From Nocardia ninae NBRC 108245 (GTDB taxonomy: Bacteria > Actinomycetota > Actinomycetes > Mycobacteriales > Mycobacteriaceae), in assembly GCF_007990755.1 (NCBI RefSeq), contig NZ_BJXA01000075.1:1-44496 (forward strand): DNA of 44,496 nucleotides, in the 5' to 3' direction. Shown here one piece after another: positions 1 to 44,496 of this stretch. Under the pieces are notes generated by a model. The model was not told the DNA's origin and searched no databases. It was given only the letters and a program-made list of their open reading frames with translations. Both the position numbers and the translations under genes were made by a program. Numbering within the stretch: the stretch's first letter is position 1; the number at the start of each line of letters is the position of its first letter.

Positions 1-217
1 AACCTATCTGGACCACGCGTGGAGTGTTCGACGTGATGCCGACTGCGGCGCAGGCATTCTCATCAGCCGCTGGTCCCGGGCGGAAGATCAACTGGCGGTG
101 GCGATCCGGGGCCGGTCGAACACACGGACATGCCGAATGCAGTGCCGTCTCAGGATCGAAACTGGGCTGACCTTCGACACCGGAAGAAAACCTGACAGGT
201 GGCCCTCGATGGCGGCT
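1..217. other. Window edge, no recognisable gene
   Basis: Left end of the window, downstream of the isochorismatase-like gene that ends at 218. Forward frame 2 stays open from the edge and runs on across the hydrolase gene, but its composition is that of an antisense shadow and no family is recognisable. A partial gene entering from the left cannot be excluded because the window starts here. Confidence 0.4.
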
Positions 218-928
218 CTATCGTCCGGTGGCGCGGATCATGTCGAGCACATCCGATGTCGGGCGCACGTCGCCGAACGATCGGTAGATCGTGTGCAGTG
301 CGGCGTTATGGTCCTGATCGCGGCGAGCGGCGTTGGCGTCGGCGACCATGATCACTCGGAAGCCGAGGGTAGCCGCGTCGCGGGCCGAGGACTCACAGCA
401 CACGTTGGTGACAGTCCCCGTGATCAGCACCGTGTCGATACCGCGCTGTTCCAGCTGCTGCGGCAGCGCGCACCGACCTGGAAAGAAGGCGCTGAACGCG
501 GATTTATCCACGAATACGTCCCCTTCGTCAGCGACCAACTCCGACCACAGCCGGGCACGCAGTGGACCGAAACCGCCTGATCTGCTGAAGCTTTCGGCAA
601 TTTCCGGACCGAAGAACTCGATCGCTGCCCGACTGGGTTCACTCGTGCCAGGCAGAGTCCAGACGACGGTTCCGCCTGCTGCGCGCAGTGTCTCGGCCAG
701 GCGATTGATGTTCGGCACGATCCCGTGGCAGTAGAGGTTGTCCGCGACATGGAAGGGCACCATGTCGATGACAACCAGCGCGGTCGCCGCGGGTACGAGG
801 TCGGAGTAAGCGAACCGCCGTCCGCGGCGGTTTTCTTGGCGCTCGTATTCGCGTGCTTCGATACGCCAATCGTGCACTTCCGGCCTCCGAGCAGTGCCTT
901 CGATATTCACGGTGTCGAAGTCTCGCAT
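218..928 (-). CDS. Isochorismatase-family cysteine hydrolase
   Basis: A 236-residue cysteine hydrolase of the isochorismatase / nicotinamidase fold. The three catalytic positions are visible: Asp55 in LVVIDM, Lys142 in VDKSAFSAF and Cys177 in TGTVTNVCC, with the usual SSARDA following. The family hydrolyses amides, N-carbamoyl groups or the isochorismate enol ether, and the substrate cannot be told from sequence. I chose the ATG at 928 because a longer in-frame start (1045) would translate the palindromic repeat at 968-1004 as protein, giving a low-complexity Arg/Ser/Gly leader. The gene stands alone and diverges from the small gene at 1145, so control is likely local. Confidence 0.85.
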   Translation of the reverse strand: MRDFDTVNIEGTARRPEVHDWRIEAREYERQENRRGRRFAYSDLVPAATALVVIDMVPFHVADNLYCHGIVPNINRLAETLRAAGGTVVWTLPGTSEPSRAAIEFFGPEIAESFSRSGGFGPLRARLWSELVADEGDVFVDKSAFSAFFPGRCALPQQLEQRGIDTVLITGTVTNVCCESSARDAATLGFRVIMVADANAARRDQDHNAALHTIYRSFGDVRPTSDVLDMIRATGR

Positions 929-967
929 CAGGTGCCCGCATTGACTACGCCGACCATCTCTTCGAGA

Positions 968-1004
968 CTCGGGTCTCGAGACCCGAGACCCGAGACCCGA
1001 GACC
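968..1004. repeat. 20-bp perfect palindrome fused to heptamer repeats
   Basis: Positions 968-987 form a perfect uninterrupted 20-bp palindrome (CTCGGGTCTCGAGACCCGAG). Its right half runs into four head-to-tail copies of the heptamer CGAGACC at 977-983, 984-990, 991-997 and 998-1004. It lies 40 bp upstream of the isochorismatase-like start at 928, inside the divergent promoter region shared with the gene at 1145. Palindrome plus phased half-sites suggests a multi-site operator; a slipped-strand repeat with no function is the alternative. Confidence 0.6.
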
Positions 1005-1144
1005 CATGGCCGGGCCGTGACCGGCGACCGGTGACGCGAACGCACTCACATGCCGCATACCGCGTTGAGCGAAGAGGCCATGCCGAGGCGGCAGGCGCGG
1101 TAATCGACGGCGACAGATAGTGAGTCGTTGCGTACCCTCGCCGA

Positions 1145-1468
1145 GTGCGCGAGCAAGAGCAGTATGCGAGGTATCAGGACGATTCGAATGTGTTGGCGGC
1201 GATCGGCGCCTATGTCGAGGCTCAGGTCGGGCGGGTCACAGTGCGCTTGCCGAAAGCCTTGGCTGAAGCCGCGTTGGCTGCTTGGGATCGTGACGAGCTG
1301 GGTGAACTCGGCGAGGAGACCCGCGAGCAGTATGCCCTGCGTGGCCGGGCTGCGGAACTGGCGCTGATCGGTCTGGCGATCTCAGACCGTGGCTGCTGGG
1401 TCGACGACGAGCTCGTCGTCGACCTCGATGTCGCCGTGGCGGGTGCGGCCTTGCGCGCGTCGCAGTAG
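1145..1468 (+). CDS. Small hypothetical protein, 107 aa
   Basis: Not recognised. A 107-residue acidic, alpha-helical soluble protein without signal peptide or membrane segment; it opens MREQEQYARYQDD and is rich in Ala, Glu and Leu (GELGEETREQYALRGRAAELALIGLA). It starts with GTG; no strong ribosome site precedes it, so it may be leaderless or start slightly elsewhere. The coding look (GC-rich third positions, non-repetitive composition) supports a real gene. It diverges from the isochorismatase-like gene and converges on the XRE regulator gene, so no functional partner is apparent. Confidence 0.6.
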   Translation: MREQEQYARYQDDSNVLAAIGAYVEAQVGRVTVRLPKALAEAALAAWDRDELGELGEETREQYALRGRAAELALIGLAISDRGCWVDDELVVDLDVAVAGAALRASQ

Positions 1469-1498
1469 CCGGGCTGCCGCAGCCTCCGATCGGCTGCC

Positions 1499-1516
1499 TG
1501 AGCGAACCTTCGCTCA
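1499..1516. terminator. Palindrome downstream of the 107-aa gene
   Basis: TGAGCGAA-CC-TTCGCTCA is a perfect 8-bp inverted repeat with a 2-bp centre, 30 bp past the stop at 1468 and in the convergent gap before the gene ending at 1612. There is no T-tract, so it could be a bidirectional Rho-independent-like hairpin or a member of the dispersed GAGCG...CGCTCATGCCG element also seen near 4301. Confidence 0.4.
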
Positions 1517-1611
1517 TGCCGCCGTGCGAGCGGAAGATCAACGGGCCGAACGCATGACGGCTGTCATGAACGCACCATCCTGCCGATTTCGGGACTGAAA
1601 AAGTTGGACTG

Positions 1612-2502
1612 TCAGCTGAGTGCTTGAATCTCGGTCGCTAGCTTCTCCTGGCTAGCCACCCACGACGCCAATAGAGCTAGACCGTCCGTGGTCGCCGTGC
1701 CAGCGGGCGCGGTGTAGACGTTCAGGAGTAGGCCGGGGTCGGCAGGCAGATCCATCGACTCGACGTCCAGGTCGAGCTGGCCCACTACCGGATGGTGCAC
1801 CCGTTTGCGTCCGGACCGGTGGAGCCGAACATCCTGAGATGCCCACCGCTGCCGAAATAGTTCACTCCGTGTTGATAATTCACCGACCAGGGCGATCAGC
1901 TCCTCGTCGTGCGGATTGCGGCCGGCTTCCATGCGTAGCTTCGCGGCCACATCGCAGGCGATTCGGTCATAGTCGACGAAGAACGTTTTTGCCGCTTCGG
2001 GATCCAGATACACGAACCGCGCGGTGTTCGCCGGCCGTCGCGTATCGGCCAGCACCGGTGAATACAGTGCGCGGGCAGGGTGATTCATGGCCAGCACGTC
2101 ATAACGGCTGTTGCAAATCCAAGCCGGCGCATCGGTGATGGCATCGAGCACCTGCTGAAGCGCCGGGCGGACCGTCACGGCGGATCGGGGGCGGCGTGGA
2201 CCGCCGGGCGCCCTGGACTGCCGCGCAAGGTGGAAGAGGTGATCGCGCTCGGCCTCGTCGAGTTGCAGGGCAGAGGCCAACGCGTCGAGCACCCCATCGG
2301 AGGCGCCGGTGAGGCTGCCGCGCTCCATACGCACGTAGTAGTCGACCGATACCCCTGCTAGTAGAGCTACCTCTTCTCGACGCAGACCTTTGACCCGGCG
2401 GTTGCCGCCGTAGGCGGGCAATCCGGCCCGCTCGGGCGTGATCCGCGCGCGACGCGAGCTCAGGAACTCCTTGATCTCAGTGCGCAGTTCGATCGTGGAC
2501 AC
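1612..2502 (-). CDS. XRE-family regulator with MmyB-like ligand-binding domain
   Basis: A 296-residue transcription regulator. Residues about 5-85 hold the helix-turn-helix typical of the family (EFLSSRRARITPE, then LRREEVALLAGVSVDYYVRMERG). Residues about 110-270 match the MmyB-like PAS-type ligand-binding domain (PAWICNSRYDVLAMNHPARALY, here split by me for reading; then ELIALVGELSTRSELFRQRW and HHPVVGQLDLD). I chose the GTG at 2502 because family members begin at this point; an upstream extension to 2655 would overlap the 3' end of the SDR gene. AAGGG lies almost directly against the GTG, so the exact start is not certain. These regulators commonly control an adjacent oxidoreductase, here the SDR gene just upstream on the same strand. 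Confidence 0.82.
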   Translation of the reverse strand: MSTIELRTEIKEFLSSRRARITPERAGLPAYGGNRRVKGLRREEVALLAGVSVDYYVRMERGSLTGASDGVLDALASALQLDEAERDHLFHLARQSRAPGGPRRPRSAVTVRPALQQVLDAITDAPAWICNSRYDVLAMNHPARALYSPVLADTRRPANTARFVYLDPEAAKTFFVDYDRIACDVAAKLRMEAGRNPHDEELIALVGELSTRSELFRQRWASQDVRLHRSGRKRVHHPVVGQLDLDVESMDLPADPGLLLNVYTAPAGTATTDGLALLASWVASQEKLATEIQALS

Positions 2503-2623
2503 CCCTTCACGGTAGGCCCTGTCCGCGGGCGAAGGGAGGTACTGCTGGTACCCCTGTTGAGACCCGACCTGCAGATTTTTCACGAGGGCCCGGCGGTCGC
2601 CGGCAAAAGTCTCGCGCCGACGC

Positions 2624-3427
2624 CTAGGTACCCGATGCGGTTGTGGCGGTGCCACCGTCGACCGGGACGATGGTGCCCGTCAGGTAAGACCCGGCCCGGC
2701 TAGCGAGGAACACGGCGACACCTGCCATGTCGTCGTCGCGGCCGAGCCGGCGCAGAGGGGCCTTCGCCGCGATCGTGTCGCCGATGGCATCGATCGTGGC
2801 CGCCATCATCTGCGACGGGAACACTCCTGGGGCTACCGCGTTCACCGTGACGTGCTGTGGGCCCAGTTCCCTGGCAAGCACCCTGGTGAGTTGATGGAGT
2901 GCCGCTTTGCTGCTGGCGTACGAGTAGTTGGGCGCCTCGGCGACGTGGATGGCGGCGATACTGCCGATGTTGATGATCCGCGCGGGATCAGCGGCGCTGC
3001 CCGCCCTGCGCAGTGCGGGCAGCAGCGCCTGCACCAGCCAGAACGGCGACTTGAGGTTGAGGTCGATCACTGCGTCCCATGCCTCGGCCGGGAACGTCTC
3101 CAGCGGCTCGAGCCACATCGCTCCCGCGTTGTTGACGAGGATGTCCAGGCGTTCCGAGTCGGCCTCGACCAGATCGGCGAGTCGCTGACATTCGTCGTAC
3201 CTGGACAGGTCGGCGGGGATTGCTCGAACGTCGCCGAATTCGGACAGTAGACGCTGTGCCTCCGCGCACGCGTCTGCCTTGCGTGAGCTGACGACGACAC
3301 GGGCGCCCGCCTGCAGGAGGCCGCGCGCGATCATCATCCCAATGCCCCGGGTGCCGCCAGTGACAAGGGCATGCTTCCCACTCAGATCGAAAAGATCTGA
3401 GTGAGTGGTGAACTGGTTGTCCGCCAT
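2624..3427 (-). CDS. SDR-family NAD(P)-dependent oxidoreductase
   Basis: A classical short-chain dehydrogenase/reductase of 267 residues. It has the cofactor loop TGGTRGIG (23-30), NNAG (99-102), catalytic Ser156 in NIGSIAAI, and YASSK with Tyr170 and Lys174, ending in the usual GTIVPVDGG. The subfamily is that of 3-oxoacyl reductase / gluconate 5-dehydrogenase-like enzymes; the substrate is unknown. It is followed 121 bp later on the same strand by the XRE/MmyB regulator, a frequent regulator-SDR arrangement. No strong ribosome site is seen before the ATG at 3427. Confidence 0.88.
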   Translation of the reverse strand: MADNQFTTHSDLFDLSGKHALVTGGTRGIGMMIARGLLQAGARVVVSSRKADACAEAQRLLSEFGDVRAIPADLSRYDECQRLADLVEADSERLDILVNNAGAMWLEPLETFPAEAWDAVIDLNLKSPFWLVQALLPALRRAGSAADPARIINIGSIAAIHVAEAPNYSYASSKAALHQLTRVLARELGPQHVTVNAVAPGVFPSQMMAATIDAIGDTIAAKAPLRRLGRDDDMAGVAVFLASRAGSYLTGTIVPVDGGTATTASGT

Positions 3428-4429
3428 TGGTGTTCGTCCGTTCTATCGTGGAAACATGTGCTGACACGATCACGCGTCCGGTGCAGCCGAATTGAACTGA
3501 TAGGGGGTAAAGCCGCCGTGCGTGTCCATGAAGTGTTGTCGGCACTTTCGCTCAGGGCTCCTGGGACGGATTCCCGGGCCGCCGCCGCGCGCGCCTCCCG
3601 AGGATCCATTACTTCTCCTCCGTTTAGCTGGAAGCCGACTCGAACAGGTTGACAGGCGTCCTGGACCTCTGGGAGACCCTGGCGATACAGGTACTGCGCG
3701 AGCCTCCCTTGCCCTGGCGCGCCGGCTCACGCCGCCACAATCCCCTCCTGCACAGTCATTTTCTTGATTACTTTGATCTGTATTGCGACCCGGTATCGTC
3801 GCCGTGAATGCTGACTTCAGTCAGCGAGAGTGCGCGGTAATGCCTACGACCCGCGCGTTGATCGGCCGTCCAGATTTGCTGGTAGACACGGCCTCCCAAC
3901 GCGCGCAAAGTAGCCGATTCCGGTGCATACCTTCAGATGGCGGGGGCGACCAGCGCGTGCGATCCACGCCGAGAGATAATTCGTTTCGTGACGGAAATAC
4001 CGCAGTTCCTCGATGGCGCACGAGTGCTGGCAACTGCGGACATCGGGGGTGCGATACGGTCCGGACAGACGCGGCACGTAGTGGATGGACTGGAACGTCA
4101 TCACCGACACCTGCCATGCCAGTGTGACCGAAGCCCGCGTGCAAGCCTCCGAGGAGTTCAGCCCAGTCGAGTTCATCGAATTCCATTCGTCACCGACTGA
4201 AATCACCGGCCTGTCATGACCTTTTGTCCGAAGTGATTCGGCTTCCCGCCGGGTCGACTTAGGCAGGGCGACTGTTCTACCGGCTGCAGTAGATGATCGC
4301 GAGCGACATCCGCTCATGCCGCGACCCGCACGTTGGTCGACCGTCCAAACCGGCTGGCTGGCAAATCCTCCCAACCGCACCGAATTTGGGATGTCTACGC
4401 CGATGAAGCGTAGGCGAGCGTTGCTGTGA
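3428..4429. other. About 1 kb without a convincing intact gene
   Basis: All open frames here have skewed, shadow-like composition except the frameshifted candidate at 3988-4219. An AT-rich patch at 3760-3785 (TCATTTTCTTGATTACTTTG) stands out from the GC-rich surroundings and could be a promoter or an old junction. Two related degenerate segments lie at about 3840-3908 and 4316-4384. A minus-strand tail at about 3473-3529 (MDTHGGFTPYQFNSAAPDA) reads like protein but could not be assigned. The region looks like decayed accessory DNA. Confidence 0.5.
3988..4219 (+). pseudogene. Possible frameshifted small gene
   Basis: From the GTG at 3988 one frame reads VTEIPQFLDGARVLATADIG onwards to about 4084 with protein-like composition, then degenerates. 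A different frame from the ATG at 4085 to the TGA at 4217-4219 reads MDWNVITDTCHASVTEARVQ and continues with ASEEFSPVEFIEFHSSPTE. The two halves join naturally if one base was gained or lost near 4080-4085. No family was recognised. An alternative is two independent chance ORFs. Confidence 0.3.
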
Positions 4430-4945
4430 TCAGCTCCGATCGTGCGAGCTGAAGTGGCGCCGATCCGGTGGCGGTGGTAGGCATGCCGCAGCGCGATAGA
4501 CGGACGCAGTATGACGGCCGCTGGTCCAGCTCGCGAGCACCTCTGCTGCCGACTCGAAGGTCTCGGTGAACGATTCCGCGTGCCCGGCCAGCCATGACTG
4601 GGCACGAATCTCATGCGTCGAATGCTCGTGATCGCACCAGCAGTCCACCGCGATCGAGACTTCCACCCTGACCCGTGGGCGTTCTTCGCGCATCACAGAT
4701 AGATCGAAGTCAACGGGGTCGCGTTCGGGCGTGTCATACACGATGGTTGTTCCGAAGAGAACCCAGCGGTGTCCGTCTTGATCACGATCTAGTTTGTCTG
4801 GGAACCAGTTCCATCCGGAGCGGCCGACCGGCGGCTGTGGCTGGTCGATGCGTGCGGCGGCGCGGCGGAGACGGTTTATCTGATCGTCGGACAGATCCGG
4901 CATCACTGCCGCCAGATCGATGCGGTCGAACGGTCGAACCTCCAC
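4430..4945 (-). CDS. Hypothetical protein, 171 aa
   Basis: Not assignable to a named family. A soluble protein starting (GTG) VEVRPFDRIDLAAVMPDLSD, with conserved-looking aromatic patches SGWNWFPDKLD and GHRWVLFGTTIVYDTP and a run of Glu/Asp/His later. The first 145 residues have convincing coding composition. The last 25 residues (YRAAACLPPPPDRRH, then SSHDRS) look less ordered, so the 3' end may be shifted or read into decayed DNA that begins there. It diverges from the DedA gene. No signal peptide or membrane segment. Confidence 0.6.
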   Translation of the reverse strand: MEVRPFDRIDLAAVMPDLSDDQINRLRRAAARIDQPQPPVGRSGWNWFPDKLDRDQDGHRWVLFGTTIVYDTPERDPVDFDLSVMREERPRVRVEVSIAVDCWCDHEHSTHEIRAQSWLAGHAESFTETFESAAEVLASWTSGRHTASVYRAAACLPPPPDRRHFSSHDRS

Positions 4946-5129
4946 CGCGCCAGCCTAACTGGGGGGGAACCTTGCTGAGCCAACGCTATGCGGGGCGACA
5001 CTCCGAAACGATGAGGCAGGCGCTGCGATCGGGGTGCGGAAAACCGCAGTTCGACGGTGGGGTCGTCAGGCAGTGGTCGGGTGGTTGCCGCTACTGTCTG
5101 CCGCCCACATCGTCCATAGCGTCGAAATC

Positions 5130-5792
5130 ATGGATATGGCAATAGATTCCACCGGCGGCGAACTCTCCGGGATCGCTGGCTGGGCGGTCGATGTGATGGA
5201 AGAACTGGGCGGGCTCGGCGCGGGTATCGCCATCGCGCTGGAGAACCTTTTCCCGCCGCTGCCCAGCGAGGTGATCCTGCCGCTGGCGGGGTTCACCGCG
5301 AGTCGTGGCGAGTTCGGTCTGCTCGAGGTGTTGATCTGGACGACGCTGGGCTCGGTGGTCGGCGCGCTCGTCCTGTATGGGCTGGGCGCCGCCTTCGGCC
5401 GGGAGCGGCTGCGCCGGATCGTGGACCGGATGCCGCTGGTTCGGGTCTCCGATCTCGACCGAGCGGAGGCATGGTTTGCCCGCCACGGTACGAAGGCGGT
5501 GTTCTTCGGGCGGATGATCCCCTTGTTCCGCAGCTTGATATCTGTTCCCGCCGGGGTCGAACGCATGAATCTGGTGCGCTTCACCGCACTGACCACCGCC
5601 GGTAGCCTGCTGTGGAACTCGATTTTCGTGCTCGCCGGATATTTCCTCGGCGAGAGCTGGCCGGTCGTCGAAACCTATGCCGGGGTGCTGCAAAAGCTGG
5701 TGATTCTCGCGGTAGTCGTCGGCGGCGTCTGGTTCGTCGTGAGCCGTGTGCGCACGCTGCGCGCACAGCGGCGCGAGACAATCAGGAAATGA
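5130..5792 (+). CDS. DedA-family membrane protein
   Basis: A DedA-family integral membrane protein of about 220 residues. Family signatures are present: ENLFPPLPSEVILPLAG near the N-terminus (re-entrant segment with the acidic Glu), then FFGRMIPLFRSLISVPAG, the conserved Arg-rich R-x3-P motif, followed by three hydrophobic segments. Members act as envelope lipid transporters, including undecaprenyl-phosphate recycling in some bacteria. I place the start at the ATG at 5130 (5136 equally possible) because upstream codons are not DedA-like. The stop overlaps the kinase start in ATGA (5789-5792), so the gene is translationally coupled to a two-component system. Confidence 0.88.
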   Translation: MDMAIDSTGGELSGIAGWAVDVMEELGGLGAGIAIALENLFPPLPSEVILPLAGFTASRGEFGLLEVLIWTTLGSVVGALVLYGLGAAFGRERLRRIVDRMPLVRVSDLDRAEAWFARHGTKAVFFGRMIPLFRSLISVPAGVERMNLVRFTALTTAGSLLWNSIFVLAGYFLGESWPVVETYAGVLQKLVILAVVVGGVWFVVSRVRTLRAQRRETIRK

Positions 5793-6937
5793 GACCCTCC
5801 ATCGACGCCGAGTCCGACGCGCGTGGCTCGAGCCGCGCGCGTCGGGCCGTGACCGTCCTCGGGGGCCTGCTGCTCGGGGTCGTGACAGTGCCGGTCGACC
5901 TGGTGGCCGCGCTCGGCAGCCTGGCGTCACCACGGTTTGCCCGCGGTGCGGTCGGGCTGCAGCGGCGTCGTCTGGCGCTGTTCGGCGTGACGTTGCGCGG
6001 TACGCCCGGCGGCTACCGTGCGGTGGGCTATCTGACGGTCCGCGCCCTGATCGGGATGCTGACCGGCGTGATCGGGTTGTTGCTCGGTCTGGGGCTGGTG
6101 ATCGCGGTGAGCTTGGTGGTCGGCGCAGCGACCGGAGCCGCCGTTCCGATCTTCGACGCGAACGAGCCGGGGCAGGTCAACTGGTCGACCGTCGCGGCCC
6201 TCGCACTGCCCGGCGTGGTGCTGTGCTATCTGGCGGTGCATGGGCTGGCGGGGATCGTCGGCGTCGAAACCCGCGCGTGGAATGCCTTCGCCCGCCCCAG
6301 CTCCGGCGCGCTGGCGCAGCGGGTGGATGAGCTCACCACGACCCGCGCCGACATTGTCGACGCCATCGACGAGGAACGCCGCCGCATCGAACGCGACCTG
6401 CACGACGGGGTGCAGCAGCGAGTCATCGCGCTGTCGATCCTGCTGGCCCGCGGTGAACGCGAAGCCGACCAGCAACAACAGGCCGAACTGCACCGCCGTG
6501 CGCTCGCCGAGACCCGGCACATCCTCGCCGACCTGCGCGAGGTGTCGTGGAAGATCTACCCCGCCATGCTGGCTCGGGACGGACTGCACAGCGCCTTGGT
6601 GGCATTGGCCGACCGGACGCCGCTGCCGACGGCCGTGGACTATCGACTGGCGGGGCGGCCGCCGCGTTCGGTCGAATCGGCGTGCTACTTCACGGCGAGC
6701 GAGGCGATCACCAACGCGATCAAGCACGCGGCGGCGCAGCGCATCGAACTCACCGTCACCGAGGTCGGCTCCGTGTTGATCATGACCGTGCGCGACGATG
6801 GTCGCGGTGGCGCCGACCCGGCCGGTCTCGGACTCGCCGGAATCGCCTCCCGCATCACCGCGCTCGACGGGGTCGTCGCCATCGATAGTCCCGCGGGTGG
6901 GCCGACGACCATCAGAGTGGAGGTGCCGTGCGCATAA
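5789..6937 (+). CDS. Sensor histidine kinase (NarL-type partner)
   Basis: A 382-residue sensor kinase. The N-terminal 165 residues form a membrane sensor domain with about four hydrophobic segments (for example residues 21-45, 84-115 and 134-156). The dimerisation/phosphoacceptor region holds EERRRIERDLHDGVQQR with His205, the HisKA_3 pattern. The ATP-binding domain follows: EAITNAIKHA (N box), DDGRGGADPAGLGLAGIASR (G boxes). It starts in the ATGA overlap with the DedA gene and its stop lies 10 bp inside the response-regulator gene. Three overlapping genes form one operon, so the DedA protein is probably part of, or controlled by, this envelope-sensing circuit. Confidence 0.93.
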   Translation: MRPSIDAESDARGSSRARRAVTVLGGLLLGVVTVPVDLVAALGSLASPRFARGAVGLQRRRLALFGVTLRGTPGGYRAVGYLTVRALIGMLTGVIGLLLGLGLVIAVSLVVGAATGAAVPIFDANEPGQVNWSTVAALALPGVVLCYLAVHGLAGIVGVETRAWNAFARPSSGALAQRVDELTTTRADIVDAIDEERRRIERDLHDGVQQRVIALSILLARGEREADQQQQAELHRRALAETRHILADLREVSWKIYPAMLARDGLHSALVALADRTPLPTAVDYRLAGRPPRSVESACYFTASEAITNAIKHAAAQRIELTVTEVGSVLIMTVRDDGRGGADPAGLGLAGIASRITALDGVVAIDSPAGGPTTIRVEVPCA

Positions 6938-7584
6938 CGCTGGCCGAGGATTCCGCCTTGTTGCGCGAAAGCATGGCTCAGCTGCTGATCGCCGAGGGGC
7001 ACGAGATCGTCGATTCGGTGGGCACGGCGACCGAACTGCTTGCCGCCGTTGCGGTTCGGCCGCCGGAGCTCGTCATCGCGGACGTCCGAATGCCGCCCGA
7101 CCACGTGGACGAGGGCATTCGGGCCGCCCTGGAGATCCGGGAACGCTGGCCGACGATCGGCGTGCTGGTGCTGTCGCAATATGTCGAGCGCCGATACGCG
7201 ACGGAATTCCTCACCGGCACAGGCGGTATCGGATACCTGCTCAAAGACCGGGTGTCGGCGATCGACACCTTTCTCGACGCGATCGAGCGAGTCGGCTCCG
7301 GCGGCACCGCGTTCGATCCCGAGGTCGTCCGGCAGTTGCTGCTGCACAGTCGCGCCGACTCGCCGCTGAGCAGGCTCACCGATCGCGAGCGTGATGTCCT
7401 CACTCGCATGGCTCTCGGGCTCAGCAACGCGGCCATCTCCGCTGAGCTGTTCATCACCCGGAGTGCGGTCGAGAAGCACATCAACGCGATCTTCACCAAG
7501 CTCGATCTACAGGCTGGTGTCGCGCACAATCGACGGGTGCTCGCCATCCTCGAGTACCTTCGTACCGACGCCTCCGACGACTGA
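6928..7584 (+). CDS. LuxR/NarL-family response regulator
   Basis: A 218-residue response regulator. The receiver domain has the acidic pair ED (7-8), phosphoacceptor Asp52 in VIADVRMPP, and Lys106 in YLLKDR. The C-terminal LuxR-type HTH spans about 150-200 (LTDRERDVLTRMALGLSNAA, then SAVEKHINAIFTKLDL). It begins with GTG at 6928, overlapping the kinase gene by 10 bp. It is the cognate partner of the upstream kinase. Its targets are not visible, though the operon's own promoter upstream of 5130 is an obvious possibility. Confidence 0.94.
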   Translation: MRITLAEDSALLRESMAQLLIAEGHEIVDSVGTATELLAAVAVRPPELVIADVRMPPDHVDEGIRAALEIRERWPTIGVLVLSQYVERRYATEFLTGTGGIGYLLKDRVSAIDTFLDAIERVGSGGTAFDPEVVRQLLLHSRADSPLSRLTDRERDVLTRMALGLSNAAISAELFITRSAVEKHINAIFTKLDLQAGVAHNRRVLAILEYLRTDASDD

Positions 7585-7699
7585 TCGCCGTATCCCGTTC
7601 CTCCCGATGTCCGCGCACCCACCAACCGACTTTGCGGCGTGGGACGCTGTGGGAAAACTACTGGCATCAGCGGCTGGATGAGCAGTTCACTGAACAACC

Positions 7700-8518
7700 A
7701 TGATCCCGATCGATACCCGACCACTATTCCGGATCGAGCGACAGGCGCTGCTCGAACTACTCCGGTCGTTGGAGCCGACCGACTGGCAGAAGCCGACGGT
7801 ATGTCCCGGCTGGAGTGTCGCCGACGTGACTGCTCACATCCTCAACGACTACATGCGGCGCATCTCTGGCAGCCGAGACGAACACGGCGGTGCCGCCTTC
7901 GGCGATGGCGAAACACTGCCTGCATACCTGGCCCGGATCAATGAGGAGTTCGTCCGCGCGATGCGGCAATGCAGCCCGCACCTGCTCATCGAGCTGCTGG
8001 CTCGGCTGGGCCCAGAGCTGGATCTCCTATGGGCGGCAACTGATCTCGAGGGCCCCGCACATCTGGACGTCTCCTGGGCGGGGCTGAGTGTCAGTCCGGG
8101 CTGGCTCGACATTGCCCGCGAATACACCGAATTCTGGGTCCATCAGCAACAGATCCGGGACGCGGTGTATCGCCCTGGGGCCGATGACGTTTCGATGCTG
8201 CGCCCAGTGCTGGTTACATTCCTGCACGCTCTGCCGCCGGCCTTGCGCGATCGGATCCGGCCTTGCGGTACGACGGTGCGGTTCGAGATCGCCGGCCCGG
8301 CGGGTGGGCACTGGACAGGCGTGTCAGACGGTCAACACTGGGAGTTGACGACGTCACAAACTCTGGAGCCGACCGCATCCGTGCGGATGGACCAGGACAC
8401 GCTCTGGCGACTGGCCAGCCGTGGCATCACCGTCGAAACTGCCCGTCAGCGTAGTGAATTGCGCGGTGACCAGGAACTTGCCGATTCCGCGATGACACTG
8501 CTCGCCGTGGTGGCCTGA
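7700..8518 (+). CDS. Maleylpyruvate isomerase-type mycothiol-dependent enzyme (DinB fold)
   Basis: A 272-residue protein with the actinobacterial mycothiol-dependent / DinB-like four-helix N-terminal domain: TDWQKPTVCPGWSVADVTAH, then LNDYMRRISG, and a third metal-region His in EYTEFWVHQQQIRD. The pattern CPGWSVxDVxAH is typical of the family in which a metal-bound thiol of mycothiol is used for isomerisation or S-transfer. The C-terminal part (about 175-272) is the small SCP2-like domain (RFEIAGPAGGHWTG). Substrate unknown. It stands 115 bp after the response regulator gene, so it may be a separate transcription unit. Confidence 0.78.
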   Translation: MIPIDTRPLFRIERQALLELLRSLEPTDWQKPTVCPGWSVADVTAHILNDYMRRISGSRDEHGGAAFGDGETLPAYLARINEEFVRAMRQCSPHLLIELLARLGPELDLLWAATDLEGPAHLDVSWAGLSVSPGWLDIAREYTEFWVHQQQIRDAVYRPGADDVSMLRPVLVTFLHALPPALRDRIRPCGTTVRFEIAGPAGGHWTGVSDGQHWELTTSQTLEPTASVRMDQDTLWRLASRGITVETARQRSELRGDQELADSAMTLLAVVA

Positions 8519-8526
8519 TTCAACCG

Positions 8527-8646
8527 TCACTCGCGCAACTCGTCCATCCAAAGTTGACCACCAATTCGAAGCAGATCGCCATGCTCGCTCCATCTTTCGC
8601 GTCGATCAACCTTGACGACTGCCGATCGCCATATGTCCCGCAATGC
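8527..8646 (-). pseudogene. Possible 3' fragment of an unknown gene
   Basis: The reverse strand here carries a short protein-like stretch ending DLLRIGGQLWMDELRE and preceded by LRDIWRSAVVKVDRRERW. There is no good start and the reading frame upstream runs into the end of the CDF gene with shadow-like composition. It lies in a 190-bp gap that also contains a copy-like segment ATGCCGCGACCCG (8643). It may be a relic of a lost gene; chance is also possible. Confidence 0.2.
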
Positions 8647-8707
8647 CGCGACCCGTGCATTCCCGCCCCTGGGCAGAGCGGCTGCGCCGGTGCAGGGCAA
8701 GCTGGAG

Positions 8708-9412
8708 TTACTGCTCGCTGTCGCAGCAGTCGCAGGCCTGGGTTCGCTCTCGCGCGGGGTCTGCAAATGATGTTGTCGGGCAGCAGGTGTCACCTTTCCA
8801 GGCGTTGCGACCTTCTTTGATCGCGATGGCCGCGATGACGAGTGCGGCGATAGGGTCGGCCCAGGACCACCCGAACAGGCTGTTGAGAACGAGTCCGATC
8901 AGCAGCACCGCCGAGAGATAAGTGCACAGGAGGGTCTGCTTGGAATCGGCGACCGCGGAAGCGGATCCGAGTTCGCGTCCCGCCCGGCGCTGCGCCCGGG
9001 ACAGCACCGGCATGATCGCCGAACTCGCTGCCGCCAAACCGATTCCGATCGGTGAATGCGCGGCCTCGCCGACGCCTAGCAGTGACCGGACGGCGTCGAC
9101 CGTGACATAACCGGCGAGGGCGAAGAACGAGAAGGCGATGATGCGCAGCGTGATCTTCTCGCGCGCTTCGGGATCCCGGCCGCTGAACTGCCATGCCACC
9201 GCGGCCGCGGAGGACACCTCGATCACCGAGTCGAGGCCGAACCCGATCAATGCCGTCGAGGACACCCGGGTGCCTTCGGTGAGCGCGATGATCGCCTCGA
9301 TCACGTTGTAGCTGATCGTCGCGGCGACGAACCATCGGATGCGCCGCGACAATACTTGCCGCCGTGCGGGATCGGGGCCGAGTGTGAGCAGGGGAGTGCC
9401 GAGGTCCGCCAT
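8708..9412 (-). CDS. Cation diffusion facilitator-like metal transporter
   Basis: A 234-residue membrane protein of the cation transporter (CDF-like) family. There are about six hydrophobic segments. Candidate metal-site acidic residues are Asp61 (GFGLDSVIE), Asp156 (AVADSKQT) and Asp186 (SWADPIAA). Cys163 lies in a membrane segment and a Cys-rich tail closes the protein (DTCCPTTSF, ACDCCDSEQ), which suggests a thiophilic metal such as Cd or Pb. The ATG overlaps the stop of the ArsR gene by one base (TGATG, 9410-9414), so the two are translationally coupled. Its short length and lack of a long cytosolic domain are typical for the group. Confidence 0.85.
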   Translation of the reverse strand: MADLGTPLLTLGPDPARRQVLSRRIRWFVAATISYNVIEAIIALTEGTRVSSTALIGFGLDSVIEVSSAAAVAWQFSGRDPEAREKITLRIIAFSFFALAGYVTVDAVRSLLGVGEAAHSPIGIGLAAASSAIMPVLSRAQRRAGRELGSASAVADSKQTLLCTYLSAVLLIGLVLNSLFGWSWADPIAALVIAAIAIKEGRNAWKGDTCCPTTSFADPARERTQACDCCDSEQ

Positions 9413-9741
9413 CAGCAGCAGTCCTCGGTGTCAGAGGCGGGGCAGCAGGTGGGGTCGACCGCGAGCACCAAGCCGACGAGGTCGTCGAGTGCTCGTCCGA
9501 TGCGCGGGTGCGCCAACTCGTACCGGCTCCGCCGACCGTCCGGCACCGCGATCACCAGTCCGCAGCCACGCAGGCAGGCGAGGTGATTGGACAGGATCTG
9601 CCGCGACACCCCGATCTGGTCGGCCAGCTCGGACGGATACCCGGGCTCGGCCCGCAGACTCAACAGAATCCGCGTTCGAGTCGTATCCGACAGCGCGTAC
9701 CCGAACCGGGAGAGCGCGTCACTGTGCAGCATCGTGTCCAC
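9412..9741 (-). CDS. ArsR/SmtB-family metal sensor, CmtR-like
   Basis: A 109-residue winged-helix repressor. The recognition region reads SRQILSNHLACLRGCGLV, with Cys56 and Cys60 at the positions corresponding to Cys57 and Cys61 of mycobacterial CmtR, which bind Cd(II)/Pb(II). CmtR needs a third C-terminal Cys (Cys102); here Cys99-Cys100 (DPTCCPAS) and Cys108-Cys109 at the end can supply it. It is the first gene of a two-gene unit with the transporter. The inverted repeat at 9752-9767 just upstream is the likely operator. Autorepression relieved by metal is the family behaviour. Confidence 0.88.
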   Translation of the reverse strand: MDTMLHSDALSRFGYALSDTTRTRILLSLRAEPGYPSELADQIGVSRQILSNHLACLRGCGLVIAVPDGRRSRYELAHPRIGRALDDLVGLVLAVDPTCCPASDTEDCC

Positions 9742-9751
9742 ACGACGACTG

Positions 9752-9767
9752 TACAGAAATTACTGTA
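9752..9767 (-). promoter_or_regulatory. Candidate metal-repressor operator
   Basis: TACAG-AAATTA-CTGTA is a perfect 5-bp inverted repeat with a 6-bp AT-rich centre, 10 bp upstream of the ArsR start codon at 9741. It is embedded in an AT-rich island in otherwise GC-rich DNA, as expected of an ArsR-type operator overlapping a promoter or the leaderless start. Confidence 0.6.
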
Positions 9768-9808
9768 TTCAGAAAAGGATGTACTGAAAGAGGGTGGTCC
9801 TCGAACAA

Positions 9809-9842
9809 CTGAGCCACCCGGCGTACGGCTCGGGTGGCTCAG
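9809..9842 (-). terminator. Hairpin terminator after the LGFP gene
   Basis: CTGAGCCACCCG (9809-9820) and CGGGTGGCTCAG (9831-9842) form a perfect 12-bp stem with a 10-nt loop, 28 bp past the stop of the LGFP-repeat gene ending at 9870. No clear T-tract follows on either strand. It also separates that gene from the AT-rich ArsR promoter. Confidence 0.65.
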
Positions 9843-9869
9843 CTAGCTGCCTGTCATTGATCGAATTAC

Positions 9870-10607
9870 TCAGGGCTTCCAGGTGATTCGGCCACCTTGG
9901 AACTCCTGGGCTTTACCACCCTCGAAGTCGTATTCGTCCCCGGTGGGGTAGCCGTAGACGCCGTCCGCGCCGGCCCTGGCCTCCCAGCTGGTGCGGATCG
10001 CACCCCACACGGCATGCGCACCGGTGCGCGGCGACCAGTAGATCGCGCCGTCGTTGAACAAGTTGTAGCGGCCGTTGTTCTTGGCGGGGGCCTCGTCGGT
10101 GATCGGAAACCCGAGCGGGCTGTTCTCCGCGCCCAGCGCGTACCACTTGTCCCGGATCACCCCGCTGACCTGGTGCGCTGCGGTGCCCACGGACCAGTAG
10201 ATCGAGCCACCCTGGAAGTGGCTGAACCGCCCGGGCTTCACCGGTGTCGACTCTTCCCGGGTCACCGGGTAGCGCAGCCCGCCGGTCTCCGAACCCAGTG
10301 CGCGCCACTTGTCGAGGATCGGTCCGCCGATCTGATGGGCGCCGGTGTCGTTGTGCCAATAGATGGCGGCGTTGCGTTCGAAGGTCTGGAACTTGCCGCC
10401 GTTGGCGGCATCCGACTCTGGCGAGGTCGGGTCGCCGAAGACGCTGCCACCGCCGGCCTGGTCGTATTCGACCTCGATCGCGCCGCCGACCTCGAACGGC
10501 CCGATCGGGCGCGCGGCCGCGGTGCCCGCGGTCAAGAGCACCGCCAGTGCGACGGTGGCCGTGGCCAGCGGTGCGGACGTGCGGTGGATACCACGAAGGC
10601 GAACCAA
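9870..10607 (-). CDS. Secreted LGFP-repeat protein
   Basis: A 245-residue exported protein. Residues 1-33 are a signal peptide (ATATVALAVLLTAGTAAARP). The rest is about four LGFP repeats of roughly 50 residues, each with the core pattern (I)YW..TGAH.V.G.I...W..LG.E...LG(Y/F)P.T.E. LGFP repeats are found in actinobacterial envelope proteins, including mycolyltransferases, and are thought to bind the cell wall. The start is TTG at 10607, supported by AGGAG about seven bases upstream and by the same arrangement in its neighbour. Close paralogue of the protein encoded at 10718-11446. Confidence 0.9.
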   Translation of the reverse strand: MVRLRGIHRTSAPLATATVALAVLLTAGTAAARPIGPFEVGGAIEVEYDQAGGGSVFGDPTSPESDAANGGKFQTFERNAAIYWHNDTGAHQIGGPILDKWRALGSETGGLRYPVTREESTPVKPGRFSHFQGGSIYWSVGTAAHQVSGVIRDKWYALGAENSPLGFPITDEAPAKNNGRYNLFNDGAIYWSPRTGAHAVWGAIRTSWEARAGADGVYGYPTGDEYDFEGGKAQEFQGGRITWKP

Positions 10608-10717
10608 GAGAACTCCTAGTCAGGTGTGCCGAGACAGGGCGGAGCGTCGGTAGGCGATGATGGCACGCCGACGACACCCCCGCGCACGCGCCCCGGTCCG
10701 AACAGCTCGGCGGTGGG

Positions 10718-11446
10718 TCAGGGCTGCCAGGTGATGCGGCCGCCCTGGAAGTCCTGGGCTTTGCCGTTCTGGTAGTCGTACTCGTCGCTGGTGGGGTAGC
10801 CGTAGCCACCGTTCACGCCTGCCCTGGCTTCCCAGGTGGTGCGAATCGCGCCCCAGACGACGTGCGCACCGGTGGCGCCGGACCAGTAGATGGCGCCGTC
10901 GTTGAACAGGTTGTAGCGGCCGTTGTTCTTGGCGGTGGCCTCATCGGTGATCGGGAAACCGAGCGGGCTGTTCTCCCAGCCGTACGAGCCCCATTTGTCG
11001 CGGATCGCACCGCCGATCTGGTGCGCGGCAGTGCCGACGGACCAGTAGATCGAGCCGCCCTGGAAGTGGTTGTAGCGACCGGGTTTCGACGGCGTCGCCG
11101 CTTCCCGGGTGACGGGATAGCCGAGGAAGCCGTTCTCCCAGCCGAGGTTGCCCCATTTGTCGCGGATGGCGCCGCCGACCTGGTTGGCCCCGGTGGCCGG
11201 GTGCCAGTAAATGGAGGAGTTGCGTTCGAAGGCCTGGTACTTGCCGCCGCGCCCCGCATCGGATTCGGGGATGACCGGGTCGCCGAAGACCGCGCCACCG
11301 CCGGCCTGGTCGTACTCGACCTCGATCGCCCCGCCGACATCGAAGGGCCCGATCGGCCGTCCGGCCGCGGTGCCTGCGGTCAGCAGGACGGCGAGGGCGG
11401 CGGTGGTCATTGTGAATGCGACGCGGGTGCGACGTAGGCGTGCCAA
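10718..11446 (-). CDS. Secreted LGFP-repeat protein (paralogue)
   Basis: A 242-residue paralogue of the downstream LGFP gene with the same architecture: signal peptide (TTAALAVLLTAGTAAGRPIG), then about four LGFP repeats such as DKWGNLGWENGFLGYPVT and DKWGSYGWENSPLGFPIT. I chose the TTG at 11446, not the TTG at 11464, because GAGGAG lies about seven bases before it and the paralogue has the identical SD-spacer-TTG layout. The two genes are 111 bp apart, same strand, and probably arose by tandem duplication. Likely located in the mycolate envelope or secreted. Confidence 0.9.
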   Translation of the reverse strand: MARLRRTRVAFTMTTAALAVLLTAGTAAGRPIGPFDVGGAIEVEYDQAGGGAVFGDPVIPESDAGRGGKYQAFERNSSIYWHPATGANQVGGAIRDKWGNLGWENGFLGYPVTREAATPSKPGRYNHFQGGSIYWSVGTAAHQIGGAIRDKWGSYGWENSPLGFPITDEATAKNNGRYNLFNDGAIYWSGATGAHVVWGAIRTTWEARAGVNGGYGYPTSDEYDYQNGKAQDFQGGRITWQP

Positions 11447-11493
11447 AAGAAACTCCTCGAGCAAGTTGGTCGGATCCGAGACAGAGGTGGAGC

Positions 11494-11829
11494 TCAGCTA
11501 CCAGGGTGCAGCCATTTGCCGATCGGCAGCGAGGGCAGGGCGCGGACCGCGAGCATGATCGGGTCGCAGTACAGGTTGTCCAGTGGCGTGTCGCCGGTGC
11601 CGCAGACGAAGTTCCCCTGCTTGTCGTAGTTCGAGGAGTGACCCTTATAAGACCAGGTCAGGCCGTCGTCCGAGTGGCTCCACGGACATTCGTTCGGTTG
11701 CAGGCCCTTGCACGGACCTTCCACGCCCCACGGCCCGACGGGGTAGGCGGAGGCGGCGGGCGCGAGCGCCAGCGTGAGCAAACTCGCAGCGGCGGTACCG
11801 ACGAACGCGCGTTTCATTGCTGATTTCAC
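11494..11829 (-). CDS. Small secreted Cys-containing protein
   Basis: A 111-residue exported protein of unknown function. The N-terminus VKSAMKRAFVGTAAASLLTL is a signal peptide, cleaved after ASA. The mature part (YPVGPWGVEGPCKGLQPNEC, then WSHSDDGLTWSYKGHSSNY) has four Cys (GPCKG, NECPW, FVCGT, LYCDP), probably two disulfides. I chose GTG at 11829 because GAAGGG lies seven bases upstream; the ATG at 11817 is alternative. It precedes the two LGFP genes on the same strand and may be cotranscribed with them as an envelope/exported protein group. Confidence 0.75.
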   Translation of the reverse strand: MKSAMKRAFVGTAAASLLTLALAPAASAYPVGPWGVEGPCKGLQPNECPWSHSDDGLTWSYKGHSSNYDKQGNFVCGTGDTPLDNLYCDPIMLAVRALPSLPIGKWLHPGS

Positions 11830-11950
11830 GGATTTTCCCTTCGACGTGGAAGAGCCGGTGTCGTGGTGTCCGACAATCGCTCTATCGGTCGCACCGGCAG
11901 CACCGTTAGCTTGACCGGGCGCGAACGCGCTCGGGTCTAAGCTCGATTCC

Positions 11951-12970
11951 ATGGTCGAGACGACGCGAATCGTGCTTGCTTCCCGCCCGGAGGGTGCGCC
12001 TACCGCGGCGAACTTCCGCACCGAAACCGCCGAGCTGCCGCCGCTCGAGGAGGGACAGGTGCTGCTGCGCACGTTGTATCTGTCCCTGGACCCGTACATG
12101 CGTGGCCGGATGAGTGCCGCGAAGTCTTATGCGAAACCGGTCGAGGTCGGTGGCGTGATGGTCGGCGGCACCGTGGCCGAGGTGGTCGACTCCCGGGCCG
12201 CCGAGCTGGCGAAAGGCGATGTGGTGCTGGCCTATTCGGGCTGGCAGACGCATGACGTGGTCGCCGCGTCCAGCGTGCGGAAGCTCGACCCCGACACGGC
12301 ACCCGTCTCGACGGCGCTCGGCGTGCTGGGTATGCCCGGTTTCACCGCGTACTCCGGGCTGCTGAAGATCGGGCAGCCGCAGGCGGGGGAGACCGTCGTG
12401 GTCGCCGCCGCCACCGGGCCGGTCGGCTCGGCGGTCGGGCAGATCGCCAAGATCAAAGGGGCCCGCGCGGTCGGCATCGCAGGCGGACCGCGCAAGTGCG
12501 CGGCCCTGCTCGACGAGCTGGGTTTCGACGCCGCGATCGACCATCGCGCGCCCGACTTCGCCGAACAGCTGAAGGCGGCGGTGCCCGATGGCATCGACGT
12601 CTACTTCGAGAACGTGGCAGGCGCGGTCGCCGACGCGGTATATCCGCTGTTGAACACCTACGCGCGCGTCCCGGTGTGCGGGCTCATCGCCAACTACAAC
12701 ACGACCGGCGACGAGGACGGCCCGGATCGTCTGCCCGCCTTCTACAGCCGCATCCTGGTCAAGAGTCTCACCGTCCGCGGCTTTATTCAGACCGAGTTCG
12801 TCCGCGAGCTGTACCCGGACTTCCTGCGCGAGATGGGCGAATGGGTCGGCGACGGTCGCGTGCGCTACCTCGAGGACATCACCGAGGGGTTCGAGAACGC
12901 TCCCGAGGCGTTCATCGGCATGCTGGAGGGTCGTAATTTCGGCAAGGTGGTCGTCAAGGTCGCCGACTAG
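11951..12970 (+). CDS. NADP-dependent MDR oxidoreductase (CurA/PTGR type)
   Basis: A 339-residue zinc-independent medium-chain reductase. The typical N-terminal motif LYLSLDPYMRGRM (42-54) and the nucleotide-binding loop AAATGPVGSAVGQIAK (152-167) place it with CurA, leukotriene B4 12-hydroxydehydrogenase and 2-alkenal reductases, which reduce alpha,beta-unsaturated carbonyls using NADPH. Further family motifs are FENVAGAVADAV and CGLIANYN. Full length. It diverges from the secreted protein gene with a 121-bp gap and overlaps the convergent membrane protein gene by four bases. Confidence 0.9.
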   Translation: MVETTRIVLASRPEGAPTAANFRTETAELPPLEEGQVLLRTLYLSLDPYMRGRMSAAKSYAKPVEVGGVMVGGTVAEVVDSRAAELAKGDVVLAYSGWQTHDVVAASSVRKLDPDTAPVSTALGVLGMPGFTAYSGLLKIGQPQAGETVVVAAATGPVGSAVGQIAKIKGARAVGIAGGPRKCAALLDELGFDAAIDHRAPDFAEQLKAAVPDGIDVYFENVAGAVADAVYPLLNTYARVPVCGLIANYNTTGDEDGPDRLPAFYSRILVKSLTVRGFIQTEFVRELYPDFLREMGEWVGDGRVRYLEDITEGFENAPEAFIGMLEGRNFGKVVVKVAD

Positions 12971-13323
12971 CGCGCGACCGTGCTGCCGCCGATCGCCAGG
13001 TAGACCACCATCACCATGAACAGGAACCAGCCCGCGCCCTGCCAGATCGGCCAGGCCCCGCCGCGTCGCCACTCGAGGTAGGTCTCGATGAACGCGCCGA
13101 TGCCGCCGAGCAGCAGGATCACGGTCGGCACCAGCAGCATCGCGGTTTTCGCGCCGGTGTCGCAGAGCAGGGTGTCCGCATCGGCGCAGGCGCTGCGGTT
13201 CGCCGTCCAGATGGCCGCCACCGCGAAGGCCAGGGCGGCAGCCGCGTTGACGATGAGGACGTAGGTCGCGGCACGCCGATAGGTCTTCGGGTCGCGTTGG
13301 CGTTTCCGCACGTCGTTGACCAT
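12967..13323 (-). CDS. Small membrane protein, 118 aa
   Basis: Unknown function. A 118-residue protein with three hydrophobic helices: residues about 20-40 (AATYVLIVNAAAALAFAVAA), 60-80 (TAMLLVPTVILLLGGIGAFI) and 98-114. The first loop has two Cys (ACADADTLLCD) that could form an extracytoplasmic disulfide. The basic N-terminus (VNDVRKRQRDPKTYRR) suggests it faces the cytoplasm. ATG at 13323. It ends four bases inside the convergent reductase gene. Confidence 0.65.
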   Translation of the reverse strand: MVNDVRKRQRDPKTYRRAATYVLIVNAAAALAFAVAAIWTANRSACADADTLLCDTGAKTAMLLVPTVILLLGGIGAFIETYLEWRRGGAWPIWQGAGWFLFMVMVVYLAIGGSTVAR

Positions 13324-13422
13324 GTCTCTGCACCTCACCGGTCTCGGGTCCGCCTAGGGGTCTTCCCGACATTGCCGACCTGGCGCAGGCCAAACATCGC
13401 CTGCTCAGCGCAGGCGCGCTGG

Positions 13423-14250
13423 TCAGGGCTTGCGGCCGACGCCAGCCCAGTACCAGGCGGATTCGGGGTCGACCGGTTCCTCGCCGGGCGTGGGATGCCA
13501 GGTGACCACGGGGACGACGCCCGGCTCGATCAGTTCCGTGCCCGCGAACAGCGCCTCGGTTTCGGTGCGGCTGCGCGGGTAGAAGGTGATGCCCGCGTCT
13601 TCTGCGGCGGCCGCCACCCGGGCCATCGCGCGCTCGTCGAAATCGGCGGTGGGGTGGGTGAGTACGAGGTAGCTGCCGGACGGCACCACGTCCAGCAGGT
13701 TGCGGATGATGCCGTGCGGATCGTCGCTGTCGCGGAAGTACATCATGATCGCCACCAGCATGATGGCGACCGGTTGCTCCAGATCGAGGGTGGCGCCGAG
13801 GGTCGCGTTGCGCAGGATGGCGGTGGGGTCGTGCAGGTCGGCGTGGATGAAGGCCGTCCTGCCCTGCGGTTTGCTCGCCATCAAGGCGCGGGCGTGCGCG
13901 AGCACGATCGGATCGTTGTCCACGTAGACCACCCGGGCCGCCGGATCGAGCCGCTGCGCCACTTCGTGGGTGTTGCCTGCGGTGGGGATGCCGGTGCCGA
14001 TGTCCAGGAACTGGTTGATGCCCACCTCGCTGGTCAGATACTGCACCGCGCGGCCGAGGAACGCCCGATTCGCGCGCGCCATGGTCTGAATGGCGGGGAT
14101 GTGACCGGCAATGGCGTCGCCGAGCGCGCGGTCGGCCGGGTAATTGTCTTTTCCGCCCAGCCAGTAATCGTAGACCCGCGCTTCGTGCGCGACGCTCGTA
14201 TCGATCTTGGTGGGTAATGCGGTGGGTGTCTGTGCACGACTGTCCGACAT
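13423..14250 (-). CDS. SAM-dependent methyltransferase, DUF574 family
   Basis: A 275-residue member of the actinobacterial DUF574 (Methyltransf_19) family. The hallmark N-terminal motif ARVYDYWLGGKDNYPAD (24-40) is present, followed by the SAM-binding loop FLDIGTGIPTAGNTHE (81-96) and VVYVDNDPIVLAHARALM. Members are abundant in Nocardia and Streptomyces, often near regulators or small-molecule genes; their substrates are largely unknown. The ATG at 14250 has a GGAGGGAATCCCC-type site upstream. Monocistronic by context. Confidence 0.9.
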   Translation of the reverse strand: MSDSRAQTPTALPTKIDTSVAHEARVYDYWLGGKDNYPADRALGDAIAGHIPAIQTMARANRAFLGRAVQYLTSEVGINQFLDIGTGIPTAGNTHEVAQRLDPAARVVYVDNDPIVLAHARALMASKPQGRTAFIHADLHDPTAILRNATLGATLDLEQPVAIMLVAIMMYFRDSDDPHGIIRNLLDVVPSGSYLVLTHPTADFDERAMARVAAAAEDAGITFYPRSRTETEALFAGTELIEPGVVPVVTWHPTPGEEPVDPESAWYWAGVGRKP

Positions 14251-14742
14251 GGGGATTCCCTCCTGTGGCAGTCACGGGAGAGTCGGGCCCGGTGACCGCC
14301 GAGTCGCCGACGGGACGGCGACTGCTACTGCGAATCTTGCCCGCCAAGGATATTCCAGCGAATGGCTGGCATGCGGTGCTTCGGCCGGATGAGGGAGGGT
14401 TTTCGGGGGACCGGCCGGTTTCGCCGCACTTTTTTTCGGATACCGCACCGGCTGCCTTCGATCCGGGCGGCCGACTCCCTCGGACGGTGTGTCGCCGTGC
14501 GGTGTGTCGCGCCGCATCCGTGATCTTGATGGGGTTGAATTGTGCAGGTCACGAGTTTTTCCGGCGACGAGCGGAAAGCAGGAGACGACATGGCACGAGT
14601 CCGCAGCGACAGCTAGCGCCGTCGTTCCCGTGGTGTCGTCGAATTCTTCGGCGGCGCGATTTCTTCGATATCCGAGTCTTGGCGAGCACACCGCGATTTC
14701 TCGTGTCCGGACCCATCCCAGCCTGCGAAAAGGAGCACGCAC
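14251..14742. other. 490-bp gap, no gene seen
   Basis: Between the DUF574 methyltransferase start and the small membrane protein gene. Contains a run CACTTTTTTTCGG near 14430 and AT-enriched patches around 14530-14560 and 14640-14680 that may hold promoters for the downstream gene. No ORF has coding composition, and I found no riboswitch-like conserved core. Confidence 0.5.
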
Positions 14743-15024
14743 GTGAGCATGATTCTGGCCGCGCTACACGACACCGTTCTCGCGGAGGTCGGAAATCCGA
14801 CACCGGAGGCGCCGCCGCTGGCGGACAAATTGCTGCAAATGGGTCGCTACTTCACCTGGCTGGTCCAACTGTCCGGTATCACCGCCATCACCTACGGCGG
14901 CGGCCGATTCGCCTGGGAGAAGTGGAACGGCGGCGGTTTGCAATCGCCGAAGATGATCGCCAGCGCGATGGCGGGCGGCGCGGTAGCGACCAGCGCGGGC
15001 ACCATCATGAACGCCGTCATCTGA
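14743..15024 (+). CDS. Small pilin-like (VirB2/TrbC-like topology) membrane protein
   Basis: A 93-residue protein starting with GTG after a strong site (AAAAGGAG, eight bases upstream). An N-terminal acidic/Pro stretch (NPTPEAPPLADKLLQMGRYF) is followed by a first hydrophobic helix (about 38-56), a short basic/Gly loop (WEKWNGGGLQSPK) and a second Ala/Gly-rich helix (about 70-92). Two closely spaced hydrophobic helices with a short polar loop resemble the topology of conjugative pilin subunits, but no other secretion genes are near and the resemblance is only architectural. Function unknown. Confidence 0.65.
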   Translation: MSMILAALHDTVLAEVGNPTPEAPPLADKLLQMGRYFTWLVQLSGITAITYGGGRFAWEKWNGGGLQSPKMIASAMAGGAVATSAGTIMNAVI

Positions 15025-15037
15025 TCGGATACTGAGG

Positions 15038-16066
15038 TCACCGGCTCGGCGAAATCTCTCTCGTTGAGCCGGATTCGATTGTGCTGTGGTGGAATACGTC
15101 GGACAGCGCGCGCCTCGGTGTCGGGGCGCGGCCGTGTTCCGGCGCGGCGGTGCCGATCCGGATCAGCACCTGCGGGACTGCGGGTCGGGGGAGCAATTCG
15201 GCGACCACTGTGCTGGTCGCTTCGAACTCGGTGAGATGGGTGAGCGGGCAGCTGGCCAAGCCACGGCGGGTGCACTCGAGCAGCACCTGCGACAAGGCCT
15301 CGCCGGTATCCACCCATTCGCCAGGGGAGTGGGCGTCGGTGCTGAGCACCACCAAACGCGAGCGGTCGTCGAGATCGGCGCGGCGGTTCGAGTGCGGCGG
15401 GGACGGAAAGTGCCGCCCGACGCCGACGCGGTCGGCCTCGGCTGCGGAAGTCCGGGCGGCGACGGGAACTCCGTCGAATGAACCGGAACCCTCACTCCAC
15501 CAACGCAATTCGTGCTGGTATGCCCGATCGTGCCGGGACAGCGCGGCGGCGTGCTGGGTGACAGCAATCAGTCTGCGACGATGCTGCTCACCGATTTCAT
15601 CGACTGTCACGTGGTGCGGCCGGGCCAACTCGTGCAGCGCACCGAGCACCGTGGGCCAGTCGTCGGGCGGCGCCATCGGCAATCGGTCGGTGTGCCGCAG
15701 TGTGATGGCGCGGACGCGGGCGGCGGTCTGGTGCAGCGCCTCGTGCCACGGCCGGAATTCGAGCACGGCCAGCAGTTCCGGCCGGTCCGCGTCGGGAATC
15801 CGGTTGGCGAAGGTGAACCATCCCAAGGACATGAACGTCAAGCGGGCGTGATCGAGCACCGCGCCGCAACTGATCGCCAGCTGCCTGCCCGCCGGATCCG
15901 CGACCGGAAGTTGCCGGTGGTGGTCGCGGTAAAGCAGTAGCTGCTTGCCATCGAATTCCCACCGCCACGGCTGAGTGTTGTGCACCGACGGCGCTCGGCA
16001 AGCCAATGTCAGTGCCCGCCGTATAGTCCCGAGATCGGGTGTACCGGAGTCCCTGTCTGTGACCAT
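15038..16066 (-). CDS. Acg-family nitroreductase-like FMN protein
   Basis: A 342-residue nitroreductase-fold protein of the Acg type. It begins at the ATG at 16066 with RRALTLACRAPSVHNTQPWR, the FMN-phosphate binding motif (APSxHNxQPW) of this group, and later has SPGEWVDTGEALSQVLLECT and RGLASCPLTH. In mycobacteria Acg (Rv2032) is part of the dormancy regulon and is thought to bind FMN without normal reductase activity. Here the gene diverges from an OhrR-type redox sensor with a 247-bp gap, suggesting redox or peroxide control. The extension upstream to 16234 is not Acg-like and was not used. Confidence 0.85.
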   Translation of the reverse strand: MVTDRDSGTPDLGTIRRALTLACRAPSVHNTQPWRWEFDGKQLLLYRDHHRQLPVADPAGRQLAISCGAVLDHARLTFMSLGWFTFANRIPDADRPELLAVLEFRPWHEALHQTAARVRAITLRHTDRLPMAPPDDWPTVLGALHELARPHHVTVDEIGEQHRRRLIAVTQHAAALSRHDRAYQHELRWWSEGSGSFDGVPVAARTSAAEADRVGVGRHFPSPPHSNRRADLDDRSRLVVLSTDAHSPGEWVDTGEALSQVLLECTRRGLASCPLTHLTEFEATSTVVAELLPRPAVPQVLIRIGTAAPEHGRAPTPRRALSDVFHHSTIESGSTREISPSR

Positions 16067-16313
16067 GACCCGAGTCTTTGTGTCGGTCACCGCCCGCACC
16101 ACGGTCTTCGAGCCCTTGTTTCGAGGCCGATGGTCACAAACTGACCGTCGCCGCGGGATGGTGCGCGCCGCGTGTATGGCGGGCCCGCACCTCGGCAGAA
16201 TATCGCGCGATGCGGACCGATAGCGGATCACCATGGGCTACACCGCGGTAACGGAGCCGGCGTCCCGGCGCGACGATGCGAAATTCGTCGGTAGCAATGC
16301 GTACAGTGCAGGT

Positions 16314-16850
16314 ATGCCCGAGGTAGCGCATCCAAGTTCCGCGGTGCGTGTCGAACCGGCCGCAGCGCCGGGCACCACCGCAACCGCCGGGGACTCCGAT
16401 CCCGATCTGCTGTTGTTGACGAATCAGCTGTGCTTCGCCCTGTATTCCACGTCGCGCTCGATGACCGCCGCCTATCGCCCCTTTCTCGAGCAGATGCACA
16501 TCACCTATCCCCAGTACCTTGCGCTACTCGCGCTATGGGAACGGCCCGGCATGACGATGAAGGAACTGGGCGAACAGCTGAGCCTGGACTACGGCACCGT
16601 CTCGCCGCTGATCCAGCGACTACAGGCGCACGGGTTCGTGGAGAGCGTGCGCAGAATCCACGATCGCCGCGCGGTAGAGCTCCGCGCGACCGAAGCCGGT
16701 GTCGCCCTGCAACATCAGGCCAGGGAGATGATCGAGTCGGTGATGGAGGGGGTCGGCTACCCGATCGAGCACCTCATCGCCCTCCGCGACCAGGTCAACG
16801 CGCTCGGCGAACGGTTGGACGCGATCGCCGAGGCGCGAAAAGAAGCCTGA
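16314..16850 (+). CDS. MarR-family regulator, OhrR type
   Basis: A 178-residue MarR regulator with the OhrR signature TNQLCFALYSTSRSM around Cys40, matching the peroxide-reactive N-terminal Cys of OhrR, then ITYPQYLALLALWE and the wing DRRAVELRATEAG. Family members repress an ohr peroxidase until the Cys is oxidised by organic hydroperoxide. Unusually, no ohr gene is adjacent; the divergent neighbour is the Acg-type nitroreductase. ATG at 16314 chosen because the preceding bases (GTACAGT) look like a -10 element and upstream codons are not conserved-like; the N-terminal 30 residues are a low-complexity extension. Confidence 0.85.
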   Translation: MPEVAHPSSAVRVEPAAAPGTTATAGDSDPDLLLLTNQLCFALYSTSRSMTAAYRPFLEQMHITYPQYLALLALWERPGMTMKELGEQLSLDYGTVSPLIQRLQAHGFVESVRRIHDRRAVELRATEAGVALQHQAREMIESVMEGVGYPIEHLIALRDQVNALGERLDAIAEARKEA

Positions 16851-16859
16851 GCGCACCGG

Positions 16860-17354
16860 TCACGCGTCGAGCACCTTGACCTTGCGCTGCACCACCGGCG
16901 GCTCGGTCGACCACGGGAAGTTGATCCAGCGGTCGGTGTGCTTCCAGACGTATTCGCAATCGACCTCCGAGCGCGGCTTCTGGTAGATCACCGCACAGCG
17001 GACCTCCGCGACGTGGTGCTCACAGAAGTCGCGCACCAGTTTGAGGGTGGCGCCGGTGTCGGCCACATCGTCGGCCACCAGCACGGTCGCTCCGGCGAGA
17101 TCCACCGCCTGCGGCACCGGCGGCAACATCACCGGCATATCGAGGCGCTGGTCGATGCCGGTGTAGAACTCCACGTTCATCACGTGCAGGTTCTTCACGT
17201 CCAGCGCGTACCCGAGCGCGCCGGCCACGAACAGCCCGCCGCGCGCGATCGACAGGATCAGATCGGGCTCGAACCCGTCGTCCGCGATCATGGTCGCCAA
17301 CTCCCGGCTCGCCGAACCGAACAACTCCCAGCTCAGCACTTCCCGATCCGCCAT
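16860..17354 (-). CDS. Purine phosphoribosyltransferase-like protein
   Basis: A 164-residue type I phosphoribosyltransferase. The PRPP loop VLVADDVADTGATLK (91-105) is intact and the N-terminal PDLILSIARGGLFVAGALGY is the usual hood/phosphate region. Closest group is the xanthine/hypoxanthine PRT-like proteins (WxLFG start, FPWSTEP near the end). It probably salvages a purine base with PRPP or has a regulatory role. ATG at 17354; convergent with the OhrR gene (nine bases between stops). Confidence 0.87.
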   Translation of the reverse strand: MADREVLSWELFGSASRELATMIADDGFEPDLILSIARGGLFVAGALGYALDVKNLHVMNVEFYTGIDQRLDMPVMLPPVPQAVDLAGATVLVADDVADTGATLKLVRDFCEHHVAEVRCAVIYQKPRSEVDCEYVWKHTDRWINFPWSTEPPVVQRKVKVLDA

Positions 17355-17700
17355 GGATGCTCCGTCTCCCTCGATGCGACTGCGCACAGAGCATACGAGT
17401 AGCCAGGATGTGGCCGTCGGCACGTACCCGGTCCGCGGTATCGGCAAACATTGTTTTGTCTGTGACGGCGATTTATGGGCTTGTCGGTGCGTATTTGCTG
17501 GAGTTTTTATCCTGCTTTTCGGTGGATAGCGATTCGCCCGCGACACCCGGTTTCAAATCGGCCGAACCGTCGCTCGATTCCGCTACGGTTCGCGCTATCG
17601 CGTGTTATCCGGAATTCTTTTGGCCGCGTCGATCCGCACCATGCCGGTGTTCGTGCGACTCGCGGCCGAATGACCGAATCCAGAGAGAATGGGGATTGTC
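17355..17700. other. 345-bp divergent gap, AT-enriched
   Basis: Between the phosphoribosyltransferase start and the small secreted protein gene. The stretch 17440-17640 is clearly lower in GC than its surroundings (for example GGAGTTTTTATCCTGCTTTT), and probably holds both promoters. No coding frame stands out. Confidence 0.45.
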
Positions 17701-18054
17701 ATGCGCATCAGTCCGACTCGGATCGCCGCCCTCGCAGTCGTCTTCGTCGCGGCGGCCGCCGGTCTGACCTTCCTCGCCTCGGTGGCCAGCGCGGACGAGA
17801 CGTGGATCTACGTCTGTGACGAAATCGAGGAGCCCGAAGATGTCGGCGCGGAGGGCACCGGAAATTGCCAGGCGGAGCACGGCGCACCCGCTACCGGTCC
17901 GATCAAACAGAAATTCAAACTGCACCAGCGCGGTGTGCAACCGAAACCCGGGATGGTTGCCGTCTGTGAGGGTGAATCCCAGAGCGCCTTCGGTGAAGCG
18001 GCGCTGCCTGCGAAAGTCGACGGGTTCGGTTGCTACGTCTACGAAATGCGCTGA
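17701..18054 (+). CDS. Small secreted four-Cys protein
   Basis: A 117-residue exported protein, function unknown. Signal peptide in residues 1-36 (RIAALAVVFVAAAAGLTFLA, cleavage near VASA-DE). The mature chain is acidic at first (CDEIEEPEDVGAEG) and has four Cys (YVCDE, GNCQA, AVCEG, FGCYV), likely two disulfides. I use the ATG at 17701, preceded by GGGG; the ATG 12 bases upstream is equally possible. Single gene, convergent with the GerW-like gene. Confidence 0.7.
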   Translation: MRISPTRIAALAVVFVAAAAGLTFLASVASADETWIYVCDEIEEPEDVGAEGTGNCQAEHGAPATGPIKQKFKLHQRGVQPKPGMVAVCEGESQSAFGEAALPAKVDGFGCYVYEMR

Positions 18055-18063
18055 AAGCGCATA

Positions 18064-18555
18064 TTACTTCCAGGCGGACTTCATGCGCTTCATCGCATTC
18101 ATGCCGGCAGCGGACACGTCGGGCCACGGCGGTCGGCGCAGAATTGCCAGCGTGGTGATCACCGTCGCCACCAGCCCGATGAACTCACCGAGCAACGCCA
18201 CCCGGGTGACATCGACCGCGGCTTCCCAGTGCACCTTGCCGTTGTGAATGACGAAGATGCCCTGCGGTGACGCCGCGAACGGACCCCCACCCACCCTGGT
18301 AACGGTGATGACGGTCGACCCGTCGGCGGTCTCGTAGGGTTCACCGAACACCTGCACACCTTTCGCACTGGGCTCGATCCGCCGCACCGACCTACCGATG
18401 ATCGTCATTTTCCCCACTTTCGCCACGGTCTCCGCGACATCGAAGGCCGACCCACTGGCCCCCACCGTACCCGCCGGAATCGCGGCGAGGGAGCCGGTTC
18501 GCGACGAAAGACGCGACGCGCCACCACTGTCCGTTCGACGGCAGCTGCCCGGCAT
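18064..18555 (-). CDS. GerW/YtfJ-like membrane-anchored protein
   Basis: Up to 163 residues. The core (about residues 38-118) resembles the GerW/YtfJ family: a repeat-like VQVFGEPYETADGSTVITVT, a glycine stretch VGGGPF, and the C-terminal QGIFVIHNGKVHWEAAVDVT. One hydrophobic helix follows (LGEFIGLVATVITTLAIL). GerW affects spore germination in Bacillus; actinobacterial relatives in non-sporulators have no known role. The N-terminus is uncertain: the first about 35 residues are Ser/Arg/Gly-rich and a GTG around residue 31 may be the true start. It follows the synthetase gene on the same strand with an 18-bp gap. Confidence 0.65.
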   Translation of the reverse strand: MPGSCRRTDSGGASRLSSRTGSLAAIPAGTVGASGSAFDVAETVAKVGKMTIIGRSVRRIEPSAKGVQVFGEPYETADGSTVITVTRVGGGPFAASPQGIFVIHNGKVHWEAAVDVTRVALLGEFIGLVATVITTLAILRRPPWPDVSAAGMNAMKRMKSAWK

Positions 18556-18573
18556 GGGCAGCCGCCGCCGGGC

Positions 18574-19866
18574 TCACGGGCGGAGGCGGTGAATGTCGCG
18601 GGGGAACAGGGTCGCGTAGCGGATGTTGTCCGCTCCGATCAAGCGGGTGACCCACCGGGCCAAACCGATGGCGAAGCCACCGTGTGGCGGCATGCCGTGC
18701 CGCATGGCTTCGAGATAGGGCGCGTACTCCGCCGGGTCCGCGCCGCGGGCGGCAAGTGCCGAGAGATAGTCGGCGTGGTTGTGCAGCCGTTGGCCACCGG
18801 TCACCAGCTCGAGTCCGCGGAACAGCAGGTCGAAGGAGTTGGTCCAGCGCGGATCACTCGGTTGCGGGTGCGTGTAGAAGGGGCGTTTGACCGCCGGATA
18901 GCCCTCTACCGCAAGGAAATCCGAGTTGAACCGCTCGTGGGCCCACGTGCCGAGGAAACGTTCGTGCTCTGGCGCGAGGTCGGGTTCGGTGGGCGCCGCG
19001 CCGACCAGTTCGAGGGCTTCCCGGAAGTGGATGATCGGGATCCGCTCGGGCACCACCGGCAACTCGGCACCCACGGTTTCCACTGCGGCACCGGCCTTTT
19101 CGCGAACAGCCTCGATCATCGCGGCGAGTGTGTCACGCAGCTGGCCGAGTACGTCGCGATGGTCGCGGATGAAACCGAATTCGACGTCGAGCGAGACGTA
19201 TTCGGCGAGGTGCCGCGCGGTGTCGTGCGGTTCGGCCCGAAAGACCGGCCCCACCTCGTACACCCGCTCGAAGACGCCGGTGAGCATCTGCTTGTACAGC
19301 TGCGGCGACTGGGCGAGGTAGGCGGTCGAGCCGAAGTAGTCCAGCGCGAACACATTCGCGCCGGACTCGGTGGACTGGTCGACGATCTTGGGCGTCGTGA
19401 CCTCGGTGAATCCCGCTTCGTCCAGGTGGCGGCGGAACCCGGCCATCGAGGCGGCCGCGATCCGCCACACCGCCTGCCGGGTGGGGTGGCGCCAGCTGAT
19501 CGCGGCGTGGTCGAGCATGGTCGGCAGGGTGACCCCGAGGCCGGGCCGCCACAGTTCGACCGGCGGTGGCTCGGCCGGTGCACTCAGTGGCGTAATCGCC
19601 GGCTCGATGATCTCGACACCGCCGGGTGCCTTCGTATTGCCGATCGGGGTGCCGGTCACCCGGACCACGGTCTCCTCCGGCAACGCCGAAAGCTGTTCTC
19701 GGACTTGTGGATCCGTTACCACCACCTGCGCGACGCCGGATCGGTCGCGCAGCACGACGAACGTGACGGTCGCGAGTTGTCTGCGCCGGTGTATCCATCC
19801 CTCGACGGTCACCGATCCGCTGTCCGTGCGGGTAGTCGGCAATGCCGAACAGAGCGTGCGTGGCAT
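18574..19866 (-). CDS. Archaeal-type aspartyl-tRNA synthetase, predicted non-discriminating
   Basis: A 430-residue class II aspartyl-tRNA synthetase of the archaeal/eukaryotic (AspRS2) type, without the large bacterial insertion domain of normal AspS. The anticodon-binding OB fold covers about 1-100 (VEGWIHRRRQ, VTFVVLRDRSGVAQVV). Catalytic motifs: motif 2 region VYEVGPVFRAEPHDTARHLA; motif 3 GMPPHGGFAIGLARWV. At two positions that separate discriminating from non-discriminating enzymes (Trp26 and Lys85 of the Thermococcus enzyme) it has His26 and Pro81. That predicts charging of both tRNA-Asp and tRNA-Asn. SD AGGAGGTG precedes the ATG and is sequestered by the T-box leader. A bacterial AspS is presumably encoded elsewhere. 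Confidence 0.9.
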   Translation of the reverse strand: MPRTLCSALPTTRTDSGSVTVEGWIHRRRQLATVTFVVLRDRSGVAQVVVTDPQVREQLSALPEETVVRVTGTPIGNTKAPGGVEIIEPAITPLSAPAEPPPVELWRPGLGVTLPTMLDHAAISWRHPTRQAVWRIAAASMAGFRRHLDEAGFTEVTTPKIVDQSTESGANVFALDYFGSTAYLAQSPQLYKQMLTGVFERVYEVGPVFRAEPHDTARHLAEYVSLDVEFGFIRDHRDVLGQLRDTLAAMIEAVREKAGAAVETVGAELPVVPERIPIIHFREALELVGAAPTEPDLAPEHERFLGTWAHERFNSDFLAVEGYPAVKRPFYTHPQPSDPRWTNSFDLLFRGLELVTGGQRLHNHADYLSALAARGADPAEYAPYLEAMRHGMPPHGGFAIGLARWVTRLIGADNIRYATLFPRDIHRLRP

Positions 19867-20040
19867 CGGTTTCACCTCCTGGTTGCTATCCCCGGGAGGT
19901 GTGGGCGATCGGGTCCGTCGCGGTGCCACCACACCTTCGCAGCGCGATGCGCGCTGCCTCTACTGGTCGAATTCTCGGTGACCGGCCGACGCGGCTCGGA
20001 GTTCGTCACGCTCGTCATCGCCGCATCTGCGAGCTTAGCG
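19867..20040 (-). promoter_or_regulatory. Translational T-box riboswitch for the synthetase gene
   Basis: Reading the minus strand. Stem I: GATGCGGC (20027-20020) pairs with GCCGCGTC (19995-19988); its apical part holds GAC (20007-20005) and AAC (20003-20001), codons for Asp and Asn. AGTA lies at 19964-19961. Stem III: GCAGCGCG-CAT-CGCGCTGC (19957-19939), a perfect 8-bp stem. Antisequestrator: AGGTGTGG (19936-19929), the 7-nt T-box bulge TGGCACC (19928-19922), GCG (19921-19919), loop, CGC (19907-19905), CCACACCT (19904-19897). Competing sequestrator: CACCTCC (19901-19895) with the Shine-Dalgarno GGAGGTG (19879-19873). Uncharged tRNA binding its NCCA end to TGGC would free the ribosome site. 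The bulge C fits discriminator base G73 of both tRNA-Asp and tRNA-Asn. Confidence 0.9.
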
Positions 20041-20063
20041 AGCAGATTCGACGGCGCCAGTGA

Positions 20064-20813
20064 TTATTCGGCCGGGACGGCCAGGGAGTCGGCGCCGGTC
20101 GATGACGACATCGCTGTGACAAGGCCGCGCTCGTTGAACGCGATGGCGACTTCGATTCCCGGGCCTGCGATGCGCATTGTCGAGCCGTCGGTGGCGAACG
20201 CGGCGGTCAGTCCGCGTTGCATCGCATAGCTGTGCAGGGCGCGCTTGTGGTCGGGTAGCTCGAGTTTGAATACGCCGGTGAGGGCCTGCATGGTGTGCAT
20301 CAGGTCGGGGGCGGGGAGGGCGAGGTCGGGGTGTTCGATCAGCACGGCGAGGCGGGTGCCGCCGCCGACGTCGCAGCTGTACCAGGTCCAACTGCCGGAT
20401 ACTGCTTTGGCGAGTTCGCCCATCAGCCAGGTGGCTCGGTTCGGGTCGGTGGGTGCGCCGGGCAAGTCCGCGAACGGCACCTCGTCGGTGCACAGCGCCG
20501 AAATGCCGTGCCGCAGTCCGTAATCGCGCACCGAGCGGGCCAGCTCGGTTACCTCGGGCGGATACCAGTCGTTGTTCGCCCAACTCCACAGCCAACTGCG
20601 CGGACCGGGTGCCGCCGTGCCGAGCACATGAAATCGCGTGCACACCAGCGGCTTATCGCCGAAGAACTCGAACCGAGGCGGTTCATAACTCACCTGCCAC
20701 CGATGTTCACCCAGCACCTCGATACTGCGCTCTTGATGTTCGAAAGACATCAGTGCGGCATCGTCGAGTAACTGTTCGAGCGTGGGTGATTCGTGGTGAA
20801 GATAAGCGGTCAC
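20064..20813 (-). CDS. DUF6882-like hypothetical protein
   Basis: A 249-residue soluble protein. The Trp-rich stretch PRSWLWSWANNDWYPPEV and the preceding FHVLGTAAPG resemble the DUF6882 group, in which the same WxWSWxN motif is conserved; the function is unknown. An earlier segment LDDAALMSFEHQERSIEVLG is helical. No signal peptide. It lies just upstream of the T-box leader on the same strand, so readthrough from it could feed the synthetase gene, although the leader probably has its own promoter within or upstream of this gene's 3' end. Diverges from the AraC gene. Confidence 0.7.
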   Translation of the reverse strand: MTAYLHHESPTLEQLLDDAALMSFEHQERSIEVLGEHRWQVSYEPPRFEFFGDKPLVCTRFHVLGTAAPGPRSWLWSWANNDWYPPEVTELARSVRDYGLRHGISALCTDEVPFADLPGAPTDPNRATWLMGELAKAVSGSWTWYSCDVGGGTRLAVLIEHPDLALPAPDLMHTMQALTGVFKLELPDHKRALHSYAMQRGLTAAFATDGSTMRIAGPGIEVAIAFNERGLVTAMSSSTGADSLAVPAE

Positions 20814-20943
20814 GACCCCCGATACTGTCTTACCGGCGGGTGCGGTGCACCCCCATAGAAATGACGTCCCTGCACGTTTTCCGCCGGTTGGGTGAGAAAC
20901 CGGGCGCTAGGCAACTCCGATACGACATGGCACGATCATTCGA

Positions 20944-21393
20944 GTGACCAGCAAGCCCGACGCAGCGCAGACCCTGCGCGATCTCGCGCGGTTGCGCCGT
21001 GTTCGCGACCGAATCGATCGTGAATACGCCCAGCCGCTCGACGTCGAGGCCCTCGCCAGGGACGCGCACATGTCGGCAGGCCACCTCAGCCGCCAGTTCC
21101 GGCTGGCCTACGGCGAGTCGCCGTACAGCTACCTGATGACGCGGCGGATCGAGCGTGCCATGGCGTTGCTGCGCCGCGGCGACCTCAGCGTCACCGAGGT
21201 GTGCTTCGCGGTCGGCTGCTCATCGTTGGGCACCTTCAGTACCCGCTTCACCGAGTTGGTCGGGGTGCCGCCGAGCATCTACCGGCGCGAGGCGGCGGAG
21301 GCGACCGCGGGGATGCCGTCCTGCGTGGCCAAACAGGTCACCAGACCGATCAGGAATCGAGAAGCGCCGGCGAGTGCACCGGAATTAGCCTGA
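20944..21393 (+). CDS. Short AraC-family regulator
   Basis: A 149-residue AraC/XylS-type regulator consisting of essentially only the DNA-binding domain: LDVEALARDAHMSAGHLSRQ (first HTH), then LSVTEVCFAVGCSSLGTFST and RFTELVGVPPSIYRRE (second HTH). The start is GTG at 20944. It is followed five bases after its stop by the VOC gene, so they form an operon. AraC-VOC pairs are a repeated arrangement in actinobacteria and the regulator presumably controls its own operon; the hairpin GGGTGC-ggt-GCACCC at 20838-20852 in the divergent gap is a possible operator. Confidence 0.88.
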   Translation: MTSKPDAAQTLRDLARLRRVRDRIDREYAQPLDVEALARDAHMSAGHLSRQFRLAYGESPYSYLMTRRIERAMALLRRGDLSVTEVCFAVGCSSLGTFSTRFTELVGVPPSIYRREAAEATAGMPSCVAKQVTRPIRNREAPASAPELA

Positions 21394-21398
21394 TCAGC

Positions 21399-21809
21399 AT
21401 GACAATCACCATTCAATCGAGCTTCCTCCCGCAGAACGACCCGGAAGCCGCCATCGCCTTCTACCGCGACATCCTCGGCTTCGAGGTGCGCAACGACGTC
21501 GGATACAACGGGATGCGCTGGATCACGGTCGGCCCCGCCGACCAGCCGGGCACCTCGATCGTCCTGTACCCGCCCGCCGCCAGCCCCGGCATCACCGACG
21601 ACGAGCGGCGCACCATCGAGGAGATGATGGCCAAGGGCACCTACGGCAGCATCCTGCTGGCAACCAAGGATGTCGACGGCACCTTCGAGCGTCTGCAGGC
21701 CGGCGACGCCGAGGTGGTCCAGGAGCCGACCGACCAGCCGTACGGTGTCCGCGACTGTGCCTTCCGTGATCCCGCGGGCAACATGGTCCGGATCCAGCAG
21801 GTGAACTGA
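21399..21809 (+). CDS. VOC-family (glyoxalase-fold) protein
   Basis: A 136-residue vicinal-oxygen-chelate fold protein starting at the ATG at 21399. It has the two beta-alpha-beta-beta-beta modules: IAFYRDILGFEVRNDVGYNG in the first and VVQEPTDQPYGVRDCAFRDP followed by GNMVRIQQ in the second. Such single-domain proteins act as metal-dependent lyases, isomerases or as drug-binding resistance proteins (bleomycin type). The substrate is unknown. Cotranscribed with the AraC regulator; converges on the LysR gene with five bases between stops. Confidence 0.88.
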   Translation: MTITIQSSFLPQNDPEAAIAFYRDILGFEVRNDVGYNGMRWITVGPADQPGTSIVLYPPAASPGITDDERRTIEEMMAKGTYGSILLATKDVDGTFERLQAGDAEVVQEPTDQPYGVRDCAFRDPAGNMVRIQQVN

Positions 21810-21814
21810 GCAGG

Positions 21815-22801
21815 TCAGCTCACCGAACGCAGCCGATGCAGGGTGGACGGATCGAGATCGAGGGTCAGTTCGATCGGCCCGAGTTCGGTCGCGATGCGCG
21901 CGAACTCCGTCCCCCAGCGACTGGCGGTCTCGGCGCGGTGGATCAAACCCCAGCTCAGCGTGGGATTCTCGTCGATCGGCAGGTACACGGCCTCGCCACG
22001 GTCGTAGTACTTGATCGCCTGCCCACACGCGAAGGCCACCGCGTCACCCGAGGTCACCGACCACAGCACTTCCTCGCGGGTCGGCGCGGGCGCATCGGCC
22101 GGGCGAGCGCCCGGCGCCAGCGGCGAGAACGACTCCTCCCAGTACTCCGGGATCGGCAACCCGGACGGCAGGACGTCGTAACCGGACAGGTCGGCCAGTG
22201 ACACCGAGGCGCGCCCGGCCAGCGGGTGCGTCCGCCCGACGACCAGCACGATGGGCTCGCTGAACGCGACGGGCCCCTCGCGCAGGTCGGGTTCGCGCAC
22301 AGGCAGCGCGAGCAGGGCCACGTCGACCTCGTCGCTGCGGATCAGCGCGAACGGGTCATCGATGCGCACCTCGCGCATCCGGAACTCGACGTGCGGAAAA
22401 CGGTTCCGGAACAACGCGGTCATCGGCGCCAGGTCCTGCCACATCGGGCCGAGCACACCCAGTGTCAGCGTGTCCGGGCCGCCACGCGCGAGGTTCGTCG
22501 CCGATTCGACGCCGTCGAGAATACGGCGGTAACCGGCTTGCAGGTCGTCGCGGAGTTGCTCGCCCAGCGGTGTCAGGGTCACCTTGCGGCTGGTTCGCTC
22601 GAACAGTGGCGCACCGATTCGCCGCTCCTGCTTGGCGATCGTCTGACTCACCCGGGGTGTCGAAATATGCAACCGCTCCGCGGTACGGCCGAAGTGCAAC
22701 TCTTCGGCGAGGGTCAGGAAGATCTCGATGTCACGCAATTCCACTCCGTCATCGTTGCGATCGTTAACCCCGAGCGCAACCGTCGTTTCGTGATTGCTCA
22801 T
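21815..22801 (-). CDS. LysR-family transcriptional regulator
   Basis: A LysR regulator, 328 residues from the ATG at 22801; the family domain begins at residue 20 (VELRDIEIFLTLAEELHFGR) so the GTG at 22744 is an alternative start. The winged HTH is followed by RVSQTIAKQERRIGAPLFER and a substrate-binding domain (LTLGVLGPMWQDLAP, then SDEVDVALLALPVREPDL). It diverges from the ABM / two-TM / UvrA-like operon across only 74 bp, the classic LysR arrangement, so it very likely controls that operon. Confidence 0.88.
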   Translation of the reverse strand: MSNHETTVALGVNDRNDDGVELRDIEIFLTLAEELHFGRTAERLHISTPRVSQTIAKQERRIGAPLFERTSRKVTLTPLGEQLRDDLQAGYRRILDGVESATNLARGGPDTLTLGVLGPMWQDLAPMTALFRNRFPHVEFRMREVRIDDPFALIRSDEVDVALLALPVREPDLREGPVAFSEPIVLVVGRTHPLAGRASVSLADLSGYDVLPSGLPIPEYWEESFSPLAPGARPADAPAPTREEVLWSVTSGDAVAFACGQAIKYYDRGEAVYLPIDENPTLSWGLIHRAETASRWGTEFARIATELGPIELTLDLDPSTLHRLRSVS

Positions 22802-22875
22802 TGTTCGCAGGTGGCCGCGGCGGAAAACTATGAGTCACAAGGAGAACCGATCCGAGACGAGAGGGGCACGACACC
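22802..22875. promoter_or_regulatory. Divergent LysR / resistance-operon promoter region
   Basis: A 74-bp intergenic region shared by two divergent genes. It contains the T-N11-A LysR-type core TATGAGTCACAAGGAGA and the plus-strand ribosome site GAGAGGGGCACGACACC before the ATG at 22876. A single LysR site here could act on both promoters. Confidence 0.4.
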
Positions 22876-23166
22876 ATGGCAGTCGTACGCACGCACCGAT
22901 ACACGGTCGTGACCGGCAAGCTGGCCCAGCTGCTCGAGCAGCGCACGCTGGTGCTGCGCGCCATTCGGTCGGCGAACGCGGCCTTCACCGCCGCCACCTT
23001 GATCCGCCAGGAAGACGGGTCCTACCTCGACATCTGGCGCTGGGAGTCGGCCGAGGGCATGCGCGGCGCGACGGCGAGCGCGCAGAACTGCCCGCTCGCC
23101 ACGGCGGCCGCGGCGCTGACCACCCACCACAGCGTGGTCGACGGCAAAGTCCTCGACGAGCGATAA
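22876..23166 (+). CDS. ABM-like small protein
   Basis: A 96-residue protein resembling the ferredoxin-like (antibiotic-biosynthesis monooxygenase / dimeric alpha-beta barrel) fold: HRYTVVTGKLAQLLEQRTLV, then SYLDIWRWESAEGM and a final His pair in ALTTHHSVVDG. Members include quinone monooxygenases, heme-degrading enzymes and binding proteins, so the role is open. It has a good SD (GAGAGGGG) and begins the operon with the two-TM protein and the UvrA-like ATPase. The LysR gene is divergent. Confidence 0.68.
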   Translation: MAVVRTHRYTVVTGKLAQLLEQRTLVLRAIRSANAAFTAATLIRQEDGSYLDIWRWESAEGMRGATASAQNCPLATAAAALTTHHSVVDGKVLDER

Positions 23167-23220
23167 ACCCGAAACATTCACTGCACGACCTGCGGATCGT
23201 GCGCAGCAAAGGAGATCATC

Positions 23221-23451
23221 ATGGCTTGGAACAAGCGGAACCGTCAGCTGCACCGCCAGCTGTCCATCATCTTCACCACCACCGTCATCGTCGCCTTCAT
23301 CGGCGCCGCCCTCGGCCTCACCGAGACCGCGATGTGGCTGTTCTACCTGCCGCTGCCGCCGCTGTTCCTGCTCATGGGCACCGGCTTGTACATGTTCGCT
23401 CAGCCCTACCGCACCAAGCACCGCGCCGCGCGCCCGAACCTCGCCCAATAG
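23221..23451 (+). CDS. Two-TM small membrane protein
   Basis: A 76-residue protein with two hydrophobic helices, IIFTTTVIVAFIGAALGL (about 16-33) and AMWLFYLPLPPLFLLMGTGL (about 37-56), with basic ends (AWNKRNRQLHRQ and YRTKHRAARPNLAQ). Both ends are therefore probably cytoplasmic. SD AAAGGAG precedes the ATG by six to seven bases. Unknown family. It lies between the ABM-like and UvrA-like genes in a tight operon and could be a membrane anchor or efflux accessory. Confidence 0.75.
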   Translation: MAWNKRNRQLHRQLSIIFTTTVIVAFIGAALGLTETAMWLFYLPLPPLFLLMGTGLYMFAQPYRTKHRAARPNLAQ

Positions 23452-23477
23452 TCCTGATCAGGTTAGATGGAGACACC

Positions 23478-25871
<2,394 letters not shown>

Positions 25872-25882
25872 GTCAGCACCGC

Positions 25883-25915
25883 GGACCGGCGGAGCCATAT
25901 GGGCTCCGCCGGTCC
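25883..25915 (+). terminator. Hairpin terminator after UvrA-like gene
   Basis: GGACCGGCGGAGCC (25883-25896) and GGCTCCGCCGGTCC (25902-25915) form a perfect 14-bp stem with a 5-nt loop (ATATG), 12 bp past the stop. No T-tract follows, as is common in high-GC actinobacteria. Confidence 0.8.
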
Positions 25916-25985
25916 GTTGCGTTAGCCGCCGAGTCGCTTGTAAATGCCGACCGGGCGGTTTTTGGAAAATTGCCGTTATTTCTTC

Positions 25986-26000
25986 GACATATGACATGTC
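25986..26000. promoter_or_regulatory. Small inverted repeat upstream of desaturase operon
   Basis: GACAT-atgac-ATGTC in an AT-enriched stretch (25950-26000) about 170 bp upstream of the desaturase start. It may be an operator or part of the promoter; the stretch 25916-26170 shows no gene. Confidence 0.3.
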
Positions 26001-26170
26001 TCGGGCGTAGTCTGGGCCCTGGTAATTCAGCCGGGTGGAGTCGGGGAGAAATGCGTTCAATTCACGGGGGACATCGTTTTGGCTGCCTGGAATTCGCTGG
26101 ACCTGCACTATCCGGCCGCGGTGTCGACCGGGTCGATGCCGTGTGGTGATTCGAGTGGGGATACACGGCA

Positions 26171-27283
26171 ATGCCGCAAGAAGACAGAGTTCAGCAAAGA
26201 TGTCGAGCTTCGAGACCGTCGAGTGGTGGCTTCAAAAAGGAACTTTCTCCGGAGACGAAAGAAGCCGTCAAAGATATCCATAACAGCAGGGACAATTGGC
26301 ACGGTCCGCTCGGATTGTTGGCCGATTGGCTGGTCATCATCGGTTCGGCCGTAGTCGTGGTCCACTTCGATTATCAACCGTTGGTGTATCTGGCCGCGGT
26401 GATCATCATCGCGGGCAGGCAGCGTGCGCTGCGCAGCCTGATGCACGAGGCCAGCCACCTGAAACTCACCCGGCACGGGCCGGCCAACAAGTGGCTCGGG
26501 CGAGTGTTCATCGCATGGCCGATCTTCTCCGGATTGTCGGCGTACACCTGTGCGCATTGCGAACATCACCGTCACCTCTGGGACGATCGCCGCGATCCGA
26601 AATTGCTCGGCTATATGCGGCTCGGACTGGTGAATCCCCGCGATATGAAGCAATTCGTGCGCCGGCACCTGTTGAAGCCGCTCTTGATGACGCATGTGCC
26701 GTATCAGGTGACGGCGGATCTCATCGGACGGGACGAGGATCGTAAGGAAACTCGCCTTCGGTTCCTTTTCCTGATTGCGGTATCCGCAGCCTTCTTGGTG
26801 GCCGGCGCCGGTCTGGAATTCCTGCTGCTGTGGGTAGTCCCATACGTCACGTTCTATCAAATTCTGCGGTACTGGAGTGATATCGCCGATCACGCCGGAC
26901 TGCGGTCGGACAATCCATGGCAGGCGACGCGCAGTTGGGACGCGCCGTGGTTGGTCCGGCAATTCCTCGCACCGCACAATTCCAATTGGCATCTCGCACA
27001 TCACCTGTACCCGGCGGTCCCGCACTACCGGATTCGCCAGCTGCACGAGACCTTGCAGGCGACACCGTCCTACCAGGATGCCCACCACTGTGACGGTTTC
27101 CTGTTCGCCCGCAACCGGTGTCAACCCGCGGTCGTGCAGGACGTGCTCCAGCCGGAACGATTGGCCGAGATCCGGGCTCGTCATCCGCAGCTCTGCGAAC
27201 ATCGCCGCGAGATGATGGCGGGATGCGTGCAATCCTGCCCGGTGACGGCGCTGCGTCCAGCGGAACCGAGCGAAATCGTATGA
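26171..27283 (+). CDS. Membrane fatty-acid desaturase-like protein
   Basis: A protein of up to 370 residues with the three His clusters of membrane di-iron desaturases/hydroxylases: MHEASH (91-96), HCEHHRH (129-135) and HLAHHLY (274-280), plus His285. Four hydrophobic segments match (about 50-65, 70-85, 110-125, 197-225). Such enzymes desaturate or hydroxylate lipid chains. The first 25 residues are unlike desaturases and two other frames are open across them, so the true start may be further in or a small frameshift may exist. The C-terminal 60 residues carry five Cys (CDGF, CQP, LCEH, GCVQSCP). Its stop overlaps the exporter start (ATGA). Confidence 0.8.
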   Translation: MPQEDRVQQRCRASRPSSGGFKKELSPETKEAVKDIHNSRDNWHGPLGLLADWLVIIGSAVVVVHFDYQPLVYLAAVIIIAGRQRALRSLMHEASHLKLTRHGPANKWLGRVFIAWPIFSGLSAYTCAHCEHHRHLWDDRRDPKLLGYMRLGLVNPRDMKQFVRRHLLKPLLMTHVPYQVTADLIGRDEDRKETRLRFLFLIAVSAAFLVAGAGLEFLLLWVVPYVTFYQILRYWSDIADHAGLRSDNPWQATRSWDAPWLVRQFLAPHNSNWHLAHHLYPAVPHYRIRQLHETLQATPSYQDAHHCDGFLFARNRCQPAVVQDVLQPERLAEIRARHPQLCEHRREMMAGCVQSCPVTALRPAEPSEIV

Positions 27284-28191
27284 GCCTCAGTGTGTCCCGA
27301 GCCGCTGAGCAACGATCCGGTGCTTGGCTCGGGACGCTACTGGCCTTGGGTTCCAGCGTCGCGGTCGGCTCCGCGATCGCCGCGACGACGGCGCTGACCG
27401 AGTTCCCGATCATGACCGGGCAAGCCGTGCGGTACGGGATCGCCGCCGCGCTGATGTTCGCCCTCTTCTGGGGGCGGTTGCCTCGGGTGAGCACGGCGCA
27501 GCTCACCAGGATCGCAGTACTGGGGGCGACCGGGCTCGCCGGCTTCAATATCTGCCTGGTGCTTGCGCTGCAACGGGTCGATGCGGGTGTGGTCGGCGCA
27601 GTCGTCGGTGCGGTGCCGGTGGTGCTGGCCCTCGCAGGTCCGCTCATGGCTCGTCGCTCGCCGTCGATGCGGGCAGTGGTGGCCGCAGGCATCGTGACTA
27701 CGGGTGCGGTCATCGTGCAATGGTCCGGTGCCGCAGCCGATCCGGTCGGACTGCTCCTTGCCGCAGGTGCCCTGGCGGGCGAGTGCGCGTTCTCACTTGT
27801 CGCCATCCCGCTGGTGCGGGAGATCGGCGCGAAGGCTACGGCCACCTACGCCGCGACCGCAGGCGCGGTGATCTGCGGAATCGTCGCGGTACTGATCGAT
27901 GTGCCGACCGCCCGCCTGCCCACGATGGGCGAATCGGCGGCAATCCTCTATCTCGCCGTAGTGGCGTCGGCCGGTGCCTTCCTCCTGTGGTACGCGGCGC
28001 TGGATCGAATCCCGGTGGAAACCGCCGGTGCCTTCGCCGGGGTTGTGCCGGTGTGCGCGTTGGTCACCGGCGTACTGCTCGGCGTCTCGGAAAGCTCGCC
28101 ACTGCGTTTCGTCGGCGCGGGCATAGTCGGCGTCGGAGTGGTGCTCGCCGCCCGCGGGACCCGGCAGGTCAGCACGGCGGGGTCGCCCTAG
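27280..28191 (+). CDS. EamA/DMT-family transporter
   Basis: A 303-residue transporter with ten hydrophobic segments in two EamA halves (RYGIAAALMFALFWGRLPRV in the first; AAILYLAVVASAGAFLLWYA in the second). Conserved Gly/Pro positions are typical. It starts in the ATGA overlap with the desaturase gene (27280-27283), so it probably exports a product made with the desaturase's help. The TAG stop at 28189-28191 is directly followed, in the same frame, by 216 bp of an EspR-like coding remnant, which suggests a deletion junction right at the end of this gene. Confidence 0.9.
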   Translation: MSLSVSRAAEQRSGAWLGTLLALGSSVAVGSAIAATTALTEFPIMTGQAVRYGIAAALMFALFWGRLPRVSTAQLTRIAVLGATGLAGFNICLVLALQRVDAGVVGAVVGAVPVVLALAGPLMARRSPSMRAVVAAGIVTTGAVIVQWSGAAADPVGLLLAAGALAGECAFSLVAIPLVREIGAKATATYAATAGAVICGIVAVLIDVPTARLPTMGESAAILYLAVVASAGAFLLWYAALDRIPVETAGAFAGVVPVCALVTGVLLGVSESSPLRFVGAGIVGVGVVLAARGTRQVSTAGSP

Positions 28192-28407
28192 TTCTACAAC
28201 GACATCTACGCCGCCAGCATCGATCACGATCCGGTGCTGCTGTCCCGACTCCGAGCCGATGGGTTGCGGCGACTGTCGAGCCGCGCCTCCGACCTGTCGG
28301 TAGCGAACCAGAACCTGCCGACCTCCATGGCCGAGAAGCTCCGCGCGAGCGAAGGACTGCCCGAAATCGCGCCGGACGGAGCGAAATGGTGGAAGTCCAC
28401 GCGTTAG
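28192..28407 (+). pseudogene. Decapitated 3' remnant of an EspR-like gene
   Basis: Immediately after the exporter stop the frame stays open for 71 codons to the TAG at 28405-28407: FYNDIYAASIDHD, then RADGLRRLSSRASDLSVANQ, SMAEKLRASEGLPEIAPDG. This matches the C-terminal half of EspR-type regulators and is clearly paralogous to the intact N-half 300 bp downstream (YFYNDAYAAKIDRD, then YGLRRLSSRAFDL). There is no start codon or HTH left. Nucleotide divergence shows it is a separate paralogue, not a fresh copy. Confidence 0.75.
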
Positions 28408-28504
28408 CCACTGAACGCGGAAAGTTTGCTGAACCTCTAGCCCTGCTCGCGCGGGTGGACGATGATGGAGGTCGACATCGCAGCTCGAGTTCGAGGAATG
28501 GTCG

Positions 28505-29341
28505 ATGTATCGAGAAGACAACTACTTTGCCGCTCGCCTGAACATGTTGTTCGCCAGGGTACATCTGCCCGGGCGAAAGCCGCATACCAACGCCGAGGTC
28601 GCGGCCGCGCTGACGGCTTCGGGGCACCCGGTTTCGAAACCGTATATCTCGCAGTTACGTTCGGGGGTGCGGACCCATCCCTCCGACGAGACAGTTGCCG
28701 CGCTGGCGAAGTTCTTCAAGGTGCGGCCGGACTACTTTTACAACGATGCGTACGCCGCAAAGATTGATCGCGATCTGGAGTCGCGGGCACAGTTGGAAGG
28801 CTATGGGCTGCGCCGGCTGTCGAGTAGGGCGTTCGATCTCGCGGAGGGGGGATTCGGGGAGCCGAGGGTCTCGACGTTCGACGTCGCCTGCACCCGCGAG
28901 TTCGCGGCGGCGGCGACCGAAGTGTGGCGGGCCTGGGAGGACCCTGCGCACCTGACCCAGTGGTGGGGGCCAGCGGGTTGCACTGCACCGTTCGCGGACA
29001 TCGACTTCCGGGTTGGTGGCACATCGGTGGTCTGCCTGCGGGCGCCCGCGGAGTTCGATGGGCGCGGCAGGTACGTCACCATGACCTACCGCCGGATCGA
29101 GCCGATCAACCTGATCGAGTTCGATCTCGCGTGCACCGACGCGGCAGGGGGACACGCACCCCTGGCGGCCTATCGGACGCCGCCTCGGCGACACCTCGTC
29201 ACGTTGACCCCGGTCGCCAGTAAATGGACATCGATGACGGTCGCCCAGTTCGGCTACCCGGACGAGCAAGCGCGCGAGCAGGCGACCTCCAGATTGGCAC
29301 AGTCCCTGGACAGACTGACTGCCTTCCTCGAGCAGGGCTAG
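28505..29341 (+). CDS. EspR-like HTH fused to SRPBCC (AHSA1) domain
   Basis: A 278-residue two-domain protein. Residues 1-112 resemble the nucleoid-associated regulator EspR: FAARLNMLFARVHLPGRKPH, then SKPYISQLRSGVRTHPSDET and the FYNDAYAAKIDRDL helix. Residues 122-276 are an AHSA1/SRPBCC-type hydrophobic-ligand domain: FAAAATEVWRAWEDPAHL, TQWWGPAGCT and the closing ATSRLAQSLDRLTAFLE. The EspR dimerisation tail is largely replaced by the ligand domain. Start ATG at 28505, with GAGG eight bases upstream. No partner operon; converges on the propeller gene (stops three bases apart). Possibly a one-component, ligand-controlled regulator. Confidence 0.88.
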   Translation: MYREDNYFAARLNMLFARVHLPGRKPHTNAEVAAALTASGHPVSKPYISQLRSGVRTHPSDETVAALAKFFKVRPDYFYNDAYAAKIDRDLESRAQLEGYGLRRLSSRAFDLAEGGFGEPRVSTFDVACTREFAAAATEVWRAWEDPAHLTQWWGPAGCTAPFADIDFRVGGTSVVCLRAPAEFDGRGRYVTMTYRRIEPINLIEFDLACTDAAGGHAPLAAYRTPPRRHLVTLTPVASKWTSMTVAQFGYPDEQAREQATSRLAQSLDRLTAFLEQG

Positions 29342-29344
29342 GGC

Positions 29345-30721
29345 CTAGTCGAGGGGGCGTAGGCCGATCATGGTGTGTGAGTCGGTGTAGGTGTATGTGC
29401 CGCTGTTCTTTTCGGTGAGTTGGCCGCCGCCGGTGATGCCGGTCGGGGCGTCGGTGACAGCGCGGAAGGGGATGTCCCAGTCCGTGTTGCCGGTGTGGGG
29501 GTCGATTGCCCACAGTCCCTCAGCGTCGGAGAGGACGGCGACGCGGCCGTTCCAGGTGTGGACGGTGCCGACGCGGCCGGTAGTGGTCTTCCAAAGCTGG
29601 TGGCCGGTGCGGAGATCCACGCCGGTGGCGGTGGATGCGGTGTAGTTGAAGAGCACAGCGGTGTCTCCGAGGGTGGCGACTCGCAGCGTCGTGTCGTCGT
29701 GGGTGACCAGGTCGGGGTTGGTCCAGCGGACAGTGCCATCGCGGCGGTCATAGGCGGTGTCGGCCAGCAGGATGGGAATGGTGTCGTCGGTGGGGAGATC
29801 GACTTCGACATCCTGCACTGCCGGGTTGTCGGTGCTGGCGAGGATGCGGCCGGTGCGGTCCAGGATATCGGCGCCGGTGCGGCCGTTGCCGCCTTCGAGG
29901 CGGGACCCGGTGCGCACGACGAGAGCATCGAAAGTTGTACGGGTGTAGGGCCATCCGTACAGTTCGGCGGTCCAGGTCGGATTGCCGGTGCGCAGGTCGA
30001 AACCGGCGAGGTCTGCGCCGAGTTCGAACACGCCCTGGCCATGTGCGACGTCCAGGACTCGGCTGTTCATGTCCTCATACAAGGTGCCCATCGCGAAGGT
30101 GCGGGACCAGTGCGCTTTCGGGTCTGCGAGGGTGCCCGCGTGCACGCGCACGTCGTCGGATTCGACGTCGCCCTCCGCGACGTAGAGGCGATCGTGGTCG
30201 GCGGCGATGCCGAATGCGTACTTCCACTCGACTGGGGTGCGGGTGACGGCGCCGCTGTCGATGTCGAACCCGACCAGGGCGGGATTATCGTCCGACACGG
30301 AGGTGTAGCAGACGAGCTTGCCGTCGATCGGCATCTCGGCACAACCGCCCAGCTCGGCGGCGGGCGCGCGCCAGCGCATCGCACCGGTTCGCGCATCGAT
30401 GCCGTACATCTGCGGGTCGCGGAGCGACGACTCGCCCGGTGTGCCGATCACGGTGATCATCGTGTTTCCCGCGTCGATGAAACCGACACTGCCGTAGTCG
30501 TATTCGGTGCCGTCGACCGGGGTGTGGAACTTCGCGGACGCCTGGCCGGAGAGCTCGGCGGCGGTGATCGACCACGCGAGACCTGGTGCGGCAGCGTTGG
30601 TTCCGGTGATCTTGCGGATGCTGTCCTCGGGGTGCAGCAGCACCGCGACCGCGCCCGCGCAGGTGCCGACGGCGAGCACCGCGGCGAGCACCAGACCGCG
30701 CACACCTGGCGCCCATGCCAT
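29345..30721 (-). CDS. Membrane-anchored PQQ-type beta-propeller protein
   Basis: About 458 residues. An N-terminal hydrophobic segment (RGLVLAAVLAVGTCAGAVAV) anchors it or acts as signal. The rest is a beta-propeller of PQQ-like blades: MYGIDARTGAMRWRAP, GFDLRTGNPTWTAELYGW, GVDLRTGHQLWKTTTGR and WAIDPHTGNTDWDIPF. These repeats bind a partner or a wall component; there is no sign of dehydrogenase active-site residues. The ATG at 30721 overlaps the stop of the upstream gene (TGATG), so both are translated together and probably act as a pair outside the membrane. Confidence 0.83.
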   Translation of the reverse strand: MAWAPGVRGLVLAAVLAVGTCAGAVAVLLHPEDSIRKITGTNAAAPGLAWSITAAELSGQASAKFHTPVDGTEYDYGSVGFIDAGNTMITVIGTPGESSLRDPQMYGIDARTGAMRWRAPAAELGGCAEMPIDGKLVCYTSVSDDNPALVGFDIDSGAVTRTPVEWKYAFGIAADHDRLYVAEGDVESDDVRVHAGTLADPKAHWSRTFAMGTLYEDMNSRVLDVAHGQGVFELGADLAGFDLRTGNPTWTAELYGWPYTRTTFDALVVRTGSRLEGGNGRTGADILDRTGRILASTDNPAVQDVEVDLPTDDTIPILLADTAYDRRDGTVRWTNPDLVTHDDTTLRVATLGDTAVLFNYTASTATGVDLRTGHQLWKTTTGRVGTVHTWNGRVAVLSDAEGLWAIDPHTGNTDWDIPFRAVTDAPTGITGGGQLTEKNSGTYTYTDSHTMIGLRPLD

Positions 30722-32070
30722 CACTTCACCTCCAGATCGGGGGTCGACGCTATCGCCTCGAGTTGGGCGGCGCTGAGCAGTTCGGGTGCCGACTTCGCGG
30801 TGGAAGACACCTCAACCTCGGTGCCCGAGGGGCGTGTCACGACGACGGTCCGCGTCACCTGAGGTGAGTTCTCCCCGGTCGCCACGACGGAAGCATCAGG
30901 TTCCTGAGTCTCGATGACTGTCCCGTCCGGCAACGTCCGGGTGCTGGTCCGCGGGTCGCTTCTCGACGGCTGGGTGGATTCCGTTGGGCGCGTTGGTTCG
31001 ACGGTGATCACGATGCGCAGCTCCGACTGTTGCCCGGTGGCGGTGACGCGAACCGCCTGGCACACGCCGGGTCCGTACGAGTCCGGCCGCAGGGTGCCCA
31101 GCGGCCGGTCGAGGACGAGGCCGTCGAGCTGTATCCGCGACAGCACCGAATCCAGCCTGCGGGCAGTTGTCTCGTCGATCGGAGTAGACGCCTTTTTCGG
31201 CGTTGGCCAGTAGCGGCAGGGCAGGGGCGCGTCCGGCGTTCCTGGCGGAACCGGTGTGGTGACACGGACGCCGGGCGTAGTCGCCAGCGCGACCAGTTCA
31301 TCGATGGTCATCGGCACTTTTCCCGAGGGCGAGCCGGTGTCCGACGAGTCATCGGCGGACGCGTAAACCCTGCTGCCGTCGGGCGTGTAGGCGGTGGCGC
31401 TGCGGCGGAGCGTGCGTACGCCATCGGTTTCCGACCAGGTGTCGTGGGTGTCGACGGTCGTGCCGTCTGGGAGGATGCGGCGCGCATCGAGGTCGCCCGC
31501 CACGCACGCCGGGATCGGTTGGGTGGACTGATGGACCGAGACAAAGAGCGAGCCCGCCTTGCCCTCCCGCGACAGCTGCGCGTGCGCGGTCGTGGAACCA
31601 CCGAATCGCGCGGCGTCCGCCGGGTCTTCGGGGCTGAAGATCGGCTCGAAGACCAGCGAGTCGTCGAGGGACGCGAAGGTGAGAGCGACCCCGTCGGGCA
31701 GCGCGTCCAGCGCCGCCGCCGACATGGCGACGGCCTTGGGCCCGGAGAACCAGGGGTACGCCGGGTTGTCGTAACTGGGTCTTCCCCCCGAGACCATCGA
31801 GAACCCTTCGTTCTCGCCAGGTGGTTCGACCGTCGCACAGCCAGGAATCTGCGTCGGGTACGTGACGGGCGGAGTGCCGTAGGTGTGCTTCTTCTCCGGC
31901 TTCGGCTTGGTGGTGGTCACCGGTGCGGTCGTCAGTTCGTGTTCCGGATGGTGCAAGAGTCCGCCGACGATCACTCCCCCCGCCACGATCGACAGACAAA
32001 GCAGCCCTAGCGTCCACGCGGTGACGGCCCGCGACGGCTTGGCCGATGGCGTCTCGATGTCGTCCGACAC
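30721..32070 (-). CDS. Membrane-anchored protein with internal duplication
   Basis: A 449-residue protein of unknown function. One TM helix near residues 17-40 (TLGLLCLSIVAGGVIVGGLL) follows a short cytoplasmic part; the rest is extracytoplasmic, Thr/Pro-rich at first (TTAPVTTTKPKPEKKH). Two modules of roughly 200 residues repeat the pattern Cys, ...R(I/T)LPDGT..(D/E)T..., ending IDELVALATTPGVRV in the first and AAQLEAIASTPDLEVK in the second. GTG at 32070 is preceded by AGGGA at good spacing. Its stop overlaps the propeller gene start. Two Cys per module suggest disulfides. Confidence 0.75.
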   Translation of the reverse strand: MSDDIETPSAKPSRAVTAWTLGLLCLSIVAGGVIVGGLLHHPEHELTTAPVTTTKPKPEKKHTYGTPPVTYPTQIPGCATVEPPGENEGFSMVSGGRPSYDNPAYPWFSGPKAVAMSAAALDALPDGVALTFASLDDSLVFEPIFSPEDPADAARFGGSTTAHAQLSREGKAGSLFVSVHQSTQPIPACVAGDLDARRILPDGTTVDTHDTWSETDGVRTLRRSATAYTPDGSRVYASADDSSDTGSPSGKVPMTIDELVALATTPGVRVTTPVPPGTPDAPLPCRYWPTPKKASTPIDETTARRLDSVLSRIQLDGLVLDRPLGTLRPDSYGPGVCQAVRVTATGQQSELRIVITVEPTRPTESTQPSRSDPRTSTRTLPDGTVIETQEPDASVVATGENSPQVTRTVVVTRPSGTEVEVSSTAKSAPELLSAAQLEAIASTPDLEVK

Positions 32071-32154
32071 GATGTTCCCTCCCGATGTCGATAACACAGT
32101 ATTGGGCGGTCGCGGCGTAGGGTGTACGGGGGTGCGCTCGCCTGCCGAGATCTG

Positions 32155-32490
32155 TTATAGGACAACGGGATTACGGACACGGGCCGACCAGTAGATCGCG
32201 GTCGGCCCGTGTCCGCCGGCACCGACCGAAAGCCGCTGCCACGCCGAAGCGGCGAACTCAGCGACCAGCGCATCGGCTCGAGTGGTGCGCTCAGCGCGGG
32301 TGACGAGCTGATGGTCGCATCGTGGGGCCATCACGTAGAACACATCGCATTCCTCGAGCCAGTTACGCAGATAACCTGCTTGGCCGCAGGCTTCATCAGC
32401 GGTGAACCACGCGAAGGGCACCTGCGCGGCGGGCACCCGCTCGAGCATGGCGATCACCTGCCGGGCTTCATTCGCGACTACCTCGGGCGC
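32155..32490 (-). pseudogene. IS701-family transposase fragment
   Basis: A truncated DDE transposase frame. It reads EVVANEARQVIAMLERVPAA, VPFAWFTADEACGQ, then RADALVAEFAASAWQRLSVG and stops at VRNPVVL. The segments match the middle of IS701-type transposases (VPxAWVxGDExYG ... PAxAWQRLSAGxGAKG). The N-terminal DDE portion and the C-terminus are missing, and the catalytic Asp is present but the frame ends early. The remnant overlaps the 3' end of the molybdopterin gene by 23 bp, so the insertion or a later deletion may have set that gene's stop. Confidence 0.8.
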
Positions 32491-33130
32491 TCAGCGCGCG
32501 GATCGGGCCGATGAGTGTGCGGTAGAGGGGGCGCACGAAGCGGCCGGGGAGGTAGCGGTGCCGTTCCTCCTGCCAGACGCGCGCTCTGCGGTGGGCGGCG
32601 AGGGGTGACCAGCGTTCCGGATCCACGGGTTCGGTGGTGTGGAATTCGATGCGGCACAGGTGCTTTGTGTTGACGTAGCCGTACTGGTGCGGGCTGACCA
32701 GGCGGAGGGGAGCGCCGTGGTCCCCGTTCAACGGCTGTCCGTCGAGACGGTCGGCGATGAGCACGTCGGCGGCCAGCGCGTCCTCGAGCAAGACGATCGA
32801 CCGGAAGCCGTCGAGGCCTTCGAAGACCGCGTGGGTGATCGTCGCGCCGGACTGGAGCAGCGGTTCGATCCGGGTGCGGTAGAGGGGCTCGAACGCGGTT
32901 CCTTCCCAGCGCAGGCCGGTGGCCGACCATCCTGCGACACAGTGGAAGTCGGCATCGAGCTGTTGCCGCGGCATGCTCGCGAGTTCGGCCACCGACAGCG
33001 TGAGGGGCTCGGTCAGGGGGCCGCTGATCTCGATCGCGGGGTCGGCGGGGACCGGCGGCGGTGGGTGATGCAGATGGGTGCCGAAGCGCGGGAAGCCGTC
33101 GACGGCTCGTTGGCCCGGGGGGAGTGTCAT
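32468..33130 (-). CDS. Single-domain molybdopterin oxidoreductase (sulfite oxidase fold)
   Basis: A 220-residue protein made of only the Moco-binding domain of the sulfite oxidase family. The Mo-ligand Cys64 is in DADFHCVAGWSATGLRW, and the C-terminal region has PLRLVSPHQYGYVNTKHLCR. There is no signal peptide, no heme domain and no dimerisation domain, so it likely uses a separate electron-transfer partner, as in YedY-like proteins. Its last residues overlap the IS701 remnant. Divergent from an AraC gene; the inverted repeat TATAC-gacgct-GTATA (33145-33160) upstream may be a regulator site. Confidence 0.88.
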   Translation of the reverse strand: MTLPPGQRAVDGFPRFGTHLHHPPPPVPADPAIEISGPLTEPLTLSVAELASMPRQQLDADFHCVAGWSATGLRWEGTAFEPLYRTRIEPLLQSGATITHAVFEGLDGFRSIVLLEDALAADVLIADRLDGQPLNGDHGAPLRLVSPHQYGYVNTKHLCRIEFHTTEPVDPERWSPLAAHRRARVWQEERHRYLPGRFVRPLYRTLIGPIRALSARGSRE

Positions 33131-33144
33131 GTCGATCCTCGTTC

Positions 33145-33215
33145 TATACGACGCTGTATATGCGGGACGCGTTGGGCGCTATGAGTATTCTGGTCGATAC
33201 GCACCTATCGGTGCG
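33145..33215. promoter_or_regulatory. Two inverted repeats in the molybdo/AraC divergent gap
   Basis: TATAC-GACGCT-GTATA (33145-33160) lies 15 bp upstream of the molybdopterin gene start. CGCACC-TATC-GGTGCG (33200-33215) lies about 60 bp upstream of the AraC start. Both are perfect. Either could be the binding site of the AraC protein encoded next door. Confidence 0.45.
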
Positions 33216-33273
33216 CTGTGAGAAACCTAACGTGGGTGGAGCAGTTAGGGATTCATCGAAGGGGGACTAGGCT

Positions 33274-34005
33274 TTGTCGTGTTTCGGAGAAATGACTATC
33301 CGGCCCGGCGTGCTGTCCTATCGTGGCGGTTTGTCGCCGGCGAAGATGCATGCCCACCATTCGGTTCAGGTGCTCATTGCCCGCCGCGGTGAATTCATCG
33401 TTGCGGATGCCGATGCGACAATGGTCACCTGCCCGGCGGCGGTGATTCCCGCCGATGCCGCCCACGAAATGGTCCAGGGTGTAGTGGACGGCGAAATGGT
33501 GCAGCTGGCTGCCGAATCCGCCGATGGGATCGAATTGACCCGGACGGTGGCGCAACCCGCATCCGCCGAGGCATGGGCGGCCGCGGGAGCCACGCTGCTG
33601 GCCGGGCTCGGCGAAAACCATTGGTGGGCAGACGGATTGCCCTACGCGAAGCCGACCGCCGCCGCCATGCGGCACCCCGCGCTCACCGCGGCGGTGCGCC
33701 GGTTACCCGAACTCGTCGCGGCAGGCCCGGTCCGGTTGCGGGACGTGGCCGCCGCGGTCGGCGTGTCCGAAAGCCGACTCGGCCACCTGTTCTCGGCGGA
33801 GACCGGACTCCCGTTCCGCCCCTACGTCCGCTGGCTCCGCATGTCCCGCGCCATCGACCACATCGCCCTCGGCCACACCCTCACCGACGCCGCCCACGCC
33901 GCAGGCTTCTACGACGGCGCCCACTTCACCCGCGTCTGCACGAAAACCTTCGGCCTGTCCCCGGCAATTTTGATCAGCGAAATGACCTTCAGCGGGCATT
34001 CGTAG
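33274..34005 (+). CDS. AraC-family regulator with cupin-like domain
   Basis: A 243-residue AraC regulator. A cupin-like sensing domain is N-terminal (HAHHSVQVLIARRGEFIVAD); the DNA-binding domain is C-terminal (RLRDVAAAVGVSESRLGHLF, TLTDAAHAAGFYDGAHFTRV). TTG at 33274 has AGGGGGA seven to eight bases upstream; the ATG at 33292 is possible but its GGAG is too close. It diverges from the molybdopterin gene and may control it. Confidence 0.87.
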   Translation: MSCFGEMTIRPGVLSYRGGLSPAKMHAHHSVQVLIARRGEFIVADADATMVTCPAAVIPADAAHEMVQGVVDGEMVQLAAESADGIELTRTVAQPASAEAWAAAGATLLAGLGENHWWADGLPYAKPTAAAMRHPALTAAVRRLPELVAAGPVRLRDVAAAVGVSESRLGHLFSAETGLPFRPYVRWLRMSRAIDHIALGHTLTDAAHAAGFYDGAHFTRVCTKTFGLSPAILISEMTFSGHS

Positions 34006-34079
34006 CAGTTCGACCTCTCGCGCCGAGTCAGGGATGCGCCGTCCGCCGTCTCCGGCAACCAGGTTCGTGCCTCAGCTGG

Positions 34080-34562
34080 TCAGGAAGACCGGCGTGCGGT
34101 CTGGTCCAGCTCAGCCGCGATTGCCTGCCGCAGGGCGGAATGCCGCGGACCGAGCGCGTATCGCTCGTCGCTCCAATTTTCGCGGGGGTACAGCCACACC
34201 GGCAGGTGCACCAAATCGACTGGCTCCCAATCGAATCGCGGCCATACGTGCGCATGCAGGAAGCTGTCGGCGTTGCCGAGAATTTCCAGATTTACTCGCC
34301 GGAACGCCGGGTCCAGACTCGCGCAGGCCCGCTCGACGGCCTCACCCAGCCGGTCCATATCGGTCAGAAAGGCAATCCGTTTGCCCCTCGGCAGATCGGA
34401 CAGTCGTTGCGCCGCTGGATCGTCGGTGAGCAATACCGAGTATCCCGGCAGGAACTGAACGTCGCCTATCACGGCGAACCCGGCGGCCAACCTTCGCAGC
34501 ACAGTAGGGTTTTCACCGCGCAGGGCGCTGCCTATGCGGTCAGTGCGAAAGTCTGCACTCAT
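34080..34562 (-). CDS. HIT-like nucleotide-binding protein, non-canonical
   Basis: A 160-residue HIT-superfamily protein. The conserved segment FLHAHVWPRFDWEP has His103 and His105 but Trp107 in place of the third, catalytic His of the HxHxH motif; in other HIT branches Gln takes this place in transferases. So it is probably either a nucleotidyl transferase-like or a binding protein rather than a hydrolase. Other motifs: DVQFLPGYSVLLTDDPAAQR. Single gene, just upstream of the convergent gap with the AraC gene. ATG at 34562. Confidence 0.75.
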   Translation of the reverse strand: MSADFRTDRIGSALRGENPTVLRRLAAGFAVIGDVQFLPGYSVLLTDDPAAQRLSDLPRGKRIAFLTDMDRLGEAVERACASLDPAFRRVNLEILGNADSFLHAHVWPRFDWEPVDLVHLPVWLYPRENWSDERYALGPRHSALRQAIAAELDQTARRSS

Positions 34563-34589
34563 CGCGGATGAACCCAGCCTTTCGGTGGC

Positions 34590-35621
34590 TTACGCGAGGC
34601 GGACTTCGGCGGTGGCGAGGCCGAAGATTTTGCGGCCTGCGGACTTTGCGACGAGGACGAGGACGGCGGAGCGGGTTTCGGGGTCGAGGGATTTGATGCG
34701 GGCGGTGAATTCGACGGTGCCGATGGAGCGGGCGTCGACGACGGTGTAGTTGGAGAGGCGGACGCCGTAGCGGGTCATGGCGCCCGGGTCGCCGAGCCAG
34801 TCGGTGAGGTAACCGGCGCCGAGGCCCATGGTGAGCATGCCGTGGGCGATCACGTCGGGCAGGCCGGTCAGGGTGGCGATGGCGTCGTGCCAGTGGATGG
34901 GGTTGGCGTCGCCTGCGACACCGGCGTAGTTCACGAGGTCGCCGCGGGTGAGTTGGTTGGTGCGGGGCGGGAGTTCGTCGCCGACGGTGAGGTCCTCGAA
35001 GCGGATCGTGGTGCGCGGGGACCGCGTTCGGGAGACCTCGGACAGGCTCGTGCTCGGTGCGGTGGTCCGGGTCGATTCGCCGGGGGTGCTGGAGGCGGCT
35101 GCGGCGCGGGAAGGGAGCTCGATGCCGTGCATGATCACGCGCTCGATCGCGTCGCCGATCCCGGCGGCGACGTCGTTGCCGGTGATGCCCGCGACGGTGG
35201 TGTGCATGACCTGCACGACCCGCCCGGTCTGATCGGTGAAGGTGTTCTTGATGGTGAGCAGGTCGTTGCCCGCGATGCGGCGCACCGACGCGAGCTCGAC
35301 ATCGCTGACCAGCCGATCGCCGGTGACCACCGGCTGATACATCTCGAAGACCTGATCGGTCTGCACGAACACGTCGTAACCGGTGATGACGGACTCGAAG
35401 AGCTTGCGGTTGGCCAGCATCGCGGGGATCGAGACGAACGTGGTCGGCGCGACCAGGCCGGCGTAGCCGAGCTCGTCGGCGGCGTCCTCGCTCCAATGCG
35501 CCGGATGGAAATCCTGCACCGCACGCGCGTATTCGCGGATCTTCTCCCGGCCGACCTCGTAATAGTCGTCAGCACGATAGTGGTGCCCGACCAGTGCGGC
35601 CACATCGAACGTCGCTTCCAT
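34590..35621 (-). CDS. Fused HadA/HadB (3R)-hydroxyacyl-ACP dehydratase
   Basis: A 343-residue protein with two hot-dog domains. The N-terminal half (1-165) is HadA-like, with EYARAVQDFHPAHWSEDAA. A Ser/Thr-rich linker runs about 170-203. The C-terminal half (205-343) is HadB/MaoC-like with the catalytic hydratase motif VAGDANPIHWHD (Asp238, His243). The pair dehydrates beta-hydroxyacyl-ACP in the fatty-acid elongation cycle that feeds mycolic acids. In mycobacteria HadA, HadB and HadC are separate proteins, while this fusion is the form in several other actinobacteria. SD GAGGAG precedes the ATG. The HIT-like gene follows 27 bp downstream. Confidence 0.9.
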   Translation of the reverse strand: MEATFDVAALVGHHYRADDYYEVGREKIREYARAVQDFHPAHWSEDAADELGYAGLVAPTTFVSIPAMLANRKLFESVITGYDVFVQTDQVFEMYQPVVTGDRLVSDVELASVRRIAGNDLLTIKNTFTDQTGRVVQVMHTTVAGITGNDVAAGIGDAIERVIMHGIELPSRAAAASSTPGESTRTTAPSTSLSEVSRTRSPRTTIRFEDLTVGDELPPRTNQLTRGDLVNYAGVAGDANPIHWHDAIATLTGLPDVIAHGMLTMGLGAGYLTDWLGDPGAMTRYGVRLSNYTVVDARSIGTVEFTARIKSLDPETRSAVLVLVAKSAGRKIFGLATAEVRLA

Positions 35622-35691
35622 CAAGCCGCTCCTCGTCGCAGATCCCCGCGCACATCGTAAACGGCCCGCGCAGCACGGAACCCACTGGCGG

Positions 35692-37158
35692 TCAGTCGAG
35701 CCAGATCGCGAGTTCGTCGGCACGTGGATTGGACACGGCGTGGGAGCGTGGGGCGTCGAAGGTCATGACGGTCCGGGTGCTTGCGTCGTAGGGAGCCCAG
35801 CAGGGCGTGCGCCCGTGCGCGAAATCGACCCAGATGTGGTGCATTTCGGAGGCGAGCGTCTGCGGCGGGACGTCGGCGCCGACCAGCATAGGTGTGCCCT
35901 CGGCGGTCAAGGTGTCGAAGACGAAAGCGATTTCGAGTGCGTGGCAGGCGCGCAGGTCCAGATGACTAGTGGGCCAGGCGAATTCGTAGACATGCGCGGT
36001 GGCGGCGGCTTCGGCCAAGCGGACGGCGGGAAGCCGGAACGCCCAGTCGGTGAGGATGGCGGACAGCAGGTCGCCGGGGCTCGCATCGGGGCGGTTGGCT
36101 GCGTAGATGTCGGCGATAGCGGGGTCGAGTCCTCGGGCGGCCAGCGTTTTGGCGAGTAGTTCCGGAGTCAGCGTGGCGGTGAGCCCCGCGGGCGCCGTGT
36201 ACAGGCGGAATTCATCGGTGGTGCTGCCGACGATGAGCGGGATGTCGTGCGCAGCGCCCCCGGCGATGGCGTCGAGGGGGAGTTGGGTGAGGCTGTGGCC
36301 GTCGATCGTGGGGACGAAAGCCATCATGCCCAACCCTGCCGCAATGGATGACTCGCCCCAACGGCGGGGGAGCTGCTGGAACATGAAGTCGAGCACTAGA
36401 TTTCGCTCCGCATCGAGCAGCACGGGGATACCGGCGTCTTCAGGAGCAGTCGAGAGTCGCTCGACGAAATCGGCGGCGACGAGGTGCCCGTCCTCGAGAG
36501 TGGAGGCTATGGTCCCGTTGCCGCTCTGAATGACCGCGCGCTGGAACAGACCCGTAGCCAGAGGTGAGGCGATCAACGTGGCGACGCTCATGGCACCCGC
36601 GGATTCGCCGAAGATGGTGACTCGCTCGGGGTCCCCGCCGAACGACGCGATATTGTCGCGAACCCACTGCAGGGCGGCGATCTGGTCGAGCAGACCGCGA
36701 TTAGCGGGTGAACCGTCGATCGCCGCGAAACCGATGGCGCCGAGGCGATAGTTGATGCTGACCAGCACCACGCCGTCACGGGCGAAGGCGTGCCCGTCGT
36801 AGACGGAGACGGCGCTGGAACCGACCCGGAACGCCCCACCGTGAATCCACACCATGACCGGCAGGCCCGAGGCCGTAGGATCGGGGGTCCACACATTGAG
36901 GTTGAGAAACTCGGGCCCGTCGATGATCGGGTTGTGCAAGATCGAGCTCAAGGGCTCCGCGTAGCCCAGTTGCGGCGCGGTCGGCCCGAAGCGGGTCGCA
37001 TCCCGTTCCCCATCCCAGCTGGGCGCGGGACCCGGCACCTGAAACAGTGCGGCACCCAATGGCGCTGCCGCATAGGGTATTCCGAGGAAAGCGGATACCG
37101 ACCCGGTCGCATTGCCCCGGACTTTGCCCTGGGGTAGCGCTACTACTGACGCATGCAT
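35692..37158 (-). CDS. Type B carboxylesterase/lipase
   Basis: A 488-residue cholinesterase-like (type B) carboxylesterase with the nucleophile Ser186 in FGESAGAM, oxyanion hole IHGGAF (105-110), and a catalytic acid and His further on. The N-terminal GIPYAAAPLG pattern is typical. No signal peptide, so it acts in the cytoplasm unless exported by another route. ATG at 37158 chosen for the GAGG site six bases upstream; the GTG at 37170 is less likely. Divergent from the SDR gene over 64 bp. Confidence 0.88.
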   Translation of the reverse strand: MHASVVALPQGKVRGNATGSVSAFLGIPYAAAPLGAALFQVPGPAPSWDGERDATRFGPTAPQLGYAEPLSSILHNPIIDGPEFLNLNVWTPDPTASGLPVMVWIHGGAFRVGSSAVSVYDGHAFARDGVVLVSINYRLGAIGFAAIDGSPANRGLLDQIAALQWVRDNIASFGGDPERVTIFGESAGAMSVATLIASPLATGLFQRAVIQSGNGTIASTLEDGHLVAADFVERLSTAPEDAGIPVLLDAERNLVLDFMFQQLPRRWGESSIAAGLGMMAFVPTIDGHSLTQLPLDAIAGGAAHDIPLIVGSTTDEFRLYTAPAGLTATLTPELLAKTLAARGLDPAIADIYAANRPDASPGDLLSAILTDWAFRLPAVRLAEAAATAHVYEFAWPTSHLDLRACHALEIAFVFDTLTAEGTPMLVGADVPPQTLASEMHHIWVDFAHGRTPCWAPYDASTRTVMTFDAPRSHAVSNPRADELAIWLD

Positions 37159-37222
37159 CAAGTTCCTCACCTCGCCGACGACACCTCGAAAGTCTCACAC
37201 CGGACCGGGTCACTAGGGTGGA

Positions 37223-37810
37223 ATGATGCGGATCTTTCTGGCCGGCGCGACCGGCGTCATCGGAACACGGTTGGTCCCGCTGCTGGTAGAGGCCGGACAC
37301 GAGGTCGCGGGCATGACCCGATCAGCCGCCAAAGCCGACCAGGTACGCGACGCCGGAGCGGTACCGGTGATCTGCGACGTCTACGACCTGGACGCGTTGA
37401 CCGCGGCCGTCGTCGACTTTCGCCCCGACCTGGTGATGCACCAGCTGACCGATCTCCCCGACGACGCCACCCTGCTCCCGGACCGCGCCGAGGCGAACGC
37501 CCGCATCCGCACCGAGGGCACCCGCAATCTCATCGCTGCCGCCCGCGCCGCCGGAGCGAAGCGATTCCTCGCCCAGAGCATCGCCTGGGAACCGGCGGGC
37601 GGCCGCGGCCAGGTCATCCAGGACCACGAGGCCGCCGTCCTCGATGTCGACGGTGTCGTCGTGAAGTACGGCCAGTTCTACGGCCCCGGCACCTATTACG
37701 AAGACCAGCACCCACCGCATCCCCGAGTGCACGTGTATGACGCTGCGGCACGGACGATTCCGCTACTCGAGGCGTCGACAGGCGTGATCATCGTGGCCGA
37801 CGTGGCGTAG
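37223..37810 (+). CDS. Short NAD(P)-binding epimerase-like protein
   Basis: A 195-residue extended-SDR-like protein. It has the Rossmann start FLAGATGVIGTRLVPLL (GATGVIG at 8-14), then ARAAGAKRFLAQSIAWEP and VVVKYGQFYGPGTYY, where the Tyr-x3-Lys pair is replaced by a GxFYGPGTYY segment. It is shorter than typical epimerases (about 300) and lacks most of the C-terminal substrate domain, so it may be a minimal family member or a binding protein. Full length as read. Confidence 0.78.
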   Translation: MMRIFLAGATGVIGTRLVPLLVEAGHEVAGMTRSAAKADQVRDAGAVPVICDVYDLDALTAAVVDFRPDLVMHQLTDLPDDATLLPDRAEANARIRTEGTRNLIAAARAAGAKRFLAQSIAWEPAGGRGQVIQDHEAAVLDVDGVVVKYGQFYGPGTYYEDQHPPHPRVHVYDAAARTIPLLEASTGVIIVADVA

Positions 37811-37866
37811 AAACCTCGGTCAGCTGCTGGTCCAGTCGCCGAAACGTATCGGACTGGAAGTGCGCG

Positions 37867-38859
37867 TTACCGGGGGCCGTAAGTGTTGAGGAACAGCACC
37901 GGCCCCGCACCGAAAAAGTCGGCGGTATCCAGGTGCAGTGCCGCGGCCAATGCTTTGGCGGTGTACACGGTTTCGAGCTGGAGCCCGTCCTGCGCCGCGA
38001 GGGTCTGCGCCTCGTGGGCGGCGGGGGTGGGGTGACCGTAGCCGGGGCCGAGCCAGTCCGTGGTGATGGTGAGGTCGTCGGGGCGCAGGCCGGTCGGCTC
38101 GAATCGGGCACCGCGCGACCGCAACAGCCGCTCCGCGCGCCCGGCCAGGCGGACGATGTGCGGGGCATCGAGGGGGAGTGCGTCGTTCACAACGACGCCG
38201 ACAACCCGGGTGCTGAGCCCGGCCAGCCGCAGGCCGAGCGCCAAACCCGCTGCGGTGCCACCGGACCCGACGGCTGTCACGATGTGGCTCGGCTCGGGCA
38301 TCGCGCCCGCGGCGATCTGCTCGGCCAGTTCGAGGGCGCCTTCGACATAGCCGAGCGCGCCGATCGGCGACGAGCCACCCACCGGCAGGTAGTAGGGCCG
38401 CTTGCGGCCCCGCATGTGCCGCAGGTACAACCACGGAGCCGTCAGCAGGGTGCGCCGCTTGGTGTGCGTGAAATGCACTGTGGCGCCGGAGTTCTCCAGG
38501 CGCCGCAGTTGCACGCGGACATGGTCGTCCATCGGCTGGTCGACCAGCGCGAGCACGGTTTCGATGCCCTGCTCGCGGCCGTACAGTGCGGTGGCGAGCC
38601 CCCAGTTGGTGCCGGTGCCGCCGACGGTGAAGATCGTCCGCGCGCCGCGCCGATGCGTCTCGGGCAGTAGCCATTCGAGCTTGCGGACCTTGTTGCCGCC
38701 CCAGCCGCCGTCGCCGTAGCGACCGTCGTCCTTGCACCACAGGGGAGCTCCGGTGCCGACGTCGAGCCGTCGGATCGGGGTCGGTGAGGTACCCAGCCGC
38801 ACGTACGGCAGCGAGTCGGTGAGTTCAGGAAAACGCTTGTGCAGCAATGCGTCCGACAT
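37867..38859 (-). CDS. ACC deaminase / D-cysteine desulfhydrase family PLP enzyme
   Basis: A 330-residue PLP-dependent enzyme of the 1-aminocyclopropane-1-carboxylate deaminase / D-cysteine desulfhydrase family. Substrate loop LWCKDDGRYGDGGWGGNKVR holds the PLP Lys57 in GGNK; FTVGGTGTNWGL and AVGSGGTAAGLALG follow. The family either opens ACC to 2-oxobutyrate and ammonia or splits D-cysteine to pyruvate, sulfide and ammonia; sequence does not settle which. It starts one base after the stop of the TetR gene, so the two form an operon. Confidence 0.85.
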   Translation of the reverse strand: MSDALLHKRFPELTDSLPYVRLGTSPTPIRRLDVGTGAPLWCKDDGRYGDGGWGGNKVRKLEWLLPETHRRGARTIFTVGGTGTNWGLATALYGREQGIETVLALVDQPMDDHVRVQLRRLENSGATVHFTHTKRRTLLTAPWLYLRHMRGRKRPYYLPVGGSSPIGALGYVEGALELAEQIAAGAMPEPSHIVTAVGSGGTAAGLALGLRLAGLSTRVVGVVVNDALPLDAPHIVRLAGRAERLLRSRGARFEPTGLRPDDLTITTDWLGPGYGHPTPAAHEAQTLAAQDGLQLETVYTAKALAAALHLDTADFFGAGPVLFLNTYGPR

Positions 38860-38860
38860 G

Positions 38861-39502
38861 TCAGCTTCCTGTGGCAGGTCTGGTGATCGCCTCGGGGATG
38901 CCGAGCAGCGCGGCCTGCACCTCGTGCAGCCGGTCGACATCCCCGCTGATGCCTGCGACATTATCGTTGTACAGGAAAGCCTCGCCGAGGCGGACCAGCG
39001 CGTAGGCGAGCAGGTCCGGTTCGACCGGCGGTCGGTAGCCGTCCTCCCGCTCGGCTCGGGCGATCAGCTCGCGCACGGTGGCGACCACCAGCGGCTGCAC
39101 CGGTCCCTCGCTCGCGGTGAGAATCCGCAGACCGGACAGCGGCTCGTTCTCGAAGTACCGCCGGAACGGCACGTTGTCGGTCATCCAGCGATTGACCCGA
39201 TACAGCACGTCGAGGATGCGCCGGGCCCCGGTCGAGCGCCGCCGGGCGTCCGCGCGGGTGAGTAGCGCGGCGAACTCGCCGGCCAGCACCGTGCCGAGTA
39301 CCCCCTCGCGGGACCCGAACCAGCGATAGACCGAGGCGCGGCTGAGCCCGAGCTCTGCCGCGATGGCCTGAATGTCTACCCGTTCACCGGCCAGGAACGC
39401 CTGTCGGGCCAGCGCGATGACCTGTTCGCGGGTCGCCGACGCCGGTCGTCCTGGTGGGCGGGTGGTTCGCTGGCTCGGGGTGGTCATCGAAAAATGGTAC
39501 AT
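38861..39502 (-). CDS. TetR-family regulator (QsdR-like)
   Basis: A 213-residue TetR regulator. The HTH is VDIQAIAAELGLSRASVYRW followed by FGSREGVLG, and the C-terminal ligand domain has LAYALVRLGEAFLYNDNVAG with ISGDVDRLHEVQAALLG, a pattern seen in the QsdR group, whose founder regulates quorum-signal degradation. Start at 39502; an internal ATG five codons in (39487) is alternative. It is cotranscribed with the PLP enzyme, and probably represses this operon; the ACAD gene ends 21 bp upstream on the same strand. Confidence 0.87.
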   Translation of the reverse strand: MYHFSMTTPSQRTTRPPGRPASATREQVIALARQAFLAGERVDIQAIAAELGLSRASVYRWFGSREGVLGTVLAGEFAALLTRADARRRSTGARRILDVLYRVNRWMTDNVPFRRYFENEPLSGLRILTASEGPVQPLVVATVRELIARAEREDGYRPPVEPDLLAYALVRLGEAFLYNDNVAGISGDVDRLHEVQAALLGIPEAITRPATGS

Positions 39503-39522
39503 CCTCCCATGCGTGTACCGAA

Positions 39523-41319
39523 TCAGAACCAGGCGTCGCGCATCTCGAGGGTAGTGGTGTCGAGGCGGGCGAGCAGATCCAATGCCGGTGCCGTCTTGGG
39601 CAGTTCGAACCGGTAGAAATACCGCGCCGCATGCCGCTTGCCGTCGTAGAAGTCGCCGGTGTGCCCGGCGGCGGCCAGCAGCTGCTCGAGCCAGATCCAG
39701 GCCAGCACCATATGGCCGAAGGCTTCGAGGTAGACCGAGCTGTTCGCCAGCGCGGTCTCGACGTCACCGCCGGCGAACAATCCCGCGGTCACCTCGATCA
39801 GCCGCTGCCACGCCGCATCCAGCTGCCCGGCCAGCTCGGCCGCCTCGCCACCGGACGCGCGGGCGGCGGACACGGTGTTCTGCACCCGGCCGGCGAGGGC
39901 GATCAGACTCGCACCGCCCTGCTGGGTTACCTTGCGCCCCAGCAGATCCAGGCCCTGGATGCCGTGGGTGCCCTCGTGGATCGGGTTGAGCCGGTTGTCC
40001 CGGTAGTGCTGCTCGACGTTGTATTCGCGGGTGTAGCCGTAACCGCCGAGCACCTGGATGGCCAGGTTGTTCGCCTCCAGGCACCACTGCGACGGCCAGC
40101 TCTTGGCGATCGGGGTCAGGATGTCGAGCAGCAGGGTGAGCGCCCGCATCTCCTCGTCCGAGTCGGCGGTGTGCTGCTCGTCGACCAGCCGGGCGCAGTA
40201 GAGCACCAGCCCCAGCGCGCCCTCGGCGTAGGCCTTCTGCGCCAACAGCATTCGCTTGACGTCGGCATGCTCGATGATCGGCCGCTGCGGCGCCGACGGG
40301 TCGGCGGGCAGCTTGGCTCGGCCCTGCGTGCGCGTGCGGGCGTAGTCGAGGGATTCGAGGTAGCCGGTGTAGCCGAGCGCCGTCGCGACCAGGCCGACGC
40401 CGATGCGCGCCTCGTTCATCATGTGGAACATGTAGGACAGCCCGCGGTGCGGCTCGCCGACCAGGTAGCCGACGGCGCCCGCCGCGCCGCCGGGGATCCA
40501 GCGGCCCTCGCCGAAGTTCAGCACGGTGTTGACGGTGCCGCGGAAGCCCATCTTGTGATTGAGTCCGGCCAGCGCGACATCGTTGCGCTCGCCGACTGCG
40601 CCGTCGTCGTCGACCAGGAACCGCGGCACGACGAACAGGGAGATGCCCTTGGTACCCGCCGGGCCGCCCGGGATCTTCGCCAGCACCAGGTGCACGATGT
40701 TCTCACCGAGTTCGTGATCGCCGCCGGAGATCCACATCTTGGTGCCGAACAGCCGGTAGGTGCCGTCATCCTGCGGTTCGGCGCGGGTGACGATGTCGGC
40801 CAGTGACGAACCGGCCTGCGGCTCGGACAGGCACATCGTGCCGAAGAACCGGCCCTCCAGCATCGGGCGGACGAACCGTTCGGTGAACTCCGGGCCGGTA
40901 TGGCTGAGCAGCAGGTTCGCGTTCGCGACGGTGAGGAACGAGTAGCCCGAGGTGCCCGGGTTGGCCGCCTGGAACCAGGCATAGCTCGCCTGCGCGACGG
41001 TGACCGGCAGCTGCGCGCCGCCCAGCTCGTAATCCATTGCCGCGGCGGGTAATCCGGCCTTGGCGAACGCGGCCAGCGCGGTAGCCACCTCGGGAATGAT
41101 GGTGACCCGTTCGCCGTCGAAGGTCGGCTCGTTCGCGTCGTTGAGTTTGTTGTGCGGGGCAAAGTATTTGGTGGCCAGCTGCTCGCTGAGCTCGAGCACG
41201 GCGTCGAAGGTCTCGCGCGAATGATCGGCGTAGCGCCCACGTTTGGTGAGCTCCTCGACATCCAGCCACTCGTAGAGCAGGAAATCGAGATCGCGCCGGG
41301 AAAGCAGCGTCGAACGCAT
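39523..41319 (-). CDS. Acyl-CoA dehydrogenase, long form
   Basis: A 598-residue acyl-CoA dehydrogenase of the long (FadE5-like) form. FAD and substrate regions are CLSEPQAGSSLADIVTRAEP, FGTKMWISGGDHELGENIVH and GGYGYTREYNVEQHYRDNRL. The catalytic base Glu449 is in NPIHEGTHGIQGLDLLGRK. An extra C-terminal helical region (about 470-598) marks this subgroup. It oxidises acyl-CoA to 2-enoyl-CoA with FAD, passing electrons to ETF. SD AAAGGACGG precedes the ATG at 41319. Same strand as the upstream CoA-racemase gene (115-bp gap). Confidence 0.95.
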   Translation of the reverse strand: MRSTLLSRRDLDFLLYEWLDVEELTKRGRYADHSRETFDAVLELSEQLATKYFAPHNKLNDANEPTFDGERVTIIPEVATALAAFAKAGLPAAAMDYELGGAQLPVTVAQASYAWFQAANPGTSGYSFLTVANANLLLSHTGPEFTERFVRPMLEGRFFGTMCLSEPQAGSSLADIVTRAEPQDDGTYRLFGTKMWISGGDHELGENIVHLVLAKIPGGPAGTKGISLFVVPRFLVDDDGAVGERNDVALAGLNHKMGFRGTVNTVLNFGEGRWIPGGAAGAVGYLVGEPHRGLSYMFHMMNEARIGVGLVATALGYTGYLESLDYARTRTQGRAKLPADPSAPQRPIIEHADVKRMLLAQKAYAEGALGLVLYCARLVDEQHTADSDEEMRALTLLLDILTPIAKSWPSQWCLEANNLAIQVLGGYGYTREYNVEQHYRDNRLNPIHEGTHGIQGLDLLGRKVTQQGGASLIALAGRVQNTVSAARASGGEAAELAGQLDAAWQRLIEVTAGLFAGGDVETALANSSVYLEAFGHMVLAWIWLEQLLAAAGHTGDFYDGKRHAARYFYRFELPKTAPALDLLARLDTTTLEMRDAWF

Positions 41320-41434
41320 CAGCCGTCCTTTCGAGACATGTGCCGACCACTGTATCTTACGGTTCGCGCGGACGCAGTGGGCCGACCATGGATCGAAGGT
41401 AGCGGACGGAAAGGGACTTCGAGTCGAACTCGGA

Positions 41435-42556
41435 TCAGCTGGTCACCCGTTCGATATGTTCGGCGTGAACACCCCAGCCGGACAGCAGCTTTCGCACGTG
41501 CTCCGGGTCGGAACTGAGCGGAGCGGGGACGTCGACGGGGGTGCGGTCGAACCGCGGCGCCGGTGCGGGCTGGAGCACGCCGTCGACCTCGATGAAGGCG
41601 TTGCGGGCCTTGTTGTGCGGGTGCTCGTGGGCCTCCCACGGGCTCAGCACCGGCGCGACGCAGGCATCCGAACCCGCGAAGATCTCGGCCCACTCGTCCC
41701 GGGTGCGCTCCTTGAACTTCGCCCCGAGCACCTCCTTGAGCTGCGGCCAGCCGTTCTTGTCGAGCTGGAACGGCAGCTCGGGGTCGTCGATGCCGAGGAT
41801 GGCGAGCATCTGGTTGTAGAACGGGATCTCCACGCAGCCGACCGCGAGGTACCCGCCGTCGGCGCATTCGTAGGTGTCGTAGAACGGGGCGCCGCCGTCG
41901 AGCATGTTCTCGCCACGCGGGAAGTTCCACAGGCCGAGGTGGTGCAGCCCGTGCATGGAGGCGGTGAACAGGGCGGACCCGTCGACCATGGCCGCGTCGA
42001 TCACCTGCCCCTTGCCGGAACGTTCCCGTTCATACAGCGCGCCGAGCACACCGAGCGCGAGCAGCAGGCCACCGCCCGCGTAGTCGCCGAGCATATTGGC
42101 CGGCGGCACCGGCGGCTCCCCGGCGCGGCCGACCAACCCGAGCGCGCCGGAGATCGCGATGTAATCGATGTCGTGCCCGGCGGTGCGGGCCAGCGGGCCG
42201 TCCTGGCCCCACCCGGTCATCCGGCCGTAGATCAGGCGCGGGTTGCGCGCGGCGAGCTCGGCGGGACCGAAGCCGAGGCGTTCGGCGACACCGGGACGGA
42301 ACCCCTCGATGAGCACATCGGCATGGTCGGCGAGCGCGAGCAGCGTCTCCCGATCCGCGGGCTGCTTGAGATCCAGTGTGATGCTGTGCTTTCCGCGATC
42401 CAGCGGCCCCTCCGGCGAGACGATGCCCTCGCCGGGCGCGCCGCCACGGTCCACGCGCAGCACCTCCGCGCCGAGATCGGCCAGGATCATCGCGCCGAAC
42501 GGGCCGGGCGCGAGACTGGCGATCTCGATGACTTTCACTCCGTGCAGTGGTCCCAT
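41435..42556 (-). CDS. Alpha-methylacyl-CoA racemase (CaiB/BaiF family)
   Basis: A 373-residue class III CoA-transferase-fold protein. The three residues of the alpha-methylacyl-CoA racemase active site are in place: His128 (TAGHDIDY), Asp158 (NMLGDYAGG) and Glu243 (CVEIPFYN), the exact spacing of His126, Asp156 and Glu241 in the M. tuberculosis enzyme. It inverts the C2 centre of 2-methyl-branched acyl-CoA so that (2S)-specific dehydrogenases can act, in bile-acid/cholesterol side-chain or phytanate-type degradation. Fits the adjacent acyl-CoA dehydrogenase. Confidence 0.93.
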   Translation of the reverse strand: MGPLHGVKVIEIASLAPGPFGAMILADLGAEVLRVDRGGAPGEGIVSPEGPLDRGKHSITLDLKQPADRETLLALADHADVLIEGFRPGVAERLGFGPAELAARNPRLIYGRMTGWGQDGPLARTAGHDIDYIAISGALGLVGRAGEPPVPPANMLGDYAGGGLLLALGVLGALYERERSGKGQVIDAAMVDGSALFTASMHGLHHLGLWNFPRGENMLDGGAPFYDTYECADGGYLAVGCVEIPFYNQMLAILGIDDPELPFQLDKNGWPQLKEVLGAKFKERTRDEWAEIFAGSDACVAPVLSPWEAHEHPHNKARNAFIEVDGVLQPAPAPRFDRTPVDVPAPLSSDPEHVRKLLSGWGVHAEHIERVTS

Positions 42557-42688
42557 GTCTCCGCTCTCTGTCGTCCTCGACGAGGGCACGCGGCCACGGC
42601 CGAACCCCGCCCGTCCGGATCGGTGTTCCCGAGGCTAGGCCCGTTGCGGGGTAGCGCCAATGACCGTCGCGCTCGGAAGGGGGTGACC

Positions 42689-42740
42689 GTAGCGCTCACG
42701 ACTCCGCCTCGCTGGCGCTCGGCTCCGTCGTGCGCGCTAC
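42689..42740. repeat. Intergenic hairpin with duplicated inner motif
   Basis: GTAGCGCTCACGAC (42689-42702) and GTCGTGCGCGCTAC (42727-42740) can form a 14-bp stem with one mismatch. The loop contains CTCGCTGGCGCTC, repeated nearby as CTCGCTGACGCTC at about 42767-42779. The element lies between the phosphotransferase gene end (42790) and the racemase start (42556). It may terminate the upstream unit or be a dispersed repeat; no T-tract follows. Confidence 0.55.
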
Positions 42741-42789
42741 CGGCACACTGTGTCTTCGGTTCGCTCGCTGACGCTCCCTCACATCCCGC

Positions 42790-43821
42790 CTACGCCTCCC
42801 CACCGAGCAGTAAGTCCAGCCGCGCGACGGCGACCGCAGACAGGTCGCCCATGTCGAGGTAGGTCGATATCCGGAGCAGCGCGATGGAGAGCAGAACCGC
42901 GCCGAGGATCTCGTTGTAGCGCAGCCGACGGACTGGGCGGCCGGTGGCGGCTTCGTAGCGTGCGATGGTGTCCGCGCGGGTCGGTGTGCCGGACAGTCTC
43001 GGCTTGCCGAGGTATTCGCTGGAGACCCAGTCGGTGAGCAGCAGCCACGCCAGGTCGGACTCGGGGTCGCCGAGGTGGCCGACCTCCCAGTCCAGCGCGC
43101 CGATCACCGCGTAGTCCTTGTCGTAGAGCATGTTCGACAGCCGGGAGTCGCCCCAGCAGAGGGCGAGGTGCTCGGGGTCGTAGCGGTTGTCGCGGAGCCA
43201 GGCGATTGCCCGCTCGATGGTGTCGGGGATGTGCGGCGCCGCCCAGTGCACGGCCCAGTCGAGATAGTTGACGGCCTGTTCGACGGGGTGGCTGCCGAAT
43301 CGGGGGAGGCGCAGGAAGTCCATGCGCAGCGCCGCCGGATCGAGTTGGTGCAGCCGGGCCATGGTGTCGACGCAGCCCCACCACATCGTCGTTCGCTCGT
43401 GCGGTGCGGCCGCGAGGTACATGCCGGATTCGTGGTACGGCGGCACATCGCTCGGTGTCCGGCCGCCCTCGATGCGGTCCATGATCAGGTAGGGGCTGCC
43501 GAGGTCGGCGGTGCCGGTGTCGATCCAGCGCACCGCCGGCACCGGAATGCTGGTGGACGCAAGGCGTTTCATCACGACGAACTGGCGGCGCAGATCGTAG
43601 TCGGGAAACAGGGGCACCTCGGGAGGTCGGCGGAACACCAAGCCCAGCGGTGCCTGCGCGCCCTCGATACCATCGACGGCGAAAAGGTAAGTGTCGGAGG
43701 CGAAGCCCTGCTCCGCGCGCTGCCAGTCGACGACGGTAGCCTGCTCGGCGCTCGGAATGCGCTGGCGGATCACCTTTTCCAGCAGCGGGGGCAGCTGTTC
43801 AGGGGTCGGACGTACGGTCAT
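42790..43821 (-). CDS. APH-like phosphotransferase family protein
   Basis: A 343-residue aminoglycoside-phosphotransferase-fold kinase. Motifs: substrate/catalytic HLALCWGDSRLSNMLYDKDY (catalytic loop CWGDxRxxN) and the metal-binding IGALDWEVGHLGDPESDLAW. Such proteins sit beside acyl-CoA dehydrogenase genes in mycobacteria and nocardiae and are thought to phosphorylate an acyl-linked hydroxyl or act in lipid metabolism, not in antibiotic resistance. ATG at 43821, eight bases after the TGA of the upstream gene; a GTG at 43830 overlapping that TGA is possible. Cotranscribed with it. Confidence 0.87.
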   Translation of the reverse strand: MTVRPTPEQLPPLLEKVIRQRIPSAEQATVVDWQRAEQGFASDTYLFAVDGIEGAQAPLGLVFRRPPEVPLFPDYDLRRQFVVMKRLASTSIPVPAVRWIDTGTADLGSPYLIMDRIEGGRTPSDVPPYHESGMYLAAAPHERTTMWWGCVDTMARLHQLDPAALRMDFLRLPRFGSHPVEQAVNYLDWAVHWAAPHIPDTIERAIAWLRDNRYDPEHLALCWGDSRLSNMLYDKDYAVIGALDWEVGHLGDPESDLAWLLLTDWVSSEYLGKPRLSGTPTRADTIARYEAATGRPVRRLRYNEILGAVLLSIALLRISTYLDMGDLSAVAVARLDLLLGGEA

Positions 43822-43826
43822 TGCGG

Positions 43827-44496
43827 TCACCATCCGGTGTAGCCGTAGCGCGGATAGCTACCCACGCAGACCATCTCGACCAGGCCGTGCCCGACCTGGT
43901 CGCCCATCCTTACCGTGCACAGTGTTTCGCTGAGCAGGCTGACCGGCCCGATCTGGTCGAGATCGGTGAGGTCGACGGTGAATCCGTTGCTGAACGCGGA
44001 GCCGCGCCACATGCCGGAGGCGTAGCCGCGGTATTCGTTGTAGCCGGCCAGGCCGGGCCAGAAGCGGCAGCTCGGTTGCACCTCGAGGGTGGTGCTGGTG
44101 CGGTCGGCCCGGTGCACGGTGAAGGTGCCGCCGGATATCACCCGCAGGTCCGGCTCGAAGGTCAGCTCGTGCTCGACATCGATGATCGGCGTCGGGGCGC
44201 GGCCCGTGGCGAGCGGGTACAACACCTCGCCCTCGAACTGCCAGCGTTGTCCGGTGCTCGTCTCGCGCTGCGCGAAATGCACCAGCTGGTCGCCGAATTG
44301 GAAGATGCCCATGTAGTAGAGGACGCCGTCGGGTACCTCGGTGGGTTGCAGCCCCGGCCCCTCGTCCAGACTGCCGCCGCCCGGACCGTGGCGCACGCCC
44401 CAGGAGTGGTCGCGGCCGAACCACCACTGCTCGGGGTCGATATCGATCCGCCTGCCGTCGAGTTCGATCCAGCCGGTGACTACGCCGTTCTGGAAG
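43827..44496 (-). CDS. AttH/CrtC-type lipocalin-like protein (partial)
   Basis: The 5' end is cut by the window edge; 222 residues are visible. The frame includes WWFGRDHSWGVRHGPGGG, which fits the DxSWGxR motif of AttH/hydroxyneurosporene-dehydrogenase-like lipocalins (DUF7064/7065-like), and ends GSYPRYGYTGW. Beta-rich with many Gly and Trp. In Nocardia and mycobacteria such genes neighbour the APH-like phosphotransferase, as here, where the latter's ATG is five bases past this stop. Probably a lipid- or isoprenoid-binding protein. Confidence 0.75.
   Translation of the reverse strand, partial: FQNGVVTGWIELDGRRIDIDPEQWWFGRDHSWGVRHGPGGGSLDEGPGLQPTEVPDGVLYYMGIFQFGDQLVHFAQRETSTGQRWQFEGEVLYPLATGRAPTPIIDVEHELTFEPDLRVISGGTFTVHRADRTSTTLEVQPSCRFWPGLAGYNEYRGYASGMWRGSAFSNGFTVDLTDLDQIGPVSLLSETLCTVRMGDQVGHGLVEMVCVGSYPRYGYTGW

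Follow-up and report, generated by a model that had tools for sequence, protein, structure and literature searches.

The window analysed here, a stretch of 44,496 nucleotides from Nocardia ninae NBRC 108245 (contig NZ_BJXA01000075.1), carries a second aspartyl-tRNA synthetase gene, aspS2, with a leader of T-box anatomy directly 5' of it (approximately 20024-19867, minus strand). An earlier note on this DNA had taken it for a T-box acting on the translation of an archaeal-type AspRS. The gene and the leader elements are given below in window coordinates, all on the minus strand.

18574..19866, minus: aspS2, archaeal-type nondiscriminating-type aspartate--tRNA ligase, 430 aa (NCBIfam and Pfam matches)
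20032..20037, minus: -10-like hexamer TAAGCT, which would make transcription begin close to the base of Stem I (sequence)
19991..20024, minus: ultrashort Stem I, with GCGGC/GCCGC, a K-turn signature (3-nt bulge, GA opposite GA), GAG/CUC and apical loop CGUGACGAA (pairing and two-sided changes)
20005..20007, minus: specifier GAC, complementary to the tRNA-Asp anticodon GUC (conservation in leaders)
19965..19989, minus: probable Stem IIA/B pseudoknot, UCGG-CC-[GGUC]-A-CCGA ... [GACC] (family comparison)
19939..19957, minus: Stem III hairpin GCAGCGCG/CGCGCUGC, 8 bp, strands 19957-19950 / 19946-19939 (two-sided changes)
19898..19935, minus: antisequestrator, with helix A1 GGUGUGG/CCACACC (19935-19929 / 19904-19898), bulge UGGCACC (19928-19922) and helix A2 GCGA/UCGC (A1 pairing; match to model R1 at 19967-19896)
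19873..19901, minus: sequestrator CACCUCC/GGAGGUG (19901-19895 / 19879-19873) across the Shine-Dalgarno, sharing CACC with A1 (comparison and minimum-energy fold)

The 3' half of this anatomy is largely as the earlier note had read it: the seven-nucleotide bulge TGGCACC, the framing helix GGTGTGG/CCACACC, the perfect Stem III and the competing helix CACCTCC/GGAGGTG over the Shine-Dalgarno, upstream of a gene that starts at 19866, are all present. The inner helix, described as GCG/CGC, exists too, its actual extent being GCGA/TCGC. Stem III is flanked by purines, GAGG on its 5' side and GAAGG on its 3' side, which are invariant in sequence in alignment A4 and nearly so in alignment A2.

In profile searches, the product of aspS2 matches NF003483 far above its cut-off (E 2.7e-158; 527.4 bits against 353) and TIGR00458 slightly below it (363.2 bits against 368.4), and contains the Pfam tRNA-synt_2 domain and an OB-fold. 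These matches place it in the archaeal-type nondiscriminating family, its charging of tRNA-Asn being putative. The genome also encodes a bacterial-type AspRS, in a 601-codon frame on contig C62 (aspS_bact, E 1.9e-105 on a 246-residue piece), and the profile search of the genome returned no AsnRS above the model cut-off; the enzyme of the window is thus the second AspRS. The AspRS2 of Nocardia suismassiliense is 94% identical to it.

Model searches and distribution of the leader

The Rfam T-box model (RF00230), which the earlier note had suggested as a check, leaves the window unmatched at the gathering score and the segment 19700-20200 unmatched at E up to 10. This negative result is not decisive, because the ileS T-box elsewhere in this genome (G000:C56, L001), the only RF00230 match there, also stays below the cut-off, with 42.7 bits against 93 (E 1.6e-7); the model is therefore weak for such leaders. 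The gene that follows this other T-box matches the ileS model over its first 489 codons (E 3.3e-159, under the cut-off for partial sequence). Applied to AspRS2 leaders, RF00230 found 9 of 9 with a long Stem I (L019, L020, L022, L024-L029; E 4e-5 to 2e-12, all sub-gathering) and, in the same run, the ileS leader and none of three compact leaders (L003, L013, L017). A second set, searched at E up to 0.1, gave 3 of 3 long and 0 of 10 compact leaders, for a total of 12/12 long leaders, all under the gathering score, and 0/13 compact leaders besides the window. The miss on the compact form is a limit of the model, and a match to a single model is not a defining feature of a T-box.

An independent covariance model, R1, derives from 21 non-Nocardia leaders. 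It matches the window with 71.7 bits (E 6.7e-16, the next best match in the window search being at 0.044), and in the whole genome it again singles out the leader (E 1.5e-13, next best 0.095). Among 198 relatives searched for AspRS2, with orthologues defined by an E of 1e-138 or better, the leader is present at 28/28 loci (L002-L029; the L029 match begins only at residue 98). A decayed copy was seen in genome G026 (L030, L130), where the leader runs almost straight into aspS2 at about codon 291, so that the last third of the gene remains and the start, the Shine-Dalgarno and two thirds of the gene are gone.

In a named collection, the leader stands at 78 of 80 actinobacterial AspRS2 loci, these being the best 80 of a larger number of matches; a pattern search did not find it at the other two (L047, L082). 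A first leader pattern found 57 (a few at false places), a second 63, and a further 15 carried UGGCACA. Genera among the best 80 loci include Nocardia, Kineosporia, Nocardioides, Kribbella, Microbacterium, Oerskovia, Terrabacter and Intrasporangium; the relatives set and the named set overlap, some loci belonging to the same genomes. The bulge variant UGGCACA replaces UGGCACC in 15 of the 78 leaders from the best 80 loci (L044, L048, L049, L069, L070, L072, L074, L080, L084, L088, L095, L096, L109, L111 and L115).

Within the genus, R1 matched 23 of 128 genomes at an E of 0.01 or better, 19 strongly (65 bits or more) and 4 weakly (27-32 bits). All 19 strong matches lie directly before aspS2 as detected by tblastn (18 full, one truncated), and the stretches around the 4 weak ones contained no AspRS2. 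Across a class sample of 394 genomes, R1 matched in 25 at 1e-4 and AspRS2 in 21 at 1e-100, all 21 falling within the 25, an association that is partly expected since the training set of R1 consisted of AspRS2 leaders, some of them perhaps from the same species. T-box and AspRS2 match are at most about 400 bases apart in 20 of the 21. In the remaining genome (G214; L156, L189) they lie 3.4 kb apart, aspS2 being apparently interrupted after about residue 90 and continuing some 3 kb on. The four other R1 matches of the class sample precede a bacterial-type aspS (G332, G507), a nondiscriminating-type AspRS gene (G386) and serS (G428). Those before bacterial-type aspS (L151 and L149, respectively) are compact T-boxes with UGAC, in genomes whose search for AspRS2 at E 1e-100 gave no match. 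The G386 leader (L163) has a long Stem I and the specifier GAC, its AspRS, a partial sequence, falling slightly short of the NF003483 cut-off, and the serS leader (L161) has a long Stem I and the specifier UCC.

Alternative folds over the ribosome-binding site

Helix covariation was assessed in 93 distinct leaders from the relatives and the named set, the latter limited to its best 80 loci (106 leaders before removing repeats). The pattern that located them constrained most of A1's 5' strand and left the 3' strand free; A1 pairs at all seven positions, G-U allowed, in 93/93. In 89/93, a Shine-Dalgarno-like motif is masked by a helix of 5 bp or longer, and A1 and the sequestrator overlap by at least one base, likewise in 89/93; in the window they share CACC. 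Exceptions are L024, whose sequestrator has 4 bp, L018, whose helix does not overlap A1, and L103, L112 (both Actinopolymorpha) and L115, in which the sequestrator script found none. In the two Actinopolymorpha leaders the AspRS match starts 131-161 nt past the bulge.

The two helices change together. The A1 helix GGAGUGG/CCGCUCC goes with the sequestrator UCCUCC/GGAGGA (L044, L048, L097, L109, L114), AGUGCGG/CCGCACU with CACUCC/GGAGUG (L025) or ACUCC/GGAGU (L026-L028), and the A1 strand CCACAUC with AUCUCC/GGAGAU (L094). Such co-change fits a switch, as a switch requires one strand with two alternative partners. The ON structure has 97.3% of its cells paired in 16 genus leaders, against 32-46% when slid, with 7 two-sided pairs, 4 of them in Stem III; in 21 non-Nocardia leaders the figures are 95.8% against 36-50%, with 8 two-sided pairs, 6 in Stem III. 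The antisequestrator is nearly invariant within Nocardia, where it shows one two-sided pair, so that its covariation comes from other families. An apparent covariation of the sequestrator inside Nocardia was discarded, its two-sided cells stemming from misaligned rows (L016, L018). Across homologues, the covariation of bulge-framing and sequestrator helices on which the earlier note made its reading depend is thus present in the 93 leaders. That note would have given up the T-box on the joint absence of a model match and of covariation: the Rfam match is indeed absent, while the covariation is not.

Folding of both states predicts -64.2 kcal/mol with A1/A2 forced and -67.0 kcal/mol with the sequestrator forced, the OFF state lying 2.8 kcal/mol lower and coinciding with the free minimum. 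Compared with shuffled sequences, the whole leader is not unusually stable (z -1.24); its 3' part has a z of -2.30.

It is very unlikely that the leader acts on transcription, through a terminator and antiterminator, in place of translation. Most T-boxes do so, according to the available part of a review (PMC7583486), and three leaders (L103, L112, L115) have no detected sequestrator; however, the 3' hairpin of the window holds the Shine-Dalgarno and is followed by AAACCGATG, with no U-run, and a helix lies over a Shine-Dalgarno-like motif in 89/93 distinct leaders.

A compact Stem I and the segment that follows

What the earlier note missed, while its T-box reading is supported, is the compact architecture, in which an ultrashort Stem I runs into a probable IIA/B pseudoknot. 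The 100 distinct leaders divide into 31 long and 69 compact ones, 14 rows that the script left ambiguous having been settled by eye (L046 as long, 13 as compact); in a few rows (e.g. L051, L055, L060, L098) the length script picked up a second UGAC, or a GAGG lying too early. Stem I has 98.7-100% of its cells paired and two-sided changes in both helices, the basal one reading CGCCGC/GCGGCG, GCAGC/GCUGC, CCGGC/GCCGG or GGGC/GCCC elsewhere. A TAnnnT motif occurs 19-43 nt 5' of UGAC in 51/56 compact leaders and in 0/56 in a control interval 60 nt further up, the search range having been set post hoc; from this placement we infer that transcription probably starts at Stem I.

A single nucleotide separates Stem I from the sequence UCGG-CC-GGUC-A-CCGA...GACC, a probable H-type pseudoknot in the position of Stem IIA/B. 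With its K-turn in Stem I, of which the 3-nt bulge and GA/GA are conserved, and this IIA/B pseudoknot, the window appears to share both elements with the ileS type. Comparison of 14 leaders, picked by hand like their elements, reveals variants of the pseudoknot hairpin (GCGG/CCGC in L012, CGGGU/ACCCG in L018, CGGG/CCCG in L017, ACG/CGU in L057, CCG/CGG in L106) and of the knot (GGCCC/GGGCC in Kineosporia, GGUCC/GGACC in Kineococcus, GGUCA/UGACC in Microlunatus, GGC/GCC in L017), and a fixed-order template fits 13/14, two elements overlapping by one base in L041. Alignment A5, which joins Stem I and the pseudoknot, has 97.3% of cells paired against 29-46% when slid, and a two-sided change in each of its four helices; its shuffles reach the same pair number in 73/500, and its knot-helix count is unsafe because the Kineosporia rows are one column off in the knot. 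Within Nocardia (16 genus leaders) the knot helix shows no two-sided change, and in several rows the pseudoknot script preferred CGGU/AUCG over GGUC/GACC. Tests of the pseudoknot in single leaders were mostly not significant, with 0 to 66 of 100 shuffles scoring at least as high as the real sequence. In the Nocardioides, Microbacterium and Oerskovia leaders no fold could be assigned to the segment 3' of Stem I.

The window leader has neither an S-turn Stem II nor the elbow-binding distal part of Stem I, and no room for either. Other leaders vary around this form. Eight, from Terrabacter, Humibacillus, other Intrasporangiaceae and Flexivirga, have 22-24 nt from specifier to Stem III, and since just 13-15 nt remain after Stem I, the pseudoknot seems absent there. 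Eleven Kribbella leaders combine a long Stem I with 23-25 nt from specifier to Stem III, and L019-L029 a long Stem I with 65-125 nt. We lean towards the view that actinobacteria hold a minimal class of Asp T-boxes that would bind tRNA in the absence of both the elbow-binding end of Stem I and an S-turn Stem II: only the IIA/B pseudoknot would be left in Nocardia, Kineosporia and Kineococcus, and Terrabacter, Humibacillus and Flexivirga would make do, seemingly without a pseudoknot, with a roughly 30-nt hairpin, 13-15 nt of linker and the discriminator.

As a kind, the T-box is known; its compact architecture appears to be a new variant. The nearest system is the actinobacterial translational ileS T-box, which, in the portions of its descriptions available to us, has a short Stem I with K-turn, a IIA/B pseudoknot, Stem III, a UGGN bulge and Shine-Dalgarno sequestration (PMC1262725, PMC7583486, PMC10651847). 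The window has all of these in common with it, the pseudoknot probably so, but differs in its GAC specifier, UGGC bulge and AspRS2 gene, in lacking the S-turn Stem II, and in a pseudoknot that follows Stem I after one nucleotide. The glyQS T-boxes, as far as the accessible part of PMC7583486 goes, do without Stem II like the window, and the Kribbella AspRS2 leaders share their long Stem I and short span; they are, however, transcriptional, with a long elbow-binding Stem I, whereas the window combines an ultrashort Stem I with a pseudoknot and a covered Shine-Dalgarno. The transamidation operon T-box of Clostridium acetobutylicum (Saad et al., via the accessible parts of PMC4206432 and PMC4052509) likewise controls Asp/Asn-tRNA formation, but it is an Asn/Glu two-codon, transcriptional element of a Firmicute, where the window is Asp-specific and, by its anatomy, translational.

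In the part of a 2005 study available to us (PMC1262725), actinobacterial T-boxes are reported only before ileS; TBDB, by the accessible part of its description (PMC7778990), scanned Actinobacteria with the class II model. A literature search by title and abstract yielded no paper on an AspRS2 T-box leader, the full tables of TBDB and earlier surveys being beyond reach. It is quite possible that aspS leaders are already listed in TBDB, Vitreschak 2008, Gutierrez-Preciado 2009, Sherwood 2015 or 2018, and less likely that the missing Stem II is already discussed there.

The specifier and the proposed switch

The apical loop of the compact leaders reads UGAC-R in 68 of 69 distinct cases (five rows, L002, L003, L005, L012 and L111, settled by eye), most clearly in L017 (GGGG-AGUGACG-CCCC), and UAAC in one (L003). 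Long leaders carry GAA-GAC-(A/C)C in the canonical specifier loop in 30/30 parsed cases, with a pattern that allowed GAC or AAC only. In the same slot the serS leader (G428) reads GAA-UCC-A, and the presence of a Ser codon in this sister leader provides a check on the assignment. Acceptor stems, read by hand, give G73 to the single tRNA-Asp(GUC) gene found in the genome and to both tRNA-Asn genes found, and A73 to tRNA-Glu(UUC). The match between bulge C and G73 that the earlier note expected is therefore borne out for tRNA-Asp(GUC); the UGGC bulge suits Asp and Asn and is unsuited to tRNA-Glu(UUC), on whose A73 GAA (Glu) was rejected as specifier, this being the only Glu tRNA compared.

A second AAC follows GAC on its 3' side in 30/69 compact leaders (26 by script, 4 by eye), in several genera and at two distances, and the other 39 lack it; the Nocardia leaders L014 and L015 carry ACC instead. 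The earlier note had offered both apical triplets, GAC and AAC, for tRNA-Asp or tRNA-Asn. The first stands, in 68/69; the second is weak, as it lies partly in the apical helix and occurs in 30/69 only. AAC as sole specifier was rejected, being neither conserved nor free of the helix. The specifier is most likely GAC, for tRNA-Asp. Nocardia suismassiliense, a close relative of the window, has AAC (Asn) at the specifier position itself (L003, L036).

We regard it as unlikely that the T-box reads tRNA-Asn through AAC, or two tRNAs through adjacent GAC and AAC, which would tie AspRS2 to tRNA-dependent Asn synthesis. Such a reading draws on the nondiscriminating type of AspRS2 in a genome with no AsnRS above cut-off, on G73 in both tRNA-Asn found, on the AAC of L003, the closest relative in the 198-relative search, and on the following AAC of 30/69 compact leaders inside and outside Nocardia; a two-codon precedent, there Asn and Glu, is provided by the Clostridium acetobutylicum transamidation operon, going by the available part of PMC4052509. 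Yet GAC is kept in 68/69 and a compact T-box also precedes bacterial-type aspS, while the following AAC is missing in 39/69, varies between two distances where present and is replaced by ACC in L014 and L015.

That the leader is an operator for AspRS2 itself or another protein, with no tRNA sensing, has next to no probability in our estimate: the conserved hairpin has an anticodon-loop-like apex and synthetase autoregulation is known in other bacteria, but long orthologous leaders match the Rfam T-box model, the UGGN bulge fits the tRNA discriminator and the serS sister leader carries a Ser specifier.

The reading we favour, with a probability of about 0.86, is that the leader is a compact translational T-box that senses tRNA-Asp charging and controls translation of the second, archaeal-type AspRS. 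The proposal of a translational T-box before this gene draws support from R1, the covariation, the association with AspRS and the Rfam-recognised long orthologous leaders. In the OFF state, with uncharged tRNA absent or the tRNA charged, CACCUCC would fold onto GGAGGUG and hide the Shine-Dalgarno. Uncharged tRNA-Asp would make two contacts, one between its anticodon GUC and the GAC specifier in the Stem I apical loop, the other between its 3'-terminal GCCA and the UGGC bulge, and so stabilise A1/A2. In the ON state A1/A2 would then reclaim CACC from the sequestrator and free the ribosome-binding site, so that AspRS2 may be made when the housekeeping AspRS fails to keep tRNA-Asp charged, a backup role that, like tRNA binding and switching, is put forward from sequence.

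An Asp-specific translational T-box occurs in many genera of actinobacteria, where one and the same gene can be preceded by a full-length, a Stem-II-less or a minimal version, and its compact form escapes the standard Rfam model. The accessible part of a review holds Stem II to be essential where Stem I is truncated; the minimal class, if true, would be a natural counterexample to this view, and long and short leader forms of the same gene would have been preserved side by side. This makes testable the question of what holds the codon-anticodon pair in a T-box that has neither of the two known tRNA-gripping elements. For the bacteria themselves, a charging-controlled second AspRS would bear on how they might manage when the main enzyme is lost or inhibited.
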